Of a DNA stretch of 64,000 bases, positions 1 to 64,000 are shown one piece after another. Under the pieces are notes generated by a model. That model did no database searches. It was not told the origin of the DNA and was given only the letters and a program-made list of their open reading frames with translations. The stretch is from NCBI GenBank assembly GCA_029565675.1, contig JAKQNP010000062.1:1-64000 (forward strand), in the 5' to 3' direction. Source of the DNA: a bacterium. Lineage in GTDB: Bacteria > Zhuqueibacterota > Zhuqueibacteria > Residuimicrobiales > Oceaniaggregativiventaceae. Numbering within the stretch: the stretch's first letter is position 1; every line of letters starts with the position of its first letter. The position numbers and the translations under genes were made by a program.

Positions 1-177
1 CCGGGTTGGACAGCCTGGCCTGCCGGTCTTGTCGTCATAGGACTGGCCAAAGGCTTCATCGAAAACTGACCAGTCAATCTTGTTGGCCAAGATAAAAAGC
101 TGATGAGAATGATCGAGTATTTGATCCAGTCTGGCGCGGAATAGATCGGGCGTTTCGAAGTGTTTTTTGGGCTTCAT
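1..177 (-). CDS. IS5-group transposase, N-terminal part (cut by window edge)
   Basis: The first 59 codons of a gene read leftwards are visible, starting at ATG 177-175. The translation contains LFRARLDQILD, LANKIDW, FDEAFG and DDKTGRPG in the order seen in the N-terminal (DUF772-type) region of IS5-group DDE transposases. The catalytic part lies beyond position 1. It probably marks an insertion sequence whose right end falls between about 180 and 320; I could not define its terminal inverted repeat. A related family such as IS1182 is possible. Confidence 0.72.
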   Translation of the reverse strand, partial: MKPKKHFETPDLFRARLDQILDHSHQLFILANKIDWSVFDEAFGQSYDDKTGRPGCPTR

Positions 178-325
178 AAATCACCGGATTTTGAGGTCCT
201 TTTCTCTATTTCTGGCAATTTATGAAGCCATTTCGAATTATCAAAGTCAATATTTATAATCTGTTAAAATATTTTTCAGGAACGACTAATTATTATAAAC
301 TTTACCGTTTTGGAAGGAGTTTGCA

Positions 326-820
326 ATGAACTTTAACGAAGTTAAGCTAAACGAACATCGGATGATTTTCGGTAAGAAGCATCGCGGCAAATTGATTGAG
401 CGTCTGATACTAACTGAACCGTATTATATTGATCGGTTTATGGAGCTTGAACTACATCCCAAATACCATTGGATCCAAGCGCACATTGCTAAATGTATTA
501 AGAACTTCAATAATAAACCTTTTGTCGTTCAATGTTGTGGCAATGACACTCCATGTAATAACCAAGTTGTCTTGTTGAGTTTTTACAAATTCTCAGAGGT
601 CGCCCAAGCTCCTATTCCGTATTGCAAAGAGTGTTATCTTCATGAAGCTAGCAAAACTGGATATTTTGTGCGAACCTATGAGCATGCACTCGAACTTGCA
701 CGTGACATGTATCGCGGCACCAAAGTTGATCTAAAAATAATCCTAGATCACTTGTGCTGGACGAAAGGGTTATTGGGGAGGCGTACAGATGAAAGACTGA
801 TTCAGTTCTTTAACGAATGA
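326..820 (+). CDS. small protein with ExoX-C-like segment and Cys-rich (zinc ribbon?) core
   Basis: This 164-residue protein begins at an ATG preceded by a good ribosome site (GGAAGGAG). Residues 12-40 ([13 protein letters not shown], then [12 protein letters not shown]) resemble the FGKxxGK...YIxW pattern of the exodeoxyribonuclease X C-terminal/DUF3820 family. Five cysteines follow (C70, C71, C77, C100, C103), with CX2C at 100-103, suggesting a metal-binding knuckle. The C-terminal half has no recognised motif. It sits between the transposase fragment and the group IIC intron in the island and ends in a strong terminator. A role in nucleic-acid binding is inference; function unknown. Confidence 0.6.
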
Positions 821-822
821 AG

Positions 823-850
823 ACAAGCCCGTCTTTTATGACGGGCTTGT
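823..850 (+). terminator. Rho-independent terminator, host site of the group IIC intron
   Basis: A perfect 11-bp stem (823-833 with 840-850) around the loop TTTTAT follows the stop of the 326-820 gene directly, with a T-rich tail (TTATT). The group IIC intron begins 5 bases after the stem. Terminator stems are the known insertion target of group IIC introns. Confidence 0.85.
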
Positions 851-918
851 TTATTGTGCGCCCGGCAGGGCGCACTCACTAGGAGGTGCAAGTCCTCTAC
901 GGGCCCGTCAGGGGGAAC

Positions 919-959
<41 letters not shown>

Positions 960-1285
960 TGAAGGAAGCCGCAGGCAAAGCGCAGGCTCGACGAACAGAA
1001 ATCGCATATGAGGCTCAACCGTCGGATGAGAAGGCAATTATCTTCAACGTCCAAAACCTGACCGGAAGGCGATTGAGTAAATGCGGCGAGCATAGGCGTG
1101 AAGGTGGGTGCGCATTACCCGGGGAGATCTCGTCGTGGGCCACAGTGCTACCGTCGTCGTGAGGCGGCGGGATAAACGACGAGAAGTCAGCCGAGGGCAT
1201 AGTAGCTCCCTCCTCGACCGGAGCGAAGGCCCGAACGTAAACAGGCGCTCTGCGCCGCATAAACCTGACAGGGAAAGAAGCAGAA

Positions 1286-2659
1286 ATGGGATCTGAGAAG
1301 ACCCAGCCAAAACGAGCGGGAACCGGACAGAATTCGGGAGAAACTGGTATTGGTGCCTCATCCCTGTCGGCGTCTATGGGGAGGAGTGGAGCGGAAGTAG
1401 CAGAGATGATGGAGCGAGTGGTCGAGTCCTCGAACATGAGAAAAGCCTACTGGCGTGTGGTTGGCAATAAAGGGAGTGCTGGCGTCGATGGAATGACGGT
1501 TGCCGAACTGAAGGGTCACCTGCAAGCCAATTGGGCTATACTCAAGGAAAGGTTATTAGCTGGCACCTACATCCCCAGTCCTGTGCTTCGGGTAGAGATA
1601 CCCAAGCCCGGAGGAAAAGGATTAAGGCCCTTGGGAATCCCCACAGTCACAGACCGGGTTATACAACAGGCCCTCCATCAAGTGATGGTTCCATTGTGGG
1701 ATAAAGAATTCTCAGGCTACAGCTATGGATTCCGGGCGGGACGCAGTGCGCACCAGGCGATACGGCAATCGCGAGAATATGTGGCAGAAGGCCGCCGTTG
1801 GGTGGTCGATATGGATCTGGAAAAGTTTTTCGACCGGGTCAACCACAACATTCTAATGGATCGAGTTGCCCGCAAGGTGCGCGATAAGCGAGTACTGAAG
1901 CTTATCCGGCGATATCTTAAAGCCGGGATTCTGGTTGGGGGAGTAGTAGAGGTGCCGCAACAGGGAACTCCACAGGGAGGCCCGTTATCTCCATTGCTGT
2001 CAAACATTCTACTCGATGATCTGGACAAAGAGCTTGAGCGGCGCGGACATGCGTTTTGTCGCTACGCCGATGACTGCAACATTTATGTACGAAGCAGAAA
2101 GGCAGGCGAACGGGTTCTGTCCAGCATCAGCCGGTATCTGGAAGAGGAATTGAAATTAAAAGTGAACAAAGAAAAGAGTGCGGTAGATCGCCCCTGGCGG
2201 CGTACGTTTCTTGGCTACACGATGACGTGGCATAAAGAGCCACGCTTAAGAGTCGGCCCAGAAGCCATAAGACGTCTGAAAGGGAAGGTCAGGAAATTAG
2301 CCGCCAGTGGTCGCGGGCGAAGCTTGCGGTACACAATATCTCTGTTGACGCCTCTTCTCCGGGGATGGTATAACTATTTTTCCCTGGCTCAGGTGAGAAA
2401 TATCTTTGAGGAACTGGATGGATGGATACGCAGACGACTGCGTTGCATTCTATGGCGGCAATGGAAGCGGTCATTTACACGTGCGAGGAATCTGATGAAA
2501 CGCGGATTGTCGGAAGAACGATCATGGCGCAGTGCCACGAATGGCCGCGGCCCGTGGTGGAATTCAGGGGCATCGCATATGAACCGAGCCTATCCGAAGA
2601 GTTACTTTGACTGTTTGGGATTGTACTCGTTTCTGGACCATCATGTTGTAACTTCTTAA
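1286..2659 (+). CDS. ltrA: group IIC intron-encoded reverse transcriptase/maturase
   Basis: A 457-residue intron-encoded protein. It shows the RT blocks in order: GVDGMTV near 66, RPLGIPTV near 114, the [10 protein letters not shown] block near 149, [13 protein letters not shown] near 173, [15 protein letters not shown] at 226-240 and the catalytic YADD at 260-263, followed by the maturase/X region (LLRGWYNYF). The C terminus ([14 protein letters not shown]...[10 protein letters not shown]) is the signature tail of class C intron proteins. No HNH endonuclease domain follows, as expected for this class. It assists splicing and retrohoming of the surrounding intron. The start ATG follows GGGAAAGAAG. 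Confidence 0.95.
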
Positions 2660-2669
2660 CTGTTTGCGA

Positions 2670-2734
2670 ACCGCCGTGGTACGGAACCGTATGCCCGGTG
2701 GTGTGAGAGGACGGCGGGCGTGAGCCCGCCTCCT
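2670..2734 (+). ncRNA. group II intron domains V and VI
   Basis: Domain V is the 33-base hairpin 2670-2702: ACCGCCG pairs with CGGTGGT and GTACG with CGTAT around a GAAC-type loop. It contains the CGC triad position typical of class C, where other classes have AGC. Domain VI is the hairpin 2713-2730 (GGCGGGC-GTGA-GCCCGCC) extended by AGGA/TCCT. A2735 is the likely lariat branch-point, about 6 bases before the 3' splice site. Confidence 0.8.
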
Positions 2735-2741
2735 ACTCAAT

Positions 2742-3062
2742 TCTACAGTTCTGACAAAAGTAAATTCGGTTTGTTTGCTCATAGATTGGACAGTGCTTCT
2801 GCGCTACAACGTTGTTGGTTGTTTCATGCAACAGTGAGTATTCACCTGTGGAATCTGCCCAAAGAAAATCTCCAGTATAGCACAAGCTTCTCTGAAGGAT
2901 TTATCCTCACCCATTTATAGTATCCATCCTGGATATTATCCCCACTTGTAGAATGAAATAAATTTGCATTTCAAGACAAATGTTTGTATATATGAATCAG
3001 TGGGGTACATACCGCATTCCCAAGTGTACCGATTGAAAATAGTATTCTTCTCCAGGTAAAGC
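2742..3062. other. intergenic region between intron and hsdM
   Basis: Right exon of the intron insertion followed by AT-rich DNA. Short open frames here show no protein-like composition. The only signal I can support is the promoter at 2964-2992. Confidence 0.5.
2964..2992 (+). promoter_or_regulatory. predicted promoter of the hsdMSR operon
   Basis: TTGCAT (2964-2969), a 17-base spacer and TATATA (2987-2992) give a sigma-70-like promoter 70 bases before the hsdM start. Based on consensus match only. Confidence 0.45.
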
Positions 3063-4670
3063 ATGCTGAATGGAAGTAACGAAGAGAGGAATAGAGTCTT
3101 GCCTGTCAACTACCAGAATAACACGACCAATAACAATGAACTGGAAAAGCGGCTGTGGTCTGCCGCTGATCAGCTGCGTGCCAATTCGTCCCTGACCGCG
3201 CAAGAGTATTCCCGACCGGTGTTGGGACTCATTTTCTTAAAGTATGCCGATCACCGCTTTGCAGTGGTGGAACAACAGCTGCAGAAAGAGAACACCTCCG
3301 GCAGGCGCTCTATCGGCAAATTGGATTACCAGGAAAAGGGCGTGATGTATTTGCCGCCGAAGGCCCGCTACTCATACCTGGTGGGATTGCCTGAAGCTAC
3401 GGATGTCGGCAAGGCCATCAATCAGGCTATGGAGGCGCTGGAAGCGGAAAACGAAGAGCTGCAGGGTATCCTGCCACGGCAATACAACGCCCTCGATAAC
3501 CGCCTGCTCGTTGAACTCTTGCGCATCTTTAACGGCATCCCCATGGATATGGAGGGGGATGTTTTCGGCAAGATCTATGAGTATTTCCTCGGCAAGTTCG
3601 CCATGGAAGAGGGCAGAGGTGGTGGCGAATTCTTTACTCCAACCTCCATCGTCAAGCTGATCGTCAATATTATAGAGCCGTTTCACGGACGTATCTATGA
3701 TCCGGCTTGCGGTTCCGGCGGTATGTTTGTCCAATCCGCGCGGTTTGTGGAAGAGCACCAGAAGAATGCCGCCAAAGAGATCAGCATCTATGGCCAGGAA
3801 AGCAAGGAGGTGAACCTTCGGATCGGCAAGATGAACCTGTCGGTGCATGGACTCTCAGGCGACATCAAGATCGGCAACACCTACTATGAGGACCAGCACA
3901 ACAGCCTGGGGCGCTTTAATTTTGTTATGGCCAATCCGCCCTTTAATGTCAACGGTGTGGACAAGGAGAGGGTGAAAGATGATCCGCGCTATCCGTTTGG
4001 CATTCCTCGCACCGACAATGCAAACTATTTGTGGATACAGAATTTTTACACCGCGCTGAATGACAGGGGCAGGGCCGGATTTGTGATGGCCAACTCGGCC
4101 AGCGATGCCCGGCAGAGTGAACAAGATATCCGGCAGAAGATGATCCAGACCGGCCATGTGGATGTGATGGTCTCCATCTCTGCCAATTTCTTTTATACGG
4201 TTACCCTGCCGGTCACCTTGTGGTTCTTCGACAAGGGCAAACCCGATACCCTCAGGAACAAGGTGCTCTTTATAGATGCCCGGCATATCTTTACCCAGAT
4301 TGATCGGGCTCATAGAGAGTTCAGCCCGGCGCAGTTGGAATTTCTCAGCAATATCGTCCGTTTGTACCGGGAACATGCGGTTGAGACGGTGCAGGGTTCA
4401 GAGGAGCTGCTCAAGGAGCACTTTCCTGCGGGTAGATATCAGGATGTAAAAGGCTTGTGCAAAGCTGCAACTCTGGAAGAGATAGAAGCACAGGGCTGGA
4501 GTCTGAATCCGGGGCGGTATGTGGGCGTGGCCGATGGGGAGGAGGATGGGGTGAATTTTTATGCAAAGTTGGAAGGACTCTATGAGGAAATTGAAGCACT
4601 GAATCGAGAATCTGAAAATTTGCAAAATATCATTAAAGTGAATCTAACAAAGCTTATAGATAAGAAATGA
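3063..4670 (+). CDS. hsdM: type I restriction-modification system, methyltransferase subunit HsdM
   Basis: A 535-residue N6-adenine DNA methyltransferase subunit. Residues 25-180 are the HsdM N-terminal helical domain ([19 protein letters not shown]). The SAM-binding motif [11 protein letters not shown] is at 213-222 and the catalytic NPPF at 291-294, with [12 protein letters not shown] before motif I. It methylates host DNA in complex with HsdS and supports cleavage together with HsdR. It starts at ATG 3063 after CCAGG. Its stop overlaps the hsdS start by 4 bases (ATGA), so translation is coupled. The gene is full length and all key motifs are intact. Confidence 0.97.
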
Positions 4671-5932
4671 TATATAGGAAATTATCACATAAAAAATGGA
4701 ATATTTATAATCTGGGTTCGCTTCTGCGAATAAAGCACGGGTATGCCTTTAAGGGAGAGTACTTTTCTGATTCAGGACCGTTTTTATTACTAACACCTGG
4801 AAACTTTAGCTTAGGAGGCGGCCTTAAATTCAAAGGTGATAAAGAGAAGTATTACATCGGACCATTTCCGGATGAATTTTTGTTGAAGAAAGGTGATTTA
4901 CTCATAGTAATGACTGATTTAACACAAGAAGCTTCAATTCTTGGTAGTTCAGCTTTCGTTCATCAATCCGATTATTTTTTACATAATCAGCGACTTGGGA
5001 AGATATATGATATAAGCTCAAATCTTGATATAAATTTTTTGTACTATTTACTCAACTCAAAGTATGTACGTAATCAGATAAAAGGAAGTGCTACCGGTTC
5101 TACAGTACGCCACACCTCGCCAGATAGAATATATGCTGTTAATGTAAGCATTCCTCCATTGTACGTTCAGCAGAAAATTGCGGCTATACTAAAACCCTTG
5201 GACGATCTGATAGAAAACAACACCCGCCGGATCAAGATCCTGGAGGAGATGGCGCAGCGGATTTACCGGGAGTGGTTTGTGCATTTCCGCTACCCGGGCC
5301 ATGATAACCAGAAACTGGTAGAGTCTGAACTGGGCATGATTCCCGAAGGGTGGGAGATAAAACCCTTAGGTAATATAAGTTCCATAACCATGGGACAATC
5401 ACCAAAATCTGAATATTATAACGAGATTGGCAATGGATTTCCTTTTCATCAAGGTGTTAGATTTTTTGGTAAAAGATATCCAGAGAACCGAATATATTGC
5501 AGCATTTTAAATAGAGTTGCCGAAAAGGGAGATATACTTTTCAGTGTAAGAGCTCCAGTTGGAAGGATGAATATTGCTAACGCAAAGATTGTAATTGGAA
5601 GAGGTCTTGCAGCAATAAGAAGCAACAATAAACAGCAAGTATTTCTTCATCAACAATTAAGTCACTTGTTTAAGAATGAGGATATTATTGGTAGTGGCAC
5701 TATCTTTAACTCGGTAACAAGATATGATATGCACTCTATAAATGTGCTGATTCCTCAACAGGATTTGGCAGAAAAATATGAGAATATTATCACCCCGGTT
5801 TATCATGATATAGAGATTTTATATAAGATGGTTAGTATATTAGAGAGCACACGAGATCTTCTTTTACCCAAATTGATCTCCGGCCAAATTGATGTTTCAG
5901 ATCTGGACATTGACACAGGGGAAGTGGCGTGA
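4667..5932 (+). CDS. hsdS: type I restriction-modification system, specificity subunit HsdS
   Basis: A 421-residue DNA-recognition subunit with two target recognition domains (about 10-170 and 220-380), each followed by a helical conserved region ([21 protein letters not shown] near 180-200; the second near 385-410 with [15 protein letters not shown]). Each half recognises one part of a bipartite site. Base composition is mosaic: both recognition-domain stretches are clearly A+T-rich, while the central conserved helix (about 5195-5350) is G+C-rich like hsdM and hsdR. This fits exchange of recognition domains by recombination. The gene overlaps hsdM (ATGA) and hsdR (GTGA). Confidence 0.95.
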
Positions 5933-8900
5933 CCACTGAAGAGGTGCAAGCCAGACTACAAAGAACCTTTCCGGATACCGAAGAGGCTGTTGAGCTCACC
6001 TGTATGTTGCGCTTTGCCGAGATGGGCTGGGAGCTCATCCAGGCTGAACAGGAGATGGACGGCGATCCCAGACTGCTGGGCCGCTCCCATCAAGGCGAGG
6101 TGGTGCTCACCCGCTACCTTCTGCCCATGCTGCAAAAGCTCAACCCGGAGCTGCCCGAAGACGCACTGATCCAGGCGATTGATGAACTCTGCCGAGCCCG
6201 CGTGAACATGAGCATCGTCCGCGCCAATCACGACATCTATCACCTGCTTAAACAAGGTGTTTCCGTTACCTACAGGGATGACGAGGGAATTCAGCAAACC
6301 GCCAAAGTTTCAATGCTGGACTGGCAGCATCCAGAGCAGAACCATTTTCTGCTGGTCAGCCAGTTCTGGGTGGCAGGGGATCCCTACCGCAAACGCGCCG
6401 ACCTGGTGGGCTTTGTCAATGGCATACCGTTGCTGTTCATTGAGCTAAAAGCGCCGCACGTCAACGTAAAAGACGCTTACCACAACAACCTTCGGGACTA
6501 TCTCAGCACCGTTCCCCAGCTCTTCTGGTACAACGGTTTCACCCTGCTCTCCAATGGCAGCCAGGCCAAGATGGGCACCGCCACATCGGACTGGGAACAT
6601 TTTGCCGAATGGAAACGCATCAACGATGAAGGCGAGACCGGTGTTATTTCTCTGGAAACCCTGTTGCGCGGTACCTGCACGAAAACCCTGTTTATGGATC
6701 TGCTGGAGAACTTTGTCCTGTTTCGGGAAAGCCGTGAGGGCTGGAACAAGATCATATCCAAAAACCACCAATACCTCGGCGTCAACAACGCTCTACAGGC
6801 TTTTAAACAAATTCAGCAGAACAAGGGAAAACTCGGCGTTTTCTGGCACACCCAGGGTTCAGGCAAGAGTTACTCCATTATCTTTTTCTGCCAAAAAGTG
6901 CTGCGCAAGTATCAAGGCCATTATACCTTTGTCATTGTAACGGATCGGACGGAACTGGACGATCAGATACACACGACGTTCCTGGATTGTGAAATAACTA
7001 CTGAAAAGTACGCCAAGGCTACATCCAGCCGTCATCTGCGACAGCTATTAAGTGAAGACCATCGCTTCGTGTTTACTCTCATCCACAAATTCCGCACAGA
7101 CGATGGTTCCAAGCATCCGGTCTTGTCCGATCGGGATGATATCATTGTCATCACCGATGAAGCGCATCGCAGCCAATATGACACCCTGGCACAGAACATG
7201 CGGGACGCCTTGCCCCACGCTGCTTTTCTCGGCTTTACCGGCACGCCGCTGATCAAGGGTGAGGAAGAACGAACGCGGGAGGTTTTTGGGGACTATGTCA
7301 GTATCTATAACTTTGGTCAGGCCATCGAAGACGGCGCCACAGTTCCGCTCTACTATGAAAACCGCATTCCTGAACTGCAGCTGAAGAATGAATATCTCAA
7401 TGAGGATCTCAACCAGCTGCTGGATGCGGCCATGTTGAACGAGGAGCAGGAACGGCGGATAGAGCGTGAATTCAGTCAGATGTACCAGATCATCACAAGG
7501 GATGATCGTTTGGAGCGCATTGCGGAAGATGTGGTCCAGCATTTTATGGAGCGCGCCTATCTGGGCAAAGCCATGTTTGTTGCCATCGACAAGGCAACAG
7601 CTGTGCGCATGTACGACAAAGTGCGCAAACATTGGCTGGCTGCAATAACCGACCTTGAGCAACAACTCCAGACTGCGAAAGATGAACAGCACAAGCTGTT
7701 GCTAAAAAAGCTCAGGTTCATGCAAGAAACAGATATGGCTGTGGTGGTTTCTTCATCACAGAATGAAGTGGAAGACATGAAACAAAAGGGTGTAGATATC
7801 TTACCTCACCGCCGTCGTATAGTTAAAGAAGATCTGGCAACCAAGTTCAAGGATGCCAAAGATCCGTTCCGAATGGTCTTTGTTTGTGCCATGTGGATGA
7901 CCGGCTTCGATGTGCCCTCCTGTTCCACCATCTACCTGGACAAACCCATGCGCAACCACACGCTCATGCAGACGATTGCTCGCGCCAACCGGGTATTCGG
8001 AGACAAACCCAATGGACTGGTTGTGGATTATGTGGGCGTGTTCCGCAATCTGGAAAAAGCGCTGGCCATCTGGGCGGCACCCGATGGCGGTAAAGTGGAT
8101 ATGCCGGTCAAGGACAAGGATCTCTTGCGAGAGCCGCTTCTGAAGGCAATAGAAGAAACAGTCAATCTGTTTAAGTCTGTGGGTGTCGATCTGGATGAGA
8201 TCCGGCTGGAGAAAGAGATATTTACACGGATTAAGCTAAAGGACGATGCGGTTAACGCGATTCTGGAATCGGAAGATACCAAAAAAGACTTTATGCAGCA
8301 GGCCAGCATTGTAGAGAAGATCCACAACTCGTATTTGCCCAGCCCGCTGGATGCCAAATCCGGAGAGCGAGTTTATCTGATAAAAAAGATAGCCAAGCAG
8401 ATCCGGTCGCTCGCCGGCACGGTTGATGTGACTGAAGTGATGACCAGAGTTGAAGAGCTGCTGGATCAATCGGTTAAGAGTTTCAAGATCGTAGAGCCAC
8501 AAGGTGGATTCAGGCAATACGATCTCTCCAAGATAGACTTTAATGTGTTGCGGCAGCGCTTCGAGCAGGGCCGAAAAAGGATTATACTGGAGCAACTCAA
8601 GCAGTCCATTGAAGAAAAGCTGGCTGTCATGATTCAAGTCAACTATGCCCGCATAGATTATGAGGAACGCTACCGGGAGATGCTTAAAGAATTCACCGAC
8701 GGTCAACAGAATCTGGATGAGATATTTGCACGATTGATCGAATTCAGTCAGAGCCTCAACCAGGAGGACACGCGATATCTACGCGAAGGTCTGGAGGATG
8801 AACAGCAATTGGCAGTGTTTGATATTCTCATGCGTCCTGAGCTGAAACTCACCAAAGACGAAGTAAGGCAAATCAAGGTGATTGCCCGGGATCTCCTGCA

Positions 8901-9093
8901 AATCCTGCAGCAGGAAAAGATGGTGCTGGATTGGAAGAAAAAACAGCAAGCCCGTGCAGGCGTTAAAAACACCATCGCCAGGATACTTGACCGCCTGCCG
9001 CGGGTATTCACCAAAGAAATTTACGAAGAAAAGTGTGATCTCGTGTACAAGTACGTCTACAATATCAGAACCACAACACCGCTTTATGCCTGA
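5929..9093 (+). CDS. hsdR: type I restriction-modification system, restriction/translocase subunit HsdR
   Basis: A 1054-residue motor and nuclease subunit. The PD-(D/E)XK nuclease residues are D158 and E172-L-K174 (FIELKAP). SF2 helicase motifs follow: Walker A GSGKS at 310-314, DEAH at 410-413, FTGTP at 436-440, and the C-terminal motif near QTIARANRVFGD. The enzyme translocates DNA at unmethylated sites and cuts at a distance. The start is GTG overlapping the hsdS stop (GTGA), typical of coupled translation. Length and motifs are normal, so the system appears active. The stop is followed directly, in the same frame, by a remnant of a different nuclease gene (9097-9336). Confidence 0.97.
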   Translation: MTTEEVQARLQRTFPDTEEAVELTCMLRFAEMGWELIQAEQEMDGDPRLLGRSHQGEVVLTRYLLPMLQKLNPELPEDALIQAIDELCRARVNMSIVRANHDIYHLLKQGVSVTYRDDEGIQQTAKVSMLDWQHPEQNHFLLVSQFWVAGDPYRKRADLVGFVNGIPLLFIELKAPHVNVKDAYHNNLRDYLSTVPQLFWYNGFTLLSNGSQAKMGTATSDWEHFAEWKRINDEGETGVISLETLLRGTCTKTLFMDLLENFVLFRESREGWNKIISKNHQYLGVNNALQAFKQIQQNKGKLGVFWHTQGSGKSYSIIFFCQKVLRKYQGHYTFVIVTDRTELDDQIHTTFLDCEITTEKYAKATSSRHLRQLLSEDHRFVFTLIHKFRTDDGSKHPVLSDRDDIIVITDEAHRSQYDTLAQNMRDALPHAAFLGFTGTPLIKGEEERTREVFGDYVSIYNFGQAIEDGATVPLYYENRIPELQLKNEYLNEDLNQLLDAAMLNEEQERRIEREFSQMYQIITRDDRLERIAEDVVQHFMERAYLGKAMFVAIDKATAVRMYDKVRKHWLAAITDLEQQLQTAKDEQHKLLLKKLRFMQETDMAVVVSSSQNEVEDMKQKGVDILPHRRRIVKEDLATKFKDAKDPFRMVFVCAMWMTGFDVPSCSTIYLDKPMRNHTLMQTIARANRVFGDKPNGLVVDYVGVFRNLEKALAIWAAPDGGKVDMPVKDKDLLREPLLKAIEETVNLFKSVGVDLDEIRLEKEIFTRIKLKDDAVNAILESEDTKKDFMQQASIVEKIHNSYLPSPLDAKSGERVYLIKKIAKQIRSLAGTVDVTEVMTRVEELLDQSVKSFKIVEPQGGFRQYDLSKIDFNVLRQRFEQGRKRIILEQLKQSIEEKLAVMIQVNYARIDYEERYREMLKEFTDGQQNLDEIFARLIEFSQSLNQEDTRYLREGLEDEQQLAVFDILMRPELKLTKDEVRQIKVIARDLLQILQQEKMVLDWKKKQQARAGVKNTIARILDRLPRVFTKEIYEEKCDLVYKYVYNIRTTTPLYA

Positions 9094-9096
9094 TAC

Positions 9097-9336
9097 TATC
9101 TTTATAAGGGAGTGGTGAGGAAATACAGACCTGATTTCTTGATCCGACTAGATAACAATAAAATGCTGATACTGGAGACCAAGGGCCCGCAAACCGATCA
9201 GGATCGTACTAAAGCTATATACATGCAAGAGTGGGTCAATGCTGTAAACGAGCATGGAGGCTTTGGGACCTGGGCACATGATATCAGTTTACGGCCACAG
9301 GAAATTAAGGATATTCTGTATAGACATAATAAATAA
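9097..9336 (+). pseudogene. C-terminal remnant of a type III-like Res / helicase-nuclease
   Basis: About 79 codons, in frame with hsdR and directly after its TGA. The translation has YLYKGVVRKYRPDFLIRL, ILETKGPQTDQD, WVNAVNEHGGFG and IKDIL, the order found at the C terminus of type III restriction-enzyme-like DEAD/DEAH helicases with a PD-(D/E)XK fold. D and E-x-K of the nuclease core are preserved (PDFLIRL...ILETK), but the large helicase part is missing. A short GTG-started protein of 74 residues (9112-9336) could still be made, but decay after a recombination event at the hsdR stop is more likely. Confidence 0.7.
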
Positions 9337-9541
9337 TGATATTCTTTCTTCACACAACACGATATTAGGATAATATATACGTAATGAGTTTGGAAATAGT
9401 ATTTATAAATATATAGGAGTTATTGTTTGCATTAGATATAAATGACTCGTGGAAATAATGAATGATATATATCTTGCTATTGTTGGTTGCATATAACTTT
9501 GTATGAATTCAGAAATACTAGCATTTTTATGGGAGGTTACT

Positions 9542-10276
9542 ATGAGATCTATTTCTATTCTTATAATATGTGCTAGTTTTTTATTGAATTGCGGATACAC
9601 TTCATTAACTCCTTTACCACCTCCACCACCTCAAGAATATAATGTAGAAATAGATGGTTTAGCATCTGTAGACGCCAAAGATTATAAAACATACATTTTA
9701 TTGCCGGGTAATGAGGGTATCACTTGGGGAGATTTGCAGTTTCAGGAATATGCCAATTATGTAATGCGTGTTCTTTCTGTTCATGGTTATCAACCTGCTG
9801 AGAAAGCTGAAGATGCTGATGTAGCAATTATCTTGTCATACGGAATTGGAGAACCACAAACAAAACATTTCACCTATACATTACCTCAATGGGGGCAAAC
9901 AGGTGTTTATTCTTCAAGTACATCTGGTACTGCAACAAACTATGGAAATTGGACTACATTCAGAACAAAGACTACAAGTATTCCAAGCTATGGGATAACC
10001 GGCTATACATCACATGTTGGATCTGTCACAACCTATTTTCGGTATGTGTATTTAACAGCATATAATTTTATAATATTTAAAGAATCAAGTAAGCAAATAC
10101 AACTTTGGCAAACTACAATTACGAGTCAGGGAAAAAGTGGCTATTTACGCGAAGTATTTCCGATTTTAATCAGCGCTGCTGCACCATATCTGGGTAAAGA
10201 TACTGGAAAACGAATAGAAATTGAAATTTCTGACTCTGATGAGGTTGTAAAAGCTGTTAAGGGTATACCTCGTTGA
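9542..10276 (+). CDS. outer-membrane lipoprotein, DUF4136-like
   Basis: The start at ATG 9542 follows GGGAGG and gives a clean lipoprotein signal (MRSISILIICASFLLNC, lipobox LLNC at about 14-17); the upstream in-frame ATG at 9503 would bury it. After a proline run the protein (244 residues) reads VEIDGLASVDAKDYKTY, then an alternating Ser/Thr/Tyr-rich segment that may form beta structure. The spacing of the KTY block and the LSYGIG segment recalls DUF4136 lipoproteins. Composition is A+T-rich compared with the chromosomal genes. It is alone between the restriction genes and the nuclease-like gene. Function unknown. Confidence 0.65.
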   Translation: MRSISILIICASFLLNCGYTSLTPLPPPPPQEYNVEIDGLASVDAKDYKTYILLPGNEGITWGDLQFQEYANYVMRVLSVHGYQPAEKAEDADVAIILSYGIGEPQTKHFTYTLPQWGQTGVYSSSTSGTATNYGNWTTFRTKTTSIPSYGITGYTSHVGSVTTYFRYVYLTAYNFIIFKESSKQIQLWQTTITSQGKSGYLREVFPILISAAAPYLGKDTGKRIEIEISDSDEVVKAVKGIPR

Positions 10277-10351
10277 CAGGATAACTCAGTTTAAAGTATA
10301 TAGCAGTTTTTTATTATCTGCAATAAACTGCCTTAAACCATGGAGTATGGA

Positions 10352-11437
10352 ATGGATACGGACCTTTTGGCCAAGCATATTCACCAGTATAGGAGCTGGC
10401 TAGCCAGGGAATCGGAAAAAGCCAAATCGGAATTGCAGGAACGGCGAGAGCTGATCGCCTACTACCAGGGATTTAGCCGGGATAAAATTCTGTCCATGTC
10501 TGAGGAAGAACTCTACCAATACATTTCCAGGTTGTGGGCCATGTTGATCTGGGGCAACAAGCAGTATGTGGTGGACAAATTGCTGGAGAACAATGGACTG
10601 GATTTCTTGAAGCAAGAGCTTGCTGATCTGGTTTGGGGAAAAGAAAAGATAGAACAGCGCTGGGACCGTTTCCGGAAAAATATCAAGGGCATGGGACCGG
10701 CCATGATCAGCGAGATTCTGTGCAAAACTCATCCGGATCAATTCCTGCTGTGGAATCGCCGCGCCTTTGTCGCCCTTCGCTATTTGCAGGTGGATGGATT
10801 GCCGCGATACGATTATCAATTAACCGGCCAGGTCTATAAATATCTGTGCGACATTGGCCAGCAGATCTCCAGGGAAATGGCCAGGGCTGCTATTGAAGAC
10901 ACATCGATGTTGTCAGTGGATTATTTTATTTGGTGTCAATTGCAGGTGGAAGACAATCTGAGCCGAATGCATGACAAGAAAGAGGACTCTGCGGGGCCCA
11001 TTGCAGAACCGCCTGCCGTTACAGAAAATCTGCACAACGATGTGCGGGACAAGTTGCGGGATATCGGCCAATGGTTGGGTTTTACTGCAAAAATTGAACA
11101 AAAAGTTGCAGACGGATCACAGGTAGATGCGGTGTGGGAATCCACCATCGGTAATATGGGGCGGGTAATCTATGTCTTTGAGGTGCAGACCAAAGGCAGC
11201 ATTGACAGTCTGATCGTCAATTTGCTCAAGTCGCTGAACAATCCGGCTGTGCAGGGGGTGGTGGCAGTATCCGATCGGGACCAACTGGAACGGATCAAGA
11301 AACACGCCAAAGATGTAGTAGGCCTGCGCGACAAGCTCAAGTACTGGGACTACGAGCAGGTACTCAAGACACATGAAAGTCTGGAGTATGTGAACAATTG
11401 CATCAATCAGCTTGAACTGGTGCCGCAAGGGTTTTAG
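10352..11437 (+). CDS. HhH-like plus PD-(D/E)XK nuclease-like protein, possible defence gene
   Basis: I do not recognise this family by name. Residues 1-190 are helical and contain KGMGPAMISEIL followed by PDQFLLWNRRAFVAL, which looks like a helix-hairpin-helix DNA-binding segment. A hinge (about 205-225) leads to a domain with VDAVWE (D259) and YVFEVQTKG (E277-x-Q279, K281), the spacing of a PD-(D/E)XK core with the E-x-Q variant known in Mrr-like enzymes. ATG 10352 has GGAG 6 bases upstream; ATG 10340 is possible but has no ribosome site. Its position beside hsdMSR and broken nuclease genes suggests a DNA-cutting defence role, which is inference. Confidence 0.6.
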   Translation: MDTDLLAKHIHQYRSWLARESEKAKSELQERRELIAYYQGFSRDKILSMSEEELYQYISRLWAMLIWGNKQYVVDKLLENNGLDFLKQELADLVWGKEKIEQRWDRFRKNIKGMGPAMISEILCKTHPDQFLLWNRRAFVALRYLQVDGLPRYDYQLTGQVYKYLCDIGQQISREMARAAIEDTSMLSVDYFIWCQLQVEDNLSRMHDKKEDSAGPIAEPPAVTENLHNDVRDKLRDIGQWLGFTAKIEQKVADGSQVDAVWESTIGNMGRVIYVFEVQTKGSIDSLIVNLLKSLNNPAVQGVVAVSDRDQLERIKKHAKDVVGLRDKLKYWDYEQVLKTHESLEYVNNCINQLELVPQGF

Positions 11438-11447
11438 ATGTTACTGA

Positions 11448-11609
11448 ACCTGGTTTGCCGATGCTATTTATAAAACACCTGGTATCATCGGAGATTTCCC
11501 AGATAAAAACGTCAGATATCAAGCTCGCCGCATTGATGAGTTGCCATTAATTTGTGAGATTAAATCAAGCCAGCCATTATTGGGATTGCCTGACAAACTC
11601 ATGGTATAA
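11448..11609 (+). pseudogene. unidentified gene fragment
   Basis: An in-frame stretch bounded by TGA (11445) and TAA (11607) translates to WFADAIYKTPGIIGDFP, then VRYQARRIDELP and CEIKSSQPLLGLP. It reads like protein, not random DNA, but has no start codon or ribosome site. It lies in a row of broken genes. The parent family is not recognised. Confidence 0.35.
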
Positions 11610-11645
11610 AACGAAATCACTGCATATTGACTTACAAGTAAACAA

Positions 11646-11822
11646 ATGACTACCGGAGCAAGAAATCAGCAAATTGGCCGTGTAGGAGAGCATTATGTTG
11701 CAGCAGAGCTAAATAGACGAGGAGCCTATGCTGTAACTTTTACCGGAAATATGCCTAAAATTGATGTGATGGCCAGCAATGCGGAAAGAACCAGGACCAC
11801 ACGGACCGCTTTCGCGCGTTGA
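11646..11822 (+). pseudogene. N-terminal fragment of a PD-(D/E)XK-like accessory protein
   Basis: Starts MTTGARNQQIGRVGEHYV, continues AAELNRRGAYAVTFTGNMP and KIDVMAS, the N-terminal pattern of a common nuclease-fold protein of mobile regions in which a VKT-type motif should follow. The match stops at about 11785, where another gene remnant begins in a different frame, and the frame runs only to TGA 11820. Truncated by deletion or recombination. Confidence 0.6.
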
Positions 11823-11905
11823 TGGACCGGTTGATGTCCAACTGGCAGATCTATCGGGATGAACTCAACCAGGCGCCATTGGCGCATGAAGAGTGGAAGT
11901 ATTGA
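11789..11905 (+). pseudogene. C-terminal remnant of a YgjP-like M48 metallopeptidase
   Basis: In another frame than the preceding fragment, HTDRFRALMDRLMSNW, then YRDELNQAPLAHEEWKY and TGA, matches the C-terminal end of the DUF45/YgjP M48 metallopeptidases that are often encoded with type I restriction systems. The HExxH catalytic part is absent. It supports a deletion joining two unrelated genes near 11785. Confidence 0.5.
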
Positions 11906-11928
11906 GGGAAAAGGGAAACACATTTGTC

Positions 11929-11957
11929 TTGTAAAAGATCCCTAAATCTGATATAAT
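11929..11957 (+). promoter_or_regulatory. predicted promoter for the FISUMP protein gene
   Basis: TTGTAA (11929-11934), 17 bases, TATAAT (11952-11957): a near-perfect sigma-70-type promoter about 210 bases before the next start codon (12171). The long leader contains a C/G-rich stretch (about 12059-12085) that could fold. Confidence 0.6.
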
Positions 11958-12170
11958 TCTATTATGATACTGCCATCAACGGAAGTTGATGTGAAGTACA
12001 TCCCCTCAAGAGTATGCTACAATTGGATTGAATTTCCTGTTCTGTAATTTATTACCGCTCTCCCCTGGACGGGGTCTTCGGGGATAGTCCCATGTTTTTG
12101 TATGTTGTTGAATCTGATGCCCCCATCATAATTTACTGCATTGGTTTTTCACGATATGGAGGCTACAACG

Positions 12171-13532
12171 ATGCATATGCAAAAAATTGCTACAATCGTA
12201 ATGTTAGGTATGCTGGTTCAAAGTCCGGAAATGTTCTCGCAGATTTTGCTTCAAGGCACCATTACGGACAATGGCGGAGAATATCTGGGAAACGGAGCTG
12301 AACCAGTTTTAGATGCCCTTGTGACTGTGACTGATCAATCTGATACCAGCCGCGCTTTCACTTCCTATACCGATGAACAAGGGCAATATAGCATTGTGAT
12401 TGAAGCAACTGGAATCGCAGAACCGGGATTATCAAGTCCGAATGATTTTACGCTGCACCAGAATTATCCCAACCCCTTTAATCCCACTACGGTCATCCTT
12501 TATGAATTAACACAACCCGGCCATGTCCGTATCGACATCCACAATATCCTGGGACAAAAAGTCCGAACACTTGTAGATGGTTATCAGACAGAGATTGGCA
12601 AAATCGTCTGGGATGGGACAGACGATCGTGGCATTGGGGTTTCGGCCGGCGTCTATATTTATTCACTGAGTACAGAGAGCTTTAGGACTTGTAACAAGAT
12701 GGTTTTGCTCGATGGGCATCAGGGACAATTCGTCGGCGGGATGCTAGACACAGCTATCCCGACGGGTAAAGGGCCGATGGCTCTCGGCAAAACGACAGGT
12801 AATCTCTATCGCTTGCAGGTCAAAGGCGATGACATCGAAACCTATGAGCAAAGCGGAATAGAGATAACTGAAAATCAGACCCTTGACATAACCGTATATC
12901 GCACCGTGACCGATATCAATGGCAATGTCTACCGCACGGTCAAGATAAGCGATCAATGGTGGATGGCTGAGAACATTAAAACGACGCATTATCGCAACGG
13001 CGATCCGATTCCCAATATTACCAACAACACTGAATGGATCCAACTGATTAGCGGCTCCTACTGCAATTATAAAAATGATGATGCAAATGTTGAAACCTAC
13101 GGACGCATGTACAACTGGTACGCCGTAAACGACCATCGCGGTTTGGCACCAGAAGGCTGGCAGGCACCAAGTGATGAGCAGTTGAAACAGCTGGAAAGAA
13201 ATTTGGGTATAGATCAGGACGATGAATCTAAAATAGGCTGGAGGGGCACTGATCAAGGTGGTCAGCTCAAAGAGGCAAGCACGACACACTGGTATTATCC
13301 AAACACAGGGGCCACAAACAAAAGCGGCTTTGCGGCATTGCCGGCAGGTTACCGACGCAGCTATAACGGGAGTTTCGATTATGTCACACTAAATGCCTAC
13401 TTTTGGTCTTCTACTGAATACGATAGTAATAATGCATTGTGCCGCAGCCTATGCTGGATCAATTCAAATATAATGCGTATCGAACGCTGCAAAACCTACG
13501 GTTTTTCGGTACGCTGTGTTAGGGATTATTAG
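12171..13532 (+). CDS. exported FISUMP-domain protein with internal T9SS-type sorting domain
   Basis: The start at ATG 12171 follows GGAGG by 8 bases and opens a signal peptide (residues 1-23). A carboxypeptidase-regulatory-like beta domain (about 27-78) is followed by a FlgD-Ig/type A sorting domain (about 93-180: LHQNYPNPFNPTT, IHNILGQKV, WDGTDDRG, SAGVYIYSL). The C-terminal half (about 245-453) is a Fibrobacter-type major paralogous domain (WMAENIKTTHYRNGDPIP, YGRMYNWYAV, APEGWQAPSDEQ, FWSSTE, YGFSVRC). Sorting domains normally sit at the C terminus; here it lies in the middle. It is probably cell-surface or secreted; the role is unknown. It is the last gene before the integrase. Confidence 0.85.
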   Translation: MHMQKIATIVMLGMLVQSPEMFSQILLQGTITDNGGEYLGNGAEPVLDALVTVTDQSDTSRAFTSYTDEQGQYSIVIEATGIAEPGLSSPNDFTLHQNYPNPFNPTTVILYELTQPGHVRIDIHNILGQKVRTLVDGYQTEIGKIVWDGTDDRGIGVSAGVYIYSLSTESFRTCNKMVLLDGHQGQFVGGMLDTAIPTGKGPMALGKTTGNLYRLQVKGDDIETYEQSGIEITENQTLDITVYRTVTDINGNVYRTVKISDQWWMAENIKTTHYRNGDPIPNITNNTEWIQLISGSYCNYKNDDANVETYGRMYNWYAVNDHRGLAPEGWQAPSDEQLKQLERNLGIDQDDESKIGWRGTDQGGQLKEASTTHWYYPNTGATNKSGFAALPAGYRRSYNGSFDYVTLNAYFWSSTEYDSNNALCRSLCWINSNIMRIERCKTYGFSVRCVRDY

Positions 13533-14034
13533 GTGTGTCCATAAGAAACAGCAGTGAATGGTGTAAAGTAATTCACTACTGTTTAAATACAGATCAAGCT
13601 GGTGTTCTGTGAAAAACGCAAGTTTACAAACAGACAAATACATTACCTGACCGTTTACACCAAACTGTGAATTATTCTGTTGACAATTGTATATACATAG
13701 AATTACATTATCACAGCAACAGGGAATTCCCGGTTCAGAGAAGAACAAAGCAGACAATACCCCTGAGCGGACTGTCTGCGCGGATCTGAGCCCCTTATCA
13801 GCAACATCAGTCAGGCATCCATGACGCACACCCATCGGGTAGACGTGCGATGAGCAAGACCATCTGAACCCTTGAGGCTCGGCCGGTTTCAGGGGGCTCG
13901 GATGGAGGCCAAAATTTCAGCATGCTGAACACATTCCCTCTCCCATAGCCGGGTTGGCCCCCTGGCTATGGGTGAAGGGAAGAGAGCAGGGGATACCCAC
14001 CTCGACATATCCCGCTGCTCATCATCCTTCCGAT
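13533..14034. other. intergenic region with hairpin
   Basis: No convincing coding frame on either strand. A perfect 9-bp inverted repeat (13942-13950 with 13964-13972, 13-base loop) lies about 60 bases beyond the integrase stop. It has no T-run on the integrase side, so it may be a Rho-dependent stop, a recombination site or chance. A weaker 7-bp repeat lies at 13553-13577. Confidence 0.45.
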
Positions 14035-15045
14035 TTATCCTGCCTGACTATCCAAGCGCCTGACCGCTCCTGCCAATTTCTGCAGATCCATCTGGATATA
14101 GATCTGAGTGGTATTGACGCTGCTGTGTCCGAGCAAGGTCTTGACTTCATAAATGGGCACACCGCGTTGCACCAAACGGGTGGCGAATGTATGGCGCAGG
14201 TGATGAAAGTGCAGAGCGGGATTCAGTCTCAATTCTCGTACATAGTCCTTAAATCGCTCCCGCAGATACCTCGGATACAACTGCCGGCCATGCACGCTTG
14301 TGAGTACATACTCGCAAACCGGCATGCGGCTGGACAGCAAGTCTGCAACGGTTTCGTTCATGGGAATTACCCGGCTCTTTCCGCCCTTGACGGTAAAGTT
14401 ATCCTGATTGACCACATGGATAAGCCGTTGCTCAAGATCAACATGTTTCCATTTGCAATGGATCAGTTCACCACGCCGCATTCCTGTGTTCAGGGCAAAG
14501 ACCACCGCATCGCGCAACCACTCTTCCCGGATCGCTTGCAGCAATAGTGCGATTTCTTCTTCAGTCAGATAGAGGCGCTGCTTCTCGGGCAGTCGCAGTT
14601 GCTGAACATGCTGGAAGGGATTGTCGCTGATATAGCCCCAGGTCCTGGCGATCATAAAGGCAGCCTTGCAGGTGCGCAGATCTATGTTTATTGTGGTGCG
14701 GGAAACCCTCTCCAGGCGTTTCTGTTTAAAGTACTCAATCTCAGGTACCCCGATCAAGTCCAGGCGTTTGTTTCCCACGATCTGCAACAACCAGTTCAGC
14801 GCACGAAGATCGTTCTCCGTGCTCTTGGAGGCTTTCTGCATCTGGGAATACTCGGCAAATTGCCGGATGAATTCCTGCAGATAGATTCGGCCATTGGTAA
14901 CGCGTTTCAGATTGAGCTGAGCGAGATAGTGCAGGGCTTGCTTCCTGGAGGTGGTTTGTGTGGATCTCTGGCATCGTTTGCCGTTTCGGTAGAACGAGAA
15001 GTACCAGATGCCATTGGCGCGTTGATAGAGGTTGACGTTCCGCAT
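14035..15045 (-). CDS. int: tyrosine recombinase / integrase
   Basis: A 336-residue site-specific recombinase. It has an N-terminal arm-binding region (NGIWYFSFYRNGKR), a core-binding SAM-like domain (about 55-145) and a catalytic domain with R190 (TGMRRGEL), the HHLRHTFATRL box near 281-290, H307 (LLGHSS) and the nucleophile Y316 (TTQIYIQM). The set is complete. ATG 15045 is preferred because AGAGG lies 8 bases upstream; ATG 15051 is too close to it. The gene reads away from the 3' end of tRNA-Pro, about 105 bases off. Integration of the surrounding island into that tRNA is the likely job. Confidence 0.95.
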   Translation of the reverse strand: MRNVNLYQRANGIWYFSFYRNGKRCQRSTQTTSRKQALHYLAQLNLKRVTNGRIYLQEFIRQFAEYSQMQKASKSTENDLRALNWLLQIVGNKRLDLIGVPEIEYFKQKRLERVSRTTINIDLRTCKAAFMIARTWGYISDNPFQHVQQLRLPEKQRLYLTEEEIALLLQAIREEWLRDAVVFALNTGMRRGELIHCKWKHVDLEQRLIHVVNQDNFTVKGGKSRVIPMNETVADLLSSRMPVCEYVLTSVHGRQLYPRYLRERFKDYVRELRLNPALHFHHLRHTFATRLVQRGVPIYEVKTLLGHSSVNTTQIYIQMDLQKLAGAVRRLDSQAG

Positions 15046-15150
15046 GGCCATGTCCTCTCTGTGACAGCACTGTGACACATGGCCAAGGAAGGATATGAAA
15101 TAAAAAAAGCCAGCATAGTTAACTATTTGTGTTGGCTTGGATTAAGAAGG

Positions 15151-15225
15151 TCGGGGCGGAGAGATTTGAACTCTCGACCCCCTGCTCCCAAAGCAGGTGC
15201 GCTAACCGGGCTGCGCTACGCCCCG
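15151..15225 (-). tRNA. tRNA-Pro (anticodon UGG)
   Basis: Read on the minus strand, the 7-bp acceptor stem CGGGGCG/CGCCCCG, the D arm, the anticodon stem CCTGC/GCAGG with loop TTTGGGA (anticodon TGG, proline), a variable loop and the GTTCAAAT T-loop are all present. The discriminator base is A, and the genome continues CCT, so the full CCA is not encoded. Its 5' 13 bases also start the tandem array at 15213-15769. Confidence 0.95.
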
Positions 15226-15769
15226 AGGTGGATTATTATTTTTTTTTAAAAAAATCACAGATTTTTTTGTGGGCGCTACGCCCCGAGGTGGATTATTATT
15301 TATTTTAAAAAAATCAGAGATTTTTTTGTGGGCGCTACGCCCAGAATTGCGATCGTATTTTTAAAAAAATCAGAGATTTTTTTGTGGGCGCTACGCCCCG
15401 AATTGCGATCGTATTTTTAAAAAAATCAGAGATTTTTTTGCGACACTACGACCTGAGATGAATCATTTTTATTCAAGATCACAGATTCTTTGGCTACGCC
15501 GCGATCTGAGATGGGTCATTCTTTTGCTGTAAAAATCACCGATTTTATTGGATCGCTGCGCCCCGAATTGCGATTGTATTTTTAAAAAAATCAGAGATTT
15601 TTTTGCGACACTACGACCTGAGATGAATCATTTTCATTCAAGATCACAGATTCTTTCGCTACGCCGCGATCTGAGATGGATCATTCTTTTGCTGAAAAAA
15701 TCACCGATTTTCTTGGATCGCTGCGCCCCGAATTGCGAATGTATTTTTAAAAAAATCAGAGATTCTTTA
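15213..15769. repeat. tRNA-Pro-derived hierarchical tandem repeat array
   Basis: About ten degenerate modules of 48-62 bp lie head to tail. Copies at 15213, 15273, 15332 and 15388 begin GCGCTACGCCCCG (15332 with one mismatch), which is the first 13 bases of tRNA-Pro on the opposite strand. Most modules then carry a hairpin of AAAAAAATC-AGA-GATTTTTTT type. From 15391 three modules form a 165-bp higher-order unit (55+48+62) repeated at 15556 and, cut short, at 15721. There are no unique spacers, so it is not CRISPR. The array lies between the stop of rdgB and the 5' end of the tRNA gene. The protein-like frame running through it is a by-product of the repeats. Confidence 0.85.
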
Positions 15770-15953
15770 ACGCGATATCAGCGAAATGAAATCGCTGGTT
15801 TTAACCTCAACAATTCACCCATTCTGAACATCACAAAGAACTCGAAGTATACGAATGAATCAAGTTAATTTAGGATTTATAAATCGCTTCTTCGTTTGCT
15901 TCGCGGTTTTACCATTATTCAGCTTTGCAAGAGATGGCCTCAGCGGTGGCCGA

Positions 15954-16550
15954 TTAAAGATGCGCCCGGATCAACTCGACCGCTTTGCGCAAGGCAATGC
16001 CGCGATGGCTGATCCGGTTTTTTTCTTCGATGCTGAGTTCGGCAAAGGTCTTGTCCAGTGCCGGTAAATAGAAAACCGGATCGTAGCCAAATCCGCCCTC
16101 GCCGCGGCGGGCAAATAGGATTTCTCCTTCGCATACACCTTCGACTGTTTCCACCCGGCCATCGATCGCCAGCGCCATCACACAGCGGAAACGCGCGCCG
16201 CGCATTGTCGACGGCACGGCGGCCATCTCGTGCAGCAGCTTGTTCACATTGTCGTCATAGGTGGCGTTTTCACCGGCAAAGCGGCTGGAAAACACTCCGG
16301 GCTTGCCGTTCAGCGCATCGACCTCCAGGCCGGTGTCGTCAGCCAGGCTCGCCATTTGGGCGATCCGGCTGCAGACCAACGCTTTCTTGCTGGCGTTGCC
16401 TTCCAGTGTGTCGCGGTCTTCTTCAATTTCGGGCAAGTCGTCGCGTTCTATGGCTGAAATCACCTCCACATCCAGTCCGGCCAGAACCTGGCGAATTTCA
16501 ACCACCTTGTCTCGATTGCGGGTGGCGAGCAACAGTGAAAAACGGCTCAT
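15954..16550 (-). CDS. rdgB: XTP/dITP diphosphatase (Ham1/RdgB)
   Basis: A 198-residue housecleaning enzyme that hydrolyses XTP, dITP and ITP to the monophosphate and pyrophosphate, keeping deaminated purines out of DNA and RNA. Family motifs: LLATRNRDKVVEI at the N terminus, SLADDTGLEVDALNGKPGVFSSRFAG in the middle (quoted in parts: LADDTGLEVDAL, PGVFSSRFAG), GFGYDPVF and the C-terminal SHRGIALRKA. ATG 16550 is preferred to 16565 because AGGA lies 7 bases upstream. Last gene before the repeat array. Confidence 0.96.
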   Translation of the reverse strand: MSRFSLLLATRNRDKVVEIRQVLAGLDVEVISAIERDDLPEIEEDRDTLEGNASKKALVCSRIAQMASLADDTGLEVDALNGKPGVFSSRFAGENATYDDNVNKLLHEMAAVPSTMRGARFRCVMALAIDGRVETVEGVCEGEILFARRGEGGFGYDPVFYLPALDKTFAELSIEEKNRISHRGIALRKAVELIRAHL

Positions 16551-16576
16551 CCAACGTTCCTGCACAGAAAAAGATC

Positions 16577-16780
16577 TCAGCCGATCAGATCTTTTTCATT
16601 GCACTTGCAGACGCCGACCATCTTGTCTTTGAAGCGGATGGTCCCGGTTGCTTCGTTCTTATACTGCTCGATATATTTCACGGCCTGAACAGGACTGTTG
16701 CACACCGGGCATATTTTAACCAGCGCGATATTTTGTCCTGTCTTGGCGGTTTTAGCAGCAAAACTGCGATCTTTGGCCAT
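16577..16780 (-). CDS. small zinc-ribbon protein
   Basis: 67 residues after a strong ribosome site (GGAAGGAG). Two cysteine pairs, CPVC (about 24-27) and CKC (about 58-60), frame a short Lys-rich stretch, giving a small metal-binding ribbon. The N terminus is basic (MAKDRSFAAKTAKTG). It may bind RNA or DNA; no family name can be given. It ends 26 bases before the rdgB start and probably shares its transcript. Confidence 0.7.
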   Translation of the reverse strand: MAKDRSFAAKTAKTGQNIALVKICPVCNSPVQAVKYIEQYKNEATGTIRFKDKMVGVCKCNEKDLIG

Positions 16781-16967
16781 CTAAGGCTCCTTCCTGAAAG
16801 AGGGGCAGACCCCGACTTGACTATATATACCTTCATTGTTTTTTGTTTTATCGGAACAGATTATAATTTACAAAAAAAACTGCCAAAGTCAATAAAAAAC
16901 CGGTATGCGCAGCAAATGGGGAGGGCAACAAGCGAGTTCGAGGGGGGCACCGCAGCAGCTGAACCGG

Positions 16968-18161
16968 TTATTCCAAAAGTTGTCGAAGGATATCTATCTC
17001 TTTTTCCATTTGTTTCAAGCGCGAGCGGATCAGCTCGCGGCGTGACGCTGCAGAGGGAGATGGTGTAGCGGCGGTCAGGGGCGGTTTGGTGCTGGCCGAG
17101 AGGGATTCGCGTTTGGGCTTATCGGCAAGAACCACGGCAAGCACGAGAGTCGAATCGCCGCGCTGGACATCGAGGGTGATGGTGTCACCCACCCGGCGGC
17201 TGGAGATGTAGCGGGCCATTTGCACTGCGCTGGTCAGCAAACGATTGTCGACATGTTTGACCACATCGCCCACCGCCAATCCGGCTTGCGCGGCCGGGCC
17301 GTTGATCACCAGATCGGATATGATGATATCACTCGGTCGGGCGGGGGAGTTGGTGGCGCTGACACCCATCCAGCCCGGTCGGTATTCACGACCTTCGCGA
17401 AGAGCGGCCAGACGGTCCACCATCAGTTCGACCGGAAAAGCCAGGGTGCCGGCGTCGTTCATCTGGCCAAAGGCGAGCGAGTTTTCATCTGCCGGGCTGA
17501 TTTTGGCGGCGATCACGCCGATCCACTCTCCCTGGGCATTAAAAACCGGACTGCCGATACTGCCGGCTGCAGCCTCTGCGGAAATCTGCAAAAGTCCATC
17601 CGGTCGCACACCATTGATCATTCCAAAAGATACCGAGGGAGCCACACCGAGAGAATTGCCTACGGTTATCGCCCAACAACCCGCCTGTATGGCGAACTCT
17701 TTGGCCAGGCGAGCCGGTGCGAGTTCGACATCTCTAACGCGCAGCAGGCCAAAGCCCCAATCGCGGTCAGTAGTGATTTTATCTGCAGGGTATTTGCGGC
17801 CGTCGTGCAGGGTGATCTCGATGGAATCTGAATCCTGAATGACGCTGAGGCGGGTGAGAATATGATGCGCATCGACGACGATCCCGGTGCCGATGGTGGT
17901 CATCTGGATGGGACGGGCGAGGGGTTTTTCGCGCCGAAAGCTGAAGCGATTTTCAGAGTTTTCTATCTCTTTGACCGTATAGCTCAGCGTGGCGCTGACC
18001 GTGACGACCGACGGTTTGACCCGATCGACGATTTCGATGATCTCTTTTTCGAATCCGGATAACAATCCACCGGCTCGAGCGTCTGTTTTCGATTCAGCGA
18101 TCAGCAAGCTCAGCAAAACCAAGCTCAGCTTTGCCGGACTTGCGATGTGTATAAGGCCCAT
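16968..18161 (-). CDS. HtrA-like pseudoprotease with PDZ domain
   Basis: The fold is that of S1C (HtrA/DegP) proteases: signal peptide, trypsin-like core (IGTGIVVDAHHILT, then IEITLHDGRKYPAD, VGNSLGV, GSPVFNAQGEWIG) and one PDZ domain (GWMGV, GPAAQAGLAVGDVV), then a Pro/Ser linker and a C-terminal coiled coil. All catalytic positions are changed: the His of TNxHV is Ser (TRLSVI), the Asp of DLALL is Gly (WGFGLL) and the Ser of GNSGG is Ile (GSIGS). It should bind but not cut peptides. ATG 18161 is chosen; TTG 18182 is possible. It follows the anti-sigma gene by a few bases, so a sensor role in envelope stress is likely (inference). Confidence 0.85.
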   Translation of the reverse strand: MGLIHIASPAKLSLVLLSLLIAESKTDARAGGLLSGFEKEIIEIVDRVKPSVVTVSATLSYTVKEIENSENRFSFRREKPLARPIQMTTIGTGIVVDAHHILTRLSVIQDSDSIEITLHDGRKYPADKITTDRDWGFGLLRVRDVELAPARLAKEFAIQAGCWAITVGNSLGVAPSVSFGMINGVRPDGLLQISAEAAAGSIGSPVFNAQGEWIGVIAAKISPADENSLAFGQMNDAGTLAFPVELMVDRLAALREGREYRPGWMGVSATNSPARPSDIIISDLVINGPAAQAGLAVGDVVKHVDNRLLTSAVQMARYISSRRVGDTITLDVQRGDSTLVLAVVLADKPKRESLSASTKPPLTAATPSPSAASRRELIRSRLKQMEKEIDILRQLLE

Positions 18162-18187
18162 TGTGCGAATCCCGTTGCTCAAAAGCG

Positions 18188-18823
18188 TTAAAACTGTACA
18201 CTCACCCCAGCCTGGTTGATGGTCAAATCAGACTCCAGCGGACGCAAGAGTGGCCGGTCGATGCTGTCTGGCCGATCGGCGGTCGCTCTTTCCGCATCCG
18301 TTCCTTGAAATCCTGATACGCGGCTGCCCATGCTCTCGGAATCGAAAACGCGTTCGAGAACATAGACATTGACCGGTTGAGCAGCGGTCTGCGGCGAAAA
18401 CGCTGTTGTGGCCGGCGAGGACTGCAGATTGGATTTTGTCGCCATGGCCGAATAACGGCCGCCCGCCCCGGCGGTGCGCGTCCCGGCATAGAATCCGATC
18501 GCCAGAATTACCGCTGCGGCTGCTGCAAAGGCAGGCACTCGCCAGTTTTCCCAACCCAAAAATGGTGAAATCCAGGTGCTTTGTTGCATCGCTTCTTTTC
18601 GCAAACGTGCGCGCAGAACGGTGTCAAAGGATTCGGATGGCTGAACCCTGGGAAGTTGATGCAGGTTTTGCACCAGAATTTGTGCCTGTTTGAGTTGTCG
18701 CTGCTGGTTGGCCTTGGCCGCCAGATCCCCTTCGATGCGGGATTCTTTGGATCGATCGAGGTTGCCTTCCAGGTAATCGCTGAGTTTTTCGATTTTCTTA
18801 CCAAAAAAGTACCAATTGTTCAT
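18188..18823 (-). CDS. membrane anti-sigma factor (putative)
   Basis: About 211 residues: an N-terminal cytoplasmic segment (KIEKLSDYLEGNLD, then long charged helices to about 90), one membrane helix (VPAFAAAAAVILAIGFYAG, about 96-116) and a periplasmic tail. The N terminus resembles the DYLEGxL start of anti-sigma domains but has no HxxxCxxC zinc motif. It lies directly between an ECF sigma gene and an HtrA-like gene, the layout of sigE-rseA-type modules. ATG 18823 is chosen because AAGGGG lies 5 bases before it; GTG 18829 is the alternative. Confidence 0.75.
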   Translation of the reverse strand: MNNWYFFGKKIEKLSDYLEGNLDRSKESRIEGDLAAKANQQRQLKQAQILVQNLHQLPRVQPSESFDTVLRARLRKEAMQQSTWISPFLGWENWRVPAFAAAAAVILAIGFYAGTRTAGAGGRYSAMATKSNLQSSPATTAFSPQTAAQPVNVYVLERVFDSESMGSRVSGFQGTDAERATADRPDSIDRPLLRPLESDLTINQAGVSVQF

Positions 18824-18836
18824 CCGCACCCCTTTT

Positions 18837-19466
18837 TCAATCTTTTCTTTGATTCTCTCGATCCATGATTGTCTCGAGTTTGTCCTGCAGTTTCAAACGC
18901 GCGCGGTTGAGGCGCGATTTGACCGTCCCCAGCGGTGCTTTGATGATTTTACCAACTTCTTCGTAGGAAAGTTCCTGAATGTCCCGCAAGATAACCACTT
19001 GGCGGAAACGCGGAGAGAGCTCTTCAATCGCTTGCTGTATGTATCTCTCTTTTAATGCGCGATCTGCACCGCGCTCCGTGTCCGCACCGCTGTCCTCGAT
19101 CTCGTATTCCTTCTCGTCATAACCGAGATCGGTGATGGAGACCAACTTGCGGCGTTTGCGCTTGCGCAGCTCGGTTTTGGCCAGATTGCTGGCGATGGTA
19201 TAGATCCAGGTCGAGAATTTGGCGATCTGGCGATAGGCGTGCTTTTTGCGATAAAGACGCAAAAAAGTCTCCTGCACCACATCTTCGGCCTCTTCCATGT
19301 TGCCGAGAAAGCGATAGGAAAAGTTCATCAGCTGGTTTTTATAGCGCTTGACAATAAGGTCAAAGGCATAGAGATCGCCATCCTGGAAGCGCTTGATCAG
19401 CTCCTCATCGCTTGGCATTTCCCGGCTGTTGATAGCCGAATTGTTCTCTCTGGTCTGTAAACCCAT
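18837..19466 (-). CDS. ECF RNA polymerase sigma factor (RpoE-like)
   Basis: 209 residues with region 2 (AFDLIVKRYKNQLMNFSYRFLG, quoted in parts: YKNQLMNF; EDVVQETFLRLYR; FSTWIYTIASNLAKTELRK) and region 4 (LSPRFRQVVILRDIQELSYEEVGKI, quoted in parts: RQVVILRDIQ; APLGTVKSRLNRAR). A charged linker separates them. First gene of a three-gene unit with the anti-sigma factor and the catalytically dead HtrA homologue. It probably directs an envelope-stress regulon. Confidence 0.95.
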   Translation of the reverse strand: MGLQTRENNSAINSREMPSDEELIKRFQDGDLYAFDLIVKRYKNQLMNFSYRFLGNMEEAEDVVQETFLRLYRKKHAYRQIAKFSTWIYTIASNLAKTELRKRKRRKLVSITDLGYDEKEYEIEDSGADTERGADRALKERYIQQAIEELSPRFRQVVILRDIQELSYEEVGKIIKAPLGTVKSRLNRARLKLQDKLETIMDRENQRKD

Positions 19467-19516
19467 AGGGACTCGAAAAGTTCCACAAGTGCAATCGGAC
19501 GGCAGTCCAATTGCGG

Positions 19517-20539
19517 TTATTCATACGCGGGATTGGTATCCGCACTGGTTTTACATATTTTAAACACCAGCAGCTCGAGAATCATTCGTGGTTTTTGATA
19601 GGAAGATTTCAGCTGCAGATCTGCTTCCAGCAAATGGCCAAAGATTTGCCGCAGATGATCCTGACCATAGCGCTGTGCCTGATCGATATAGTTTTTGACA
19701 AAGAAACGGTTGATGTGCAATTCTCTGGCGATATCGGCTTCGGATTTTTGCCGGTTGCGCAATTCTCTGGCTTTGGCCAGCAAGGTAAAATGGCGGACCA
19801 GCATGGTCATCATTGCCAGCGGAAGTTCGCCGAACTGCACCATCAGGCTGATGATTTTCAGCGCCGCCACAATGTCACCGCGGCCGACTGCATCGCACAG
19901 CTCGAAGACATTGTATTCGCGCGACAGGCCGACATATTTTTCCACATCCGCAGCATCGATGTGCTTTCTCTCGCCGAGATTGATCTGAATTTTTTCCAAT
20001 TCAGAGGCGAGTGCGCGCAGCGAAGTGCCACACGAAATCAGCAGCAGGCGGACGGCATCGTTGCTGATCGTCATCGACTGGCCGGCCAGACGGCTGCGAA
20101 TCCAATCCGGAACGCGGTTTTCATAAAAGCGCTTGCTTTCGAAAAAGGTCACTTGCTCGCGCAATTTTTCCAAAGGGCTTTTCTTGTCGATTGCCTCAGC
20201 CGTGAGCACCAGGCAAGTGGTGGCTGCCGGTTTTTGCGCATATTTGCGAATCAGTTCCTGGCTTGGTCTATCCAGCATCTGACAGTTTTTGACAATGACC
20301 AGCCGCCGTTCCGCCATCATTGGATAAGAGGCGGCGTTGTTGACGATCTGTGCGCCGTCTGTTTCGTTGCCATACAACAGATCGAAATTGAAATCGCGAT
20401 CTGCTGCCGGAACGGCGTGTTCGATGATTTCTGCGCACAAGCTGTCGACCAGAAAATCCTCTTCGCCGTAGAAGAGATAGATCGGCTCGAAGCGGCCCGC
20501 CTGCCAATCCTTGCGCAGTGTGTCGTAATCTTTATTCAC
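19517..20539 (-). CDS. holA: DNA polymerase III delta subunit
   Basis: A 340-residue clamp-loader subunit. N-terminal FEPIYLFYGEEDFLVD, the MMAERRLVIVKNC block and the C-terminal collar (FELCDAVGRGD, PLAMMTMLVRHFTLL) are typical of HolA. It opens the beta clamp as part of the clamp loader. The start is GTG with AGGA 5 bases upstream. It overlaps the end of the amidotransferase gene by 8 bases. Confidence 0.93.
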   Translation of the reverse strand: MNKDYDTLRKDWQAGRFEPIYLFYGEEDFLVDSLCAEIIEHAVPAADRDFNFDLLYGNETDGAQIVNNAASYPMMAERRLVIVKNCQMLDRPSQELIRKYAQKPAATTCLVLTAEAIDKKSPLEKLREQVTFFESKRFYENRVPDWIRSRLAGQSMTISNDAVRLLLISCGTSLRALASELEKIQINLGERKHIDAADVEKYVGLSREYNVFELCDAVGRGDIVAALKIISLMVQFGELPLAMMTMLVRHFTLLAKARELRNRQKSEADIARELHINRFFVKNYIDQAQRYGQDHLRQIFGHLLEADLQLKSSYQKPRMILELLVFKICKTSADTNPAYE

Positions 20540-21314
20540 GGCGATCCTGTACGGTTTGCGATGCGATATCGGGATTGGCCATTCGCTCCCTGGCTGCTTT
20601 GAGGAATGCTGCGATCAGCAAACGACTCGACAAATCTTCTGCCATACCTTCGGGATGCCACTGCACGCCGAGTACAAAGGGTTGGTCGCTTTTTTCGATC
20701 GCCTCGACCATGCCGTCGCTGCTGTGCGCCGAAAGGGCAAGCGTGCGGCCCAGCTGTCGCACCGCCTGGTGGTGCGATGTGGTCACTTGCAGCGACGTTT
20801 GTCCCAGAATTCGGTATAACATAGTCCCTGCCGCAATTTCGACGCTGTGGTGGTTCCACAGGGGCCGATTTGGAGACCGGTGCTGCAGTGCTTCTTCGAC
20901 CTGTGACGGAATGTCCCGGATCAGCGTTCCGCCCAACGCGACGTTGAGCATCTGATGACCGCGGCAAATGCCGAAAATCGGCTTTTGCTGCCGCAGCGCT
21001 TCCTGAACAAGTGCAGTTTCAAAACGGGTGCGCAGAGCGTCACAGCGCCACCGATCCGAGAGCGGCGTTTCGCCGTAGGCCGCAGGGTCGACATCGTCGC
21101 CGCCGGTCAATATCAGTCCGTCCAGTCGCTCGATCAAGTCGGTAACGCTGCCGTTGTCCGTCGGAGTGCCGATCTGCACAGCAACGCAATCGTCGCGCTG
21201 CAAATAGCGCAGATAGGCGATGGGCTGGTAGCAGATATCCTGGCCGCGGGCGATCGGCCGGGTGTCGCTGCCCGGACTGAAATCCATGGTCAGACCAATA
21301 AGGGGTTTTTGCAT
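20532..21314 (-). CDS. class I glutamine amidotransferase, peptidase C26 (PuuD-like)
   Basis: About 260 residues. Motifs: PLIGLTMD, DGLILTGGDDVDP, the nucleophile Cys in FGICRGHQMLNVALGG, TSHHQAV, and the His/Glu pair in GVQWHPE. These are the gamma-glutamyl-hydrolase type features of PuuD (gamma-glutamyl-GABA hydrolase) and relatives. The substrate cannot be fixed without neighbours of the putrescine pathway, which are absent. ATG 21314 is preferred (GAGG 5 bases upstream). It starts 9 bases after the uppP stop. Confidence 0.88.
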   Translation of the reverse strand: MQKPLIGLTMDFSPGSDTRPIARGQDICYQPIAYLRYLQRDDCVAVQIGTPTDNGSVTDLIERLDGLILTGGDDVDPAAYGETPLSDRWRCDALRTRFETALVQEALRQQKPIFGICRGHQMLNVALGGTLIRDIPSQVEEALQHRSPNRPLWNHHSVEIAAGTMLYRILGQTSLQVTTSHHQAVRQLGRTLALSAHSSDGMVEAIEKSDQPFVLGVQWHPEGMAEDLSSRLLIAAFLKAARERMANPDIASQTVQDRRE

Positions 21315-21322
21315 CGATGCCT

Positions 21323-22141
21323 CTAGTTCGACAACAGGATGAGCCCGACAATTCCCAGCAACAGACAATAGGGTGCAAAAATATAGAGTTTTCCGCGTTG
21401 AATAATGCGCAATAAAACAAGAATGGCAAACAAACTGGCGGCAAAAGAAATCGCTGTACCGACCGCCAGGATGCTCAGCTGTTGACTGTTCAGACCGGCA
21501 GAAATCACCTGCAGGGCTTTAAGCAGGGTGGCGCCAAGGATCGCCGGTACGGCCAGCAAAAAGGAAAATCGCGCTGCCGTTGTGCCGTCGATCTTTTGCA
21601 GCAGACCCACGCTGATCGTGGAACCGGAGCGCGAGATCCCGGGCAGGATTGCCAGGGATTGCGCCAATCCGATCAGCAAGGTGTTGCGCAGGTTCAATGG
21701 TTGACCGGCGAGGCGCTTGATGGCGGTAAGCGCCAGAATCGCTGCCGTGACAATGAGCATCCAACAGACGCGCGCTGGATCGGAGAATGCCGCTTCGATT
21801 TTATCCTCGAACGCCAGGCCGATCACAGCCGCGGGAATCGATGCCGCCACCAGATATCCGAGCAGTTGCACACCAGGGGAGTGCAATGCCTGGGGGCCGG
21901 AGGAATGAAAGGGGGCTCGAAACAGATCGACCAGCGCGCGCAAGAGCATGGCGATGTCGTGGCGAAAGACCAACAGCACGGCCAGCAAACTGCCAAAGTG
22001 GACAAAGACTTCGAAAACCACGCCTGGTTCGACAATTCCCAGAACAGCTTTGCCGAGAACCAGATGGCCTGAACTGCTGACCGGCAAAAATTCGGTCAGG
22101 CCCTGTACCAAACCCAGAATGACGGCATCTGCAGTGCTCAA
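21323..22141 (-). CDS. uppP: undecaprenyl-diphosphatase UppP (BacA)
   Basis: A 272-residue inner-membrane protein with many hydrophobic helices. The two conserved motifs are GLTEFLPVSSSGHL near residue 15 and LPGISRSGSTISVGLL near 165. It removes phosphate from undecaprenyl diphosphate so that the lipid carrier for peptidoglycan and surface glycans is recycled; it can confer bacitracin resistance. The start is TTG with AAAGGAG 7 bases upstream. Confidence 0.97.
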   Translation of the reverse strand: MSTADAVILGLVQGLTEFLPVSSSGHLVLGKAVLGIVEPGVVFEVFVHFGSLLAVLLVFRHDIAMLLRALVDLFRAPFHSSGPQALHSPGVQLLGYLVAASIPAAVIGLAFEDKIEAAFSDPARVCWMLIVTAAILALTAIKRLAGQPLNLRNTLLIGLAQSLAILPGISRSGSTISVGLLQKIDGTTAARFSFLLAVPAILGATLLKALQVISAGLNSQQLSILAVGTAISFAASLFAILVLLRIIQRGKLYIFAPYCLLLGIVGLILLSN

Positions 22142-22342
22142 CCGTTTCTCCTTTGTCGAATGTTGCCGTTTTGCTTAAGTGCGAATCTGCCGCGTCCCGT
22201 CGTCATGCGGGACAGCTATAAAAAAACATTTAAATCGTGCGATCCCAGAGTGTTCAGAAAAGCAAATTCTTTTAAAATTACAACAAATCTCATGATTTGC
22301 AAGTGCAAAAAGCGGAAAAACAGCTTCACGGAGAGGTTTTTG

Positions 22343-22381
22343 CAAAAAAAAGCTGCGCCGAGATGTGACATCAGCGCAGCT
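22343..22381 (-). terminator. Rho-independent terminator of the beta-barrel gene
   Basis: Read leftwards, stem AGCTGCGC (22374-22381) and GCGCAGCT (22351-22358) with an inner GATGT/ACATC pairing, followed by seven or eight T. It lies 26 bases after the stop of the 22407-22967 gene. Confidence 0.85.
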
Positions 22382-22406
22382 AAAAAGTTAAAAAAAGGTC
22401 TGGCAC

Positions 22407-22967
22407 TTATTTCAACGAATAGATCACACCCGCAAAGATACCCAGGTAATCGACATCGCCGATGGTGTATTTGACTTCGGCGAAACCTTTCATCGCCGGG
22501 CTGAGCTCCATCATGGCACCGCCAACCAGATGAATACCGAGATCGGTTTCGGTTTCGTCATAGTCGAAATCTTCGGTATAGCCCGGAACCGATGGGCCGG
22601 TGTATTCGCCGCTGACTGAAGCAAATTCCAGGCCCAAGCCGCCGCCGACATATGGCGTCAGGCTGCCGCCGCTGGAAATCAAGTATTTGGCGATAGCAGC
22701 GATGGAGACCACGGAAAATTTGGATTCATAATGTTCCGACTCGTCATAGCTCTTGCCCCAGTAATCGACATAGGCATGCAGGGCCAGATTCGGCATGATC
22801 GTGCCGAGATCGGCTACCAGGCCAAAGCCGATGGTGCTTTCGATCGGATCTTCGGGCATCACAAAACCAACTTTTGCTCCCATTCCGTTGAAGCCGATCT
22901 CGGCCTGTGCAAAGGCGGCTCCGGAAAACAAGATCAATGCGGTAACAACTATCAATGATTTTTTCAT
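22407..22967 (-). CDS. outer-membrane beta-barrel protein
   Basis: 186 residues with a clear signal peptide (MKKSLIVVTALILFSGAAFA). The mature part has alternating hydrophobic strands separated by charged turns (LTPYVGGGLGLEF, GIHLVGGAMMEL, GFAEVKYTIGDVDYL) and ends in a hydrophobic pair (SLK after AGVIY), like the OmpW/opacity-type porin fold. The strong ribosome site GGAGGTAG precedes it. No function beyond the outer membrane can be given. Flanked by its own terminator, so monocistronic. Confidence 0.8.
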   Translation of the reverse strand: MKKSLIVVTALILFSGAAFAQAEIGFNGMGAKVGFVMPEDPIESTIGFGLVADLGTIMPNLALHAYVDYWGKSYDESEHYESKFSVVSIAAIAKYLISSGGSLTPYVGGGLGLEFASVSGEYTGPSVPGYTEDFDYDETETDLGIHLVGGAMMELSPAMKGFAEVKYTIGDVDYLGIFAGVIYSLK

Positions 22968-23108
22968 TTTCTACCTCCATGTTCATTCTACGATCGTTAT
23001 TTGGGATCTACCATGCTTTCGCAAAAGTTGCCGATTGTTATAAAGAGCAAACAGAACTTGCCGCCAATATATTCCTTTGCACTTGAAAACGCCATGATTT
23101 TTATCACA

Positions 23109-23450
23109 TTATTTGGTCGGTGTGTGCAGTTTTTTAAGCGCTGCGATCTCTTTTTCCAGCTTTTTGATGGTTGCTTGCAGTTGATCGCATTTTTTGTTGA
23201 CCTCTTCGATTTCCTGGCTCATCTTGGGCTTGATTTTTTCCATCGCCTCGTCGATGTGTTTGTCGATCCATTGGCGGGTTTCGGTTGTGCGCGTTTCGAT
23301 TTTCTCCATCAAATCGCGCATGAATTTGGTGCTTTCATCTTTGGAAAGCTCACCTTTCTGCGCCAAATCGTTGACCCATTCCTCGACCTTGTCTTTGGTC
23401 AACGACAGCAAACCCAGGCCTACATAAATGCCCTTTTTAAAAGAATCCAT
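23109..23450 (-). CDS. phasin-family-like coiled-coil protein
   Basis: 113 residues, strongly helical: YVGLGLLSLTKDKVEEWVNDLAQKG (quoted in parts: GLGLLSLTKDKVEE; ELSKDEST), then a continuous coiled coil with a heptad pattern to residue about 105. The GxGLxxLTKDKVEE start is the mark of the small phasin/PhaF-like proteins that coat polyhydroxyalkanoate granules in other bacteria. No PHA synthase is seen here, so granule binding is only a family inference. Good ribosome site AGGAGGGAG. Confidence 0.72.
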   Translation of the reverse strand: MDSFKKGIYVGLGLLSLTKDKVEEWVNDLAQKGELSKDESTKFMRDLMEKIETRTTETRQWIDKHIDEAMEKIKPKMSQEIEEVNKKCDQLQATIKKLEKEIAALKKLHTPTK

Positions 23451-23489
23451 ATGCTCCCTCCTGTTGGTGATTTAAGCCTCGTTGTTCAT

Positions 23490-25385
23490 TCAGTCAGACA
23501 ATCTCTGAATGTTGCCATCGCGAAACTCGAACAAGTTGATGGCGCGGTTGATGCGCTGATGGCCGGCCAACTCGATTTCGCCGCCCAAGACCTGAAAATT
23601 CGACAATGAATTGAGGTGGTTGATCAACTCTGCGCTGCGTTGATGGCCAGAGTCGATTGCATCGATCAACACCTTGAGAGTGTTGTACCCATAAATGGCC
23701 ATTTCCGCTGGTGATGCCGAGGTTGTTTGGCGAAACTTGTTTTTAAAAGAGATATAATTGGGGTCGAACTCGGGCAAATAAAAGCCGGTGAAAAAGATCG
23801 CTCCATTGATGTATCTTTGCTGGCGGTTGAGAATTTCCTGATTCGCCCAAAAATTTCCTCCCAGGGCTTGTGCTCGGATGTTGTACAGCGCCATTTGCGG
23901 CGCGATATAGGGGATATCCTCTACATAGATCGGCAGAAAAATGGCGTCGATGCTGCGCACAGGGATATCCGTGCTTTCCAGCACGCCCTGGTGGTCTGTC
24001 GATGCTCTTTTGACCTGGGCGTCCAGCTGGTTGAACATCCTTTCGAGCCGGTCGGCAGTGACGGAGGAGTGTCTTCTGATCAGCGAATCGCGAAAGGCTT
24101 CATAGAATCCGGCCCGGCGGATGGCTTTAAACTGCCTTTGCAGGTCTTCGGTTCCATGATAGTACCATTGTTGTACCACGACGCGGCCTCCAAGACGATC
24201 GACCGCAGAACAAAAAGCATCGGTCAGGGCATAACCATAATCATCGGCCGGGGCGAGGGTGGCGAATGTGCGCAGATTGCGGGATTCGATGGCGTGGCGC
24301 GCCAGTTCAGCTGCGCGGGTCTCCAGATCGCCGTTTAGCTGGAAAATCGCTGGATTGAGGGAAGCCAAACCGATGTCGGTCGCTACCGGCACGATCAACG
24401 GGCAATTGGAGGTGGCGGCAACGCCGGCAATAACAGCCGAGAGGTTGCCTTCCAATTCACCGATTACCGCTGCAACACTTTCCTGCTGCAGCGAGAGCAT
24501 CTCTTTTGCCGCTTGTACGCCATTGCCTTTGCTGTCTTTAACAATCAGTTCAATTTTCGGGAGCTCTTTATTGCGCTCGTGCAGGGCAAAAGCGGCGCCG
24601 CGCAAAAAGTCCGCTGCTTCGGCATTGAAGATGCCAGACAACGGCAGCACCATGCCAAGGCGAAGGGGATAAGCGAGCTGGGCAGCCGGAAGAGATTTCA
24701 TCTGCAAGGCAGCTTTCTGGATGCGCTGCGAAGGCTTCGACGCCAACAGCTCGTCGGTCAACCGGTCGCCGAGGTTCTTGTTGCCCTGGCCATAGCTGGC
24801 GCGGGCGCGCCAAAGACGGATCCATTCGAGTTCATCCGGTCGGGTGTGCGATGTTGCCAGAGTCTGGATTTGGTCGGGCGACATTCCAACGGCCAATATC
24901 CGGTTGGCAAGATCGATAGCCCTGTTGCTCACCGCTTCAGAAGTGGTGGATGTGAGGGTAAAAAGCAGGTGGTCCAGAGCTGCCAGCGGTTCGTTGTTGT
25001 GTTCCGCCAGTTGCGCCAGCAGCAGTCGCGCATCGGCCCGATAGCGGCTGCCAGGAAACTGGTTGACCAACACCAGAGCATAGCTTTGCGCCAGGATCGG
25101 ATCGTGCAAATGATCGTAGGTTTTAGCCAGCATCAGCAAGCTGGCAGTCAGTTGAGAATTCTCTTGTCCCTGGGCGGTCAGCAGCAACCACTTGACTTTG
25201 GCTTCTTCGAACTGTTGATTTCGATAGAGGATTAGTGCTTGGTTGAACAGGTCTTCGTTGTTGCTTTCTTTGGCGATCAAAGGTCCGGTCAGGCTTATAA
25301 CCGCCAGCATCAGGGCAACCAGCGCGACAAAAAAGTGATCGCCTGAGTGAAGCTTTCTCCATTTGGTCGAATCGAACTGTAGCAT
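23490..25385 (-). CDS. LpoA-like periplasmic binding protein with TPR N terminus
   Basis: 631 residues: N-terminal membrane anchor/signal (VALVALMLAVISLTGPLIA), TPR-like helices (about 45-200; FNQALILYRNQQFEEAK) and a type I periplasmic-binding fold (about 240-625: LRLGMVLPLSGIF, AVIGELEGNLSAVIAG, APADDYGYALTDAF, YGYNTLKVLIDAI). The same order occurs in LpoA/penicillin-binding-protein-activator and amino-acid-binding proteins (Peripla_BP_6). A role in activating cell-wall synthases is possible; ligand binding is the other option. Lies downstream of guaA. Confidence 0.8.
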   Translation of the reverse strand: MLQFDSTKWRKLHSGDHFFVALVALMLAVISLTGPLIAKESNNEDLFNQALILYRNQQFEEAKVKWLLLTAQGQENSQLTASLLMLAKTYDHLHDPILAQSYALVLVNQFPGSRYRADARLLLAQLAEHNNEPLAALDHLLFTLTSTTSEAVSNRAIDLANRILAVGMSPDQIQTLATSHTRPDELEWIRLWRARASYGQGNKNLGDRLTDELLASKPSQRIQKAALQMKSLPAAQLAYPLRLGMVLPLSGIFNAEAADFLRGAAFALHERNKELPKIELIVKDSKGNGVQAAKEMLSLQQESVAAVIGELEGNLSAVIAGVAATSNCPLIVPVATDIGLASLNPAIFQLNGDLETRAAELARHAIESRNLRTFATLAPADDYGYALTDAFCSAVDRLGGRVVVQQWYYHGTEDLQRQFKAIRRAGFYEAFRDSLIRRHSSVTADRLERMFNQLDAQVKRASTDHQGVLESTDIPVRSIDAIFLPIYVEDIPYIAPQMALYNIRAQALGGNFWANQEILNRQQRYINGAIFFTGFYLPEFDPNYISFKNKFRQTTSASPAEMAIYGYNTLKVLIDAIDSGHQRSAELINHLNSLSNFQVLGGEIELAGHQRINRAINLFEFRDGNIQRLSD

Positions 25386-25433
25386 AGTGCATCCCCACTG
25401 TTTGCAATGCTGGTGAAAATGGGAAACCGACTT

Positions 25434-26972
25434 TTATTCCCATTCGATGGTGCTGGGCGGTTTTGAGCTGATGTCGTAAACCACACGATTGACACCTTTG
25501 ACTTCGTTGATGATGCGATTGGAAACATGCGCCAACAGCTCGTGCGGAACATCCGCCCAATCGGCGGTCATGCCGTCCTGACTTGTTACTGCGCGGAGGG
25601 CGACGGCGTTCTCGTAGGTGCGTTCATCGCCCATGACTCCGACGGTTTGGATCGGCAGCAAAACGGCAAAAGCTTGCCAGACCTGGTGATACCAGCTCGA
25701 GCGATGCAATTCCTGAATAAAAATATCATCAGCGGCGCGCAGGATGTTCAATTTGTCCTTGTCCACTGAGCCGAGGATCCGCACCGCCAACCCAGGGCCG
25801 GGGAAGGGATGGCGCTGCAAAATATGTTCGTCGATCTGCAGTTGCGCGCCGACCAATCGCACCTCATCTTTGAACAGCTCGCGCAAGGGTTCGATCAAAG
25901 CCAGCCCCATTTTTTCGGGCAATCCGCCTACATTGTGATGAGATTTGATGGTTGCTGAAGGCCCTTTGATCGAGATGCTTTCGATTACATCGGGGTAAAG
26001 GGTGCCCTGCACCAGGAAGGGCGTATCGCCCAACTGCCGGGCTTGTTCCTCGAAAACGCGGATAAACTCTTCGCCAATGATTTTGCGTTTGCGTTCCGGA
26101 TCCGTGACATTCTGCAGGCGAGTCAGGAAGCGCTGCTCGGCGTCGACACAAATCAGCTCAAAGGGTGCATTTTTATACGACTCGCGCACTTGTCGTGCTT
26201 CGTTCAGGCGCATCAATCCGGTATCGACAAAGATACAGGTAAGCCGACGGCCGATTGCCCGACCAACCAGGTAGGCGGAGACAGTCGAATCGACGCCGCC
26301 GCTCAGTGCGCAGATCGCTTTCTGGTCGCCCACTCTGCCGTGGATCTCCTCAACCGTGGTCTCGACAAACGAGGCGGCGTTCCAATTGCCCCGGCAGTCG
26401 CAGATGCGAAAGAGGAAATTGCTCAGGATCTCTCGGCCCTTTTCGGAATGGACAACTTCCGGATGAAATTGAATGCCAAAGATGGGCTTGGAACGATGGC
26501 GGATTGCCGCGATTGGGGCGTTTGCCGTGTGACCGATGACCTTAAAATCTTTTGGCAGGCGGGTGAGATGGTCGCCATGGCTCATCCAAACTTGCGAACC
26601 GCTGTTGATCGCATAAAAGAGATCGGCTGCCTGATCCACTTGCAGCGCTGCGCGGCCGTATTCCCGGTGGCTGGCCGGGTCGACTTGTCCACCTAGCTGA
26701 AAAGCCAGGACTTGCAGCCCGTAGCAGATGCCGAGAATAGGCACTCCGAGCTCGAAAATCTGTTGATCCGGCAGCGGGGCGCTCTCCGCATAGACAGATG
26801 ATGGACCGCCTGATAGGATGATGCCGTTCGGCCGATTCGCTTTCAGTTCTGCCATGGGAAGGTTATAAGGTTTTATCTCGGAATAGACGCCCAGATCGCG
26901 GACTCGGCGGGCGATCAATTGCGTGTATTGCGAGCCAAAATCGAGAATAACGATTTTTTCGCTGTGCTGCAT
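25434..26972 (-). CDS. guaA: GMP synthase (glutamine-hydrolysing)
   Basis: 512 residues. The N-terminal class I amidotransferase domain has [16 protein letters not shown] (catalytic Cys) and the HPEV pair; the ATP-pyrophosphatase domain has [15 protein letters not shown]; the dimerisation domain ends TIEWE. It converts XMP, ATP and glutamine to GMP in purine synthesis. Starts right after surE (6 bases between stop and start). Confidence 0.98.
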
Positions 26973-26978
26973 CGGCTG

Positions 26979-27749
26979 TCAACTCTCCTGGTTAAATTTC
27001 CACTTTTTCAATTCCTGCAAAGTTGGATAGTGGGTCAAATCGTAGTGAACCGGCGTGATGCTGATTTTGTTGTCGATTATGGCGCGGTCGTCGACCGTTT
27101 CATCGGCCTCGATATCCATTTTTTCACCGGTCAACCAATAATAGTTGGTGTTGCGCGGATCGGTGCGCACATGATAGTCTTCGCTGTAATTGGCCAATCC
27201 TTGTCGAGTGATTTGCACTCCGCGGATTTCTCCAGCCGGCACTGCCGGCACGTTGACATTGAGAAACACACCTCTGGGCAGGGGCTTGGCGAGCAGCAGC
27301 GGTATCAGTTTCTGGGTAAAATCAGCAGCTGCCGAAAAATCGGGTTTGGTAAAAGTGGCCAGCGAGATGGCAAATGAAGGGATGCCGAGAATGGCACCTT
27401 CGGTGGCAGCCGAAACCGTACCGGAATAGATGGTGTTGATACCGGTATTGGAGCCGAGATTGATGCCGGAAATGAGGAGATCCGGTTTTGGCTGATCTTT
27501 CAGCAATGCCCAGTAAGCGATCTTGACACAGTCTGCCGGTGTGCCGTTGACGGCATAGCCAAAGAATACACCATTTTTAAAATACTCTTTTACTTTGAGC
27601 GGGTCGCTGAGGGTGATGGCATGGCCGACCGCACTCATTTCGGTGGCTGGTGCGGCGATAAAAACCTCACCCAGCATGGCTACGCTCTTGGCCAGGGCCG
27701 CCAGGCCAGGCGCACCGATGCCGTCGTCGTTGGTGAGAAAGATTTTCAC
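26979..27749 (-). CDS. surE: 5'/3'-nucleotidase SurE
   Basis: About 256 residues. The N-terminal FLTNDDGIGAPGLAAL holds the metal-binding Asp pair, with further NxxxN-type sites (LISGINLGSNTG, VNGTPADCV). It is a metal-dependent phosphatase for nucleoside monophosphates. GTG 27749 is preferred because AAGGA lies 6 bases upstream and the protein then begins as usual with KIF-LTNDDG; TTG 27755 is too close to the ribosome site. Confidence 0.96.
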   Translation of the reverse strand: MKIFLTNDDGIGAPGLAALAKSVAMLGEVFIAAPATEMSAVGHAITLSDPLKVKEYFKNGVFFGYAVNGTPADCVKIAYWALLKDQPKPDLLISGINLGSNTGINTIYSGTVSAATEGAILGIPSFAISLATFTKPDFSAAADFTQKLIPLLLAKPLPRGVFLNVNVPAVPAGEIRGVQITRQGLANYSEDYHVRTDPRNTNYYWLTGEKMDIEADETVDDRAIIDNKISITPVHYDLTHYPTLQELKKWKFNQES

Positions 27750-27765
27750 ATTCAATCCTTATTCA

Positions 27766-28605
27766 TCAGTTGTGAAAAAATTGCAATAGATTGACAAGCG
27801 TCTTTTTGAGTTCCCGGCGATGCACGATGCGATCGATAAAGCCGTGGGTCAGCAAAAACTCCGAGCGCTGAAATCCTTCCGGCAAATCCTGGCCAATGGT
27901 CTGTTTGATGACGCGCGGGCCGGCAAAACCGATCAGGGCTCCGGGCTCGGCGAGAATCACATCGCCGAGCATGGCAAAACTGGCAGTCACCCCACCCGTC
28001 GTCGGGTGGGTCAGCAGGGAGATATGCGGCAGTCCGGCATCTGATAGGCGTGCCAGGTGAGCGGCGGTTTTGGCCATTTGCATGAGCGAAAGAGCGCCCT
28101 CCTGCATGCGCGCTCCGCCGGAAGCGGAAACGATCACCAACGGCAGGCGTTTTTCCACCGCTTGCTCGGTGGCGCGGGCAATTTTTTCGCCGACCACTGA
28201 TCCCATACTGCCGCCAATAAAACGAAAGTCCATGACCGCCATGACAGCAGGATTGCCGCCTATCAGGCACGTGCCGGTACAGACCGCCTCATTCAATGAT
28301 GTCTCCCGCGTTGCATCTTTGAGGCGGTCGGTGTAGCGTTTCGAATCGCGAAATTTGAGCTTGTCGACGGAACGCAAATGCGCATTGAATTCTTTGAACG
28401 ATCCCGCATCCGCGATCAAAGCGATATAGTCATGGCTGTACATGCGCAGGTGGTGATCACAGCGGCTGCAGACCCAGAGGCTGCGCTGCAATTCTTTGCG
28501 ATATTGTATCTCGCCGCATCGATCGCATTTTAGCCACAACCCGTCAGGCAGCTCTTTTTTTACTTGCGGTGGTAAACCGCGTTTGACCCGCTTGAACCAC
28601 TCCAT
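27766..28605 (-). CDS. accD: acetyl-CoA carboxylase carboxyltransferase subunit beta
   Basis: 279 residues. The N-terminal zinc finger CDRCGE...CSRCDHH (near 27-50) is followed by the crotonase-fold carboxyltransferase core (VVSASGGARMQEG, GDVILAEPGALIGFAGPRVI in parts). Carries out malonyl-CoA formation with AccA, AccB and AccC, none of which is local. AGGAGA precedes the ATG. 119 bases separate it from rimI, so it may begin its own transcript with surE and guaA. Confidence 0.97.
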   Translation of the reverse strand: MEWFKRVKRGLPPQVKKELPDGLWLKCDRCGEIQYRKELQRSLWVCSRCDHHLRMYSHDYIALIADAGSFKEFNAHLRSVDKLKFRDSKRYTDRLKDATRETSLNEAVCTGTCLIGGNPAVMAVMDFRFIGGSMGSVVGEKIARATEQAVEKRLPLVIVSASGGARMQEGALSLMQMAKTAAHLARLSDAGLPHISLLTHPTTGGVTASFAMLGDVILAEPGALIGFAGPRVIKQTIGQDLPEGFQRSEFLLTHGFIDRIVHRRELKKTLVNLLQFFHN

Positions 28606-28724
28606 AAAAGTCTCCTGACGAATTCAAAACATGCAAAGACAACACAGTGCCCGCTTGATCTGTTCGACGGCCGATGAAAGTCCGCTGCTGCGCGAGTTGC
28701 TGTGTGCGCGACCAGGCCACTGGA

Positions 28725-29231
28725 TCAGGGGCTTTGTCGGTCGCTTGTTTGCAGAATGCTGCTCATGAGCAGGGCATCTTCGCCGGTTGTTGGATAATAG
28801 TTGGGCCGGACACCGACCACGCGAAAACCAAAACGTCGATAAAGGCGAATCGCCTCGAGATTCGATCGCCGCACTTCAAGATGAGCCACCACAGCTTGTT
28901 GCCGGCGTGCCTGGTCGAGGAGATTCCCCAGTAACCAGGCACCGATTCCACGACGGCGATATTCTGCCGCCACTGCCAGATTGGCGATATGAAATTCGTC
29001 TGCCAGCAACCAGCAAACTGCATAGCCGACCACCAGATCATTGATCACTGCTACATAACAGAGCGCATACTTGTTGTTCTCGATCTCCCAGCGGAACGAA
29101 TCTCTGGACCAGGGATCAGAGAACGCTGCGTGTTCCAGCTCGAGTATGCGATCGAGGTCTATGAGGCACATCGGCCGCAAAAGAAAATCTGTTTTTGGGG
29201 CTGGTGGCTGTTTGGCGGTTGCTTCTGGCAT
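28725..29231 (-). CDS. rimI: ribosomal protein S18 alanine N-acetyltransferase RimI-like
   Basis: 168 residues with a GNAT fold: LRPMCLIDLDRILELE, FSDPWSRDSFRWEI, YAVCWLLADEFHIANLAV, the acetyl-CoA loop YRRRGIGAWLLG (R-x-x-G-x-G/A), and RRSNLEAIRLYRRFGF. Family RimI members acetylate the S18 N terminus. The adjacent tsaB-tsaE suggests a link to the t6A cluster. The ATG lies 3 bases after the tsaB stop. Confidence 0.9.
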   Translation of the reverse strand: MPEATAKQPPAPKTDFLLRPMCLIDLDRILELEHAAFSDPWSRDSFRWEIENNKYALCYVAVINDLVVGYAVCWLLADEFHIANLAVAAEYRRRGIGAWLLGNLLDQARRQQAVVAHLEVRRSNLEAIRLYRRFGFRVVGVRPNYYPTTGEDALLMSSILQTSDRQSP

Positions 29232-29234
29232 CGT

Positions 29235-29891
29235 TTAAAAATAAGATTTTGGCCGACCGGCGATAAAATCGGCCAGATAATTGGGTTCCAGCGTGTCGGA
29301 ATCGGGTATGGATCCCTGCGCTGTTTTTTGCCGCGCCAGTTGCGCGACTGCTTTGGCATCGGCCAGGCAATATGGCATCGGCACCTCTCTGAACGGGTGG
29401 CCGGCAGGCAGCAGCTCGCATTGTCCGGTAATCCGGCAGTCAGGCGGAAAATAATTCACCAGCTTGTCGCGGTCAACAATGGCCACCGGCTGCAGCTCGC
29501 GCAAATCCACACCGTCATAGAGGCCGGCATAGACTTGCTCGGCCTTGGAGCGCAGCAGAACGCCGAGCGGGTTGGTGCCAGGCGGTGCTGCTGCGGCGAG
29601 CGCCTGCAGAGTCGGCACCGGGATCACCCGAATGCCAAACGGCATTGCCAAACCTTTTGCCAGCGACAGGCCGATGCGCAGGCCGGTAAACGAACCCGGG
29701 CCGGTCGAAACGGCGATGGCCGACAATTCTTGTGCGGAAATCCCGCAATGGTCGAGCAACATGCGCACCGCATCGGCGATGCACCGCTGATGGGCATTTT
29801 TAATGTTCAGTCGATATTCTGCCAGCAGGTCTTGTCCGTCGAATAAGGCCATGCTGCAGATTTGAGTCGCTGTTTCAAGGGCGAGAAGCAT
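29235..29891 (-). CDS. tsaB: tRNA N6-threonylcarbamoyladenosine synthesis protein TsaB
   Basis: About 218 residues with the ASKHA-type fold: LALETATQICSMAL, GPGSFTGLRIGLSLAKGLA and the GQCELLPAG region. TsaB is the partner that stabilises TsaD in the t6A37 modification of tRNAs reading ANN codons. ATG 29891 gives the normal start; TTG 29900 lacks a better ribosome site. Sits between rimI and tsaE. Confidence 0.94.
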   Translation of the reverse strand: MLLALETATQICSMALFDGQDLLAEYRLNIKNAHQRCIADAVRMLLDHCGISAQELSAIAVSTGPGSFTGLRIGLSLAKGLAMPFGIRVIPVPTLQALAAAAPPGTNPLGVLLRSKAEQVYAGLYDGVDLRELQPVAIVDRDKLVNYFPPDCRITGQCELLPAGHPFREVPMPYCLADAKAVAQLARQKTAQGSIPDSDTLEPNYLADFIAGRPKSYF

Positions 29892-29924
29892 ATCGCGCAA
29901 GGTTTATCACCAGAATTTTCGAGT

Positions 29925-30395
29925 TCAACCCAAACAGTACAATTCGATTTCACGCCGATTTTCCCATTCCGGCGCAAATCGCCACAAAAAATGCATCTCA
30001 TAGTGCGACGGCGGCAACAAGTGGGCGGCTACCTCCGGCCATTCGATCAGGCAGATGCCGTTGCCGAAAAAATAGTCCTCCAGTCCGAGTTCCGCCAGTT
30101 CTTCGGCAGCACCGATTCGATAAAAATCAAAGTGATAAATCGGCAGTCGGCCGCGGTATTCGTTGACCAGGGTGAAAGTCGGGCTGGTGATGGGCTCGTC
30201 AACGCCCAGACCACGACACACACCGCGGATGCAGGTTGTCTTGCCGCTACCCAGATCCCCATGCAAAGCGATGAGATCGCCGGCCTGCAAACGGTTGGCC
30301 AGGCGGCCACCAAAATTCTTCGTGAATTCGGCGCTCTCGCTGGTGAATTTTTCGATCAGGGTCTTTTCCCGCTTTTCTGGTCTCATCCGCCTCAT
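29925..30395 (-). CDS. tsaE: tRNA threonylcarbamoyladenosine ATPase TsaE
   Basis: 156 residues: Walker A GDLGSGKTTCIRG, SPTFTLVNEY, HFDFYRIG and the CLIEWPE box, all typical of TsaE. It is the ATPase that cycles the TsaBD complex. Starts 4 bases after the porX stop, so it is translated from the same message. Confidence 0.95.
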   Translation of the reverse strand: MRRMRPEKREKTLIEKFTSESAEFTKNFGGRLANRLQAGDLIALHGDLGSGKTTCIRGVCRGLGVDEPITSPTFTLVNEYRGRLPIYHFDFYRIGAAEELAELGLEDYFFGNGICLIEWPEVAAHLLPPSHYEMHFLWRFAPEWENRREIELYCLG

Positions 30396-30399
30396 CCAC

Positions 30400-31962
30400 T
30401 CACTTGCTGTCCAGAGTGATCAGCGGCAAAATCATTTCTTCCAACGAAATCCCGCCGTGTTGAAAGCTGTCCGCATAATAGTTCAAATAATAGTGATAGT
30501 TGGTCGGATAAACAAAATAATAGTCTTCTTTTGCGATCAGGTAGTTGCTGTTGATCCCGCGCGCCGGCAAATGGTAGGTGCTGGGATCTTTGATGAGCAT
30601 CGCATGTTTGCTGTCGGCTTTGATATTGCGGCCATATTTGTAGCGAAGGCTGGTTGTCGTCTCGCGATCGCCGATCACCTTGGCGCCGCGCAGGCCCCGT
30701 ATACTGCCGTGGTCAGAGGTGATAATCACCCGGGCACCCGAATCCGAGAGTTCGCGCAACGCTTCATAGATGTGAGAGTGTTCGAACCAGGATTTTGTCA
30801 TCGAACGGAAAGCCGCTTCGTTGGGGATCATTTCTTTGATCAGATTGGATGAACTGCGCGAATGCGCCAGGATATCGACAAAGTTGATCACAATTGCCGA
30901 TAAGGGAACAGACGCGAATTCGCTGATTCGTTTGCTGACCGCGCGGGCTTCCTGCAGGTCGAGAATTTTTGCGTATTTGGTATTCGATTTCAGCCCAACC
31001 CGCAGACGCTCCAGTTGATTGTCCAAAAGCTGGTGCTCGTGCCGATTGCGGCTAAAATCGTCGTTTTCGGTGCCTTCCAGATAGAGGTCGGGAATCGATT
31101 TCTCGATGGCATCAGGGAAAAGGCCGCTGAACAGCGCATTTCGGGAGTAGGGAGTCGCGGTCGGCAGTATGGAGAACTGGTAATCGCGGCTGATGCGAAA
31201 ATAGTTGTGCAACAAAGGCTCGACGACCATCCAGTGGTCGAGGCGCAGATTGTCGATGATGATGAGAACGGTGTTGATGCCCTCGCGCACTCCAGGGAGA
31301 ACCGCCTGTGGGATGACGTCCACCGACATCTTGGGCCGATCGCTGGAATGGATCCATTCGACATAGTTGCGCTCGACAAAGCGGGCGAATTCGATGTTGC
31401 ATGCGCGTTTTTGATCCTGCAAGGTTTGCTGGAGCCCCAGATCGGGATGTGAATCCAACTCGACATCCCATTCGGACAAACGGCTGTGGATATCGATCCA
31501 ATCGCGCCAATCCATGGGGCTGAGCAGCTGTCTGGCGATCTGGTTGAACTCGACTGCATAATCGCGCGAAATCCGCTCGCCGGTGATTTTGTTTTTCTCC
31601 AGCTTTTTTTTGCACACCAACAAGATCTGGCTGGGATTGACCGGCTTGGTCAGGTAGTCATCAATTTTATTGCCGATCGCATCTTCCATGAGCTGTTCTT
31701 CTTCGCTCTTGGTAATCATGATCACCGGCGTTCCCGGGGCAAGAGTTTTCAGTTCCCCGAGAGCCGTCAAACCGTCCATGCCGTTCATCATCTCGTCAAG
31801 CAGAATCAGATCAAAGGTCTGTTTTTTAACCAGTTCGATTGCGTCTTCCGCATTGGTCAGGGGTGTGACCTGGTAACCTTTTTCCTGCAGAAAGATGATG
31901 TGTGGTCTGAGCAATTCGATTTCATCATCCACCCACAGCACATGTCCCTTGTCTTCAGTCAA
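30400..31962 (-). CDS. porX: PorX-type response regulator with PglZ (alkaline phosphatase-like) domain
   Basis: 520 residues. Receiver domain: DDE at 12-14, phospho-acceptor D56 (LILLDEMMNG), TKS and KPV. The C-terminal part is a PglZ domain (INTVLIIIDNLRLDHW, LPTATPYSRNALFSG, VIITSDHGSIRG). In Bacteroidetes PorX, with histidine kinase PorY and an ECF sigma, controls type IX secretion; its PglZ part cleaves oligonucleotides. That pathway fits the sorting-domain proteins at 12171 and 60668. The start is TTG, 5 bases after AGGAGG. It begins the porX-tsaE-tsaB-rimI unit. No PorY is seen here. Confidence 0.93.
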   Translation of the reverse strand: MTEDKGHVLWVDDEIELLRPHIIFLQEKGYQVTPLTNAEDAIELVKKQTFDLILLDEMMNGMDGLTALGELKTLAPGTPVIMITKSEEEQLMEDAIGNKIDDYLTKPVNPSQILLVCKKKLEKNKITGERISRDYAVEFNQIARQLLSPMDWRDWIDIHSRLSEWDVELDSHPDLGLQQTLQDQKRACNIEFARFVERNYVEWIHSSDRPKMSVDVIPQAVLPGVREGINTVLIIIDNLRLDHWMVVEPLLHNYFRISRDYQFSILPTATPYSRNALFSGLFPDAIEKSIPDLYLEGTENDDFSRNRHEHQLLDNQLERLRVGLKSNTKYAKILDLQEARAVSKRISEFASVPLSAIVINFVDILAHSRSSSNLIKEMIPNEAAFRSMTKSWFEHSHIYEALRELSDSGARVIITSDHGSIRGLRGAKVIGDRETTTSLRYKYGRNIKADSKHAMLIKDPSTYHLPARGINSNYLIAKEDYYFVYPTNYHYYLNYYADSFQHGGISLEEMILPLITLDSK

Positions 31963-31989
31963 ACAAACCTCCTCTTGATTCTGACCTTA

Positions 31990-32018
31990 ATATTAGCGAT
32001 TTTTTCCTATTCAGTCAA
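31990..32018 (-). promoter_or_regulatory. predicted porX promoter
   Basis: On the minus strand TTGACT (32018-32013), a 17-base spacer and TAATAT (31995-31990) lie just before the ribosome site AGGAGG (31973-31968). Good agreement in order and spacing. Confidence 0.65.
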
Positions 32019-32082
32019 ACTCTTTTATCGGCATAAAAGTTGCGTCTTTTCCGACCCAATCGCCAGATGTAAAAACTCTAGC

Positions 32083-32111
32083 TTGCAATTGTTGAAAAAA
32101 TTTCTTATAAA
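32083..32111 (+). promoter_or_regulatory. predicted promoter of the topoisomerase IB gene
   Basis: TTGCAA (32083-32088), 17 bases, TATAAA (32106-32111). The leader to the ATG at 32335 would be about 215 bases, so control by a second, closer promoter is possible. Confidence 0.45.
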
Positions 32112-32334
32112 TAAAAATTTAATCAACCGCGCGGTTTTCTGCAGAGGAGAGGCATTGTAAATGCCGGTTTTGTTTCTGCAGTCTATCGCGGATCATCCTG
32201 TGGGAGGGAGATCGCTCCGGGTGCAAGGCTTCACAAGCGCTGAACCCAATCGGTGCTCCAGGAGCTTATTGACCCGTTTTTGCTCGGGATGGACATTTTG
32301 GGCGTGACGATCAATTGATTTGGAATCTTGCGTT

Positions 32335-34098
32335 ATGGAAAACACAGAGAAATTGTTTCAGCTCATCCACAACGGTATTTTGTTGCCCGAACCGCCGCCG
32401 TTCAGAGAGCTCTATCTCATGGCGCGGGGCAAGAAAGTGATGTTGACGCCAAAGCAAGAAGAGATGGCGATAGCCTGGTGTCGCAAAATCGGCACTCCTT
32501 ATGTCAACGATGTGGTCTTTATCCGCAATTTTCTTCAGGATTTCAGCCGTGAACTCGGCATTGCTCCGGTCCTGCGGCTCGACGAGATCGACTATGCAGC
32601 GGTACTGGAAGCAGTTCTTGCCGAACGAGCGGCCAAAGAAGCGATGAGCAAGGAAGAAAAGAAACGACTGGCTGCAGAGCGCAAGTCTGCGCGCGAAGAA
32701 TTGAAAGAAAGATACGGGTTTGCGATAGCCAACGGCCAGCGTATCGAATTGGCCAATTACATGGCTGAACCGAGCGGCATTTTCATGGGGCGCGGAAAAC
32801 ACCCCTTGCGCGGCCGCTGGAAAGAAGGGGCGACCCAGTCAGATGTGACCCTCAATCTCAGTCCTGATGCACCACCGGTTCCTGGGCAGTGGTGCGAAAT
32901 CGTTTGGCAACCGGACTCTTTGTGGGTCGCGCGATGGGAAGACAAACTCACCGGCAAGCTTAAATATATCTGGTTGCACGATACGGCCCCAATCAAACAA
33001 GCCCGCGAGGCGCAAAAATTCGACAAAGCGATCGAACTCTCGTCAACGATTGAAACGGTTCGCGAAGCGATTCTGCAAAATTTGACCAGCGACAATGCCA
33101 AGCGCCGGCGTATCGCCACTGCCTGTTATTTGATCGATGCCCTGTGCTTGCGGGTCGGCGATGAAAAAGATCCGGAGGAGGCCGATACCGTCGGTGCCAC
33201 CACTTTACGGCCGGAACACATCAAGCTGCATGACAACGGCGTAGCCGAATTTCGTTTTCTCGGCAAAGACTCGGTTTTGTGGCATAAAAAAATTCAGCTG
33301 CCGCAGATCGTACTGGACAATTTGCGCCAGTTGTCTGCTGCTGCCAAGCCGTCGAGCAACGGCAAAAAAACCGCTGCCGGCAAAAAACCGCAGCTATTTT
33401 ACGATATCAGCAGCCGCAATGTCAACGAATTCCTGCAGCAATTGATGCCGGGTCTGACCGCCAAAGTCTTTCGTACCCATCATGCGACCAATGCAGTCCT
33501 GACCAGTTTGCACGAGTCGGCGATCCTGCCAAAAGATCCCGAGTACCGCAAATGGGAAGCTGCCGTGCAGGCCAACACCCAGGCTGCGATTCTGTGCAAC
33601 CATACCAAACAGGCGCCGGCAAACTGGACTGAGCGCAAGAAACGATTCCGCGACCGCGAAAAGAGCGCGCGTGAGCGAATTTCCGCTCTGCAAAAAGAAC
33701 TGAAACGGCTTAAAGAGTCATTGCCGGTTTTGAAGCGCGAGGCGCGGGCACGCATCATCGCCGCCAGGGGCAAAGAAAAAAAGACGCAAGTGCGCGAACG
33801 CTATGAAATGCGCATCGCCGGCCTGGAAAAACGCATCACCGATGTGCGGCTGCGTGAAGAAAAAGCTCATCTGGCGTTGGGCAAGATTCAAACGCAGGCT
33901 GCTATTGCGATGAACAACCGATCCTGGAATCTCGGCACCAGTCAAAAATCCTACATCGATCCGCGCGTCTATTACAATTGGGGGAAAAAAGTAGATTATG
34001 ACGTGCTGGAAAAATATTATTCCAAACAGCTGCAGCGCAAGTTCATGTGGGTTAAAGAACAGGATCCGGATTACGAGCCAGAAGAGGAGGAAAATTAG
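32335..34098 (+). CDS. eukaryotic-type DNA topoisomerase IB
   Basis: 587 residues with the whole layout of eukaryotic topoisomerase I except the N-terminal tail. Core: GIFMGRGKHPLRGRWK, DVTLNLSPDAPPVP, KLKYIWLHD. Catalytic residues, by family alignment with human Top1: R273 (CLRVGDEK), K311 (FLGKDSV), R380 (AKVFRTHHAT), H423 (AILCNHTK) and nucleophile Y540 (SYIDPRVYYNW). A charged coiled-coil linker (about 430-525) precedes the Tyr. It should relax supercoils by a 3'-phosphotyrosine intermediate. Bacterial type IB enzymes known to most readers are much shorter (about 300-350). ATG 32335 is chosen over TTG 32320. Single gene with its own promoter. Confidence 0.95.
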   Translation: MENTEKLFQLIHNGILLPEPPPFRELYLMARGKKVMLTPKQEEMAIAWCRKIGTPYVNDVVFIRNFLQDFSRELGIAPVLRLDEIDYAAVLEAVLAERAAKEAMSKEEKKRLAAERKSAREELKERYGFAIANGQRIELANYMAEPSGIFMGRGKHPLRGRWKEGATQSDVTLNLSPDAPPVPGQWCEIVWQPDSLWVARWEDKLTGKLKYIWLHDTAPIKQAREAQKFDKAIELSSTIETVREAILQNLTSDNAKRRRIATACYLIDALCLRVGDEKDPEEADTVGATTLRPEHIKLHDNGVAEFRFLGKDSVLWHKKIQLPQIVLDNLRQLSAAAKPSSNGKKTAAGKKPQLFYDISSRNVNEFLQQLMPGLTAKVFRTHHATNAVLTSLHESAILPKDPEYRKWEAAVQANTQAAILCNHTKQAPANWTERKKRFRDREKSARERISALQKELKRLKESLPVLKREARARIIAARGKEKKTQVRERYEMRIAGLEKRITDVRLREEKAHLALGKIQTQAAIAMNNRSWNLGTSQKSYIDPRVYYNWGKKVDYDVLEKYYSKQLQRKFMWVKEQDPDYEPEEEEN

Positions 34099-34297
34099 TT
34101 CTTGGGCCAGGAGAGATGGATGCAGGTTTGAGGCGGTGGCTGTGCGGAAAGGGCTGTTCCGGAATGCGATTTTGTTGGTTGATTTTTATCTTTTACATCC
34201 TTAATTTTAACAGTCGATCGAACTGAAAACATCCCTGACAGCTGTAGTTTGCACGGGATGACAGCAATCGAGAATACATTATTGGGGAGGCAGTTCA

Positions 34298-35137
34298 ATG
34301 CGTTGGAAAGATCGTCGACAGAGCCAGAACGTGGAAGATCGCCGCGGTATCAGTACCGGCGCAATCGCAGGCGGGGGACTGGGGACTTTGCTGATTGTTG
34401 CGTTGGTTTGGATGCTGGGGGGAGACCCACAATCGGTCATCGATGTAATGGACAATCAGGTGGCTGTCAATCCGTCCACCATGACCGCCGAAGATAACGA
34501 ACGCGCTCAATTTGTCTCTGTGGTCTTGGGCGATACCGAGGAAGTCTGGGATTTGCTCTTTAAGCAATCCGGCTATCAATACCGCAAACCTCGTCTGGTG
34601 CTCTACAACGGCGCGGTTCAGTCTGCGTGCGGTTACTCGGGCGCGGCGACAGGGCCATTCTATTGTCCGGCAGATGAACGAGTCTATATCGACTTATCTT
34701 TTTATGATGAGATGACGCATAAATTAAGGGCATCCGGTGATTTTGCCTTTGCTTATGTGATCGCTCACGAGGTCGGACATCACGTGCAAAACCTCCTCGG
34801 TACCATGGATCAGGTCATGGCGATGCAAAACCGGGTCAGTCAAAAAGATTTCAATCAGATTATGGTCAGGCTGGAATTGCAAGCGGATTTCTATGCCGGA
34901 GTTTGGGCACACCATGCGCAAAAGATGTTCGACAGCCTCGAAGAGGGCGATATCGAGGAAGCGATGGGCGCGGCATCAGCGGTCGGCGACGATCGTTTGA
35001 TGAAACAGTCACAAGGTTATGTGATCCCCGATGCTTTTACCCACGGCACTTCGGAACAGCGTTCGCGCTGGTTCATGAAAGGGTACAGAACGGGCGATCC
35101 GGATCAGGGCGATACTTTCAGCGCCAAGGTGCTCTAA
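34298..35137 (+). CDS. neutral zinc metallopeptidase, YpfJ/KPN_02809 family
   Basis: 279 residues: short N terminus rich in Arg/Asp, one membrane helix (GGLGTLLIVALVWMLGG, about 25-42) and a zincin domain with HEVGHH (near 154-159) plus the glutamate in LELQADFYAGVWAH. CGYSGAATGPFYCPAD is typical of the family. Inner-membrane-anchored, active site outside. Function of the family is not established. Separate from the topoisomerase (200-base gap) and ended by a hairpin. Confidence 0.92.
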   Translation: MRWKDRRQSQNVEDRRGISTGAIAGGGLGTLLIVALVWMLGGDPQSVIDVMDNQVAVNPSTMTAEDNERAQFVSVVLGDTEEVWDLLFKQSGYQYRKPRLVLYNGAVQSACGYSGAATGPFYCPADERVYIDLSFYDEMTHKLRASGDFAFAYVIAHEVGHHVQNLLGTMDQVMAMQNRVSQKDFNQIMVRLELQADFYAGVWAHHAQKMFDSLEEGDIEEAMGAASAVGDDRLMKQSQGYVIPDAFTHGTSEQRSRWFMKGYRTGDPDQGDTFSAKVL

Positions 35138-35143
35138 ACGCAT

Positions 35144-35168
35144 GTGCCCGGAAAGCCGATCCGGGCAC
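35144..35168 (+). terminator. probable terminator after the metallopeptidase gene
   Basis: 9-bp perfect stem (GTGCCCGGA, 35144-35152, with TCCGGGCAC, 35160-35168) around a 7-base loop, followed by ACGACTTTTC. The T-run is weak. Confidence 0.6.
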
Positions 35169-35900
35169 ACGACTTTTCACTGTAACTGACCCGGCAGCCA
35201 ATCTGCGAGTTGGGCTGACAAAGAGGCATCACCATCCAATTCGGCTGGAACAGGCGCTGATGGTCACCATCCGGCTCTTGCTGAACACAGAAACCCGCAG
35301 GACGGCGGCAAAATCGCAAATGCGCTGCTCGATTCTTGCTTTTCAACGCGTGTTCGCCGACAAACCGCTGTTGGTTCAGCGATCGGTTTTTTGGTTGTTG
35401 AGCCAGAGGAGAGGAGTGTATCTCGCCCCCCCTTTCGATGCAATTGTGAACGAGTGCAACGGCGTTCCTCATCCCCCGCACGACAGCGATTGTTCTGGTC
35501 GGCCAACTTGATCGCGTCGCTTGCCGATCGAGCCGAAACCGGCCCTGCAAAGCTGCTCTTCAATCTTGTGAGTGGCAATCGATTTGATGACAGTTACAAT
35601 AGACACAAGTCAATGCCTGCATTAATCCGACCGCTTTTTTGCAAGCCAAGTCACCCCCGCAATTTCCATATCTGGAGATGTCTGTGGTTCAAATCTTTGA
35701 ATCCAATTTCCCAAAACACTCTGCCGCATACCGTGTCCTGCTTTGAAAATGGAATGAATTGCAGCAGAACGAATCGGAATCGGTTTCGAGAAAATCTGCA
35801 ACGATTAAAGGATTGGGTCGTTGATGGGGCCTGCGTATAGAACATCGGCGATTATTTGTGATAGATTCTTAACACTCGAAAATTTGAATAGGAGGTATTT
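35169..35900. other. intergenic region, no gene recognised
   Basis: Over 700 bases with no coding frame of protein-like composition on either strand. The longer frames (35391-35840 and 35134-35550) are Arg/Ser/Pro-rich out-of-frame readings with no ribosome site. Before 35901 there is only the AGGAGG of the next gene. Confidence 0.5.
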
Positions 35901-37952
35901 ATGCGACATCTTTTGCTGGCGGTTATGCTAATCGCTTCTTTTGGAACTCTGTTCGCCAAAGAAGCATCAATCAACGGCACATGGGAACTCGTACCCACGA
36001 TGTGTGAAAATGTTGATCTCAACACCCGCATCGACTTGACCGTTGAAGCTGATGACGGGCAGGCAGCTTTGATTTTCAGCCGTGGTCAACGAGGTCGCCC
36101 GGATACCCTGAAGCTCAATATCGATGGCAAGCCGAACAGAATTCCTGTTCGAAGCAAGTCTTCGATTACCACGCGATTCTCTGGAATTCATCTGGTGATG
36201 GGATTTGATCGGTTGATCACTGCGGGATGGCGGGATGATGGACGTACGCTGTGGCTGGAAGAGCAGGTGAAAGCGGAGATTTCGCAGGGCACGGCAACGC
36301 TGAAAGAAAACCATTCGTTCACGGTGTCCAATGACGGCGCTTTTCTCCGCTATCGCATCGATCGCGTTTCGCGGCCGCAACAACCGGCAGCGCTTTATGT
36401 TTTCAAGGTCAAAGGCAGTTTGCAGGCTCGCATGATGGCTCTGCAAGACGACTGGCTGGTGCAGGAAGGTCTGCAAGATCAGGTTTTGTTGATCGGCCTG
36501 CAGGGGCTGGTCAATCGCTATGGTGCCAACTTTTATCTCATCTATCCCGAAACCTGGCAATTCACCTACAGCAAACGTCTATATGAGTGGTATCGCGATG
36601 AGCGAGGCTATACTTTTGAAGAGTTGAGCACCATTGAACAGGCACTGCAAGCTTTTCGCGATAGGATCAAAGGTTATGTGGTTTGGGATAAAAACGTGCG
36701 CACCTCATTGACGGTGGCCTTGACCATCGCTGGTCTGGAGGATGCGGTGGTCGTCAGTGCAGAGCAGGTACCCATGCTGGACTCGCTTGGCTTTCGGGCG
36801 GTTGAAGACTTGCGCGGCAAGTTTACGGGAATGAACGATGCCGAGATCTACGGATGGGCAAAGGATCGGTACTGGTCGCGCTGCAGCCGCAAGTATTTGA
36901 TCTGGCTGGGCGGCCATGCCGGCAGGGAAATGAAACCTGGAGTGGCGGACTGGGGAGTTGCCAACCGCGTCTTTTTCCAGGATCTTTCGACCGATCCCAA
37001 GCACACAGAGGAATATGAAATGGCCAAGGGACTGCTGGCCGAAATGGACAAAGACGCTCTGATTATGGGTTGGCATTCCTACGCCAAGGACCGCGAGAGT
37101 CAACACGTTACTTTGTGTTCAAGTTACGGTTTGCCGGTGGAAGGGTTGCACAGCATCCCCAATGTCAGTTTTGAACACCATGTCGGTTTTTCAGAAGGTT
37201 TCACCTTTAAAAACAATCACAATATCGATCCGAACAAGAACTACACACCGGAGAAAAAAGTCTATCTGGCATGTATACAAACCGACGGCATCGGCATCGG
37301 TGCCTGGTTGAAACCCGGACGAGGTGAAATTCCCTATGCCTGGGAAACGCTGATGAACTACAGCTGGTTGGTGCCCAGTCTGCTGGAGTTTTTTTACGCC
37401 ACTTCCACACCCAACGATTATTTTATCGGTGCGCTTTCCGGTCCTGGTTATATGTATCCCAAAGCGGTGCCGCCTGACCAGTTGCCCGGTCTGATCCGGC
37501 GGGCCGATTCACTGATGAAAAAACTCGACCTGCGCGTTTTTGACATCATGGATCATTCTGTGCATGGACCCCAGGAAGAATACACCGATCTGACCCGATC
37601 GGTAGTCGATGCCTATTATGAAAATATGCCGGAGGCCATCGGATTCGTTAACGGCTACGGCCCAGCCAACACTTTTGACGTTCGCAACGGCAGACCTTTG
37701 ATATCGTTTGAATACTATTTGTCGCCTACTATTTCTGTGACAGAAGCCAGGGATGATTTGCTCGAACTGGCCAGGCTGAATGAAGCGCGGCCTTACTTTT
37801 TGCTGCTGCACATTCGCGAAACCAGCGATGTGGCGCGAGTCAAATCGATTCTCAATCAGTTGCCTGAATCGTTCGAGCTGGTTCCGTTGGATGTTTTCAT
37901 CAGAATGGCCGGCAAGAATCCGACCTTCACCCGTCGGATGATCGAAAGATAG
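35901..37952 (+). CDS. exported GxGYxYP-domain protein (putative glycoside hydrolase)
   Basis: 683 residues. Signal peptide (MRHLLLAVMLIASFGTLFA), a beta-rich N-terminal part (about 22-165), then the GxGYxYP domain with the namesake GPGYMYP near residue 514 and conserved ALYVFKVKGS, WLVQEGLQDQ, LIWLGGHAGREM, GWHSYAKDRESQHV. This family is classed as putative glycoside hydrolase by fold and context; activity is not proven. AGGAGG precedes the ATG. It heads a cluster with a lipoprotein, an ABC uptake system and a BNR protein, supporting a role with external glycans. Confidence 0.85.
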   Translation: MRHLLLAVMLIASFGTLFAKEASINGTWELVPTMCENVDLNTRIDLTVEADDGQAALIFSRGQRGRPDTLKLNIDGKPNRIPVRSKSSITTRFSGIHLVMGFDRLITAGWRDDGRTLWLEEQVKAEISQGTATLKENHSFTVSNDGAFLRYRIDRVSRPQQPAALYVFKVKGSLQARMMALQDDWLVQEGLQDQVLLIGLQGLVNRYGANFYLIYPETWQFTYSKRLYEWYRDERGYTFEELSTIEQALQAFRDRIKGYVVWDKNVRTSLTVALTIAGLEDAVVVSAEQVPMLDSLGFRAVEDLRGKFTGMNDAEIYGWAKDRYWSRCSRKYLIWLGGHAGREMKPGVADWGVANRVFFQDLSTDPKHTEEYEMAKGLLAEMDKDALIMGWHSYAKDRESQHVTLCSSYGLPVEGLHSIPNVSFEHHVGFSEGFTFKNNHNIDPNKNYTPEKKVYLACIQTDGIGIGAWLKPGRGEIPYAWETLMNYSWLVPSLLEFFYATSTPNDYFIGALSGPGYMYPKAVPPDQLPGLIRRADSLMKKLDLRVFDIMDHSVHGPQEEYTDLTRSVVDAYYENMPEAIGFVNGYGPANTFDVRNGRPLISFEYYLSPTISVTEARDDLLELARLNEARPYFLLLHIRETSDVARVKSILNQLPESFELVPLDVFIRMAGKNPTFTRRMIER

Positions 37953-37986
37953 AAGCGACCGATCTTTGTCTGTCAGTTCGCTGTCT

Positions 37987-38014
37987 AGCGGCCGGGCGTC
38001 TGTGTCCGGCCGCT
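37987..38014 (+). terminator. hairpin after the GxGYxYP gene
   Basis: 9-bp stem AGCGGCCGG (37987-37995) with CCGGCCGCT (38006-38014), 10-base loop. Only a short T-run follows (AATTTTC), so it may be an RNA-stability or pause hairpin. Confidence 0.5.
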
Positions 38015-38214
38015 GGCAATTTTCAGCGAGGTGCCATTTTCTCTTGCATCGATTTTTTAAAATCTGTATGTTATCGCGTCATGACCTCTGCGCGGCCTGC
38101 CCCGCAGGAACTTTCACGCCACGAGTTATCGGTCACCCGACATGGCGTCGAACAGATCTATTACATCGAAAATGATTCTCCAATCGGCAAACCAAAGCAA
38201 AGGAGAACCAAGAT

Positions 38215-38775
38215 TTGAAAATTCGTCTCGGTTGCCTCGTGATGGCGGTATTGGTGGTTGCTTGTGCCAACAAATCCGTCACGGTCAGCTATCCGGAAAA
38301 ATTTCAAGGACTCACCCAGCTGACTCTGGCCTCGTTGACCAAGAACGTCAGTTTTACCGAAGAGATCAACAAGCGGGTCTTTCTCTTCTTTCGTTCGCAA
38401 GCCCGGGTTGCGGTGACCTCGAACGTGACCTTTGATTTTTACCTCGATTTTGAAAAAGACGGCTATCGAGTTGAATTTGCAGACCAGGACAAAGCGATGC
38501 ACTTTTTTGCACCTCCGATTCGCGTAAAGAAACCGGTGATCAATCATTCGTCGGTGAGTTATCCCGCCAGCGGTCTGCTGATCAATGAAGATTATGAGGC
38601 GGTGAAGATCCTCGAGAGTTTAACCGACCGGTTTATCGAAGAAGGCAAAAAATCGTTACAAGATTCTGTTGTGATAGCGAAATGCCACTCCCAACTGCAC
38701 GACTTTTTGCTGCAGTTTAGTCAGGATCTCGGTTATTCGCTTGAGTCGATCGCCATTCAATTCGCTGAGGAGTGA
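38215..38775 (+). CDS. DUF4230-like lipoprotein
   Basis: 186 residues from TTG 38215, which has AAAGGAG about 8 bases upstream. Lipoprotein signal with lipobox VVAC (about 14-17). The mature part (VTFDFYLDFEKDGYRVEF, FFAPPIRVKKPVI, GLLINEDYEAVKIL) follows the pattern of DUF4230 proteins, which are membrane-bound and of unknown role. The gene stands between the GxGYxYP gene and the ABC operon and may be part of it. Confidence 0.65.
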   Translation: MKIRLGCLVMAVLVVACANKSVTVSYPEKFQGLTQLTLASLTKNVSFTEEINKRVFLFFRSQARVAVTSNVTFDFYLDFEKDGYRVEFADQDKAMHFFAPPIRVKKPVINHSSVSYPASGLLINEDYEAVKILESLTDRFIEEGKKSLQDSVVIAKCHSQLHDFLLQFSQDLGYSLESIAIQFAEE

Positions 38776-38826
38776 ACTTGCTGTGGCCATTCATCCCGCA
38801 ATCCGAAACGTTGGTGCATGTTGCTG

Positions 38827-40308
38827 ATGAACAAAAAACTCGTGGTCATTCTTTTTGCCGCTGTCTATTTCTATTGTTTCTCCTGTCAGGATTCTGATAA
38901 TCAGTCAAAAGATTCCTCCCGGCAGAACACCCTTTTTGTCAGCATAGGCATCTATACTCCTGGAACGCAACTGGCGTTTGGTGAACCGCTGCGCGCCAGT
39001 GCCGACATCGCAGCTGAATATTGCCGTTTACATCCCGGAGTCAATATCCGTTTCTTGCAGTCTGCCTATGTCTCAGGGTCGCAGGAAGGCGAATGGTTGA
39101 AGACGCAATTGGTCGGCGGCATTGCGCCCGACATTATCGGGCAGAATGCCGAAGTGGCCTGGGCCGATGTCGATAAGGGGTGGTATATCGCACTGGACGA
39201 CTATCTGCAGCAGCCCAATCCCTATGTGCCGGGCAATGAGCGTTGGATCGATCAATTCGACAACCAGGCGATGTTCAATGCCAAACGAGCTCCTGACGGC
39301 AAGATTTATTGTCTGTCGATCGATGTGGTGGAAACCGGGATCTTTTATAACAAGACACTGTTCGACGAATTGGGATTGCAGGTGCCAAAAACATGGGCCG
39401 AGTACATCGCTCTGCAAGAGGTCCTGCTAAAGCACGGCTATACACCGATGACTTCGCCGACTAGCCTGGCTTCGGATTGGGGACAGGATGTCATTTTCGA
39501 TATGCTCTACTTCCCGATTATTGAACATCTCGATGTGCAGCCTTCTGAAGAAAACCAAAGCGGATATTTGGTCCATTATTTAACGGCCAAGGAATTCATT
39601 TTCCTTTTTCAAAAAGGTTATTTCACCCGCCGCGATCCGCGTTGGCGCGAAACCTATCGTTTGCTCAAACAGTGGCGCGGCTACTGGGGCAAAGAGATCA
39701 AATACAGCGATACCTCCCGGTTTTTTCTGACCAAACGCGCTGCCACCGTTTGGGAGGGGAGTTGGTTTGCCCGACGGGTGTTTCTTGATCCTTTTATCGA
39801 CTTCGAATGGGGGATATTCTATCTGCCGCCGATCACCGCGGAGAGCAGCCCCTATGGCCAAGGGGTCGAAGCTTCGGTTATCGGCGGAGCCGCAGTCCAA
39901 CTGCATGTGACAGAATCCGCCGTCCTTTATGACCATCTCGACACCACGATCGATTTTTTGCGTTTTTTTACCGCCCCGGAAAATTTCAGCAAGGTGATCA
40001 ATGAAGCCTTGCTTTATTTGCCCAACATCCATGGCGTTGATTCGCCGAAAGAATTGCAGCCGATCCGTGAAATATTTAGCCGGCGCTATTGTACGGTCAA
40101 ATTGTTGGAGAATTTTGACGCCAAAACCAAAGCACGTTGGCGCCGAATGCTCGATCTCTACCTTAACGACGGTATCTCTTTGGATGATTATCTGCAGGAA
40201 TTGGAAGCGATTTTTACCGCTTATCGCGACGAACAGGTTGTACGACAGAATTGGAATTTCGATGAATACGAAAAAAAGTGGCAGCAAAACGGGCTGGAAG
40301 TGGATTAA
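38827..40308 (+). CDS. ABC transporter extracellular solute-binding lipoprotein (family 1)
   Basis: 493 residues with lipobox YCFSC near residue 21. Fold of family 1 sugar-binding proteins: FVSIGIYTPGTQLAFG, IAPDIIGQNAEVAWAD, WIDQFDNQAMF, KIYCLSIDVVETGIFYNKTLFDELG (quoted in parts: VVETGIFYNK), WEGSWFARR. Probably carries an oligosaccharide to the permease pair downstream. ATG 38827 is chosen (38818 is in frame); neither has a strong ribosome site. It overlaps the permease start by 47 bases. Confidence 0.9.
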   Translation: MNKKLVVILFAAVYFYCFSCQDSDNQSKDSSRQNTLFVSIGIYTPGTQLAFGEPLRASADIAAEYCRLHPGVNIRFLQSAYVSGSQEGEWLKTQLVGGIAPDIIGQNAEVAWADVDKGWYIALDDYLQQPNPYVPGNERWIDQFDNQAMFNAKRAPDGKIYCLSIDVVETGIFYNKTLFDELGLQVPKTWAEYIALQEVLLKHGYTPMTSPTSLASDWGQDVIFDMLYFPIIEHLDVQPSEENQSGYLVHYLTAKEFIFLFQKGYFTRRDPRWRETYRLLKQWRGYWGKEIKYSDTSRFFLTKRAATVWEGSWFARRVFLDPFIDFEWGIFYLPPITAESSPYGQGVEASVIGGAAVQLHVTESAVLYDHLDTTIDFLRFFTAPENFSKVINEALLYLPNIHGVDSPKELQPIREIFSRRYCTVKLLENFDAKTKARWRRMLDLYLNDGISLDDYLQELEAIFTAYRDEQVVRQNWNFDEYEKKWQQNGLEVD

Positions 40309-41194
40309 GTTCGTTCCCCTTTACAGCTTGATCTTGCCGACTTTTTTACTTCTGGTGGTCTTTAATTATTACCCGGCTTTCTTGGCTTTTTTTCGCTCCT
40401 TGTATGAATGGGATGTGGGAGGGGAAGCGATTTTTGTCGGCTTGCGAAATTTTAAAGAACTTTTTCACGATCCTGTCTTTCGCAAGAGCGTCATCAATAT
40501 CAGCAAGCTTCTGGTTTTTATTATGGTGGCAAACCTCTCCGTGCCGCTGTTGGTGGCAGAATTGATTTTTCTGGTGCGGTCGCAGAAAGTCAATTACAGC
40601 CTGCGCGTCCTGTTCTCGTTGCCGATGATGATACCGCCGATTGTGATTTGGATGCTGTGGAAATTCATCTATTCCGATGCCGGTATTCTTACGGTGCTGT
40701 TGGAACAAGTTGGCAAGCCTGAATGGATTTATGGCTGGTTAAGCCATCCGCGCACAGCTTTGGCCGCAGTCGCCTTTTCCGGGTTCCCTTTTGCGGTCGG
40801 ACTGAATATTCTGGTCTATTATACCGGCCTGACCCAGATCCCACAACCCATTCTGGAGAGTGCTGTTTTGGACGGCGCCGGTCAATGGCAAATTTTCTGG
40901 CATATCCATCTGCCGTTGTTGCGCAGTTCAATCAAACTTCTCACTGTCTTGACGTTGGTCGGCGTTTTGCAGGGATTCGAATCTGTCTACGTTCTGACCG
41001 GCGATGGCGGGCCAGGTTATGAAACCATCGTACCGGGTTTGCACATGTTTTTTAACGGATTCAGCTACAACCGCATGGGATATGCCTGTGCCATTGGGGT
41101 GATGCTCTTTACCGTCATGCTCCTTTTTACTCTGCTGAGTCAACATCTGTTGCGCAGCGAAACCGATTTTACCGCCCAGAGGAGAAAAACCTAA
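40262..41194 (+). CDS. ABC sugar transporter permease, MalF/UgpA-like
   Basis: 310 residues from ATG 40262, inside the end of the binding-protein gene; longer in-frame starts would only add out-of-frame sequence of that gene. Six or so membrane helices and the cytoplasmic EAA loop (ESAVLDGAGQWQIFWHIHLPLL, quoted in part: SAVLDGAGQWQIF). Imports the ligand with the MalG-like partner at 41250. Ends with HLLRSETDF, a charged tail. Confidence 0.92.
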   Translation: MNTKKSGSKTGWKWIKFVPLYSLILPTFLLLVVFNYYPAFLAFFRSLYEWDVGGEAIFVGLRNFKELFHDPVFRKSVINISKLLVFIMVANLSVPLLVAELIFLVRSQKVNYSLRVLFSLPMMIPPIVIWMLWKFIYSDAGILTVLLEQVGKPEWIYGWLSHPRTALAAVAFSGFPFAVGLNILVYYTGLTQIPQPILESAVLDGAGQWQIFWHIHLPLLRSSIKLLTVLTLVGVLQGFESVYVLTGDGGPGYETIVPGLHMFFNGFSYNRMGYACAIGVMLFTVMLLFTLLSQHLLRSETDFTAQRRKT

Positions 41195-41249
41195 TGCACG
41201 CGCACCTGCAAAATCCGCTGGTGCAGATCAGGCGACAAGAGGAGTGAAC

Positions 41250-42080
41250 ATGGCAACGGACAATAAAATGCGCTGCACCGCATACTTTCTGCTTGGATTG
41301 ATCCTGCTTCTGACCTTTTTCCCTTTGTGGTTTATGCTGGTGACCTCTTTTAAATCGGTTTTTCAGTTTTACCACAATTTTTGGTGGCCCAGCTGGCCGT
41401 TGTACTTGAGCAATTATATGCGCGTCTTTAAGGTCATCTATCCCTATATTTTAAACAGCATCTTTACCACCATCGCTTCGGTTATTGGTATAGTCTTTTT
41501 GGGTGCTCTGAGCGGATTTGTCTTTGCTCGTTTTTGGTTTCCGGCCAAGCGCCTTCTCTACTATGCGATTATCGGTCTGATGATGCTGCCGTGGATTTTG
41601 ACCCTGGTCCCGGCATTCATGGTGGTCAAAAAGTTGGGGATGATCAACACATTTTGGGTGCTGATTTTGCCCTATATTGCCAGCGGCCAGGTGCTGTCGT
41701 TTTATATGTTCCACAACTTTTTTTGTTCATTGCCCGAGGAACTCTTCGAGTCGGCTCGTCTGGATGGCGCCGGGGTATTTCAGCAATTTTATCATATCGG
41801 CGCCGCTCTTTCCAGACCGCTGATCGGGCTGGTCGCAATCGTCAGTTCACTATCGGTCTGGAACAATTTTATTTGGCCTCTTGTCACCACTTCCGATGAG
41901 CGACTCACCGTGCTCACGGTCGGAGTCATGCGCTTCAACGTTGCTTATACCAGCGGAGCGATCGATTACGGCCAACTCTTCGCCGGCTACACCCTGGCGG
42001 CTCTGCCGCTTTTGGTCCTTTTTCTGTTTGCCACCCGGCAGTTCATGGCCGGACTCACCGCCGGGGCTTTGAAGGAGTAG
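41250..42080 (+). CDS. ABC sugar transporter permease, MalG/UgpE-like
   Basis: 276 residues. EAA loop ESARLDGAGVFQQFYHIG and the C-terminal VMRFNVAYTSGAIDYGQLFAGY, typical of the second CUT1 permease. ATG 41250 follows GAGGAG by 5 bases; GTG 41244 overlaps the ribosome site. No ATP-binding subunit gene is present anywhere near, so a shared MsmK/UgpC-type ATPase encoded elsewhere must drive the system (inference). Confidence 0.92.
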   Translation: MATDNKMRCTAYFLLGLILLLTFFPLWFMLVTSFKSVFQFYHNFWWPSWPLYLSNYMRVFKVIYPYILNSIFTTIASVIGIVFLGALSGFVFARFWFPAKRLLYYAIIGLMMLPWILTLVPAFMVVKKLGMINTFWVLILPYIASGQVLSFYMFHNFFCSLPEELFESARLDGAGVFQQFYHIGAALSRPLIGLVAIVSSLSVWNNFIWPLVTTSDERLTVLTVGVMRFNVAYTSGAIDYGQLFAGYTLAALPLLVLFLFATRQFMAGLTAGALKE

Positions 42081-42154
42081 AAGGGCGGCACGATAGGCAT
42101 TCTGGCCGCTTTGCCAGAGATCATTCATTTGGTTTCCCAATCCAATGGCCTGCA

Positions 42155-43525
42155 ATGAAAAAAGATACCATTTTGTTTCTATCGGTTGCTTTGCTGTTCA
42201 GTTGTGAGCGGCTTGTCAAACCGCCCGTCAAACAAATAGGTATTGCCGGTATCGATACGCTGTCGATTCGCGGATCTACACGCGCCACCTCCTATGATAT
42301 GAGCAACAAAATCATTCAGGCGGATGGCAAGATCTTTGTCTGTTGGCTCGACCATCCTTCCGATATCCAGATCAGGGCTTTTGATACGCAGAAAGAGAGG
42401 TGGAGCGATTCTGTTCTCCTCGGCCAGGGAACAGACAATCATGGCGGTCCGGCCTTGACTATGGATAGCCGTGGCACTCTCTATGCGGTCTATGGTCCCC
42501 ATCACGGTTCTTTTCAGATCAGCCGTTCGCGCCAGCCATTCTCAATTGCAGAATGGGAAAAACTGCCCGACTTTGGCGAAACTGCCACCTACCCCAGTCT
42601 CATCTGTGATCCCCAGGATCGGCTGCATCTGACCTACCGGGGCCTCGAACAACCTTGGAAGCTCACCTATCAATGTCGAGCACAAGACGGCGAGTGGAGT
42701 GCGCCGCGCGCTCTCGTCAGCGCAGCAGTGGATTCGGGATACACCCAATTCGGCAATCCGTTGGCGATTTCGGCCGACGGGTCTCTGCACCTTGCCTTCC
42801 ATATCTATGACCAACAGCCCCCAGGCGGCAAGGCTGTTGGTTATCTGTGTTCGCGCGACGGCGGCGAGACCTGGCAGAACAGCGATGCTCAGGTTCTCGG
42901 ATTGCCGGTCAAACCGGATTCACCCTGCATGATCGAAACCGGATCGGGCCTGGACATGCGGGTCAATGCCCTTGTGGTCGATCCCGATGGCAATCCATGG
43001 GTTATGGTGAGCCATTTGGAGACAAAGCCCAGAAAAGTTTTGCTGTGGCATCGCCAGCGGAATTGCTGGCAAAAAATCGATTTGTTGCCGGTTGTGCAGA
43101 GCTTTTTGCCCGATGTTGAAGTGCTTTATGGCGGCCTGACCTTCAGCCGCGACAACATGCTCTATGTGACGACCACGATACAACCTATCGGCACTGAGAG
43201 GTTCTGGGGGGGAGAGAAGCTGGAAACCATTCTGCTGGTCTCTGCCGATGGCGGTCGTTCTTTTCGCTGTTTGCCGATTTCAGATCCCTCTGATGGTGTT
43301 CCCAACTGGCAACCGAGCATCGAAAGGCCCTACTCTGGCCAGCCGATCGCGATGCCGACTCTGCTCTACACTGCGGGAAAAGTCGGCCAGGGAGTGAACG
43401 ACAGCACGGTCACACAGGTTGTCTTTGTTCGCCTGGCATGGACCGACGGACCGACCGAATCAGAAAGTCAGATCATGCCGAACAACCGGGAAGTGGCGAA
43501 TCAAGGAACTGTATATGGCCGATGA
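42155..43525 (+). CDS. BNR-repeat lipoprotein, possibly a polysaccharide lyase-like beta-propeller
   Basis: 456 residues with lipobox LLFSC. Repeated SxDGGxxW/F Asp-box-like elements (SADGSLHLAFH, SRDGGETWQNS, SADGGRSFRC) and HGGPALTMDSRGTLYAVYGPHH show a BNR beta-propeller as in the BNR_4 family, relatives of PL24/PL25 ulvan lyases and sialidases. A catalytic pair cannot be assigned. Position after the ABC genes suggests it trims the imported glycan. It overlaps the GT51 gene by 11 bases. Confidence 0.75.
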   Translation: MKKDTILFLSVALLFSCERLVKPPVKQIGIAGIDTLSIRGSTRATSYDMSNKIIQADGKIFVCWLDHPSDIQIRAFDTQKERWSDSVLLGQGTDNHGGPALTMDSRGTLYAVYGPHHGSFQISRSRQPFSIAEWEKLPDFGETATYPSLICDPQDRLHLTYRGLEQPWKLTYQCRAQDGEWSAPRALVSAAVDSGYTQFGNPLAISADGSLHLAFHIYDQQPPGGKAVGYLCSRDGGETWQNSDAQVLGLPVKPDSPCMIETGSGLDMRVNALVVDPDGNPWVMVSHLETKPRKVLLWHRQRNCWQKIDLLPVVQSFLPDVEVLYGGLTFSRDNMLYVTTTIQPIGTERFWGGEKLETILLVSADGGRSFRCLPISDPSDGVPNWQPSIERPYSGQPIAMPTLLYTAGKVGQGVNDSTVTQVVFVRLAWTDGPTESESQIMPNNREVANQGTVYGR

Positions 43526-44480
43526 TCCTGTCCTGTTCGAGGAACAAACGAGCGGTTCAGCACGGCGGTGGCAGAAGGTTTGGTGCAACCGTGCGGTTTT
43601 AAGCGTCGCTATTGTGACTGTCCTGATCGCTTTATTTTTTATTCTCCTGTTTTGCACTTTGCCGTCAAAAGAGGAAATCCGTTCCTATCAACCTGCATCG
43701 GTCGGCAGCGATCAGGTCTTCAATTCCTCACAGCCACCGGCCGAACTGGTGCGCATCTGGAAGCCTTTGCGGCAGATTTCGCCGCTATTGCAGCAGGCCG
43801 TGATCATCAGCGAAGACGACACTTTTTACCAACATCGGGGTTTTAATTGGCCGATGGTGCGCGAAGCCCTAAGCGTGAATTGGCAGCGCAAATATTATGC
43901 CCGCGGCGCCAGCACCTTGACCATGCAATTGGCGCGCAGCGCTTTTTTATATAAAGAAAAAACATTGTGGCGAAAGCTGCGCGAAGTGGTGCTCACGAGG
44001 CGCTTGGAAAATTCGTTGAGCAAACCTCGCATTCTCGAGCTTTATCTCAATGTGGTCGACTGGGGCGATCAACTTGCCGGAGCCGAGGCCGCATCCAGGT
44101 TTTATTTTGGCCATTCTGCTGCCCAACTGAGTCTGGAGGAGGCCACATTGTTGGCGGCGTTGTTGCCAAATCCGCATTATTTCAATCCCTACAAACGTAT
44201 GGACAGCTGCAGAAAGATGCAGCAGCGCGTCATTCAACTTTTGTTGCAGGCGAAAAAGATCACCCCGGAACAGGCTGTGGCAGCGCGCCATACCGTGGTG
44301 AGATTGCGCGGACAAGCGCCTGCACCCGAACCGCCCGCAAGCGACATCGATCTTTTGGAAATGCTGCCTGCCGATACCACCGGATTGCGGTCCAGCGCGC
44401 GTATGCCTGACGATCTGCTGCAAATCATTACGGATGATAGCGGGCGAAATGCGCAATCTCTGCCCGATTCGTTGCCGTGA
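43515..44480 (+). CDS. mtgA: monofunctional peptidoglycan glycosyltransferase (GT51)
   Basis: 321 residues from ATG 43515 (AAGGAAC upstream); longer in-frame starts only read into the previous gene. One N-terminal membrane helix (VLSVAIVTVLIALFFILLF) and the GT51 domain: ISEDDTFYQHRGFNW with the catalytic Glu, RGASTLTMQLARS, KLREVVLTRRLE, SKPRILELYLNVVDWG. No transpeptidase domain follows, only a 90-residue tail. It polymerises lipid II into glycan strands. Confidence 0.92.
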   Translation: MADDPVLFEEQTSGSARRWQKVWCNRAVLSVAIVTVLIALFFILLFCTLPSKEEIRSYQPASVGSDQVFNSSQPPAELVRIWKPLRQISPLLQQAVIISEDDTFYQHRGFNWPMVREALSVNWQRKYYARGASTLTMQLARSAFLYKEKTLWRKLREVVLTRRLENSLSKPRILELYLNVVDWGDQLAGAEAASRFYFGHSAAQLSLEEATLLAALLPNPHYFNPYKRMDSCRKMQQRVIQLLLQAKKITPEQAVAARHTVVRLRGQAPAPEPPASDIDLLEMLPADTTGLRSSARMPDDLLQIITDDSGRNAQSLPDSLP

Positions 44481-44584
44481 ATGCCAAAGCAAAGACTGTG
44501 CAACATCTGGTGATCGATACCCTGAATCCGGCGGTGGGTTTGCGCGAAATCCTTGATAATTTGGCTGCCAGGTCTTATTTTTAG
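44477..44584 (+). CDS. possible short coupled gene
   Basis: A 35-codon frame begins at GTG 44477, overlapping the TGA of the GT51 gene as GTGA. It reads NAKAKTVQHLVIDTLN, then LREILDNLAARSYF and stops just before the nitroreductase start. The composition is protein-like and the overlap is typical of translational coupling, but there is no known family. Confidence 0.3.
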   Translation: MNAKAKTVQHLVIDTLNPAVGLREILDNLAARSYF

Positions 44585-44604
44585 ATAGAGCAAGGGAGGC
44601 GACG

Positions 44605-45615
44605 ATGAGTTCTCGAAAGTTGGCCAAATTTTTGGCCATCAAGCATGCGATTGGCCGACTCTACCGTTTTTTCCGCGAATGGGTGGCAATCCCGTGGAAC
44701 TATGCCGCGGATCGATGGTCCTACATGCGCTTTTCGGGCAGCTTTTGGCCATCGCGTTCGCGTGAGGCTTTGCAGGGACTGATCATGCGGCTCTATCATG
44801 GGCTGGAAGTTGGATTGACCTATGCCGATCCTCGACCCGGATTTGGATACAAAGTGGCCAATGATCTGTTGGGTTATCTGCACACCTATGTCGGCAAGTA
44901 CGGTGCCGATCGTTGTGCGCACATCGCCGCCAATGTGCTGCGGCAATATTTTGAACGTCAGTCCACTCTTGGAGCCAGCCTCGAAAAACTGCAAAAGCGA
45001 TTTTCTGATTTACAGGGTGAGCTGGGAGATACCCAATTTGCCGGCGGGGTGAAGGAACTGCGGCGCGAGGAAATTCAATCGGCATCCGCAATTGATTTTT
45101 CGCGTTTTGTCTGTTCCCGCCACAGTTTCCGTCGCTATGAAAACAAACCTGTACCCCTTGACACGCTGCAAAAAGCGGTGGCAATGGCCGTGCAATCGCC
45201 ATCGGCCTGCAACCGCCAACCGGTTCGTGTGCATGTGTTGGAAGATCCTGCGATACGCGATCGGGTCTTGACGGTGCAAAATGGCAACCGCGGATGGCGG
45301 GATCAACCGGATCGGATTTTGCTGGTATCGTGTGACAGCCGTTTTTATAAGGAGAGCCGCGAACGCAACGCCGCTTATATCGACGGCGGTCTGTTTGCCA
45401 TGAGTTTGCTCTATGCCTTGCATTCTCTGGGCGTCGGCACTTGCTGTCTGAATCTGAATTTGACCGCCGCGGCTGCCCGTCGTATTCGGAAAGCGGTGGG
45501 CTTGCCTGGCTCCAGTGTTTTGATTTTGCTGATCGCCGCCGGCCATCTGCCGGAAACAATAACCGTCGCCGCTTCGGTGCGCCGCAATTTGGATGAGGTT
45601 TTGCACGTAATTTGA
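44605..45615 (+). CDS. nitroreductase-family protein with glycan-cluster-type N terminus
   Basis: 336 residues. N-terminal about 140 residues (LIMRLYHGLEVGLTYADPRPGFGY, in parts; ANVLRQYF) recall the helical domain found in nitroreductases of capsule gene clusters. The C-terminal FMN-binding half begins FVCSRHSFRRYENKPV and holds MAVQSPSACNRQPVRVHVL and GVGTCCLNL. The reaction is unknown; a flavin enzyme acting on quinone-like or nitro substrates is typical of the superfamily. Good ribosome site GGGAGG. Confidence 0.88.
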   Translation: MSSRKLAKFLAIKHAIGRLYRFFREWVAIPWNYAADRWSYMRFSGSFWPSRSREALQGLIMRLYHGLEVGLTYADPRPGFGYKVANDLLGYLHTYVGKYGADRCAHIAANVLRQYFERQSTLGASLEKLQKRFSDLQGELGDTQFAGGVKELRREEIQSASAIDFSRFVCSRHSFRRYENKPVPLDTLQKAVAMAVQSPSACNRQPVRVHVLEDPAIRDRVLTVQNGNRGWRDQPDRILLVSCDSRFYKESRERNAAYIDGGLFAMSLLYALHSLGVGTCCLNLNLTAAAARRIRKAVGLPGSSVLILLIAAGHLPETITVAASVRRNLDEVLHVI

Positions 45616-45634
45616 AGCCTAAAGGTGAGCGGGC

Positions 45635-46447
45635 ATGAATGAAGGAGCTGACCAGCAGGCGCGTTTTCGATTCTACGCCGAGCTCAACGATTTTTTGCCG
45701 CTGGGGCACCGTTTTTCAGAATTCACCTATTTCTTTACCGGCAAACCGGCCATAAAAGACAGCATCGAAGCCCTGGGGGTCCCGCATACCGAAGTTGACT
45801 TGATCCTGGTCAATCAACAGTCAGTTGATTTCGCCTATGGTTTGCAGTCTGGAGACCGGGTTTCCGTCTATCCGGTTTTTGAGAGCTTGAATATCGGCTG
45901 CGTCACCTGCCTGCGACCGCAGCCTTTGCGAACATCTAAATTTATACTCGATGTTCACCTGGGCAAATTGGCCCGCCGGCTGCGTTTGCTTGGATTTGAT
46001 ACCTGTTACCGCAACGATTACACCGACCGGGAGATCATTTGCCAGGCGCAAGCAGAACACCGGATCATTCTCACCCGCGATATCGGAGTGTTGAAGAACA
46101 GTGCAGTGACGCATGGGTACTGGGTGCGTTCCTTGCAGGCAAACGAGCAGTTGGCTGAAGTCGTCAAACGATTCGATCTCTATTCACAAATTGAGCCGTT
46201 CAGCCGTTGCCTGGTCTGCAACGGCAAGCTTGAAGCTGTTGGCAAAGAAAGCATCCTCGACCAGGTGCCTGCGCAGGCTGCGATACAGTATACCCAATTT
46301 TCCCGCTGCGCTGCTTGTGGTCATGTTTTTTGGCCGGGCACCCATATCAAGAGCCTGCAGCAGTTGGTCGACTGGATCGAGACGCAAGACCGATCTCCTG
46401 GGGTTCGATTTCATCAGGAGGCGGATAAAAATTCGGTGCAGACGTAA
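45635..46447 (+). CDS. Mut7-C RNase-domain protein with ubiquitin-like N terminus
   Basis: 270 residues. N-terminal beta-grasp (Mut7-C ubiquitin-like) region (RFYAELNDFLP, about 10-85) and the Mut7-C PIN-like domain: FILDVHLGKLARRLRLLGFDT (in parts), ILTRDIGVLK, then two zinc knuckles (SRCLVCNGKLE; RCAACGHVFWPGTH). Known family, predicted single-strand RNA nuclease; substrate not established. Well spaced ribosome site AAAGGTG. Confidence 0.9.
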   Translation: MNEGADQQARFRFYAELNDFLPLGHRFSEFTYFFTGKPAIKDSIEALGVPHTEVDLILVNQQSVDFAYGLQSGDRVSVYPVFESLNIGCVTCLRPQPLRTSKFILDVHLGKLARRLRLLGFDTCYRNDYTDREIICQAQAEHRIILTRDIGVLKNSAVTHGYWVRSLQANEQLAEVVKRFDLYSQIEPFSRCLVCNGKLEAVGKESILDQVPAQAAIQYTQFSRCAACGHVFWPGTHIKSLQQLVDWIETQDRSPGVRFHQEADKNSVQT

Positions 46448-46878
46448 CGTGCGGAAAAACAGCAGATTTGTGCTTGACTTTTATATAATAGCAGTTTACA
46501 TTAATGCAACTGAGAGTTGGTGTTAACTGGACAATAAATACATACACGATCATCGCGCGGTCCAGATGCAGGGCGCCAGTCATTATAACTGTGAAAAGAA
46601 CAGCGCAAAAATCAACGTTGGATCAGGTGCGCGCTGATGGCTGTTTTCATTGCGAGATCGATCTTGTGGCGATGACCTGATTGCAGAAGGTGAATAGATC
46701 TGTGGCTTGAGGTGCGGTGAAATCCGCACATGGTGATCATGTTACAGCGAAATAATCCCTTGTTCTTTTGTCTCATTTGCCTCCATCTGGCTTGCGGTCG
46801 GCTGGTCACCAGCAGCAGGAGGTTGGAATCGTCGCGATGAGCTCCAGCAGAGCTCTTGCGCCACGAATAGGATAATGG
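46448..46878. other. intergenic region, little to see
   Basis: No coding frame of protein-like composition on either strand. A short hairpin (46712-46729, stem GTGCGG/CCGCAC) is present but has no T-run. Confidence 0.4.
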
Positions 46879-48042
46879 ATGGCAGCTCCGAACACAGCGG
46901 GTTTTCCGCGTGAATTGCGCAGACGCAATTTTACGCCTGCAGATCGGGATTTCCTGGTTATTTTATTGATTTCCCTTTTTCTGCACATTGCGCTGGTTTT
47001 GTTTTTTAAATCCCGACTTTCCACCGTTATTCGGCCCGAGTTGATTTCCGAGATACAGAAACGCTATGCAAAGATCGTCCTGGAGCGTGAAGAACTGCCC
47101 TTGATCGAACAACCGATTGCCTTTGAACCGACTGCGGAAAAAGAACCTACTGATCTGCTGTATACCCCGATTCCCGGAGTCGGCGGAGGAGCAGGAGCAG
47201 GGTTTGGAGAGGGTGTCGGTGCACCTGGAGGGCGTTTGTCGCCGGAGGAGCGATTGCCTGAAGCCGGCGCCATGGCGGCTGCGGGACGTGCAGGGGGAGT
47301 TGCAGGCGGACGATCCATGGGGGAGCTCGCTGGCGAGGTAGGCTCAGTTGGATTCCTGGGGTTGCTGACCTCAGGCAGCGGTTATGTGCCAGAAAGTTAT
47401 ATCGGCGACATCGATGTGAGCGGTCGAACACAGAATCAACGCATGGGCGATATCCTATCTTCTCTCGATGCGATGAGTGTTGCGCGCGGCCCGGGTGGCA
47501 AGGGTTGGGGCACCGGAGAAGGCGGGAGTGGCGGTGGTGACGGCGGCGGCACGGGTTCGAGAGTTGCGCGTGGAACCAGGCGTGAGAATCGCGCGATGAG
47601 CATTGATGATTTGCTCGGCGCCCTGGAACCGACGGGCAATGTTGCTTTTGAGAATGTCGATCGATCGCGGGAAGGTTACGAAAACGTGGCGAGTTCCATC
47701 GGCCGGCGACCCGACACACCTCAGACCGAAGAGGAAAAGAAACGCCTGCGTCGGAGCCCTGATTTCGTTCAGGCGGTCATCAACAGCCATCGCATGGCCA
47801 TTACCGACTGTTACAAACAAATCTTGCGCAACCACCCGGGTCTGCGCGGAAAGGTCGAAGTTCGTCTGGCCATCAATGCCGAAGGCTCGGTGGATTATGT
47901 CGAATTGCTGCAGAGCAATATTGAAAACAGAGAAATGATCGATTGTATCCTTCAACGCATCGAGCAGTGGAATGATTTTGGCTTTGGCGATCCAACTGCA
48001 CCCCCGGAAGTCTATCGACAGGTATTTACCTTTGGCTATTAA
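46879..48042 (+). CDS. AgmX/TonB-like membrane protein
   Basis: 387 residues: a single N-terminal membrane helix (FLVILLISLFLHIALVLFF, about 25-45), a long low-complexity Gly/Ala-rich middle (about 90-250: GVGGGAGAGFGEGVG; GEGGSGGGDGGG) and a compact C-terminal domain (VINSHRMAITDCYKQIL, GKVEVRLAINAEGSVDYVEL, WNDFGF) like AgmX/PglI and TonB C-terminal domains. It probably spans the periplasm and links to an outer-membrane or gliding-type machine. No exbB/exbD genes are nearby. A good terminator follows. Confidence 0.75.
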   Translation: MAAPNTAGFPRELRRRNFTPADRDFLVILLISLFLHIALVLFFKSRLSTVIRPELISEIQKRYAKIVLEREELPLIEQPIAFEPTAEKEPTDLLYTPIPGVGGGAGAGFGEGVGAPGGRLSPEERLPEAGAMAAAGRAGGVAGGRSMGELAGEVGSVGFLGLLTSGSGYVPESYIGDIDVSGRTQNQRMGDILSSLDAMSVARGPGGKGWGTGEGGSGGGDGGGTGSRVARGTRRENRAMSIDDLLGALEPTGNVAFENVDRSREGYENVASSIGRRPDTPQTEEEKKRLRRSPDFVQAVINSHRMAITDCYKQILRNHPGLRGKVEVRLAINAEGSVDYVELLQSNIENREMIDCILQRIEQWNDFGFGDPTAPPEVYRQVFTFGY

Positions 48043-48061
48043 ACTGGAATCTGCCAAATGA

Positions 48062-48092
48062 AAACCGAAGAAGGCAACTCTTCGGTTTTTTT
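48062..48092 (+). terminator. Rho-independent terminator after the AgmX-like gene
   Basis: Stem AAACCGAAG (48062-48070) with CTTCGGTTT (48080-48088), 9-base loop, followed by a T-run. Confidence 0.85.
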
Positions 48093-48117
48093 ATGTTGAT
48101 TTCACAGGTTAACGGTT

Positions 48118-49140
48118 ATGGCAATCGAATTCGAACGTCTGTTCAGCGGAAAGCTGCCGCCCAATCTCATGGAGCTGCTGATCGATCGCTATACGCATCA
48201 GCCGCCGGAGATTCTTATCGGAGCACAATTGGGAGAGGATGCCACGGTAATCGATCAGGGCGACACTTTTTTGCTCGTCAAAACCGATCCGATTACCTTT
48301 ACTTCCGAACAGATAGGCGTCTATGCAGTACAAATCAACGCCAATGATATCTATTGTATGGGTGGCCGGCCGCGCTGGTTTTTGAGCACCATCCTTTTGC
48401 CGGAGAATTGCGCCACCCGCAAGATGGCGGATGAGATATTCAGCCAGATCTCGCAAACGTGTGAGCAGATGGGGGTGGCCTATTGCGGTGGTCATACTGA
48501 GGTTACCGTCGATCTGAATCGGCCAATTGTGGTTGGACAGATGTTGGGTACTGCCGGGCGGCATGAGTTGCTGGACAAAAGAACTGTTGCCGTTGGCGAT
48601 CATCTGTTGGTGTTTCGTGAAGTACCTCTCGAGGGAACCGTTATTTTGGCTACGCAGTTTGCTAAAAAAGTGCGAAAACTATTTAGTGCCGAACTTGGCG
48701 AAAAATGCCGCAGTCTTTTGTATGAACCGGGCCTAAATGTTGGTCCCATTGTGGAGCTGGTGCGCGAAAGCGGAACCGTTCACGCACTGCACGATCCCAC
48801 TGAAGGAGGTTTAGCGACAGCGCTGATGGAAATCACCCGACCGAGCGGTTTGTTTGTGGATGTAACCTATGAAGCCATTCCGATTTTACCTGAAGGCAAG
48901 CTGTTGTGCGATGAATTCGGCCTGGATCCATTAGGCACGCTCTCTTCCGGGGCTTTGTTGGCGGCAGTTCCGGAAAAAGCGGTCAAGGAAATATTGACCC
49001 GCTGTGAGGCACAAGGGGTCATCGCATCCGACATCGGTCTGGTGCATGAAGAGGAGAGTGGTCATATCCTTCGCACCGATGGAACTGCAGCGCCGTTGCC
49101 CGTTTTTATTCGCGATGAGATCGTCAAAATCTGGCGTTGA
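48118..49140 (+). CDS. AIR synthase-family protein, HypE-like
   Basis: 340 residues with the two-domain PurM/HypE fold: ILIGAQLGEDATVID, NANDIYCMGGRPRWFL, ATP-binding loop, then HDPTEGGLATALMEI and LSSGALLAAVP. HypE dehydrates carbamoyl groups in [NiFe]-hydrogenase maturation; the missing HypE C-terminal Cys tail and the absence of hyp genes nearby argue for another member of the family. Substrate unknown. Confidence 0.82.
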   Translation: MAIEFERLFSGKLPPNLMELLIDRYTHQPPEILIGAQLGEDATVIDQGDTFLLVKTDPITFTSEQIGVYAVQINANDIYCMGGRPRWFLSTILLPENCATRKMADEIFSQISQTCEQMGVAYCGGHTEVTVDLNRPIVVGQMLGTAGRHELLDKRTVAVGDHLLVFREVPLEGTVILATQFAKKVRKLFSAELGEKCRSLLYEPGLNVGPIVELVRESGTVHALHDPTEGGLATALMEITRPSGLFVDVTYEAIPILPEGKLLCDEFGLDPLGTLSSGALLAAVPEKAVKEILTRCEAQGVIASDIGLVHEEESGHILRTDGTAAPLPVFIRDEIVKIWR

Positions 49141-49364
49141 ATTGGCATGTGCCGCGCTCGATTGCGTTGTCCTTGTTTTTTCGTCTCCGCGGTCATTTTT
49201 ATCAGCAAATGAACGGTTGTCCTGCCAAAAAAATCTTGCAATAAAGTTTAAATTTATCTAAATTAACAGACTGTAATGTATCTGGAATCTGCACTTGCGT
49301 CCATGACGTCGACTGGCGCCGATTGGGTTGCTCCCCCGATTGATTGCGCCGCGATGGAAGGCTT

Positions 49365-50684
49365 ATGTTTCAAGAAATAACCGACAAGCTTGATGCGGTT
49401 TTTCGCCGTCTGCGCGGACAGGGTAAACTGACCGAAAGCAATATTGCAGATGCCCTGCGAGATGTACGACGGGTGCTGCTGGAAGCCGATGTCAACTACA
49501 AGGTGGTCAAGCAGTTCATCGCCGATGTTCAAGCCAAGGCGGTCGGCCGGGAGGTATTGAAAAGCATCACCCCCGGTCAAATGGTGATCAAGATTATCTT
49601 TGATGAGCTCCTTCATCTGCTCGGCGAAAGCCATGTTCCCCTCAAGTTGGGCCATTCTTTTCCCAACACTGTGTTGCTGGCGGGGTTGCAAGGTTCAGGC
49701 AAGACCACTTTAGCCGGCAAGCTGGCAGTTTTTTTGCGCCAGCGCGGGAACTCACCTCTGCTTGTCGCCGCTGATGTTTATCGGCCGGCAGCCATCCAGC
49801 AGCTGCAGGTCGTGGGCAGTTCCATCGGGATTCCAGTTTTTGCGCAGGTTGAGAGCGATGTGATCAAGATCTGCCAGGAGGCGCTGGATTATGCCCGGAA
49901 GAATATGTTCGACACCATTATCGTCGATACAGCCGGACGGTTGCATGTCGACGAGGCGATGATGGATGAGCTGATCGCGATCAAAACTTTGCTCCAGGCG
50001 AACGAAGTTCTTTTTGTCGCTGACGGGATGACCGGCCAGGATGCCGTGAATACCGCCAAAATTTTCAACGACAAGATTGATTTTGATGGTGTTGTGCTGA
50101 CCAAGATGGACGGAGATGCCCGCGGTGGGGCGGCTCTGTCTATCCGTGCGGTGACCGGCAAGCCGATCAAATTCATCGGTGTGGGAGAAAAGAGCGACCA
50201 ACTCGAGCCTTTTTATCCTGATCGGATCGCTTCGCGCATCCTCGGCAAAGGCGATGTGGTTTCCTTGGTCGAACGCGCTCAATCGGCTGTTGATGCCGAA
50301 ACGGCGCACAAGATGCAGCAAAAATTCAAGCAACGCGAATTTTCGCTGGAAGACTTTTTCGATCAATTGCAACAGATCAAAAAAATGGGACCGCTGCAAG
50401 ATCTCATGGGTATGATTCCCGGCGCCAACAAAATGCTGAAAGGCATGCAAGTCGATGATCGCGGGCTGATCCAAGCAGAGGCGATTATCAAATCGATGAC
50501 GCCACAGGAAAGGCGCTCTCCGCAAATCCTCAATGGCAGTCGACGAAAGCGAATCGCCTTGGGAAGCGGTACCCGGATTCAAGATGTAAATCGCTTGCTG
50601 GAACAATATAAAGTGTTGCAAAAAATGATGAAGCAAATGAAACAGGGCGGCGGTTTGGCCAGAAAGATGCCGTTCGGTTGGTAA
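49365..50684 (+). CDS. ffh: signal recognition particle protein Ffh
   Basis: 439 residues: N-domain helices, G domain with LAGLQGSGKTTLAGKLA (Walker A near 107-116), DTAGRL, TKMDGDARGGAAL, and M domain (KMGPLQDLMGMIPG, SRRKRIALGSGT). It binds signal sequences and 4.5S RNA and delivers inner-membrane proteins to FtsY. ATG 49365 (GGAAGG upstream) is preferred to 49344. First gene of the ffh-rpsP-rimM-trmD-rplS operon. Confidence 0.98.
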   Translation: MFQEITDKLDAVFRRLRGQGKLTESNIADALRDVRRVLLEADVNYKVVKQFIADVQAKAVGREVLKSITPGQMVIKIIFDELLHLLGESHVPLKLGHSFPNTVLLAGLQGSGKTTLAGKLAVFLRQRGNSPLLVAADVYRPAAIQQLQVVGSSIGIPVFAQVESDVIKICQEALDYARKNMFDTIIVDTAGRLHVDEAMMDELIAIKTLLQANEVLFVADGMTGQDAVNTAKIFNDKIDFDGVVLTKMDGDARGGAALSIRAVTGKPIKFIGVGEKSDQLEPFYPDRIASRILGKGDVVSLVERAQSAVDAETAHKMQQKFKQREFSLEDFFDQLQQIKKMGPLQDLMGMIPGANKMLKGMQVDDRGLIQAEAIIKSMTPQERRSPQILNGSRRKRIALGSGTRIQDVNRLLEQYKVLQKMMKQMKQGGGLARKMPFGW

Positions 50685-50702
50685 AACAGGAGGAAGATCA
50701 AG

Positions 50703-51230
50703 TTGGCAGTCAAAATTCGATTGCATCGCATGGGCAGAAAGAAATTGCCATTCTATCGGATCGTCGCTACCGATAGCCGATCCCGCCGGGATGGAAAATA
50801 TCTGGATAAAATCGGCTCTTACAATCCGCGCGTCGAACCGGTTGAAGTGGTGATCGACAAAGAAAAAGCGCTAAAATGGCTTAAAGTCGGTGCCAAACCC
50901 TCTGACACGGTGCGCAACCTTTTCAGCAAGCAGGGCATTCTCTTCGAGTGGGATCTTGTGCAGCGCGGATTCACAGCTGAACAGATCGCTGAAGAGTTTA
51001 AAAAATATGAAGCCGTCCAGGCTCAGCGCCAGAAACGTATCGAGGCCGAGCAGGCCATGCTGAAGCGGGAGCAGGAACACGAAGTGAAAAAGGCCAAGGC
51101 GAAAAAGGTTCAGGAAGATACAGAAGCTCCTGCACAAGTTGAGAAACCCGCTGCTGTTGAAGGCAGCGAGAGCCAAGAACCTGGCGAAAGCAGCGAGAAC
51201 GCTGCCGCGGCTGAAGAGCCGCAAGCCTAA
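50703..51230 (+). CDS. rpsP: 30S ribosomal protein S16 with long acidic/lysine tail
   Basis: 175 residues; the S16 core is the first about 85 ([29 protein letters not shown], in parts). The remaining about 90 residues are a helical, charged extension with KKAKAKKVQ and Ala/Glu-rich stretches, about twice the usual length. Starts with TTG after AGGAGG. Next in the operon is rimM; the KH-domain protein usual in many phyla between these genes is missing. Confidence 0.97.
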
Positions 51231-51265
51231 GTTCCAGGTCTTGCTGGCTAAATTTAGCGATCGCT

Positions 51266-51793
51266 ATGGCAGACAGAGCTCGTGTACCGGACTATGTGCT
51301 GATTGGCAGAATCCTGCGGCCGCACGGTGTGCGCGGTATGTTAAAGGTTATGCCGGAGACCGACGATCCGCAGCGCTTTCACCTGCTGAAACGTGTATGG
51401 CTGCGTCGCGCGGATGGGACACGCCAGGAAATCGAGGTTGATCAAGTCAGGGTGATCGACCGCTCGGTGCTGTTGTCTTTGCGCGGCGTCACCACCCGTG
51501 ATGCCGCAGAAGCCTGGCGCGGCAGCGAGATCGAAATTCCCGGCGACCAATTGTTGCCGCTGGCAGAGAATCGACATTATTATTTCGAGTTGATCGGTCT
51601 TGCGGTCATGACCGAAGACGGAGAGCCAATCGGCACTGTCAAGGATATCATCTCCTATCCCGCCAATGATGTCTATGTGGTTATGGCCGGCGATCGAGAG
51701 GTGTTGCTACCCGATTCGCCGGACATTATCCGCTCGATCGAAACCGAAAAAGGGCGAATTGTGATCCATCCATTGCCCGGGTTGCTCGATTGA
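51266..51793 (+). CDS. rimM: ribosome maturation factor RimM
   Basis: 175 residues: N-terminal PRC-like RimM domain (YVLIGRILRPHGVRGMLKV) and C-terminal PRC domain (HYYFELIGL, IISYPANDVYVV, LLPDSPDII, HPLPGLLD). It helps assemble the 30S head around S19. Follows rpsP by 35 bases. Confidence 0.96.
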   Translation: MADRARVPDYVLIGRILRPHGVRGMLKVMPETDDPQRFHLLKRVWLRRADGTRQEIEVDQVRVIDRSVLLSLRGVTTRDAAEAWRGSEIEIPGDQLLPLAENRHYYFELIGLAVMTEDGEPIGTVKDIISYPANDVYVVMAGDREVLLPDSPDIIRSIETEKGRIVIHPLPGLLD

Positions 51794-51817
51794 GGGTGAT
51801 GGGAAAAGGAGGAATGG

Positions 51818-52510
51818 ATGGATATACATGTGATTTCAGCCTTTCCCCAGATCTTGGCAGGAGCGTTGGGTGAGAGCATGCTAAAGCGGGCGCAAGATCG
51901 ACAGATCGCCCGAATTTTCTTGCACGATTTGCGCGCCTTTGGTATAGGCAAACACAAACAGATCGACGATTATTCTTATGGCGGCGGCGCAGGGATGATC
52001 CTCAAGCCTGAGCCGATTTTCGCTTGTGTCGAAAGCGTACGAAAGCAGCACCAAGTCGACTGTGCCTTGACTTATTTGACGCCAGCCGGCAAGGTGTTCA
52101 AACAAAAAGATGCTGTCGAGCTGTCTTTCCGCAAGCAATTGTTCTTTCTCTGTGGTCACTACAAGGGAGTTGATCAGAGAGTACTCGATCAGCTCGTCGG
52201 CGAAGAGCTGTCGATCGGCGATTATGTTCTCACTGGTGGCGAAATCGCAGCGCTTGCCGTAGTTGATGCAGTTGTCCGGTTGCTGCCGGGTGTGCTGAAC
52301 GACATCGACTCGGCAGATACGGATTCGTTTCAAACCGGGCTGCTGGATCACCCGCATTACACGCGGCCCGAGGTGTTTCGCGGTGTCGGGGTGCCTGAAG
52401 TGTTGCTCTCCGGCGATCATCAGGCAGTCCAACGCTGGCGTGACGAAAAATCGATCGAGATTACCCGGCAAAAACGAACCGACCTGTATGAGAAATACAT
52501 TGAACTGTAG
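51818..52510 (+). CDS. trmD: tRNA (guanine-N1)-methyltransferase TrmD
   Basis: 230 residues with the knotted SPOUT fold: MDIHVISAFPQ, DYSYGGGAGMILKPEP, LCGHYKGVDQRV, SIGDYVLTGGE and LDHPHYTRPEVF. It makes m1G37 in tRNAs, preventing frameshifts. AAAGGAGG precedes the start (51818; ATG 51814 is in another frame). Confidence 0.98.
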   Translation: MDIHVISAFPQILAGALGESMLKRAQDRQIARIFLHDLRAFGIGKHKQIDDYSYGGGAGMILKPEPIFACVESVRKQHQVDCALTYLTPAGKVFKQKDAVELSFRKQLFFLCGHYKGVDQRVLDQLVGEELSIGDYVLTGGEIAALAVVDAVVRLLPGVLNDIDSADTDSFQTGLLDHPHYTRPEVFRGVGVPEVLLSGDHQAVQRWRDEKSIEITRQKRTDLYEKYIEL

Positions 52511-52548
52511 CATAGAGGGTTTCCCTCTGGATGAGGAGGCTGGTCATC

Positions 52549-52890
52549 ATGAACAAGATTGAAGCGTTTGCTGCATCGCAGAGCAAGAGCGATATTCCGG
52601 ATTTTCATTCCGGCGATACACTGGCGGTGCATGTTAAGGTCGTTGAAGGCGACAAAGAGCGCATTCAGATTTTCGAAGGGGTGGTGATAAACCGCCGCGG
52701 CGCTGGTTTGGATGAGACGTTTACCGTGCGCAAGATCTCCCAGGGGATCGGTGTGGAAAGGATCTTTTTGCTGCACTCGCCCAATATCGCCAAGATCGAG
52801 AGGGTGCGCGAAGGGCGTGTCCGCCGAGCCAAACTGTTCTATCTGCGCGGGTTGCGCGGAAAAGCAGCTCGTATCAGCGAAAAGCGCTAA
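52549..52890 (+). CDS. rplS: 50S ribosomal protein L19
   Basis: 113 residues (family about 115): [22 protein letters not shown] (in parts), [47 protein letters not shown] 52549 has AGGAGG 9 bases upstream, better than 52531. Last gene of the operon, followed by a terminator. Confidence 0.97.
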
Positions 52891-53031
52891 AACCACCAAC
52901 CGATGGCAATCGATCCGATTCTGCACAACCGCTGGTGCTCGATGAAATCGCGTCAAACAGCGGCCATTCCGTTTGGTGACAGCGAGCGACAAAAGGGCGC
53001 ACGAATCGTAAAAAAGGTGTCACCCAAGTTT

Positions 53032-53064
53032 GAACCCAGCCCATTTCGGGCTGGGTTCCTTTTT
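53032..53064 (+). terminator. Rho-independent terminator of the ribosomal operon
   Basis: Perfect 11-bp stem GAACCCAGCCC (53032-53042) with GGGCTGGGTTC (53048-53058), loop ATTTC, then a T-run (CTTTTTATA). The region 52891-53031 has no gene of its own. Confidence 0.92.
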
Positions 53065-53197
53065 ATAATACACCCATGAAAGAGAGCCGTCCGGTGAGAA
53101 CGGTGATCTATTGCGGTCGGCGTTTGCAGGCTTTTAAGTGCTGGAAACGATTTTTTAGCGGTGTTGAGGAAATGCGGAAATTCGAACTGGAGTTCAC

Positions 53198-53650
53198 TCA
53201 GATATTCATCACCAGCGTTTTGATCCCTTCCTCGAATGCGACATTCATTTTGTTTCCGTCGACGATCTTGACAACCACGCCGAGACCAAAATGTTTGTGT
53301 TGGATGACCTGTTGCTGATCATAGGATTCGGAGACCATGTATTCGCGCGGATTCTCAGTGTCTGCTTCATCGAGCAGGTGATTCCATTTTTTCATCTGTC
53401 GGGTGCGCGCCGCCCGACGAATTTTGTCTTGCCCCGGTTCGCTGCTTGCCGATTTTTGCTTGGCAGGGCTTTTATCGGTGATCTCTTCTGATGCCGGCTG
53501 ATATCGGTGGCTGCTTTGGCAGGTTTTGCACATGACTTTGCTGATTTTCCCGTCTTTGATTCCAGAGATCACGTGTATGGTAACCCCTTTGCACGGTTTA
53601 CAGATGGCATCGACTTCGGTTCCGACTTCAATCTTTGATTTTGACAACAT
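53198..53650 (-). CDS. zinc-ribbon protein with C-terminal FGLGVV motif
   Basis: 150 residues. Cysteine pairs CKPC (about 17-20) and CKTC (about 41-44) with HV(I) between them; then a charged linker and a C-terminal part YDQQQVIQHKHFGLGVVVKIVDGNKMNVAFEEGIKTLV (in parts: HKHFGLGVVVKIVDG). The HxxFGxGxV pattern is that of a conserved family with KOW/CarD-like features, possibly a transcription or DNA-binding factor. Converges on the ribosomal operon terminator. Confidence 0.75.
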   Translation of the reverse strand: MLSKSKIEVGTEVDAICKPCKGVTIHVISGIKDGKISKVMCKTCQSSHRYQPASEEITDKSPAKQKSASSEPGQDKIRRAARTRQMKKWNHLLDEADTENPREYMVSESYDQQQVIQHKHFGLGVVVKIVDGNKMNVAFEEGIKTLVMNI

Positions 53651-54011
53651 GCATGATCCTCGTGATTATATCGTCCTACATCGGTGTAACGACACAGAAC
53701 ACCGCTTGATCTAAAGGAAGGTGCAACCGCCACGCAGGGCATTTCCACCAAATCATTTTATGATGAATGCGGATTTTATGAAATGGCTCTTGGGGCTATT
53801 GGAATTTCCGCTTTGATGGACGAACGGTGTTTTTGCACGATTTAACTAAAAATATGAAATTTAATGATTAAATCAAACAAAAATCTTGTGCAGACCGATA
53901 CTGCTGCACAAAACTGCGTATAAAATCCACACTGCTTTCCTTACGAATCGGATTGGAACAGAAAGATTGGCTGGTTCTGTTCCAATCGCAAAAGAGGCGA
54001 TAAGCTCAATC
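53651..54011. other. intergenic region, no gene recognised
   Basis: A+T-rich and free of protein-like frames. The middle (53830-53890) is very A-rich. An in-frame upstream extension of the next gene (from 53886) is not a likely start. Confidence 0.4.
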
Positions 54012-54467
54012 ATGCCGATGTTTCATCAGACAATTGCGATCGGTTTGCTGCTGAGCGTTTTGCTGTCCGAATGCACACCTCTTTGTTCAGCCGGATTGAT
54101 TGTCCCGGGATATTTTGCCTTCTACCTCAACGATCCCATCCGCCTGGCTGTGGTGATTACCGCCACGGCATTGACTCTGGCAATTGAAAAAGTGCTGCAG
54201 CGCAATTTGATTCTATTCGGCCGCCGGTTGCTCGCAATCGATGTTCTTCTGAGCTTTATTTTCACCGCCCTTTTGCAATTGCTGGCAGTGTTTCTCTTTC
54301 CACATCAACACCTCTTTATCGATTCGCTTGCTTATTTTATGCCAGCAGTTTTGGTCAGTTTCATCAATGCAAATGGTCTGCTGAATACCAGTGTTTCCTT
54401 GGCGCTTATCGCATTTCTGACACGCGCTTTGCTGCTGTTCGGATTGCAAATCGGTTGGCTTGGGTGA
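54012..54467 (+). CDS. orphan PgsC/CapC-like membrane protein
   Basis: 151 residues, almost all hydrophobic. The N terminus (HQTIAIGLLLSVLLSECTPLCSAGLIVPGYFAFYLNDP, in parts: SAGLIVPGYFAFYLND) matches the PgsC/CapC subunit of poly-gamma-glutamate synthesis, which has an E-TPL-GLVVPGY-type start. The partner PgsB (ligase) and PgsA are not adjacent. ATG 54012 has a weak ribosome site. Role uncertain: PGA export, or a relative with another glycan or amino-acid polymer. Confidence 0.75.
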   Translation: MPMFHQTIAIGLLLSVLLSECTPLCSAGLIVPGYFAFYLNDPIRLAVVITATALTLAIEKVLQRNLILFGRRLLAIDVLLSFIFTALLQLLAVFLFPHQHLFIDSLAYFMPAVLVSFINANGLLNTSVSLALIAFLTRALLLFGLQIGWLG

Positions 54468-54502
54468 GGGGCGGTTGGGCGCCGGCCGTTGCGAGATTCT
54501 GC

Positions 54503-54546
54503 TTGACATTATCTCTTAAAATGCTTATATATGCAAGTTGCAAATA
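54503..54546 (+). promoter_or_regulatory. promoter with inverted repeat in front of the PadR gene
   Basis: TTGACA (54503-54508), 17 bases and TATATA (54526-54531). An inverted repeat, TATATGCAA-G-TTGCAAATA (about 54528-54546, one mismatch), covers the -10 element, as expected for an operator of an autoregulated repressor. Confidence 0.6.
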
Positions 54547-54650
54547 TAAATTCACTGCATACAGAGCCGCGCCGACCGCATCGACCAGCTGCGACCGCGC
54601 AGAAACATCCTTTGCTATTTAGCAATAACAGGTCAGGATCGTGATCCGTG

Positions 54651-55049
54651 ATGGCTACACCTAAAAAATGCTGCAAGCGAATCGGTATGGAGAGACAAAT
54701 GCGCTGGTTGGCGCCTTCCATCCTATGTCTTCTGTGGGAAAAACCGACACATGGATACAACTTGATGGGAGCGTTGCCGGAATTGGGGTTTGTCGATGGT
54801 GGTGTGGATGCTGCAGCAGTTTATCGCACCTTGAATCTGTTCGAGCAGCAAGGTTTGGTTTCATCGGTATGGGATACCAGTGGAAGCGGTGCGGCCAAAA
54901 AGCTCTATACCTTGACAGCGGCAGGCAAAACCGAACTGCAGCGTTGGTGGCAAGTTATGCGTGAGCAAAGAGATACAATCGATTGCTTTTTGCACCGGCT
55001 TGCTGATTTACCCGATTTTATCGACCAGCTGTCACAATCGCGAAAATGA
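54651..55049 (+). CDS. PadR-family transcriptional regulator
   Basis: 132 residues with a PadR winged helix: LAPSILCLLWEKPTHGYNLMG, VYRTLNLFEQQGLVSSV, AKKLYTLTAAGKTEL. The N-terminal Cys pair (KKCCKR) recalls regulators linked to NifX-type genes. Start 54651 is ATG; GTG 54648 is next to it, with AGGA 9-12 bases upstream. Likely to act on its own promoter and on the Mrp-NifX gene. Confidence 0.85.
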   Translation: MATPKKCCKRIGMERQMRWLAPSILCLLWEKPTHGYNLMGALPELGFVDGGVDAAAVYRTLNLFEQQGLVSSVWDTSGSGAAKKLYTLTAAGKTELQRWWQVMREQRDTIDCFLHRLADLPDFIDQLSQSRK

Positions 55050-55193
55050 AAGGGGATCATCGCGGCATCACCTGATCCATCCGTCGACAATTGTTCTGGC
55101 TTTGGGCGATCCCGGGATGTAGTGAATGCGGTGTTCACTGCGCATGGGCATCGCCGCCAGGATTCGAGGCAATCATTGGAAGAAAGGAAGAGA

Positions 55194-56426
55194 ATGAAAC
55201 CGCAGGACAACCTGGACTCTTTTTTGGACGATCTGGAACTGGATAAAACCCTGGACAGGATTCGCCGTACGATCGTGGTCCTGTCAGGCAAGGGGGGAGT
55301 AGGTAAAAGCACCATTGCCGCCAATTTGGCGCTTTCGCTGGCGCTTGCCGGCAAGCGGGTTGGGATTTTGGATATCGATTTTCATGGTCCCAGCATACCC
55401 AAACTGTTCGGTTTGGAAGGGCAGCGAGTAGAGACCGATGAACAGCAAAAACTCGTGCCGCTCGAATTCGTCAGCAATCTAAAAGTGATGTCGCTTGGCC
55501 TTTTGCTGCAAGGCAATGACGATGCGGTGATCTGGCGCGGCCCGATGAAAATGGGCGCTTTGAAGCAGCTTCTCAAGGATGTCAGTTGGGGCGATTTGGA
55601 CTATTTGATCATCGACAGCCCGCCAGGAACAGGGGATGAGCCGCTTTCTGTGGTGCAATTGATCAAAAATATCACCGGCGCGGTGGTCATAACCACGCCG
55701 CAGGATCTTTCGTTGTCCGACGTGCGCCGATCGCTGCGGTTTTGCGAAAAACTCAATCTGCCTGTCCTGGGGGTGATTGAAAATATGAGCGGATTTGTTT
55801 GCCCGCATTGCGGCAAAACGTCGATGATCTTCAAATCGGGCGGCGGCGAAGTCATGGCCAAAGAGATGGGCGTCGATTTTCTCGGCCGCGTGCCAATAGA
55901 ACCGGATATCGTACTGACCAGCGACGCCGGCAAGCCCTTTGTCTATTATTTCAGCAAGTCCCAAACCGGTAAAGATTTCGAGGCTATGGTCAACAAACTC
56001 ATCGAAAAAATAGAAACTTCGACATCTGACGTTTCTCCTGTTGCTTCACAACCATCTGGGGATGGAGAAGGAGAGGGTAGCGGCGGACTGTGCATCGCTG
56101 TGCCGGTCAGTGAAGGCAAAATGGCCAGCCATTTCGGCCATTGTGAACAGTTTTATCTGTATCAGGTGGATTGCAGCAAGAAAGAAATTTTGAGCAGCAA
56201 AGCGCTTACTCCTCCTCCACATGAGCCTGGTTTATTGCCGAAATGGCTGGCCGAGCAAAAGGTCCAGTTGATTTTGTCAGGCGGTATGGGCGAAAGAGCA
56301 CAGGAGTTGCTAAAAGAGAAAGGCATTGCAGTCCTTATCGGTGTTACGGGCGATTCGCCCGAGGATGTGGTACGCGATTATCTCCACGACAAGCTTCGTT
56401 CCGGCGACAATCTCTGTTCCCATTGA
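55194..56426 (+). CDS. Mrp/NBP35-type iron-sulfur ATPase fused to a NifX/NifB-like domain
   Basis: 410 residues from ATG 55194 (AAGGAAG upstream). The ATPase half has VVLSGKGGVGKSTIAANLAL (deviant Walker A), DIDFHGPSIPKLFG, DSPPGTGDEPLSV and GFVCPHCGK with the CxxC site. After a spacer (about 295-330) comes a NifX/NifB-type (dinitrogenase FeMo-cofactor) domain: CIAVPVSEGKMASHFGHCEQFYLY, LILSGGMGERAQELL. It likely carries Fe-S or other metal clusters; the exact substrate is unknown. No nif genes are here. Confidence 0.9.
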   Translation: MKPQDNLDSFLDDLELDKTLDRIRRTIVVLSGKGGVGKSTIAANLALSLALAGKRVGILDIDFHGPSIPKLFGLEGQRVETDEQQKLVPLEFVSNLKVMSLGLLLQGNDDAVIWRGPMKMGALKQLLKDVSWGDLDYLIIDSPPGTGDEPLSVVQLIKNITGAVVITTPQDLSLSDVRRSLRFCEKLNLPVLGVIENMSGFVCPHCGKTSMIFKSGGGEVMAKEMGVDFLGRVPIEPDIVLTSDAGKPFVYYFSKSQTGKDFEAMVNKLIEKIETSTSDVSPVASQPSGDGEGEGSGGLCIAVPVSEGKMASHFGHCEQFYLYQVDCSKKEILSSKALTPPPHEPGLLPKWLAEQKVQLILSGGMGERAQELLKEKGIAVLIGVTGDSPEDVVRDYLHDKLRSGDNLCSH

Positions 56427-56821
56427 GCGGTCAGGAATATTGATCAAACCCGGCTGCTGGTTCGAGCGGTCGGGTATTGATTTATTGTTTTTCGTTGGCT
56501 CGACTTTTCCCATCGAATGATGTTTTTTAAAAAGCGTTTGCACGAGAAAAGAAATCCTCTATATTCAGTGGTGTGCCTTGTTGGGATACCACTGAATGTA
56601 ACCACAATAATCACAATGGGAATCGATCTGATTTGAATTTGATGGACACCATAAGAAACTCGTGTCAATCAGTGGATCTTGATGAAAAAGGTTGCAGACT
56701 CTTGTGCAATTCCGGGTGCGCGTTGGTGACGCTCTATCACAGGCGGGCTGACCTGCAAGTTTGACTTGCTCAATGGAACAGATCGCTGTTCGTCGATTGT
56801 CTGGCTTGTATTGGTGGCAGA
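56427..56821. other. intergenic region with inverted repeat
   Basis: No protein-like frame. A perfect 10-bp inverted repeat (56563-56572 with 56588-56597, ATTCAGTGGT/ACCACTGAAT) around a 15-base loop lies mid-way, with no T-run. It could be a regulatory site or a mobile-element trace. Confidence 0.45.
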
Positions 56822-58042
56822 ATGAAAAACCTAAAGATCGCAGATTTAAAGGACAAATGGATGAGATTCGTCGGTGAGTGGGGGATAGCCTTACTTTTTT
56901 TTACTTTGCTGGCCAGCGGTTGTGGTGATTCGCCTTATCAGAATTTGCCATCCAAAGCCGCACAAGTGGACAGCCTGATTGTTCGCGCCAAAGCAGCCGG
57001 AGCCACTCACATCGACAGTTTGCGACAAGAGCAGCGGCGGTTGGCCGAGAAATTTGCTCATCGATTGGATCCACAAAAAATCGATCGAGTCGATCTTTCC
57101 AGTGCGGCTCGCCTTTTTTACTATGCCGGGCGGCTCGATTCGTCCATTGCTGTTTTGCAGCGCACACCGCAAGACTCGCTTCCTTTGGCCGATGCGGTGA
57201 TGCTTTTTGAAATGTACTGGTCGAAGAACCGTATGGCTGAGGCAGAGAGGCTCTTTCGCCATGTCCTGAGCGCTTATGATAGGGCCAATTCCGAGAATTA
57301 TTATTACTATCTGTTCCATGGCTACAAGAATATCGACGATTTTGAGCGCGCCTTGCAGATCGCCGAAGAGGCTTTACCCAGGATGACTCCCGAGTTCGGT
57401 TTAAGCCTGGCACTGGACAAGGGGGAATTGTTGTTTTCTCTCGGCAAGCACAAAGAAGCGATGGCTTGGCAACGGGTATTAAAAGTACGCTACAATGAAG
57501 ATTTCGGAGCACTCGGCCGTATTCAAGCACAGGAGAACCTGTTCAATCTGATCGGCAAGCCCGCGCCCAATTTTGACGCTGTGCACTGGATTGGTTCCGA
57601 ACCGCTCGTACTGCAGGATTTGCGGGGCCGGGTGGTGCTGCTCGATTTTTGGGCGCCCTGGTGCGGTCCATGCCGGGCGATGCTGCCGCATCTGAAGACC
57701 TTGCACAACAAATACCACAACCAGGGTCTGGAAATCATCGGTTTGACCCGGACCTATGGTTTTTTCAATCAACTGGGCCAATCGCTTCAGGATCTGGAGC
57801 CCTCCCAGGAGATCGAATGGATTGAAAAATATAAAGCTGCACAGGGTATTCCGTTTCCCTATGCGGTTGCTGAACGCGAAACCGGCATGCAAAACGCCAT
57901 TCGCTATGGGGTGTCGGGAATACCCCATATGGTGCTGATCGATCGTCAGGGCCGTGTGCGCATGTATAGCATCGGCTCCGGCGATGACTCGGAGAAAAAA
58001 CTGACCAAAGGGATCGTCGAACTTCTCGCTGAACCCAGTTAA
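56822..58042 (+). CDS. TlpA-like thioredoxin-domain lipoprotein with helical N-terminal repeats
   Basis: 406 residues: signal with lipobox ASGC (about 32-35), a TPR-like helical region (about 60-240) and a TlpA/ResA thioredoxin domain with the active site WAPWCGPCR near 277-285 and the cis-Pro in GIPHMVLID. It should act as a periplasmic or surface disulfide reductase, e.g. in cytochrome maturation. No ccm genes are close. Monocistronic. Confidence 0.88.
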   Translation: MKNLKIADLKDKWMRFVGEWGIALLFFTLLASGCGDSPYQNLPSKAAQVDSLIVRAKAAGATHIDSLRQEQRRLAEKFAHRLDPQKIDRVDLSSAARLFYYAGRLDSSIAVLQRTPQDSLPLADAVMLFEMYWSKNRMAEAERLFRHVLSAYDRANSENYYYYLFHGYKNIDDFERALQIAEEALPRMTPEFGLSLALDKGELLFSLGKHKEAMAWQRVLKVRYNEDFGALGRIQAQENLFNLIGKPAPNFDAVHWIGSEPLVLQDLRGRVVLLDFWAPWCGPCRAMLPHLKTLHNKYHNQGLEIIGLTRTYGFFNQLGQSLQDLEPSQEIEWIEKYKAAQGIPFPYAVAERETGMQNAIRYGVSGIPHMVLIDRQGRVRMYSIGSGDDSEKKLTKGIVELLAEPS

Positions 58043-58168
58043 ATCGCTCCGAATCTGTGCGGATCAGTCGGCTCGGCAATCCTGCCGGTTTGAGATGCGA
58101 CCGGCTACATACCCTTCAACTCATATTGATCACATCTTTAGCCGCGAATCTGTCAATTCATCGTCGCA

Positions 58169-60403
58169 GTGACTAATCAGAGAAATCCGCCGATCGGCAT
58201 GAGCTCTCGAGCACAAAACGCCTATCTCAATTTTACCCGCATCAACGCCACCTCCTACGCATGTTTAGCGGAATCGGTGCTTCTGCTCTACGCCTTGAAA
58301 GTCGGGGCCGATGATTTTCTCGTCAGTTTTATCGCCTCTTTTACTTACCTAAGCGCTTTGTTCATGCCGCTGGGCAAGATTTCCATGGCACATCACGGCG
58401 CTGTGCAGACCATTTCGCGCGCCTGGGTTCTGCGCAATTTTTCTGCATTCCTGTTGGTGCTGGTGCCAATTGTGCAGCAGCTGGTATCGCCCAAACACGG
58501 CTTAGCGCTGTTCGTCCTCGCGGCTTTTGGCTTCTTTTCTTTTCGCGGCCTCGGCTTGACCGCTTTCAATCCTTTGGTCGGCGAAATCACTTCGCCGGAA
58601 AATCGCGGCAAATTCATCGCCAAGAACACCATGCAGAGCAATATTTTTTATCTCGCAGCGATGTTTATAATCGTTTTGTTGATCAATCGCTATCCCGCGC
58701 TCAAGACTTTCCAGGGAATTGTTTTGTTCGGTTGCGTCATGGGGGTTGTCGCTGGATTGGTCATTCGGAAGTTGCAGGAATCGGATCGACCGCTTTTATC
58801 AGCACGTGAACCGATCCTGTCTGCTATCGATTTGATCAAAAAAACCCCAGCCATTCAGCGTTTGTTGTTGGCCGCAGCGTGCGCAACGACCGCCCTGATG
58901 CTGACCATCCCTTTCAGTATGTTGACTCTGAAAAAAGGATTTCTGCTCAGCGATGATGCGGCGTTGATTTTTGCTTCTATGCAGCTGGTCGGCGCCATAA
59001 TTTCATCCTATGCCAATACTCTGTTGCTCGATCGGGTTGGACCGCGCCCGATTATGATTATCTACACGAGTGTCGTTGCCACAATCTGTGTTTTATGGAT
59101 TGTTTTGCCGATAAGTTGGATCTGGACGGTGGGCATAGCGGTGTTTTTGTTGATCGGCGCTGCCAACGCCGGCATTCAGACCTCTCTTTCGCACTATTTG
59201 CTCAGCTCAGTCGCACCTGAAAAGGTCGTCTCGATTTCCATGCTGATGGTCATTTTCTCCAACACGATCGCCGGATTGGTTGGGACCGGTTTGGGTGGGG
59301 GATTGTTGCGCCTTCTTAACCACGAAATTGAACCCGGCTTGATGGTCTACCGGGTCTATTTTGCAGTGATTTTTCTCTTGTTGTTGCCGATCATCTGGGT
59401 GGTTTCCCGGCTCCAACCGGTGGCAGATCGCCGGGTGCGAGACGTTTTGGGAATCTTGTTTTCCCTGCGCGAATGGCGGGCGCTCTTTACCCTGCAAAAA
59501 TTGTCCGAATTGCGGAGCGAGAGCAATGATCGGCTGATCATCCGCAAACTGGAGGAGATCAAGTCTTCGCTTTCCGAGGATTCCCTGGCGGCGTTTCTGA
59601 GTTCGCCGCGTTTTTACACCCGCTTGCGGGCGATTCGCGCTTTGGAGTATATCGATTTTAACGATGCGACGGCTGATTTATTGATCCGTGAAGTGGAAAC
59701 CGGTGAATTCACCACCGCCTATATGGCTGCTGATGTCCTGAGCAGCCATCAGATCGTCAAAGCCATTCCTGTTCTCCGCAAAGCGTTGAACAGTCAGGAT
59801 CTCTTTCTGCAGAGCAAGGCAATGCAGGCTCTGACTCTTCTGGGAGACCGAGAATCTTTTGCGCTAATCATCGAAATTTTTCGCAACACACAGAATCCTC
59901 GCCTGATCCTCAGCGGTGCTCAGTCTTTGGTCGAAATTGGCAAAACCGAGAATCTGCATCTGTTGCTGGAAAAACTGTTGTTGCCTGACCTTGCGGATTC
60001 CGTCATCGATGAGCTGCTCTACTGTGTCAGCGAACTCTGTCATGCACACGACCTTTTCTATACCTTTTATCCTCTATTGCGCAAGAACCCGGCCGAACAA
60101 GACCGGGTCATCTCTTTTGTTGCTGAACAACAGAAGCTGGAACCCGACCGCCGTCGCCAACTGCTGGACCTATTCGATGCCCTGCTGCACAGCGATCAGC
60201 GATGCATCGAACTCCTCTCTTCGGTGGACGCCCTAATCAAACGGATGCCTTGCATACAGTCCATAACCTCTTTCCTCGATCACCATCCGCATGGCGACAC
60301 AAAACCGGTGCGGATGATGGTTTTTCTCATTCTTCTCGACACCTTGTTGCGGCAATTTCAAACTAGACCACATCAAAAGTCGTCCGGCACTGCAAGACAC
60401 TGA
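58169..60403 (+). CDS. MFS transporter fused to HEAT repeats
   Basis: 744 residues. Residues about 15-420 hold twelve membrane helices of MFS type (loop NPLVGEITSPENRGKFIAK between helices; second half with SHYLLSSVAPEKVVSISM). The remaining about 320 residues have no membrane segments and read as helical HEAT-like repeats (RLRAIRALEYIDFNDATADLL, in parts; LQSKAMQALTLLGDRESFALI, in parts). The cytosolic repeats may bind a partner. The substrate is unknown. GTG 58169 or ATG 58199 could be the start; neither has a good ribosome site. Confidence 0.85.
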   Translation: MTNQRNPPIGMSSRAQNAYLNFTRINATSYACLAESVLLLYALKVGADDFLVSFIASFTYLSALFMPLGKISMAHHGAVQTISRAWVLRNFSAFLLVLVPIVQQLVSPKHGLALFVLAAFGFFSFRGLGLTAFNPLVGEITSPENRGKFIAKNTMQSNIFYLAAMFIIVLLINRYPALKTFQGIVLFGCVMGVVAGLVIRKLQESDRPLLSAREPILSAIDLIKKTPAIQRLLLAAACATTALMLTIPFSMLTLKKGFLLSDDAALIFASMQLVGAIISSYANTLLLDRVGPRPIMIIYTSVVATICVLWIVLPISWIWTVGIAVFLLIGAANAGIQTSLSHYLLSSVAPEKVVSISMLMVIFSNTIAGLVGTGLGGGLLRLLNHEIEPGLMVYRVYFAVIFLLLLPIIWVVSRLQPVADRRVRDVLGILFSLREWRALFTLQKLSELRSESNDRLIIRKLEEIKSSLSEDSLAAFLSSPRFYTRLRAIRALEYIDFNDATADLLIREVETGEFTTAYMAADVLSSHQIVKAIPVLRKALNSQDLFLQSKAMQALTLLGDRESFALIIEIFRNTQNPRLILSGAQSLVEIGKTENLHLLLEKLLLPDLADSVIDELLYCVSELCHAHDLFYTFYPLLRKNPAEQDRVISFVAEQQKLEPDRRRQLLDLFDALLHSDQRCIELLSSVDALIKRMPCIQSITSFLDHHPHGDTKPVRMMVFLILLDTLLRQFQTRPHQKSSGTARH

Positions 60404-60529
60404 TCGATAGACTGTTTCATGGCGAGTCATTCGGCTCAGGGATGAGCCACTTCCATATCACGGGGCGATTTGTCCGCCAAATGATCGCGTGCTATTGCAT
60501 CAAATAAAACAAGATGTTAAAAAAAGGTT

Positions 60530-60557
60530 TTGGTTTTTTGTGCAAATTTGCTATTAT
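60530..60557 (+). promoter_or_regulatory. possible promoter before the sorting-domain protein
   Basis: TTGGTT (60530-60535), 16 bases and TATTAT (60552-60557). The spacer contains the perfect palindrome GCAAATTTGC (60542-60551). Low confidence; the true start of transcription is unknown. Confidence 0.3.
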
Positions 60558-60667
60558 TAGATGAACCTCTTCCGTTTGGCACAAATAGTGCATCTTTGTA
60601 CAAGAACATTTGGCTGTTTTTCTAATCAGCGCATGACCACTTGCTTCCCATGAGGAGGAGTTTTGAG

Positions 60668-62626
60668 ATGATTAAAATGGTACGACTGCCGAATTTCGCT
60701 CTGACCGTTTTGCTGCTTGTTTCTTCGCTGGGGATAGTGAAAGCAGAAGACCTGCGTCGGCCCTATGAGCCGGTGGTAATCGGAGCCAGCAGCATCCCTG
60801 CTGTTAACCTGCCCATAGATGAACTCTACATCTATGCCTACAAAGCCGGCGGATGGCAACAGATACCTTTTCAAATCGATGAAAACGATGGCACCGGATA
60901 TTTTGCCACCGCTGAGGATGGTCTGCTCGACGAGCAAGACGAGATCTGCTTCATGACTGCCGATATGGGCGACAGTGTGGCAAGCACGGTCTGGATCACG
61001 GATGCTGAATCGCGCGCCTATCCCCGCTATCAGATAACTGCCATCGATACCTCGGTTGTCCCGGCCAAACGCTCACACGCCTATCTCTATCGCTCTTCGA
61101 CGTTGACTCATACGCATGCGTCCTACGTCACCTATACGCCACCGACAGGCGAAGCAATCGCGCCTCCGACGCGCTATGCCAACGATATTGGTGATGATGC
61201 CATTCAGGCAAGCAGCTACCTCTTTAAACACAACAGCAACGGCATACCGGTCGATATGCACATTTCTGCGGGTGTAGGGGGAGATCCGGCCATCGATCTT
61301 TTGGATCGCTGGAAAGCCTTTGCCAAAGGGACGATCTGGGTCGGCGAATATTTTTCCACCGAAGACTTCGGCATCTCCAACGTGCGTCTGGATGTGGTCG
61401 CCGGACCGGTGCGCGTGATGCGTAAAGCCACCTATGATATGACCATCCAGGTTGAACAGCCGGATGCTCCCTATTTTCAGCCCATTCCGGATTCGGTTTC
61501 TTTTATTGCCCATTTCTATCCCTACAGCTATTATATCAACAGCTATAACCGCCGCATCATGATGAGCTATGGAATCGAAATTTTGCGCGAAACCATGGAT
61601 TTCAACAGCAACATGGACGGCGCAAAATTTTACAGCCAATTGAATCCACTTTCTGGTTTCGATGTCGATGGAGCCACCACGGCTGGTTCAAGCGAAGACG
61701 ATTATGTGAAACAACTTGCGGTGTTGAAATACAATTGGTACATCCTCACCGGCGCTCGCGGCACGGTTGCGGCGTTGTGCTGGGTGCCGCAAGTGGGTTC
61801 TGCACAGGAGCTCTATTATCGCGATTCATTGGTGCCCAGATTATATGATACCGGTGAGCCGGGCAATTATGGAGAATGCGGTCTTACCATCAAATCGGTT
61901 GGCGATCCGATTGCTTTTGATACCGATAGCATGGTGGTGTGGCGCTATTTCCTCGGTCCGAATCATACCCGCGGCCTTGGCGATTCTTTGTTGACCATTC
62001 GCAACAACCCTCTGAAAGTTGAGGTGGTGGGCAAAACTTTTGTTGTCCCGGTTGAACTGGCTGCTTTTGCCGCAACAGCCAGGGGCAACGGGATTGAATT
62101 GACCTGGAGAACGCAGTCAGAATCCAAGAACTATGGTTTCGAAATCCAGCGCGCCGACAAACCGGAAAACTGGCGGTCGATCGGTTTTGTCAGGGGTAAA
62201 GGCACAACCAATCAGCCCCAGTCCTATTCATTTGTTGATTCCGAATTGAATGTTGGCACTTATATCTATCGCTTGAAACAAATCGATACAGACGGTTCTT
62301 TTGAGTATTCTCACTCGCTCGAAGCGGCGATCAGTGCACCGGAGAATTTTGCTCTTGAACAGAATTACCCAAATCCTTTCAATCCAGCCACCGAAATCGC
62401 CTTTCGGATACCCGGTGATCATCAAGGCCGGGTCACTCTGAAAATCCATAACCTGATCGGTCAGGTGATTAAAACTCTTGTCGATGCAGATTTGCAGCCT
62501 GGTTTTTATCGCTATCGATGGAACGGTGATTCTGACAGCGGTGAGATGGTGGGTTCGGGTGCTTATTTTTACCGTCTCGAAGCAGGACATCAAACTGCCA
62601 CCCGGAAACTGGTCAAGTTGCAATAA
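60668..62626 (+). CDS. secreted protein with C-terminal T9SS-type sorting domain
   Basis: 652 residues from ATG 60668, 7 bases after GAGGAGGAG. Signal peptide (ALTVLLLVSSLGIVKA), a large N-terminal domain with DELYIYAYKAGGWQQIPFQ and DEQDEICFMTADMGD (no known family), a fibronectin-like/Ig segment (GIELTWRTQSESKNYGFEIQR, in parts) and the type A sorting domain (LEQNYPNPFNPATEIAF, IHNLIGQVI, GSGAYFYRLEAG, ending RKLVKLQ). It should be exported by a type IX system and anchored or released; PorX at 30400 is a candidate regulator. Confidence 0.85.
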   Translation: MIKMVRLPNFALTVLLLVSSLGIVKAEDLRRPYEPVVIGASSIPAVNLPIDELYIYAYKAGGWQQIPFQIDENDGTGYFATAEDGLLDEQDEICFMTADMGDSVASTVWITDAESRAYPRYQITAIDTSVVPAKRSHAYLYRSSTLTHTHASYVTYTPPTGEAIAPPTRYANDIGDDAIQASSYLFKHNSNGIPVDMHISAGVGGDPAIDLLDRWKAFAKGTIWVGEYFSTEDFGISNVRLDVVAGPVRVMRKATYDMTIQVEQPDAPYFQPIPDSVSFIAHFYPYSYYINSYNRRIMMSYGIEILRETMDFNSNMDGAKFYSQLNPLSGFDVDGATTAGSSEDDYVKQLAVLKYNWYILTGARGTVAALCWVPQVGSAQELYYRDSLVPRLYDTGEPGNYGECGLTIKSVGDPIAFDTDSMVVWRYFLGPNHTRGLGDSLLTIRNNPLKVEVVGKTFVVPVELAAFAATARGNGIELTWRTQSESKNYGFEIQRADKPENWRSIGFVRGKGTTNQPQSYSFVDSELNVGTYIYRLKQIDTDGSFEYSHSLEAAISAPENFALEQNYPNPFNPATEIAFRIPGDHQGRVTLKIHNLIGQVIKTLVDADLQPGFYRYRWNGDSDSGEMVGSGAYFYRLEAGHQTATRKLVKLQ

Positions 62627-62645
62627 ACGATAATTTTTTCTGAAT

Positions 62646-62750
62646 AAAGGCTGTTTAGGCAGATCATTATGATCGTCCGCGATGCCGCTTTCTCCTGGTG
62701 GCTGAATTGCGGTTTAATAGATCATTCTTCCTGAACAGCCTTTTGTTTTC
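62646..62750. repeat. long imperfect inverted repeat / terminator-like element
   Basis: AAAGGCTGTTTAGG (62646-62659) pairs with CCTGAACAGCCTTT (62730-62743), 13 of 14 positions, around about 70 bases, followed by a T-rich stretch (TTGTTTTC). It could end transcription of the upstream gene or be a small palindromic (MITE-like) element. Confidence 0.4.
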
Positions 62751-62901
62751 AATCCAGCCTTTTTCTCTTTCGATGGGTGCAAAATCTGCATCTCCCCATT
62801 TTTGTTGTATGGATTATCCGGCAGAATACCGCGTGCTACGCCCAATTCGATAAAAACATCTACAGCGAAACCTCTTTAGGCAGAATGTGGAGATTGATGG
62901 A

Positions 62902-64000
62902 ATGAAACCTGTTCTTGCAGTGCTGTTCTGTGCCGTGAGCCTCGCAATTGCACAACCCGTGCACCAGCGTATGCTTTATCACAATCCTTTGACCGGAGAG
63001 ATGCAACATGAATTTGCTGCAGTAGAAAACTGCCAGGGTGCCTATACCAGCAAGGGATGGCAAGCGACGCAAGCCGTGGCGGATTTAAACAACAACAGCC
63101 GCCTGATTGTCCATTTTAGCGACCGGCTTCCTGCTGCAGCCACTATAGAGTTCACCCTCACCCGTTTCAATCCGGCAGAACAAGCAGTTTTTAACAAATC
63201 CCATCTATTCTTTTTGAGTTCAGAGGCGGGGGGCGCTTCAAGCGTGCTTTACACTGACGGGTCCTGGTGCTATTTACGCACAGGCAAGTCTTATGTGCGA
63301 TCCGATGGTTCGACGACGCTGAGAAATGATTTCAGTTCAAGGGGATTGGCCAACCGCAGAGAAGTCGATTTTTTGACTCAGACTTTCAATCTTTCTGATT
63401 TATATCGTTTTAAGATTATATACAATCAAAGCCGTGTGTGGATCTATATCAACGATGTTTTGCGGGGCGATTATCCTTTTCCTGGGCAAACGCATCGCTT
63501 TCGGGAACTCTATTTCGGCGGCGATCCGGAATATCCAAGCATCGCCGGCCCGATCTATTCTGATCTAAAAATCTATACCGCCGACACAGAGATGTTTTTC
63601 GAGGATCAAACCCATCGGCACAATCTCATCGGTCTCGGCGATCCGGACTTTTCCGGTCATGGACTCACCATGGGCGACGTCAACGGCGATGGATTGACCG
63701 ATATCTATATCGGCAACTGCATGCAAAACATATGCTTGCGCGATGTCCTGTATATTCAATATCCGGATGGCACTTTTCGTGATGAAACCCAGGAGCGCGG
63801 CGTGGGGGACGAATGCTGCAGCCACGGTGTGGTATTCGTCGATGTGGACAACGATGGGGATCTCGATCTCTTCAACGGCAATACCTGGGAGCCGAATCAA
63901 CTCTATATCAATGACGGAACCGGGTACTTTGTCGAGCAGAGTTCGACGCGCGGTATCGAGGTGATCAACGGTGAAACCCGCGGGGTGGTGGCGTTCGACG
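62902..64000 (+). CDS. secreted FG-GAP/VCBS-repeat protein (cut by window edge)
   Basis: An open frame with no stop runs to the end of the window (366 codons seen). Signal peptide MKPVLAVLFCAVSLAIA; then a beta-rich region (about 20-235: VWIYINDVL, RFRELYFGG, IAGPIYSDLKIYT), then VCBS/FG-GAP repeats with Ca-binding loops GDVNGDGLTDIYIGN and DVDNDGDLDLFNGN. Such proteins are often surface or secreted and may end in a sorting domain beyond the window. Confidence 0.8.
   Translation, partial: MKPVLAVLFCAVSLAIAQPVHQRMLYHNPLTGEMQHEFAAVENCQGAYTSKGWQATQAVADLNNNSRLIVHFSDRLPAAATIEFTLTRFNPAEQAVFNKSHLFFLSSEAGGASSVLYTDGSWCYLRTGKSYVRSDGSTTLRNDFSSRGLANRREVDFLTQTFNLSDLYRFKIIYNQSRVWIYINDVLRGDYPFPGQTHRFRELYFGGDPEYPSIAGPIYSDLKIYTADTEMFFEDQTHRHNLIGLGDPDFSGHGLTMGDVNGDGLTDIYIGNCMQNICLRDVLYIQYPDGTFRDETQERGVGDECCSHGVVFVDVDNDGDLDLFNGNTWEPNQLYINDGTGYFVEQSSTRGIEVINGETRGVVAFD

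Follow-up and report, generated by a model that had tools for sequence, protein, structure and literature searches.

A long-form (eukaryotic/archaeal-type) DNA topoisomerase IB native to bacteria of candidate division KSB1

Type IB topoisomerases of bacteria (TopIB) have been described as short, viral-like enzymes (PMC2621148, 2008; PMC8748870, 2022). The long enzyme, TOP1, is ubiquitous in BAT archaea and Eukarya and is found in some Asgards as well (PMC12395588, 2025), a distribution that has been used in an argument on the root of Archaea (PMC12395588). Relaxation of supercoils of both signs, together with the clamp motion, has been documented for TOP1 and for CsTOP1, the enzyme of Caldiarchaeum subterraneum (PMC8748870). 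The DNA analysed here, a stretch of 64,000 nucleotides referred to below as the window, comes from a member of candidate division KSB1, the phylum now named Zhuqueibacterota (PMC11683472), and encodes a long-form TOP1. Searches of the full-text literature, with most subscription journals and preprints outside their scope, returned nothing for KSB1 together with Top1 and nothing for Chloroflexi together with topoisomerase IB, and the KSB1/Zhuqueibacterota articles covered by text search leave topoisomerase unmentioned. Because of that scope it is only provisionally that the bacterial distribution of long-form TOP1 appears undocumented; the enzyme itself is of a known kind, and sequence databases certainly hold such bacterial proteins already. 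The reading in which I place high confidence is that this is a working long-form TOP1 that would have entered once from an archaeal lineage near Asgard TOP1, been inherited vertically in one KSB1 order, and serve as a swivelase beside TopA and a type IIA enzyme.

The gene is intact and full length, as the earlier note on this DNA had claimed, and all three Pfam domains score above their curated cut-offs (160 bits against 25 for PF02919; Table 1). An NCBIfam scan of the protein gave weak coiled-coil matches only. In favour of the ATG start, the copy in the congener L001 keeps both this codon and the upstream stretch GATTTGGAAT; in most other relatives the start lies about six codons downstream, at GTG or TTG. 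The bacterial promoter pattern reported in the earlier note was not recovered: a consensus scan of the plus strand upstream of TOP1 found no sigma-70-like promoter, and its promoter-like matches were near chance.

Table 1. Coordinates, in the window, of TOP1, its domains and its conserved neighbours.
Feature	Position	Strand	Details
Long-form (eukaryotic/archaeal-type) DNA topoisomerase IB, TOP1	32335..34098	+	587 aa, uninterrupted ORF, ATG
Topoisom_I_N (PF02919) cap domain	32359..32976	+	aa 9-214; Pfam 7.3e-47
Topoisom_I (PF01028) catalytic core	32989..33699	+	aa 219-455; Pfam 1.2e-60; R273, K311, R380, H423
Linker, basic, two antiparallel helices	33625..33918	+	aa 431-476 and 480-528 (predicted)
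Topo_C_assoc (PF14370) C-terminal domain	33880..34077	+	aa 516-581; Pfam 2.6e-16; nucleophile Y540 after S539
Response-regulator receiver and PglZ domain protein	30400..31962	-	divergent neighbour of topIB
tsaE-, tsaB-, rimI-like genes (names by homology)	28725..30395	-	syntenic block past response regulator

The five catalytic residues lie exactly where they had been placed, R273, K311, R380, H423 and Y540 aligning with human R488, K532, R590, H632 and Y723; in the cap domain, R153 aligns as the equivalent of human R364. This pentad is invariant in all 27 aligned bacterial homologues, the Tyr being counted in 26 of 26 because a frameshift shortens one row. Between the core and the C-terminal domain, the charged coiled-coil linker noticed earlier is borne out by its two predicted helices and by 30 K/R against 14 D/E. 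The AlphaFold2 model, for which 20 homologues were used, has a mean pLDDT of 90, mostly above 90 in the linker helices, and Foldseek matches this predicted model to human TOP1 over its whole length (E 2.7e-41, TMq 0.74-0.75). The match of the model to CsTOP1 has a TM-score of 0.43 and an rmsd of 27 A at 43% identity, a low TM-score that, for a predicted model, fits the open form of the CsTOP1 structure (PMC8748870).

TOP1 is native to this bacterium and occupies a long-settled place on its chromosome. The enzyme is found in 23 of the 82 genomes of the phylum: 20 of the 22 in the window's order and all three of family f6, which belongs to another order within the same class; it is absent from the remaining 57. 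The two genomes of the order that lack it are 80% and 86% complete. The sampling of bacteria for the long form covered KSB1/Zhuqueibacterota and Chloroflexota, and in the latter phylum only 4 of 400 sampled genomes (about 1%) have it, so the earlier view of this layout as uncommon in bacteria stands. In seven loci of the window's order the receiver-PglZ gene lies divergently beside topIB, and beyond it the order of genes (tsaE-, tsaB- and rimI-like, SurE, GuaA) is maintained as far as the contigs extend. This neighbour shows that the locus is native; any functional tie with topIB would be putative at most.

Could archaeal or eukaryotic DNA have been binned into bacterial genomes instead? The named carriers are all metagenome assemblies (the window's own is 4.43 Mb, 95% complete and 1.1% contaminated), and the nearest kin of TOP1 are archaeal. 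Against this, a congener (L001, JAFGJN010000095.1) carries a copy 78% identical to that of the window, the gene recurs through the order, the contig that bears it in genome G042 is 2.6 Mb long, several independent genomes keep the same neighbours, its GC resembles that of the surrounding DNA, and the bacterial copies form a clade of their own. Common synteny and the distribution through the order thus refute contamination in practice, leaving it vanishingly improbable, in agreement with the earlier note, which had taken the DNA as genuinely bacterial.

Named homologues of TOP1 come from KSB1, Calditrichota-labelled, Chloroflexota, Asgard and Bathyarchaeota genomes and from one Aenigmatarchaeota assembly. 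The last of these (L017) is a DPANN assembly of 0.7 Mb with a long-form TOP1, and its DPANN group is not among the TOP1 holders in the cited topoisomerase literature. No match to TOP1 was found in phage records or, with six peptide patterns, in IMG/VR contigs, and plasmid records contain short TopIB only; carriage by mobile elements was rejected on these grounds. Replacement of a short TopIB by TOP1 was likewise rejected, since a PF01028 search of the phylum genomes without PF02919 found no TopIB. Several relatives have additions at the C-terminus: TOP1 of genome G044 (L008 4541-6944, plus strand) is fused in frame to a C-terminal NUDIX domain, and three Chloroflexota proteins (L010, L051, L053) carry extensions of about 100-170 aa, of which those of L010 and L053 were scanned and contain no Pfam family above cut-off. 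In the Asgard genome G805, a TOP1-like protein (L105) has the cap domain, and the catalytic Lys, Arg, His and Tyr are missing in the alignment; it is possibly a fusion, a frameshifted copy or a decayed one. On a Bathyarchaeota contig a lone receiver-domain gene (L014 3473-3859, minus strand) and TOP1 also point away from each other, and a RimI-like gene lies close by; this may be coincidence. Elsewhere in the window, at 35901-43525 on the plus strand, a gene for a GxGYxYP-domain protein is followed by those for an ABC-type solute-binding protein, two permeases and a BNR-repeat protein, a set that looks like a carbohydrate-use cluster.

The origin of the gene was addressed with a quick tree (85 rows, with short TopIB as outgroup) and a careful tree (63 rows, LG+C20, with linker and outgroup left out). 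The long forms of KSB1 and Chloroflexota make up a single clade, with support of 100 in the quick tree and 100/100 in the careful one. In the careful tree they join the Hermodarchaeum-type and Thor/Loki-type Asgard sequences in a clade of 34 rows (100/99), which is itself nested among archaeal rows. In both trees eukaryotic TOP1 attaches on the side of Thaumarchaeota and Caldiarchaeum. Furthermore, among PDB sequences the best match is Caldiarchaeum TOP1 at 438 bits, ahead of human TOP1 at 249 and the short Deinococcus enzyme (2f4q) at 33. Judged from sequence and tree, then, the kinship of this TOP1 is archaeal, not eukaryotic, and of the earlier label "eukaryotic-type" the layout stands and the kinship does not. 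A direct transfer from a eukaryote could draw on the domain layout and the residues shared with human TOP1, but a tree forced to unite bacteria with eukaryotes is 34 log-likelihood units worse and is rejected by the AU test (p=0.0135), here with two eukaryotic rows, human and Leishmania (large subunit only), whose letters were taken from printed alignments. With the best PDB match archaeal and the eukaryotes on another side of the tree, such a donor has next to no probability. The earlier note had set its proposal against a placement within a long-known bacterial clade with no special link to eukaryotes: the clade is indeed bacterial and without such a link, and its being long known is not borne out, as no report of it was found in the literature searched.

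An old transfer of TOP1 from archaea to bacteria, followed by vertical inheritance, is the most likely history. I infer both the direction and the exact donor, because the trees are effectively unrooted and the clade of Asgard sequences next to the bacteria is supported at only 78/76; rooting with short TopIB was set aside, the outgroup branches being too long to trust. In the reverse course, the long form would be old in bacteria and the Asgard version derived from it, or both would come from an unsampled lineage. The bacteria (100/100) and the long-linker/Hermodarchaeum-type Asgards (78/76) are reciprocal groups, as that course would have it, and the Asgard copies are themselves patchy, three of them (L087, L089, L092) being placed elsewhere, with Bathyarchaeota. 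However, the bacterial range is narrow (one KSB1 order and one family, plus the few Chloroflexota), the archaeal range is wide (100 of 250 sampled genomes in the phylum to which Bathyarchaeota and Caldiarchaeum-like genomes belong, and 38 of 119 in Asgard archaea), and the joint clade sits within archaeal rows, so I consider the reverse course unlikely. Within the bacteria, a clade of KSB1 copies apart from Chloroflexota is neither shown nor rejected (p=0.44), which is compatible with different numbers of transfers between bacteria.

What would such an enzyme do in a KSB1 cell? The mechanism proposed here draws in part on what is generally known of type IB enzymes. In the arrangement of human and Caldiarchaeum TOP1, the cap and catalytic lobes would clamp round duplex DNA, R273, K311, R380 and H423 would activate the scissile phosphate, and attack by Y540 would leave a nick with a 3'-phosphotyrosyl bond. 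The free DNA end would then swivel, with the basic coiled-coil linker controlling the rotation, and once religated the DNA would have lost supercoils of either sign with no need for ATP. By analogy with described TOP1 enzymes, ATP-independent relaxation of both signs is most likely for the window's protein. In the cell it would be a swivelase that removes the supercoils made by transcription and replication. Family searches of the window's genome found one TopA-type gene and one GyrA/ParC-type gene and found no Topo VI A gene; in view of this inventory, TOP1 would probably relax positive supercoils in addition to these enzymes.

Retention of TOP1 cannot be put down to the single type IIA gene, which is usual throughout the phylum: most genomes have one whether or not they have TOP1. 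In the absence of any correlation, the idea that TOP1 makes up for the lack of a second type IIA enzyme was rejected. A link between TOP1 and histones was also rejected, family PF00808 having no member in any of the 82 genomes. As to the type IA enzymes, the TopA frames of the window's genome (G000:C5:108688-109908) and of its order-mates encode about 850-920 aa, longer than the roughly 740-790 aa seen in most of the phylum, and many order-mates have a second type IA gene, which is missing from the window's genome. It is improbable that the fold has been kept for a different job, for instance nicking in DNA repair or recombination, adjusted by the neighbouring PglZ response regulator. The divergent pairing with the receiver-PglZ gene in seven loci, the longer linker and the NUDIX fusion in one relative would suit such a job, but divergent neighbours need not share a function, the NUDIX fusion is a single case, and the receiver-PglZ neighbourhood is absent in L004, L006, L025 and Chloroflexota.

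In all 26 bacterial rows that have the position, Ser precedes the catalytic Tyr, at the site of human N722. Asn occupies this site in wild-type human and Leishmania TOP1, and Ser is found in the camptothecin-resistance structure 1rrj. Because Ser replaces Asn, I predict from the sequence that the window's TOP1 would respond weakly or not at all to camptothecin. More than this residue must be involved, since CsTOP1 keeps Asn and yet required the human linker and C-terminus for a camptothecin response (PMC8748870). The linker exceeds those of the human and Caldiarchaeum enzymes in length, and the kinetics of the window's TOP1 may differ as well. A more ambitious account, possible but on balance doubtful, would have an undocumented single, old transfer from Asgards to bacteria yield a fixed core gene of the order, its product, a eukaryote-like swivelase, being a main relaxer of positive supercoils in cells that have no PF00808 histones and possess one TopA and one type IIA enzyme; this swivelase would be a camptothecin-insensitive variant with a long linker.

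The monophyletic bacterial long-form branch is a lineage for inclusion in arguments of the kind made about the root of Archaea. It shows that long TOP1 crosses domains and can be durably retained beside a normal bacterial set of topoisomerases. Finally, these enzymes, naturally long in the linker and with Ser in place of human N722, offer material on the roles of linker and residue in rotation and in the camptothecin response.

Among known systems, the nearest lineage in the tree is Asgard TOP1 (Hermodarchaeum L013 and its kin, and the Thor/Loki type), at about 48-50% identity to the window's protein, all from archaeal hosts. The spacing from catalytic His to Tyr agrees with this placement: it is 117 in the window's TOP1, 115-117 in nearly all bacterial rows (111 in one) and 119 in Hermodarchaeum TOP1, which also shares the NHTKQAPK motif but has Ala before the Tyr where bacterial rows have Ser. 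Most long-linker Bathyarchaeota have a spacing of 154 and most Thor/Loki types one of 210, a linker about 93 residues longer than the window's. CsTOP1 (PDB 6z01/6z03) is like the window's enzyme in domain order, in the catalytic pentad and in starting just before the cap, without a long N-terminal extension; it differs in its shorter linker (spacing 67), in the Asn before its Tyr and in its thermophilic host. Human TOP1 (core, linker and C-terminal part, PDB 1k4t/1rrj) shares the three Pfam domains, the pentad, the coiled-coil linker and the fold, but is only about 30% identical, lies in a separate clade, has N722 in place of Ser and a linker shorter by 26 residues (spacing 91), and carries a long charged N-terminal extension that is missing in the window's TOP1, whose cap begins at residue 9 of 587. 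Short TopIB (Deinococcus 2f4q, variola 2h7g and the plasmid copies L141-L143) has a homologous catalytic core, about 28% identical in the plasmid enzymes by tblastn across residues 207-440, but is some 310-360 aa long, remote in the tree and without the Topoisom_I_N cap and coiled-coil linker, both of which the window's 587-aa protein has. The bacterial TOP1 thus adds a new branch to a familiar enzyme family and does not amount to a system of a new kind.
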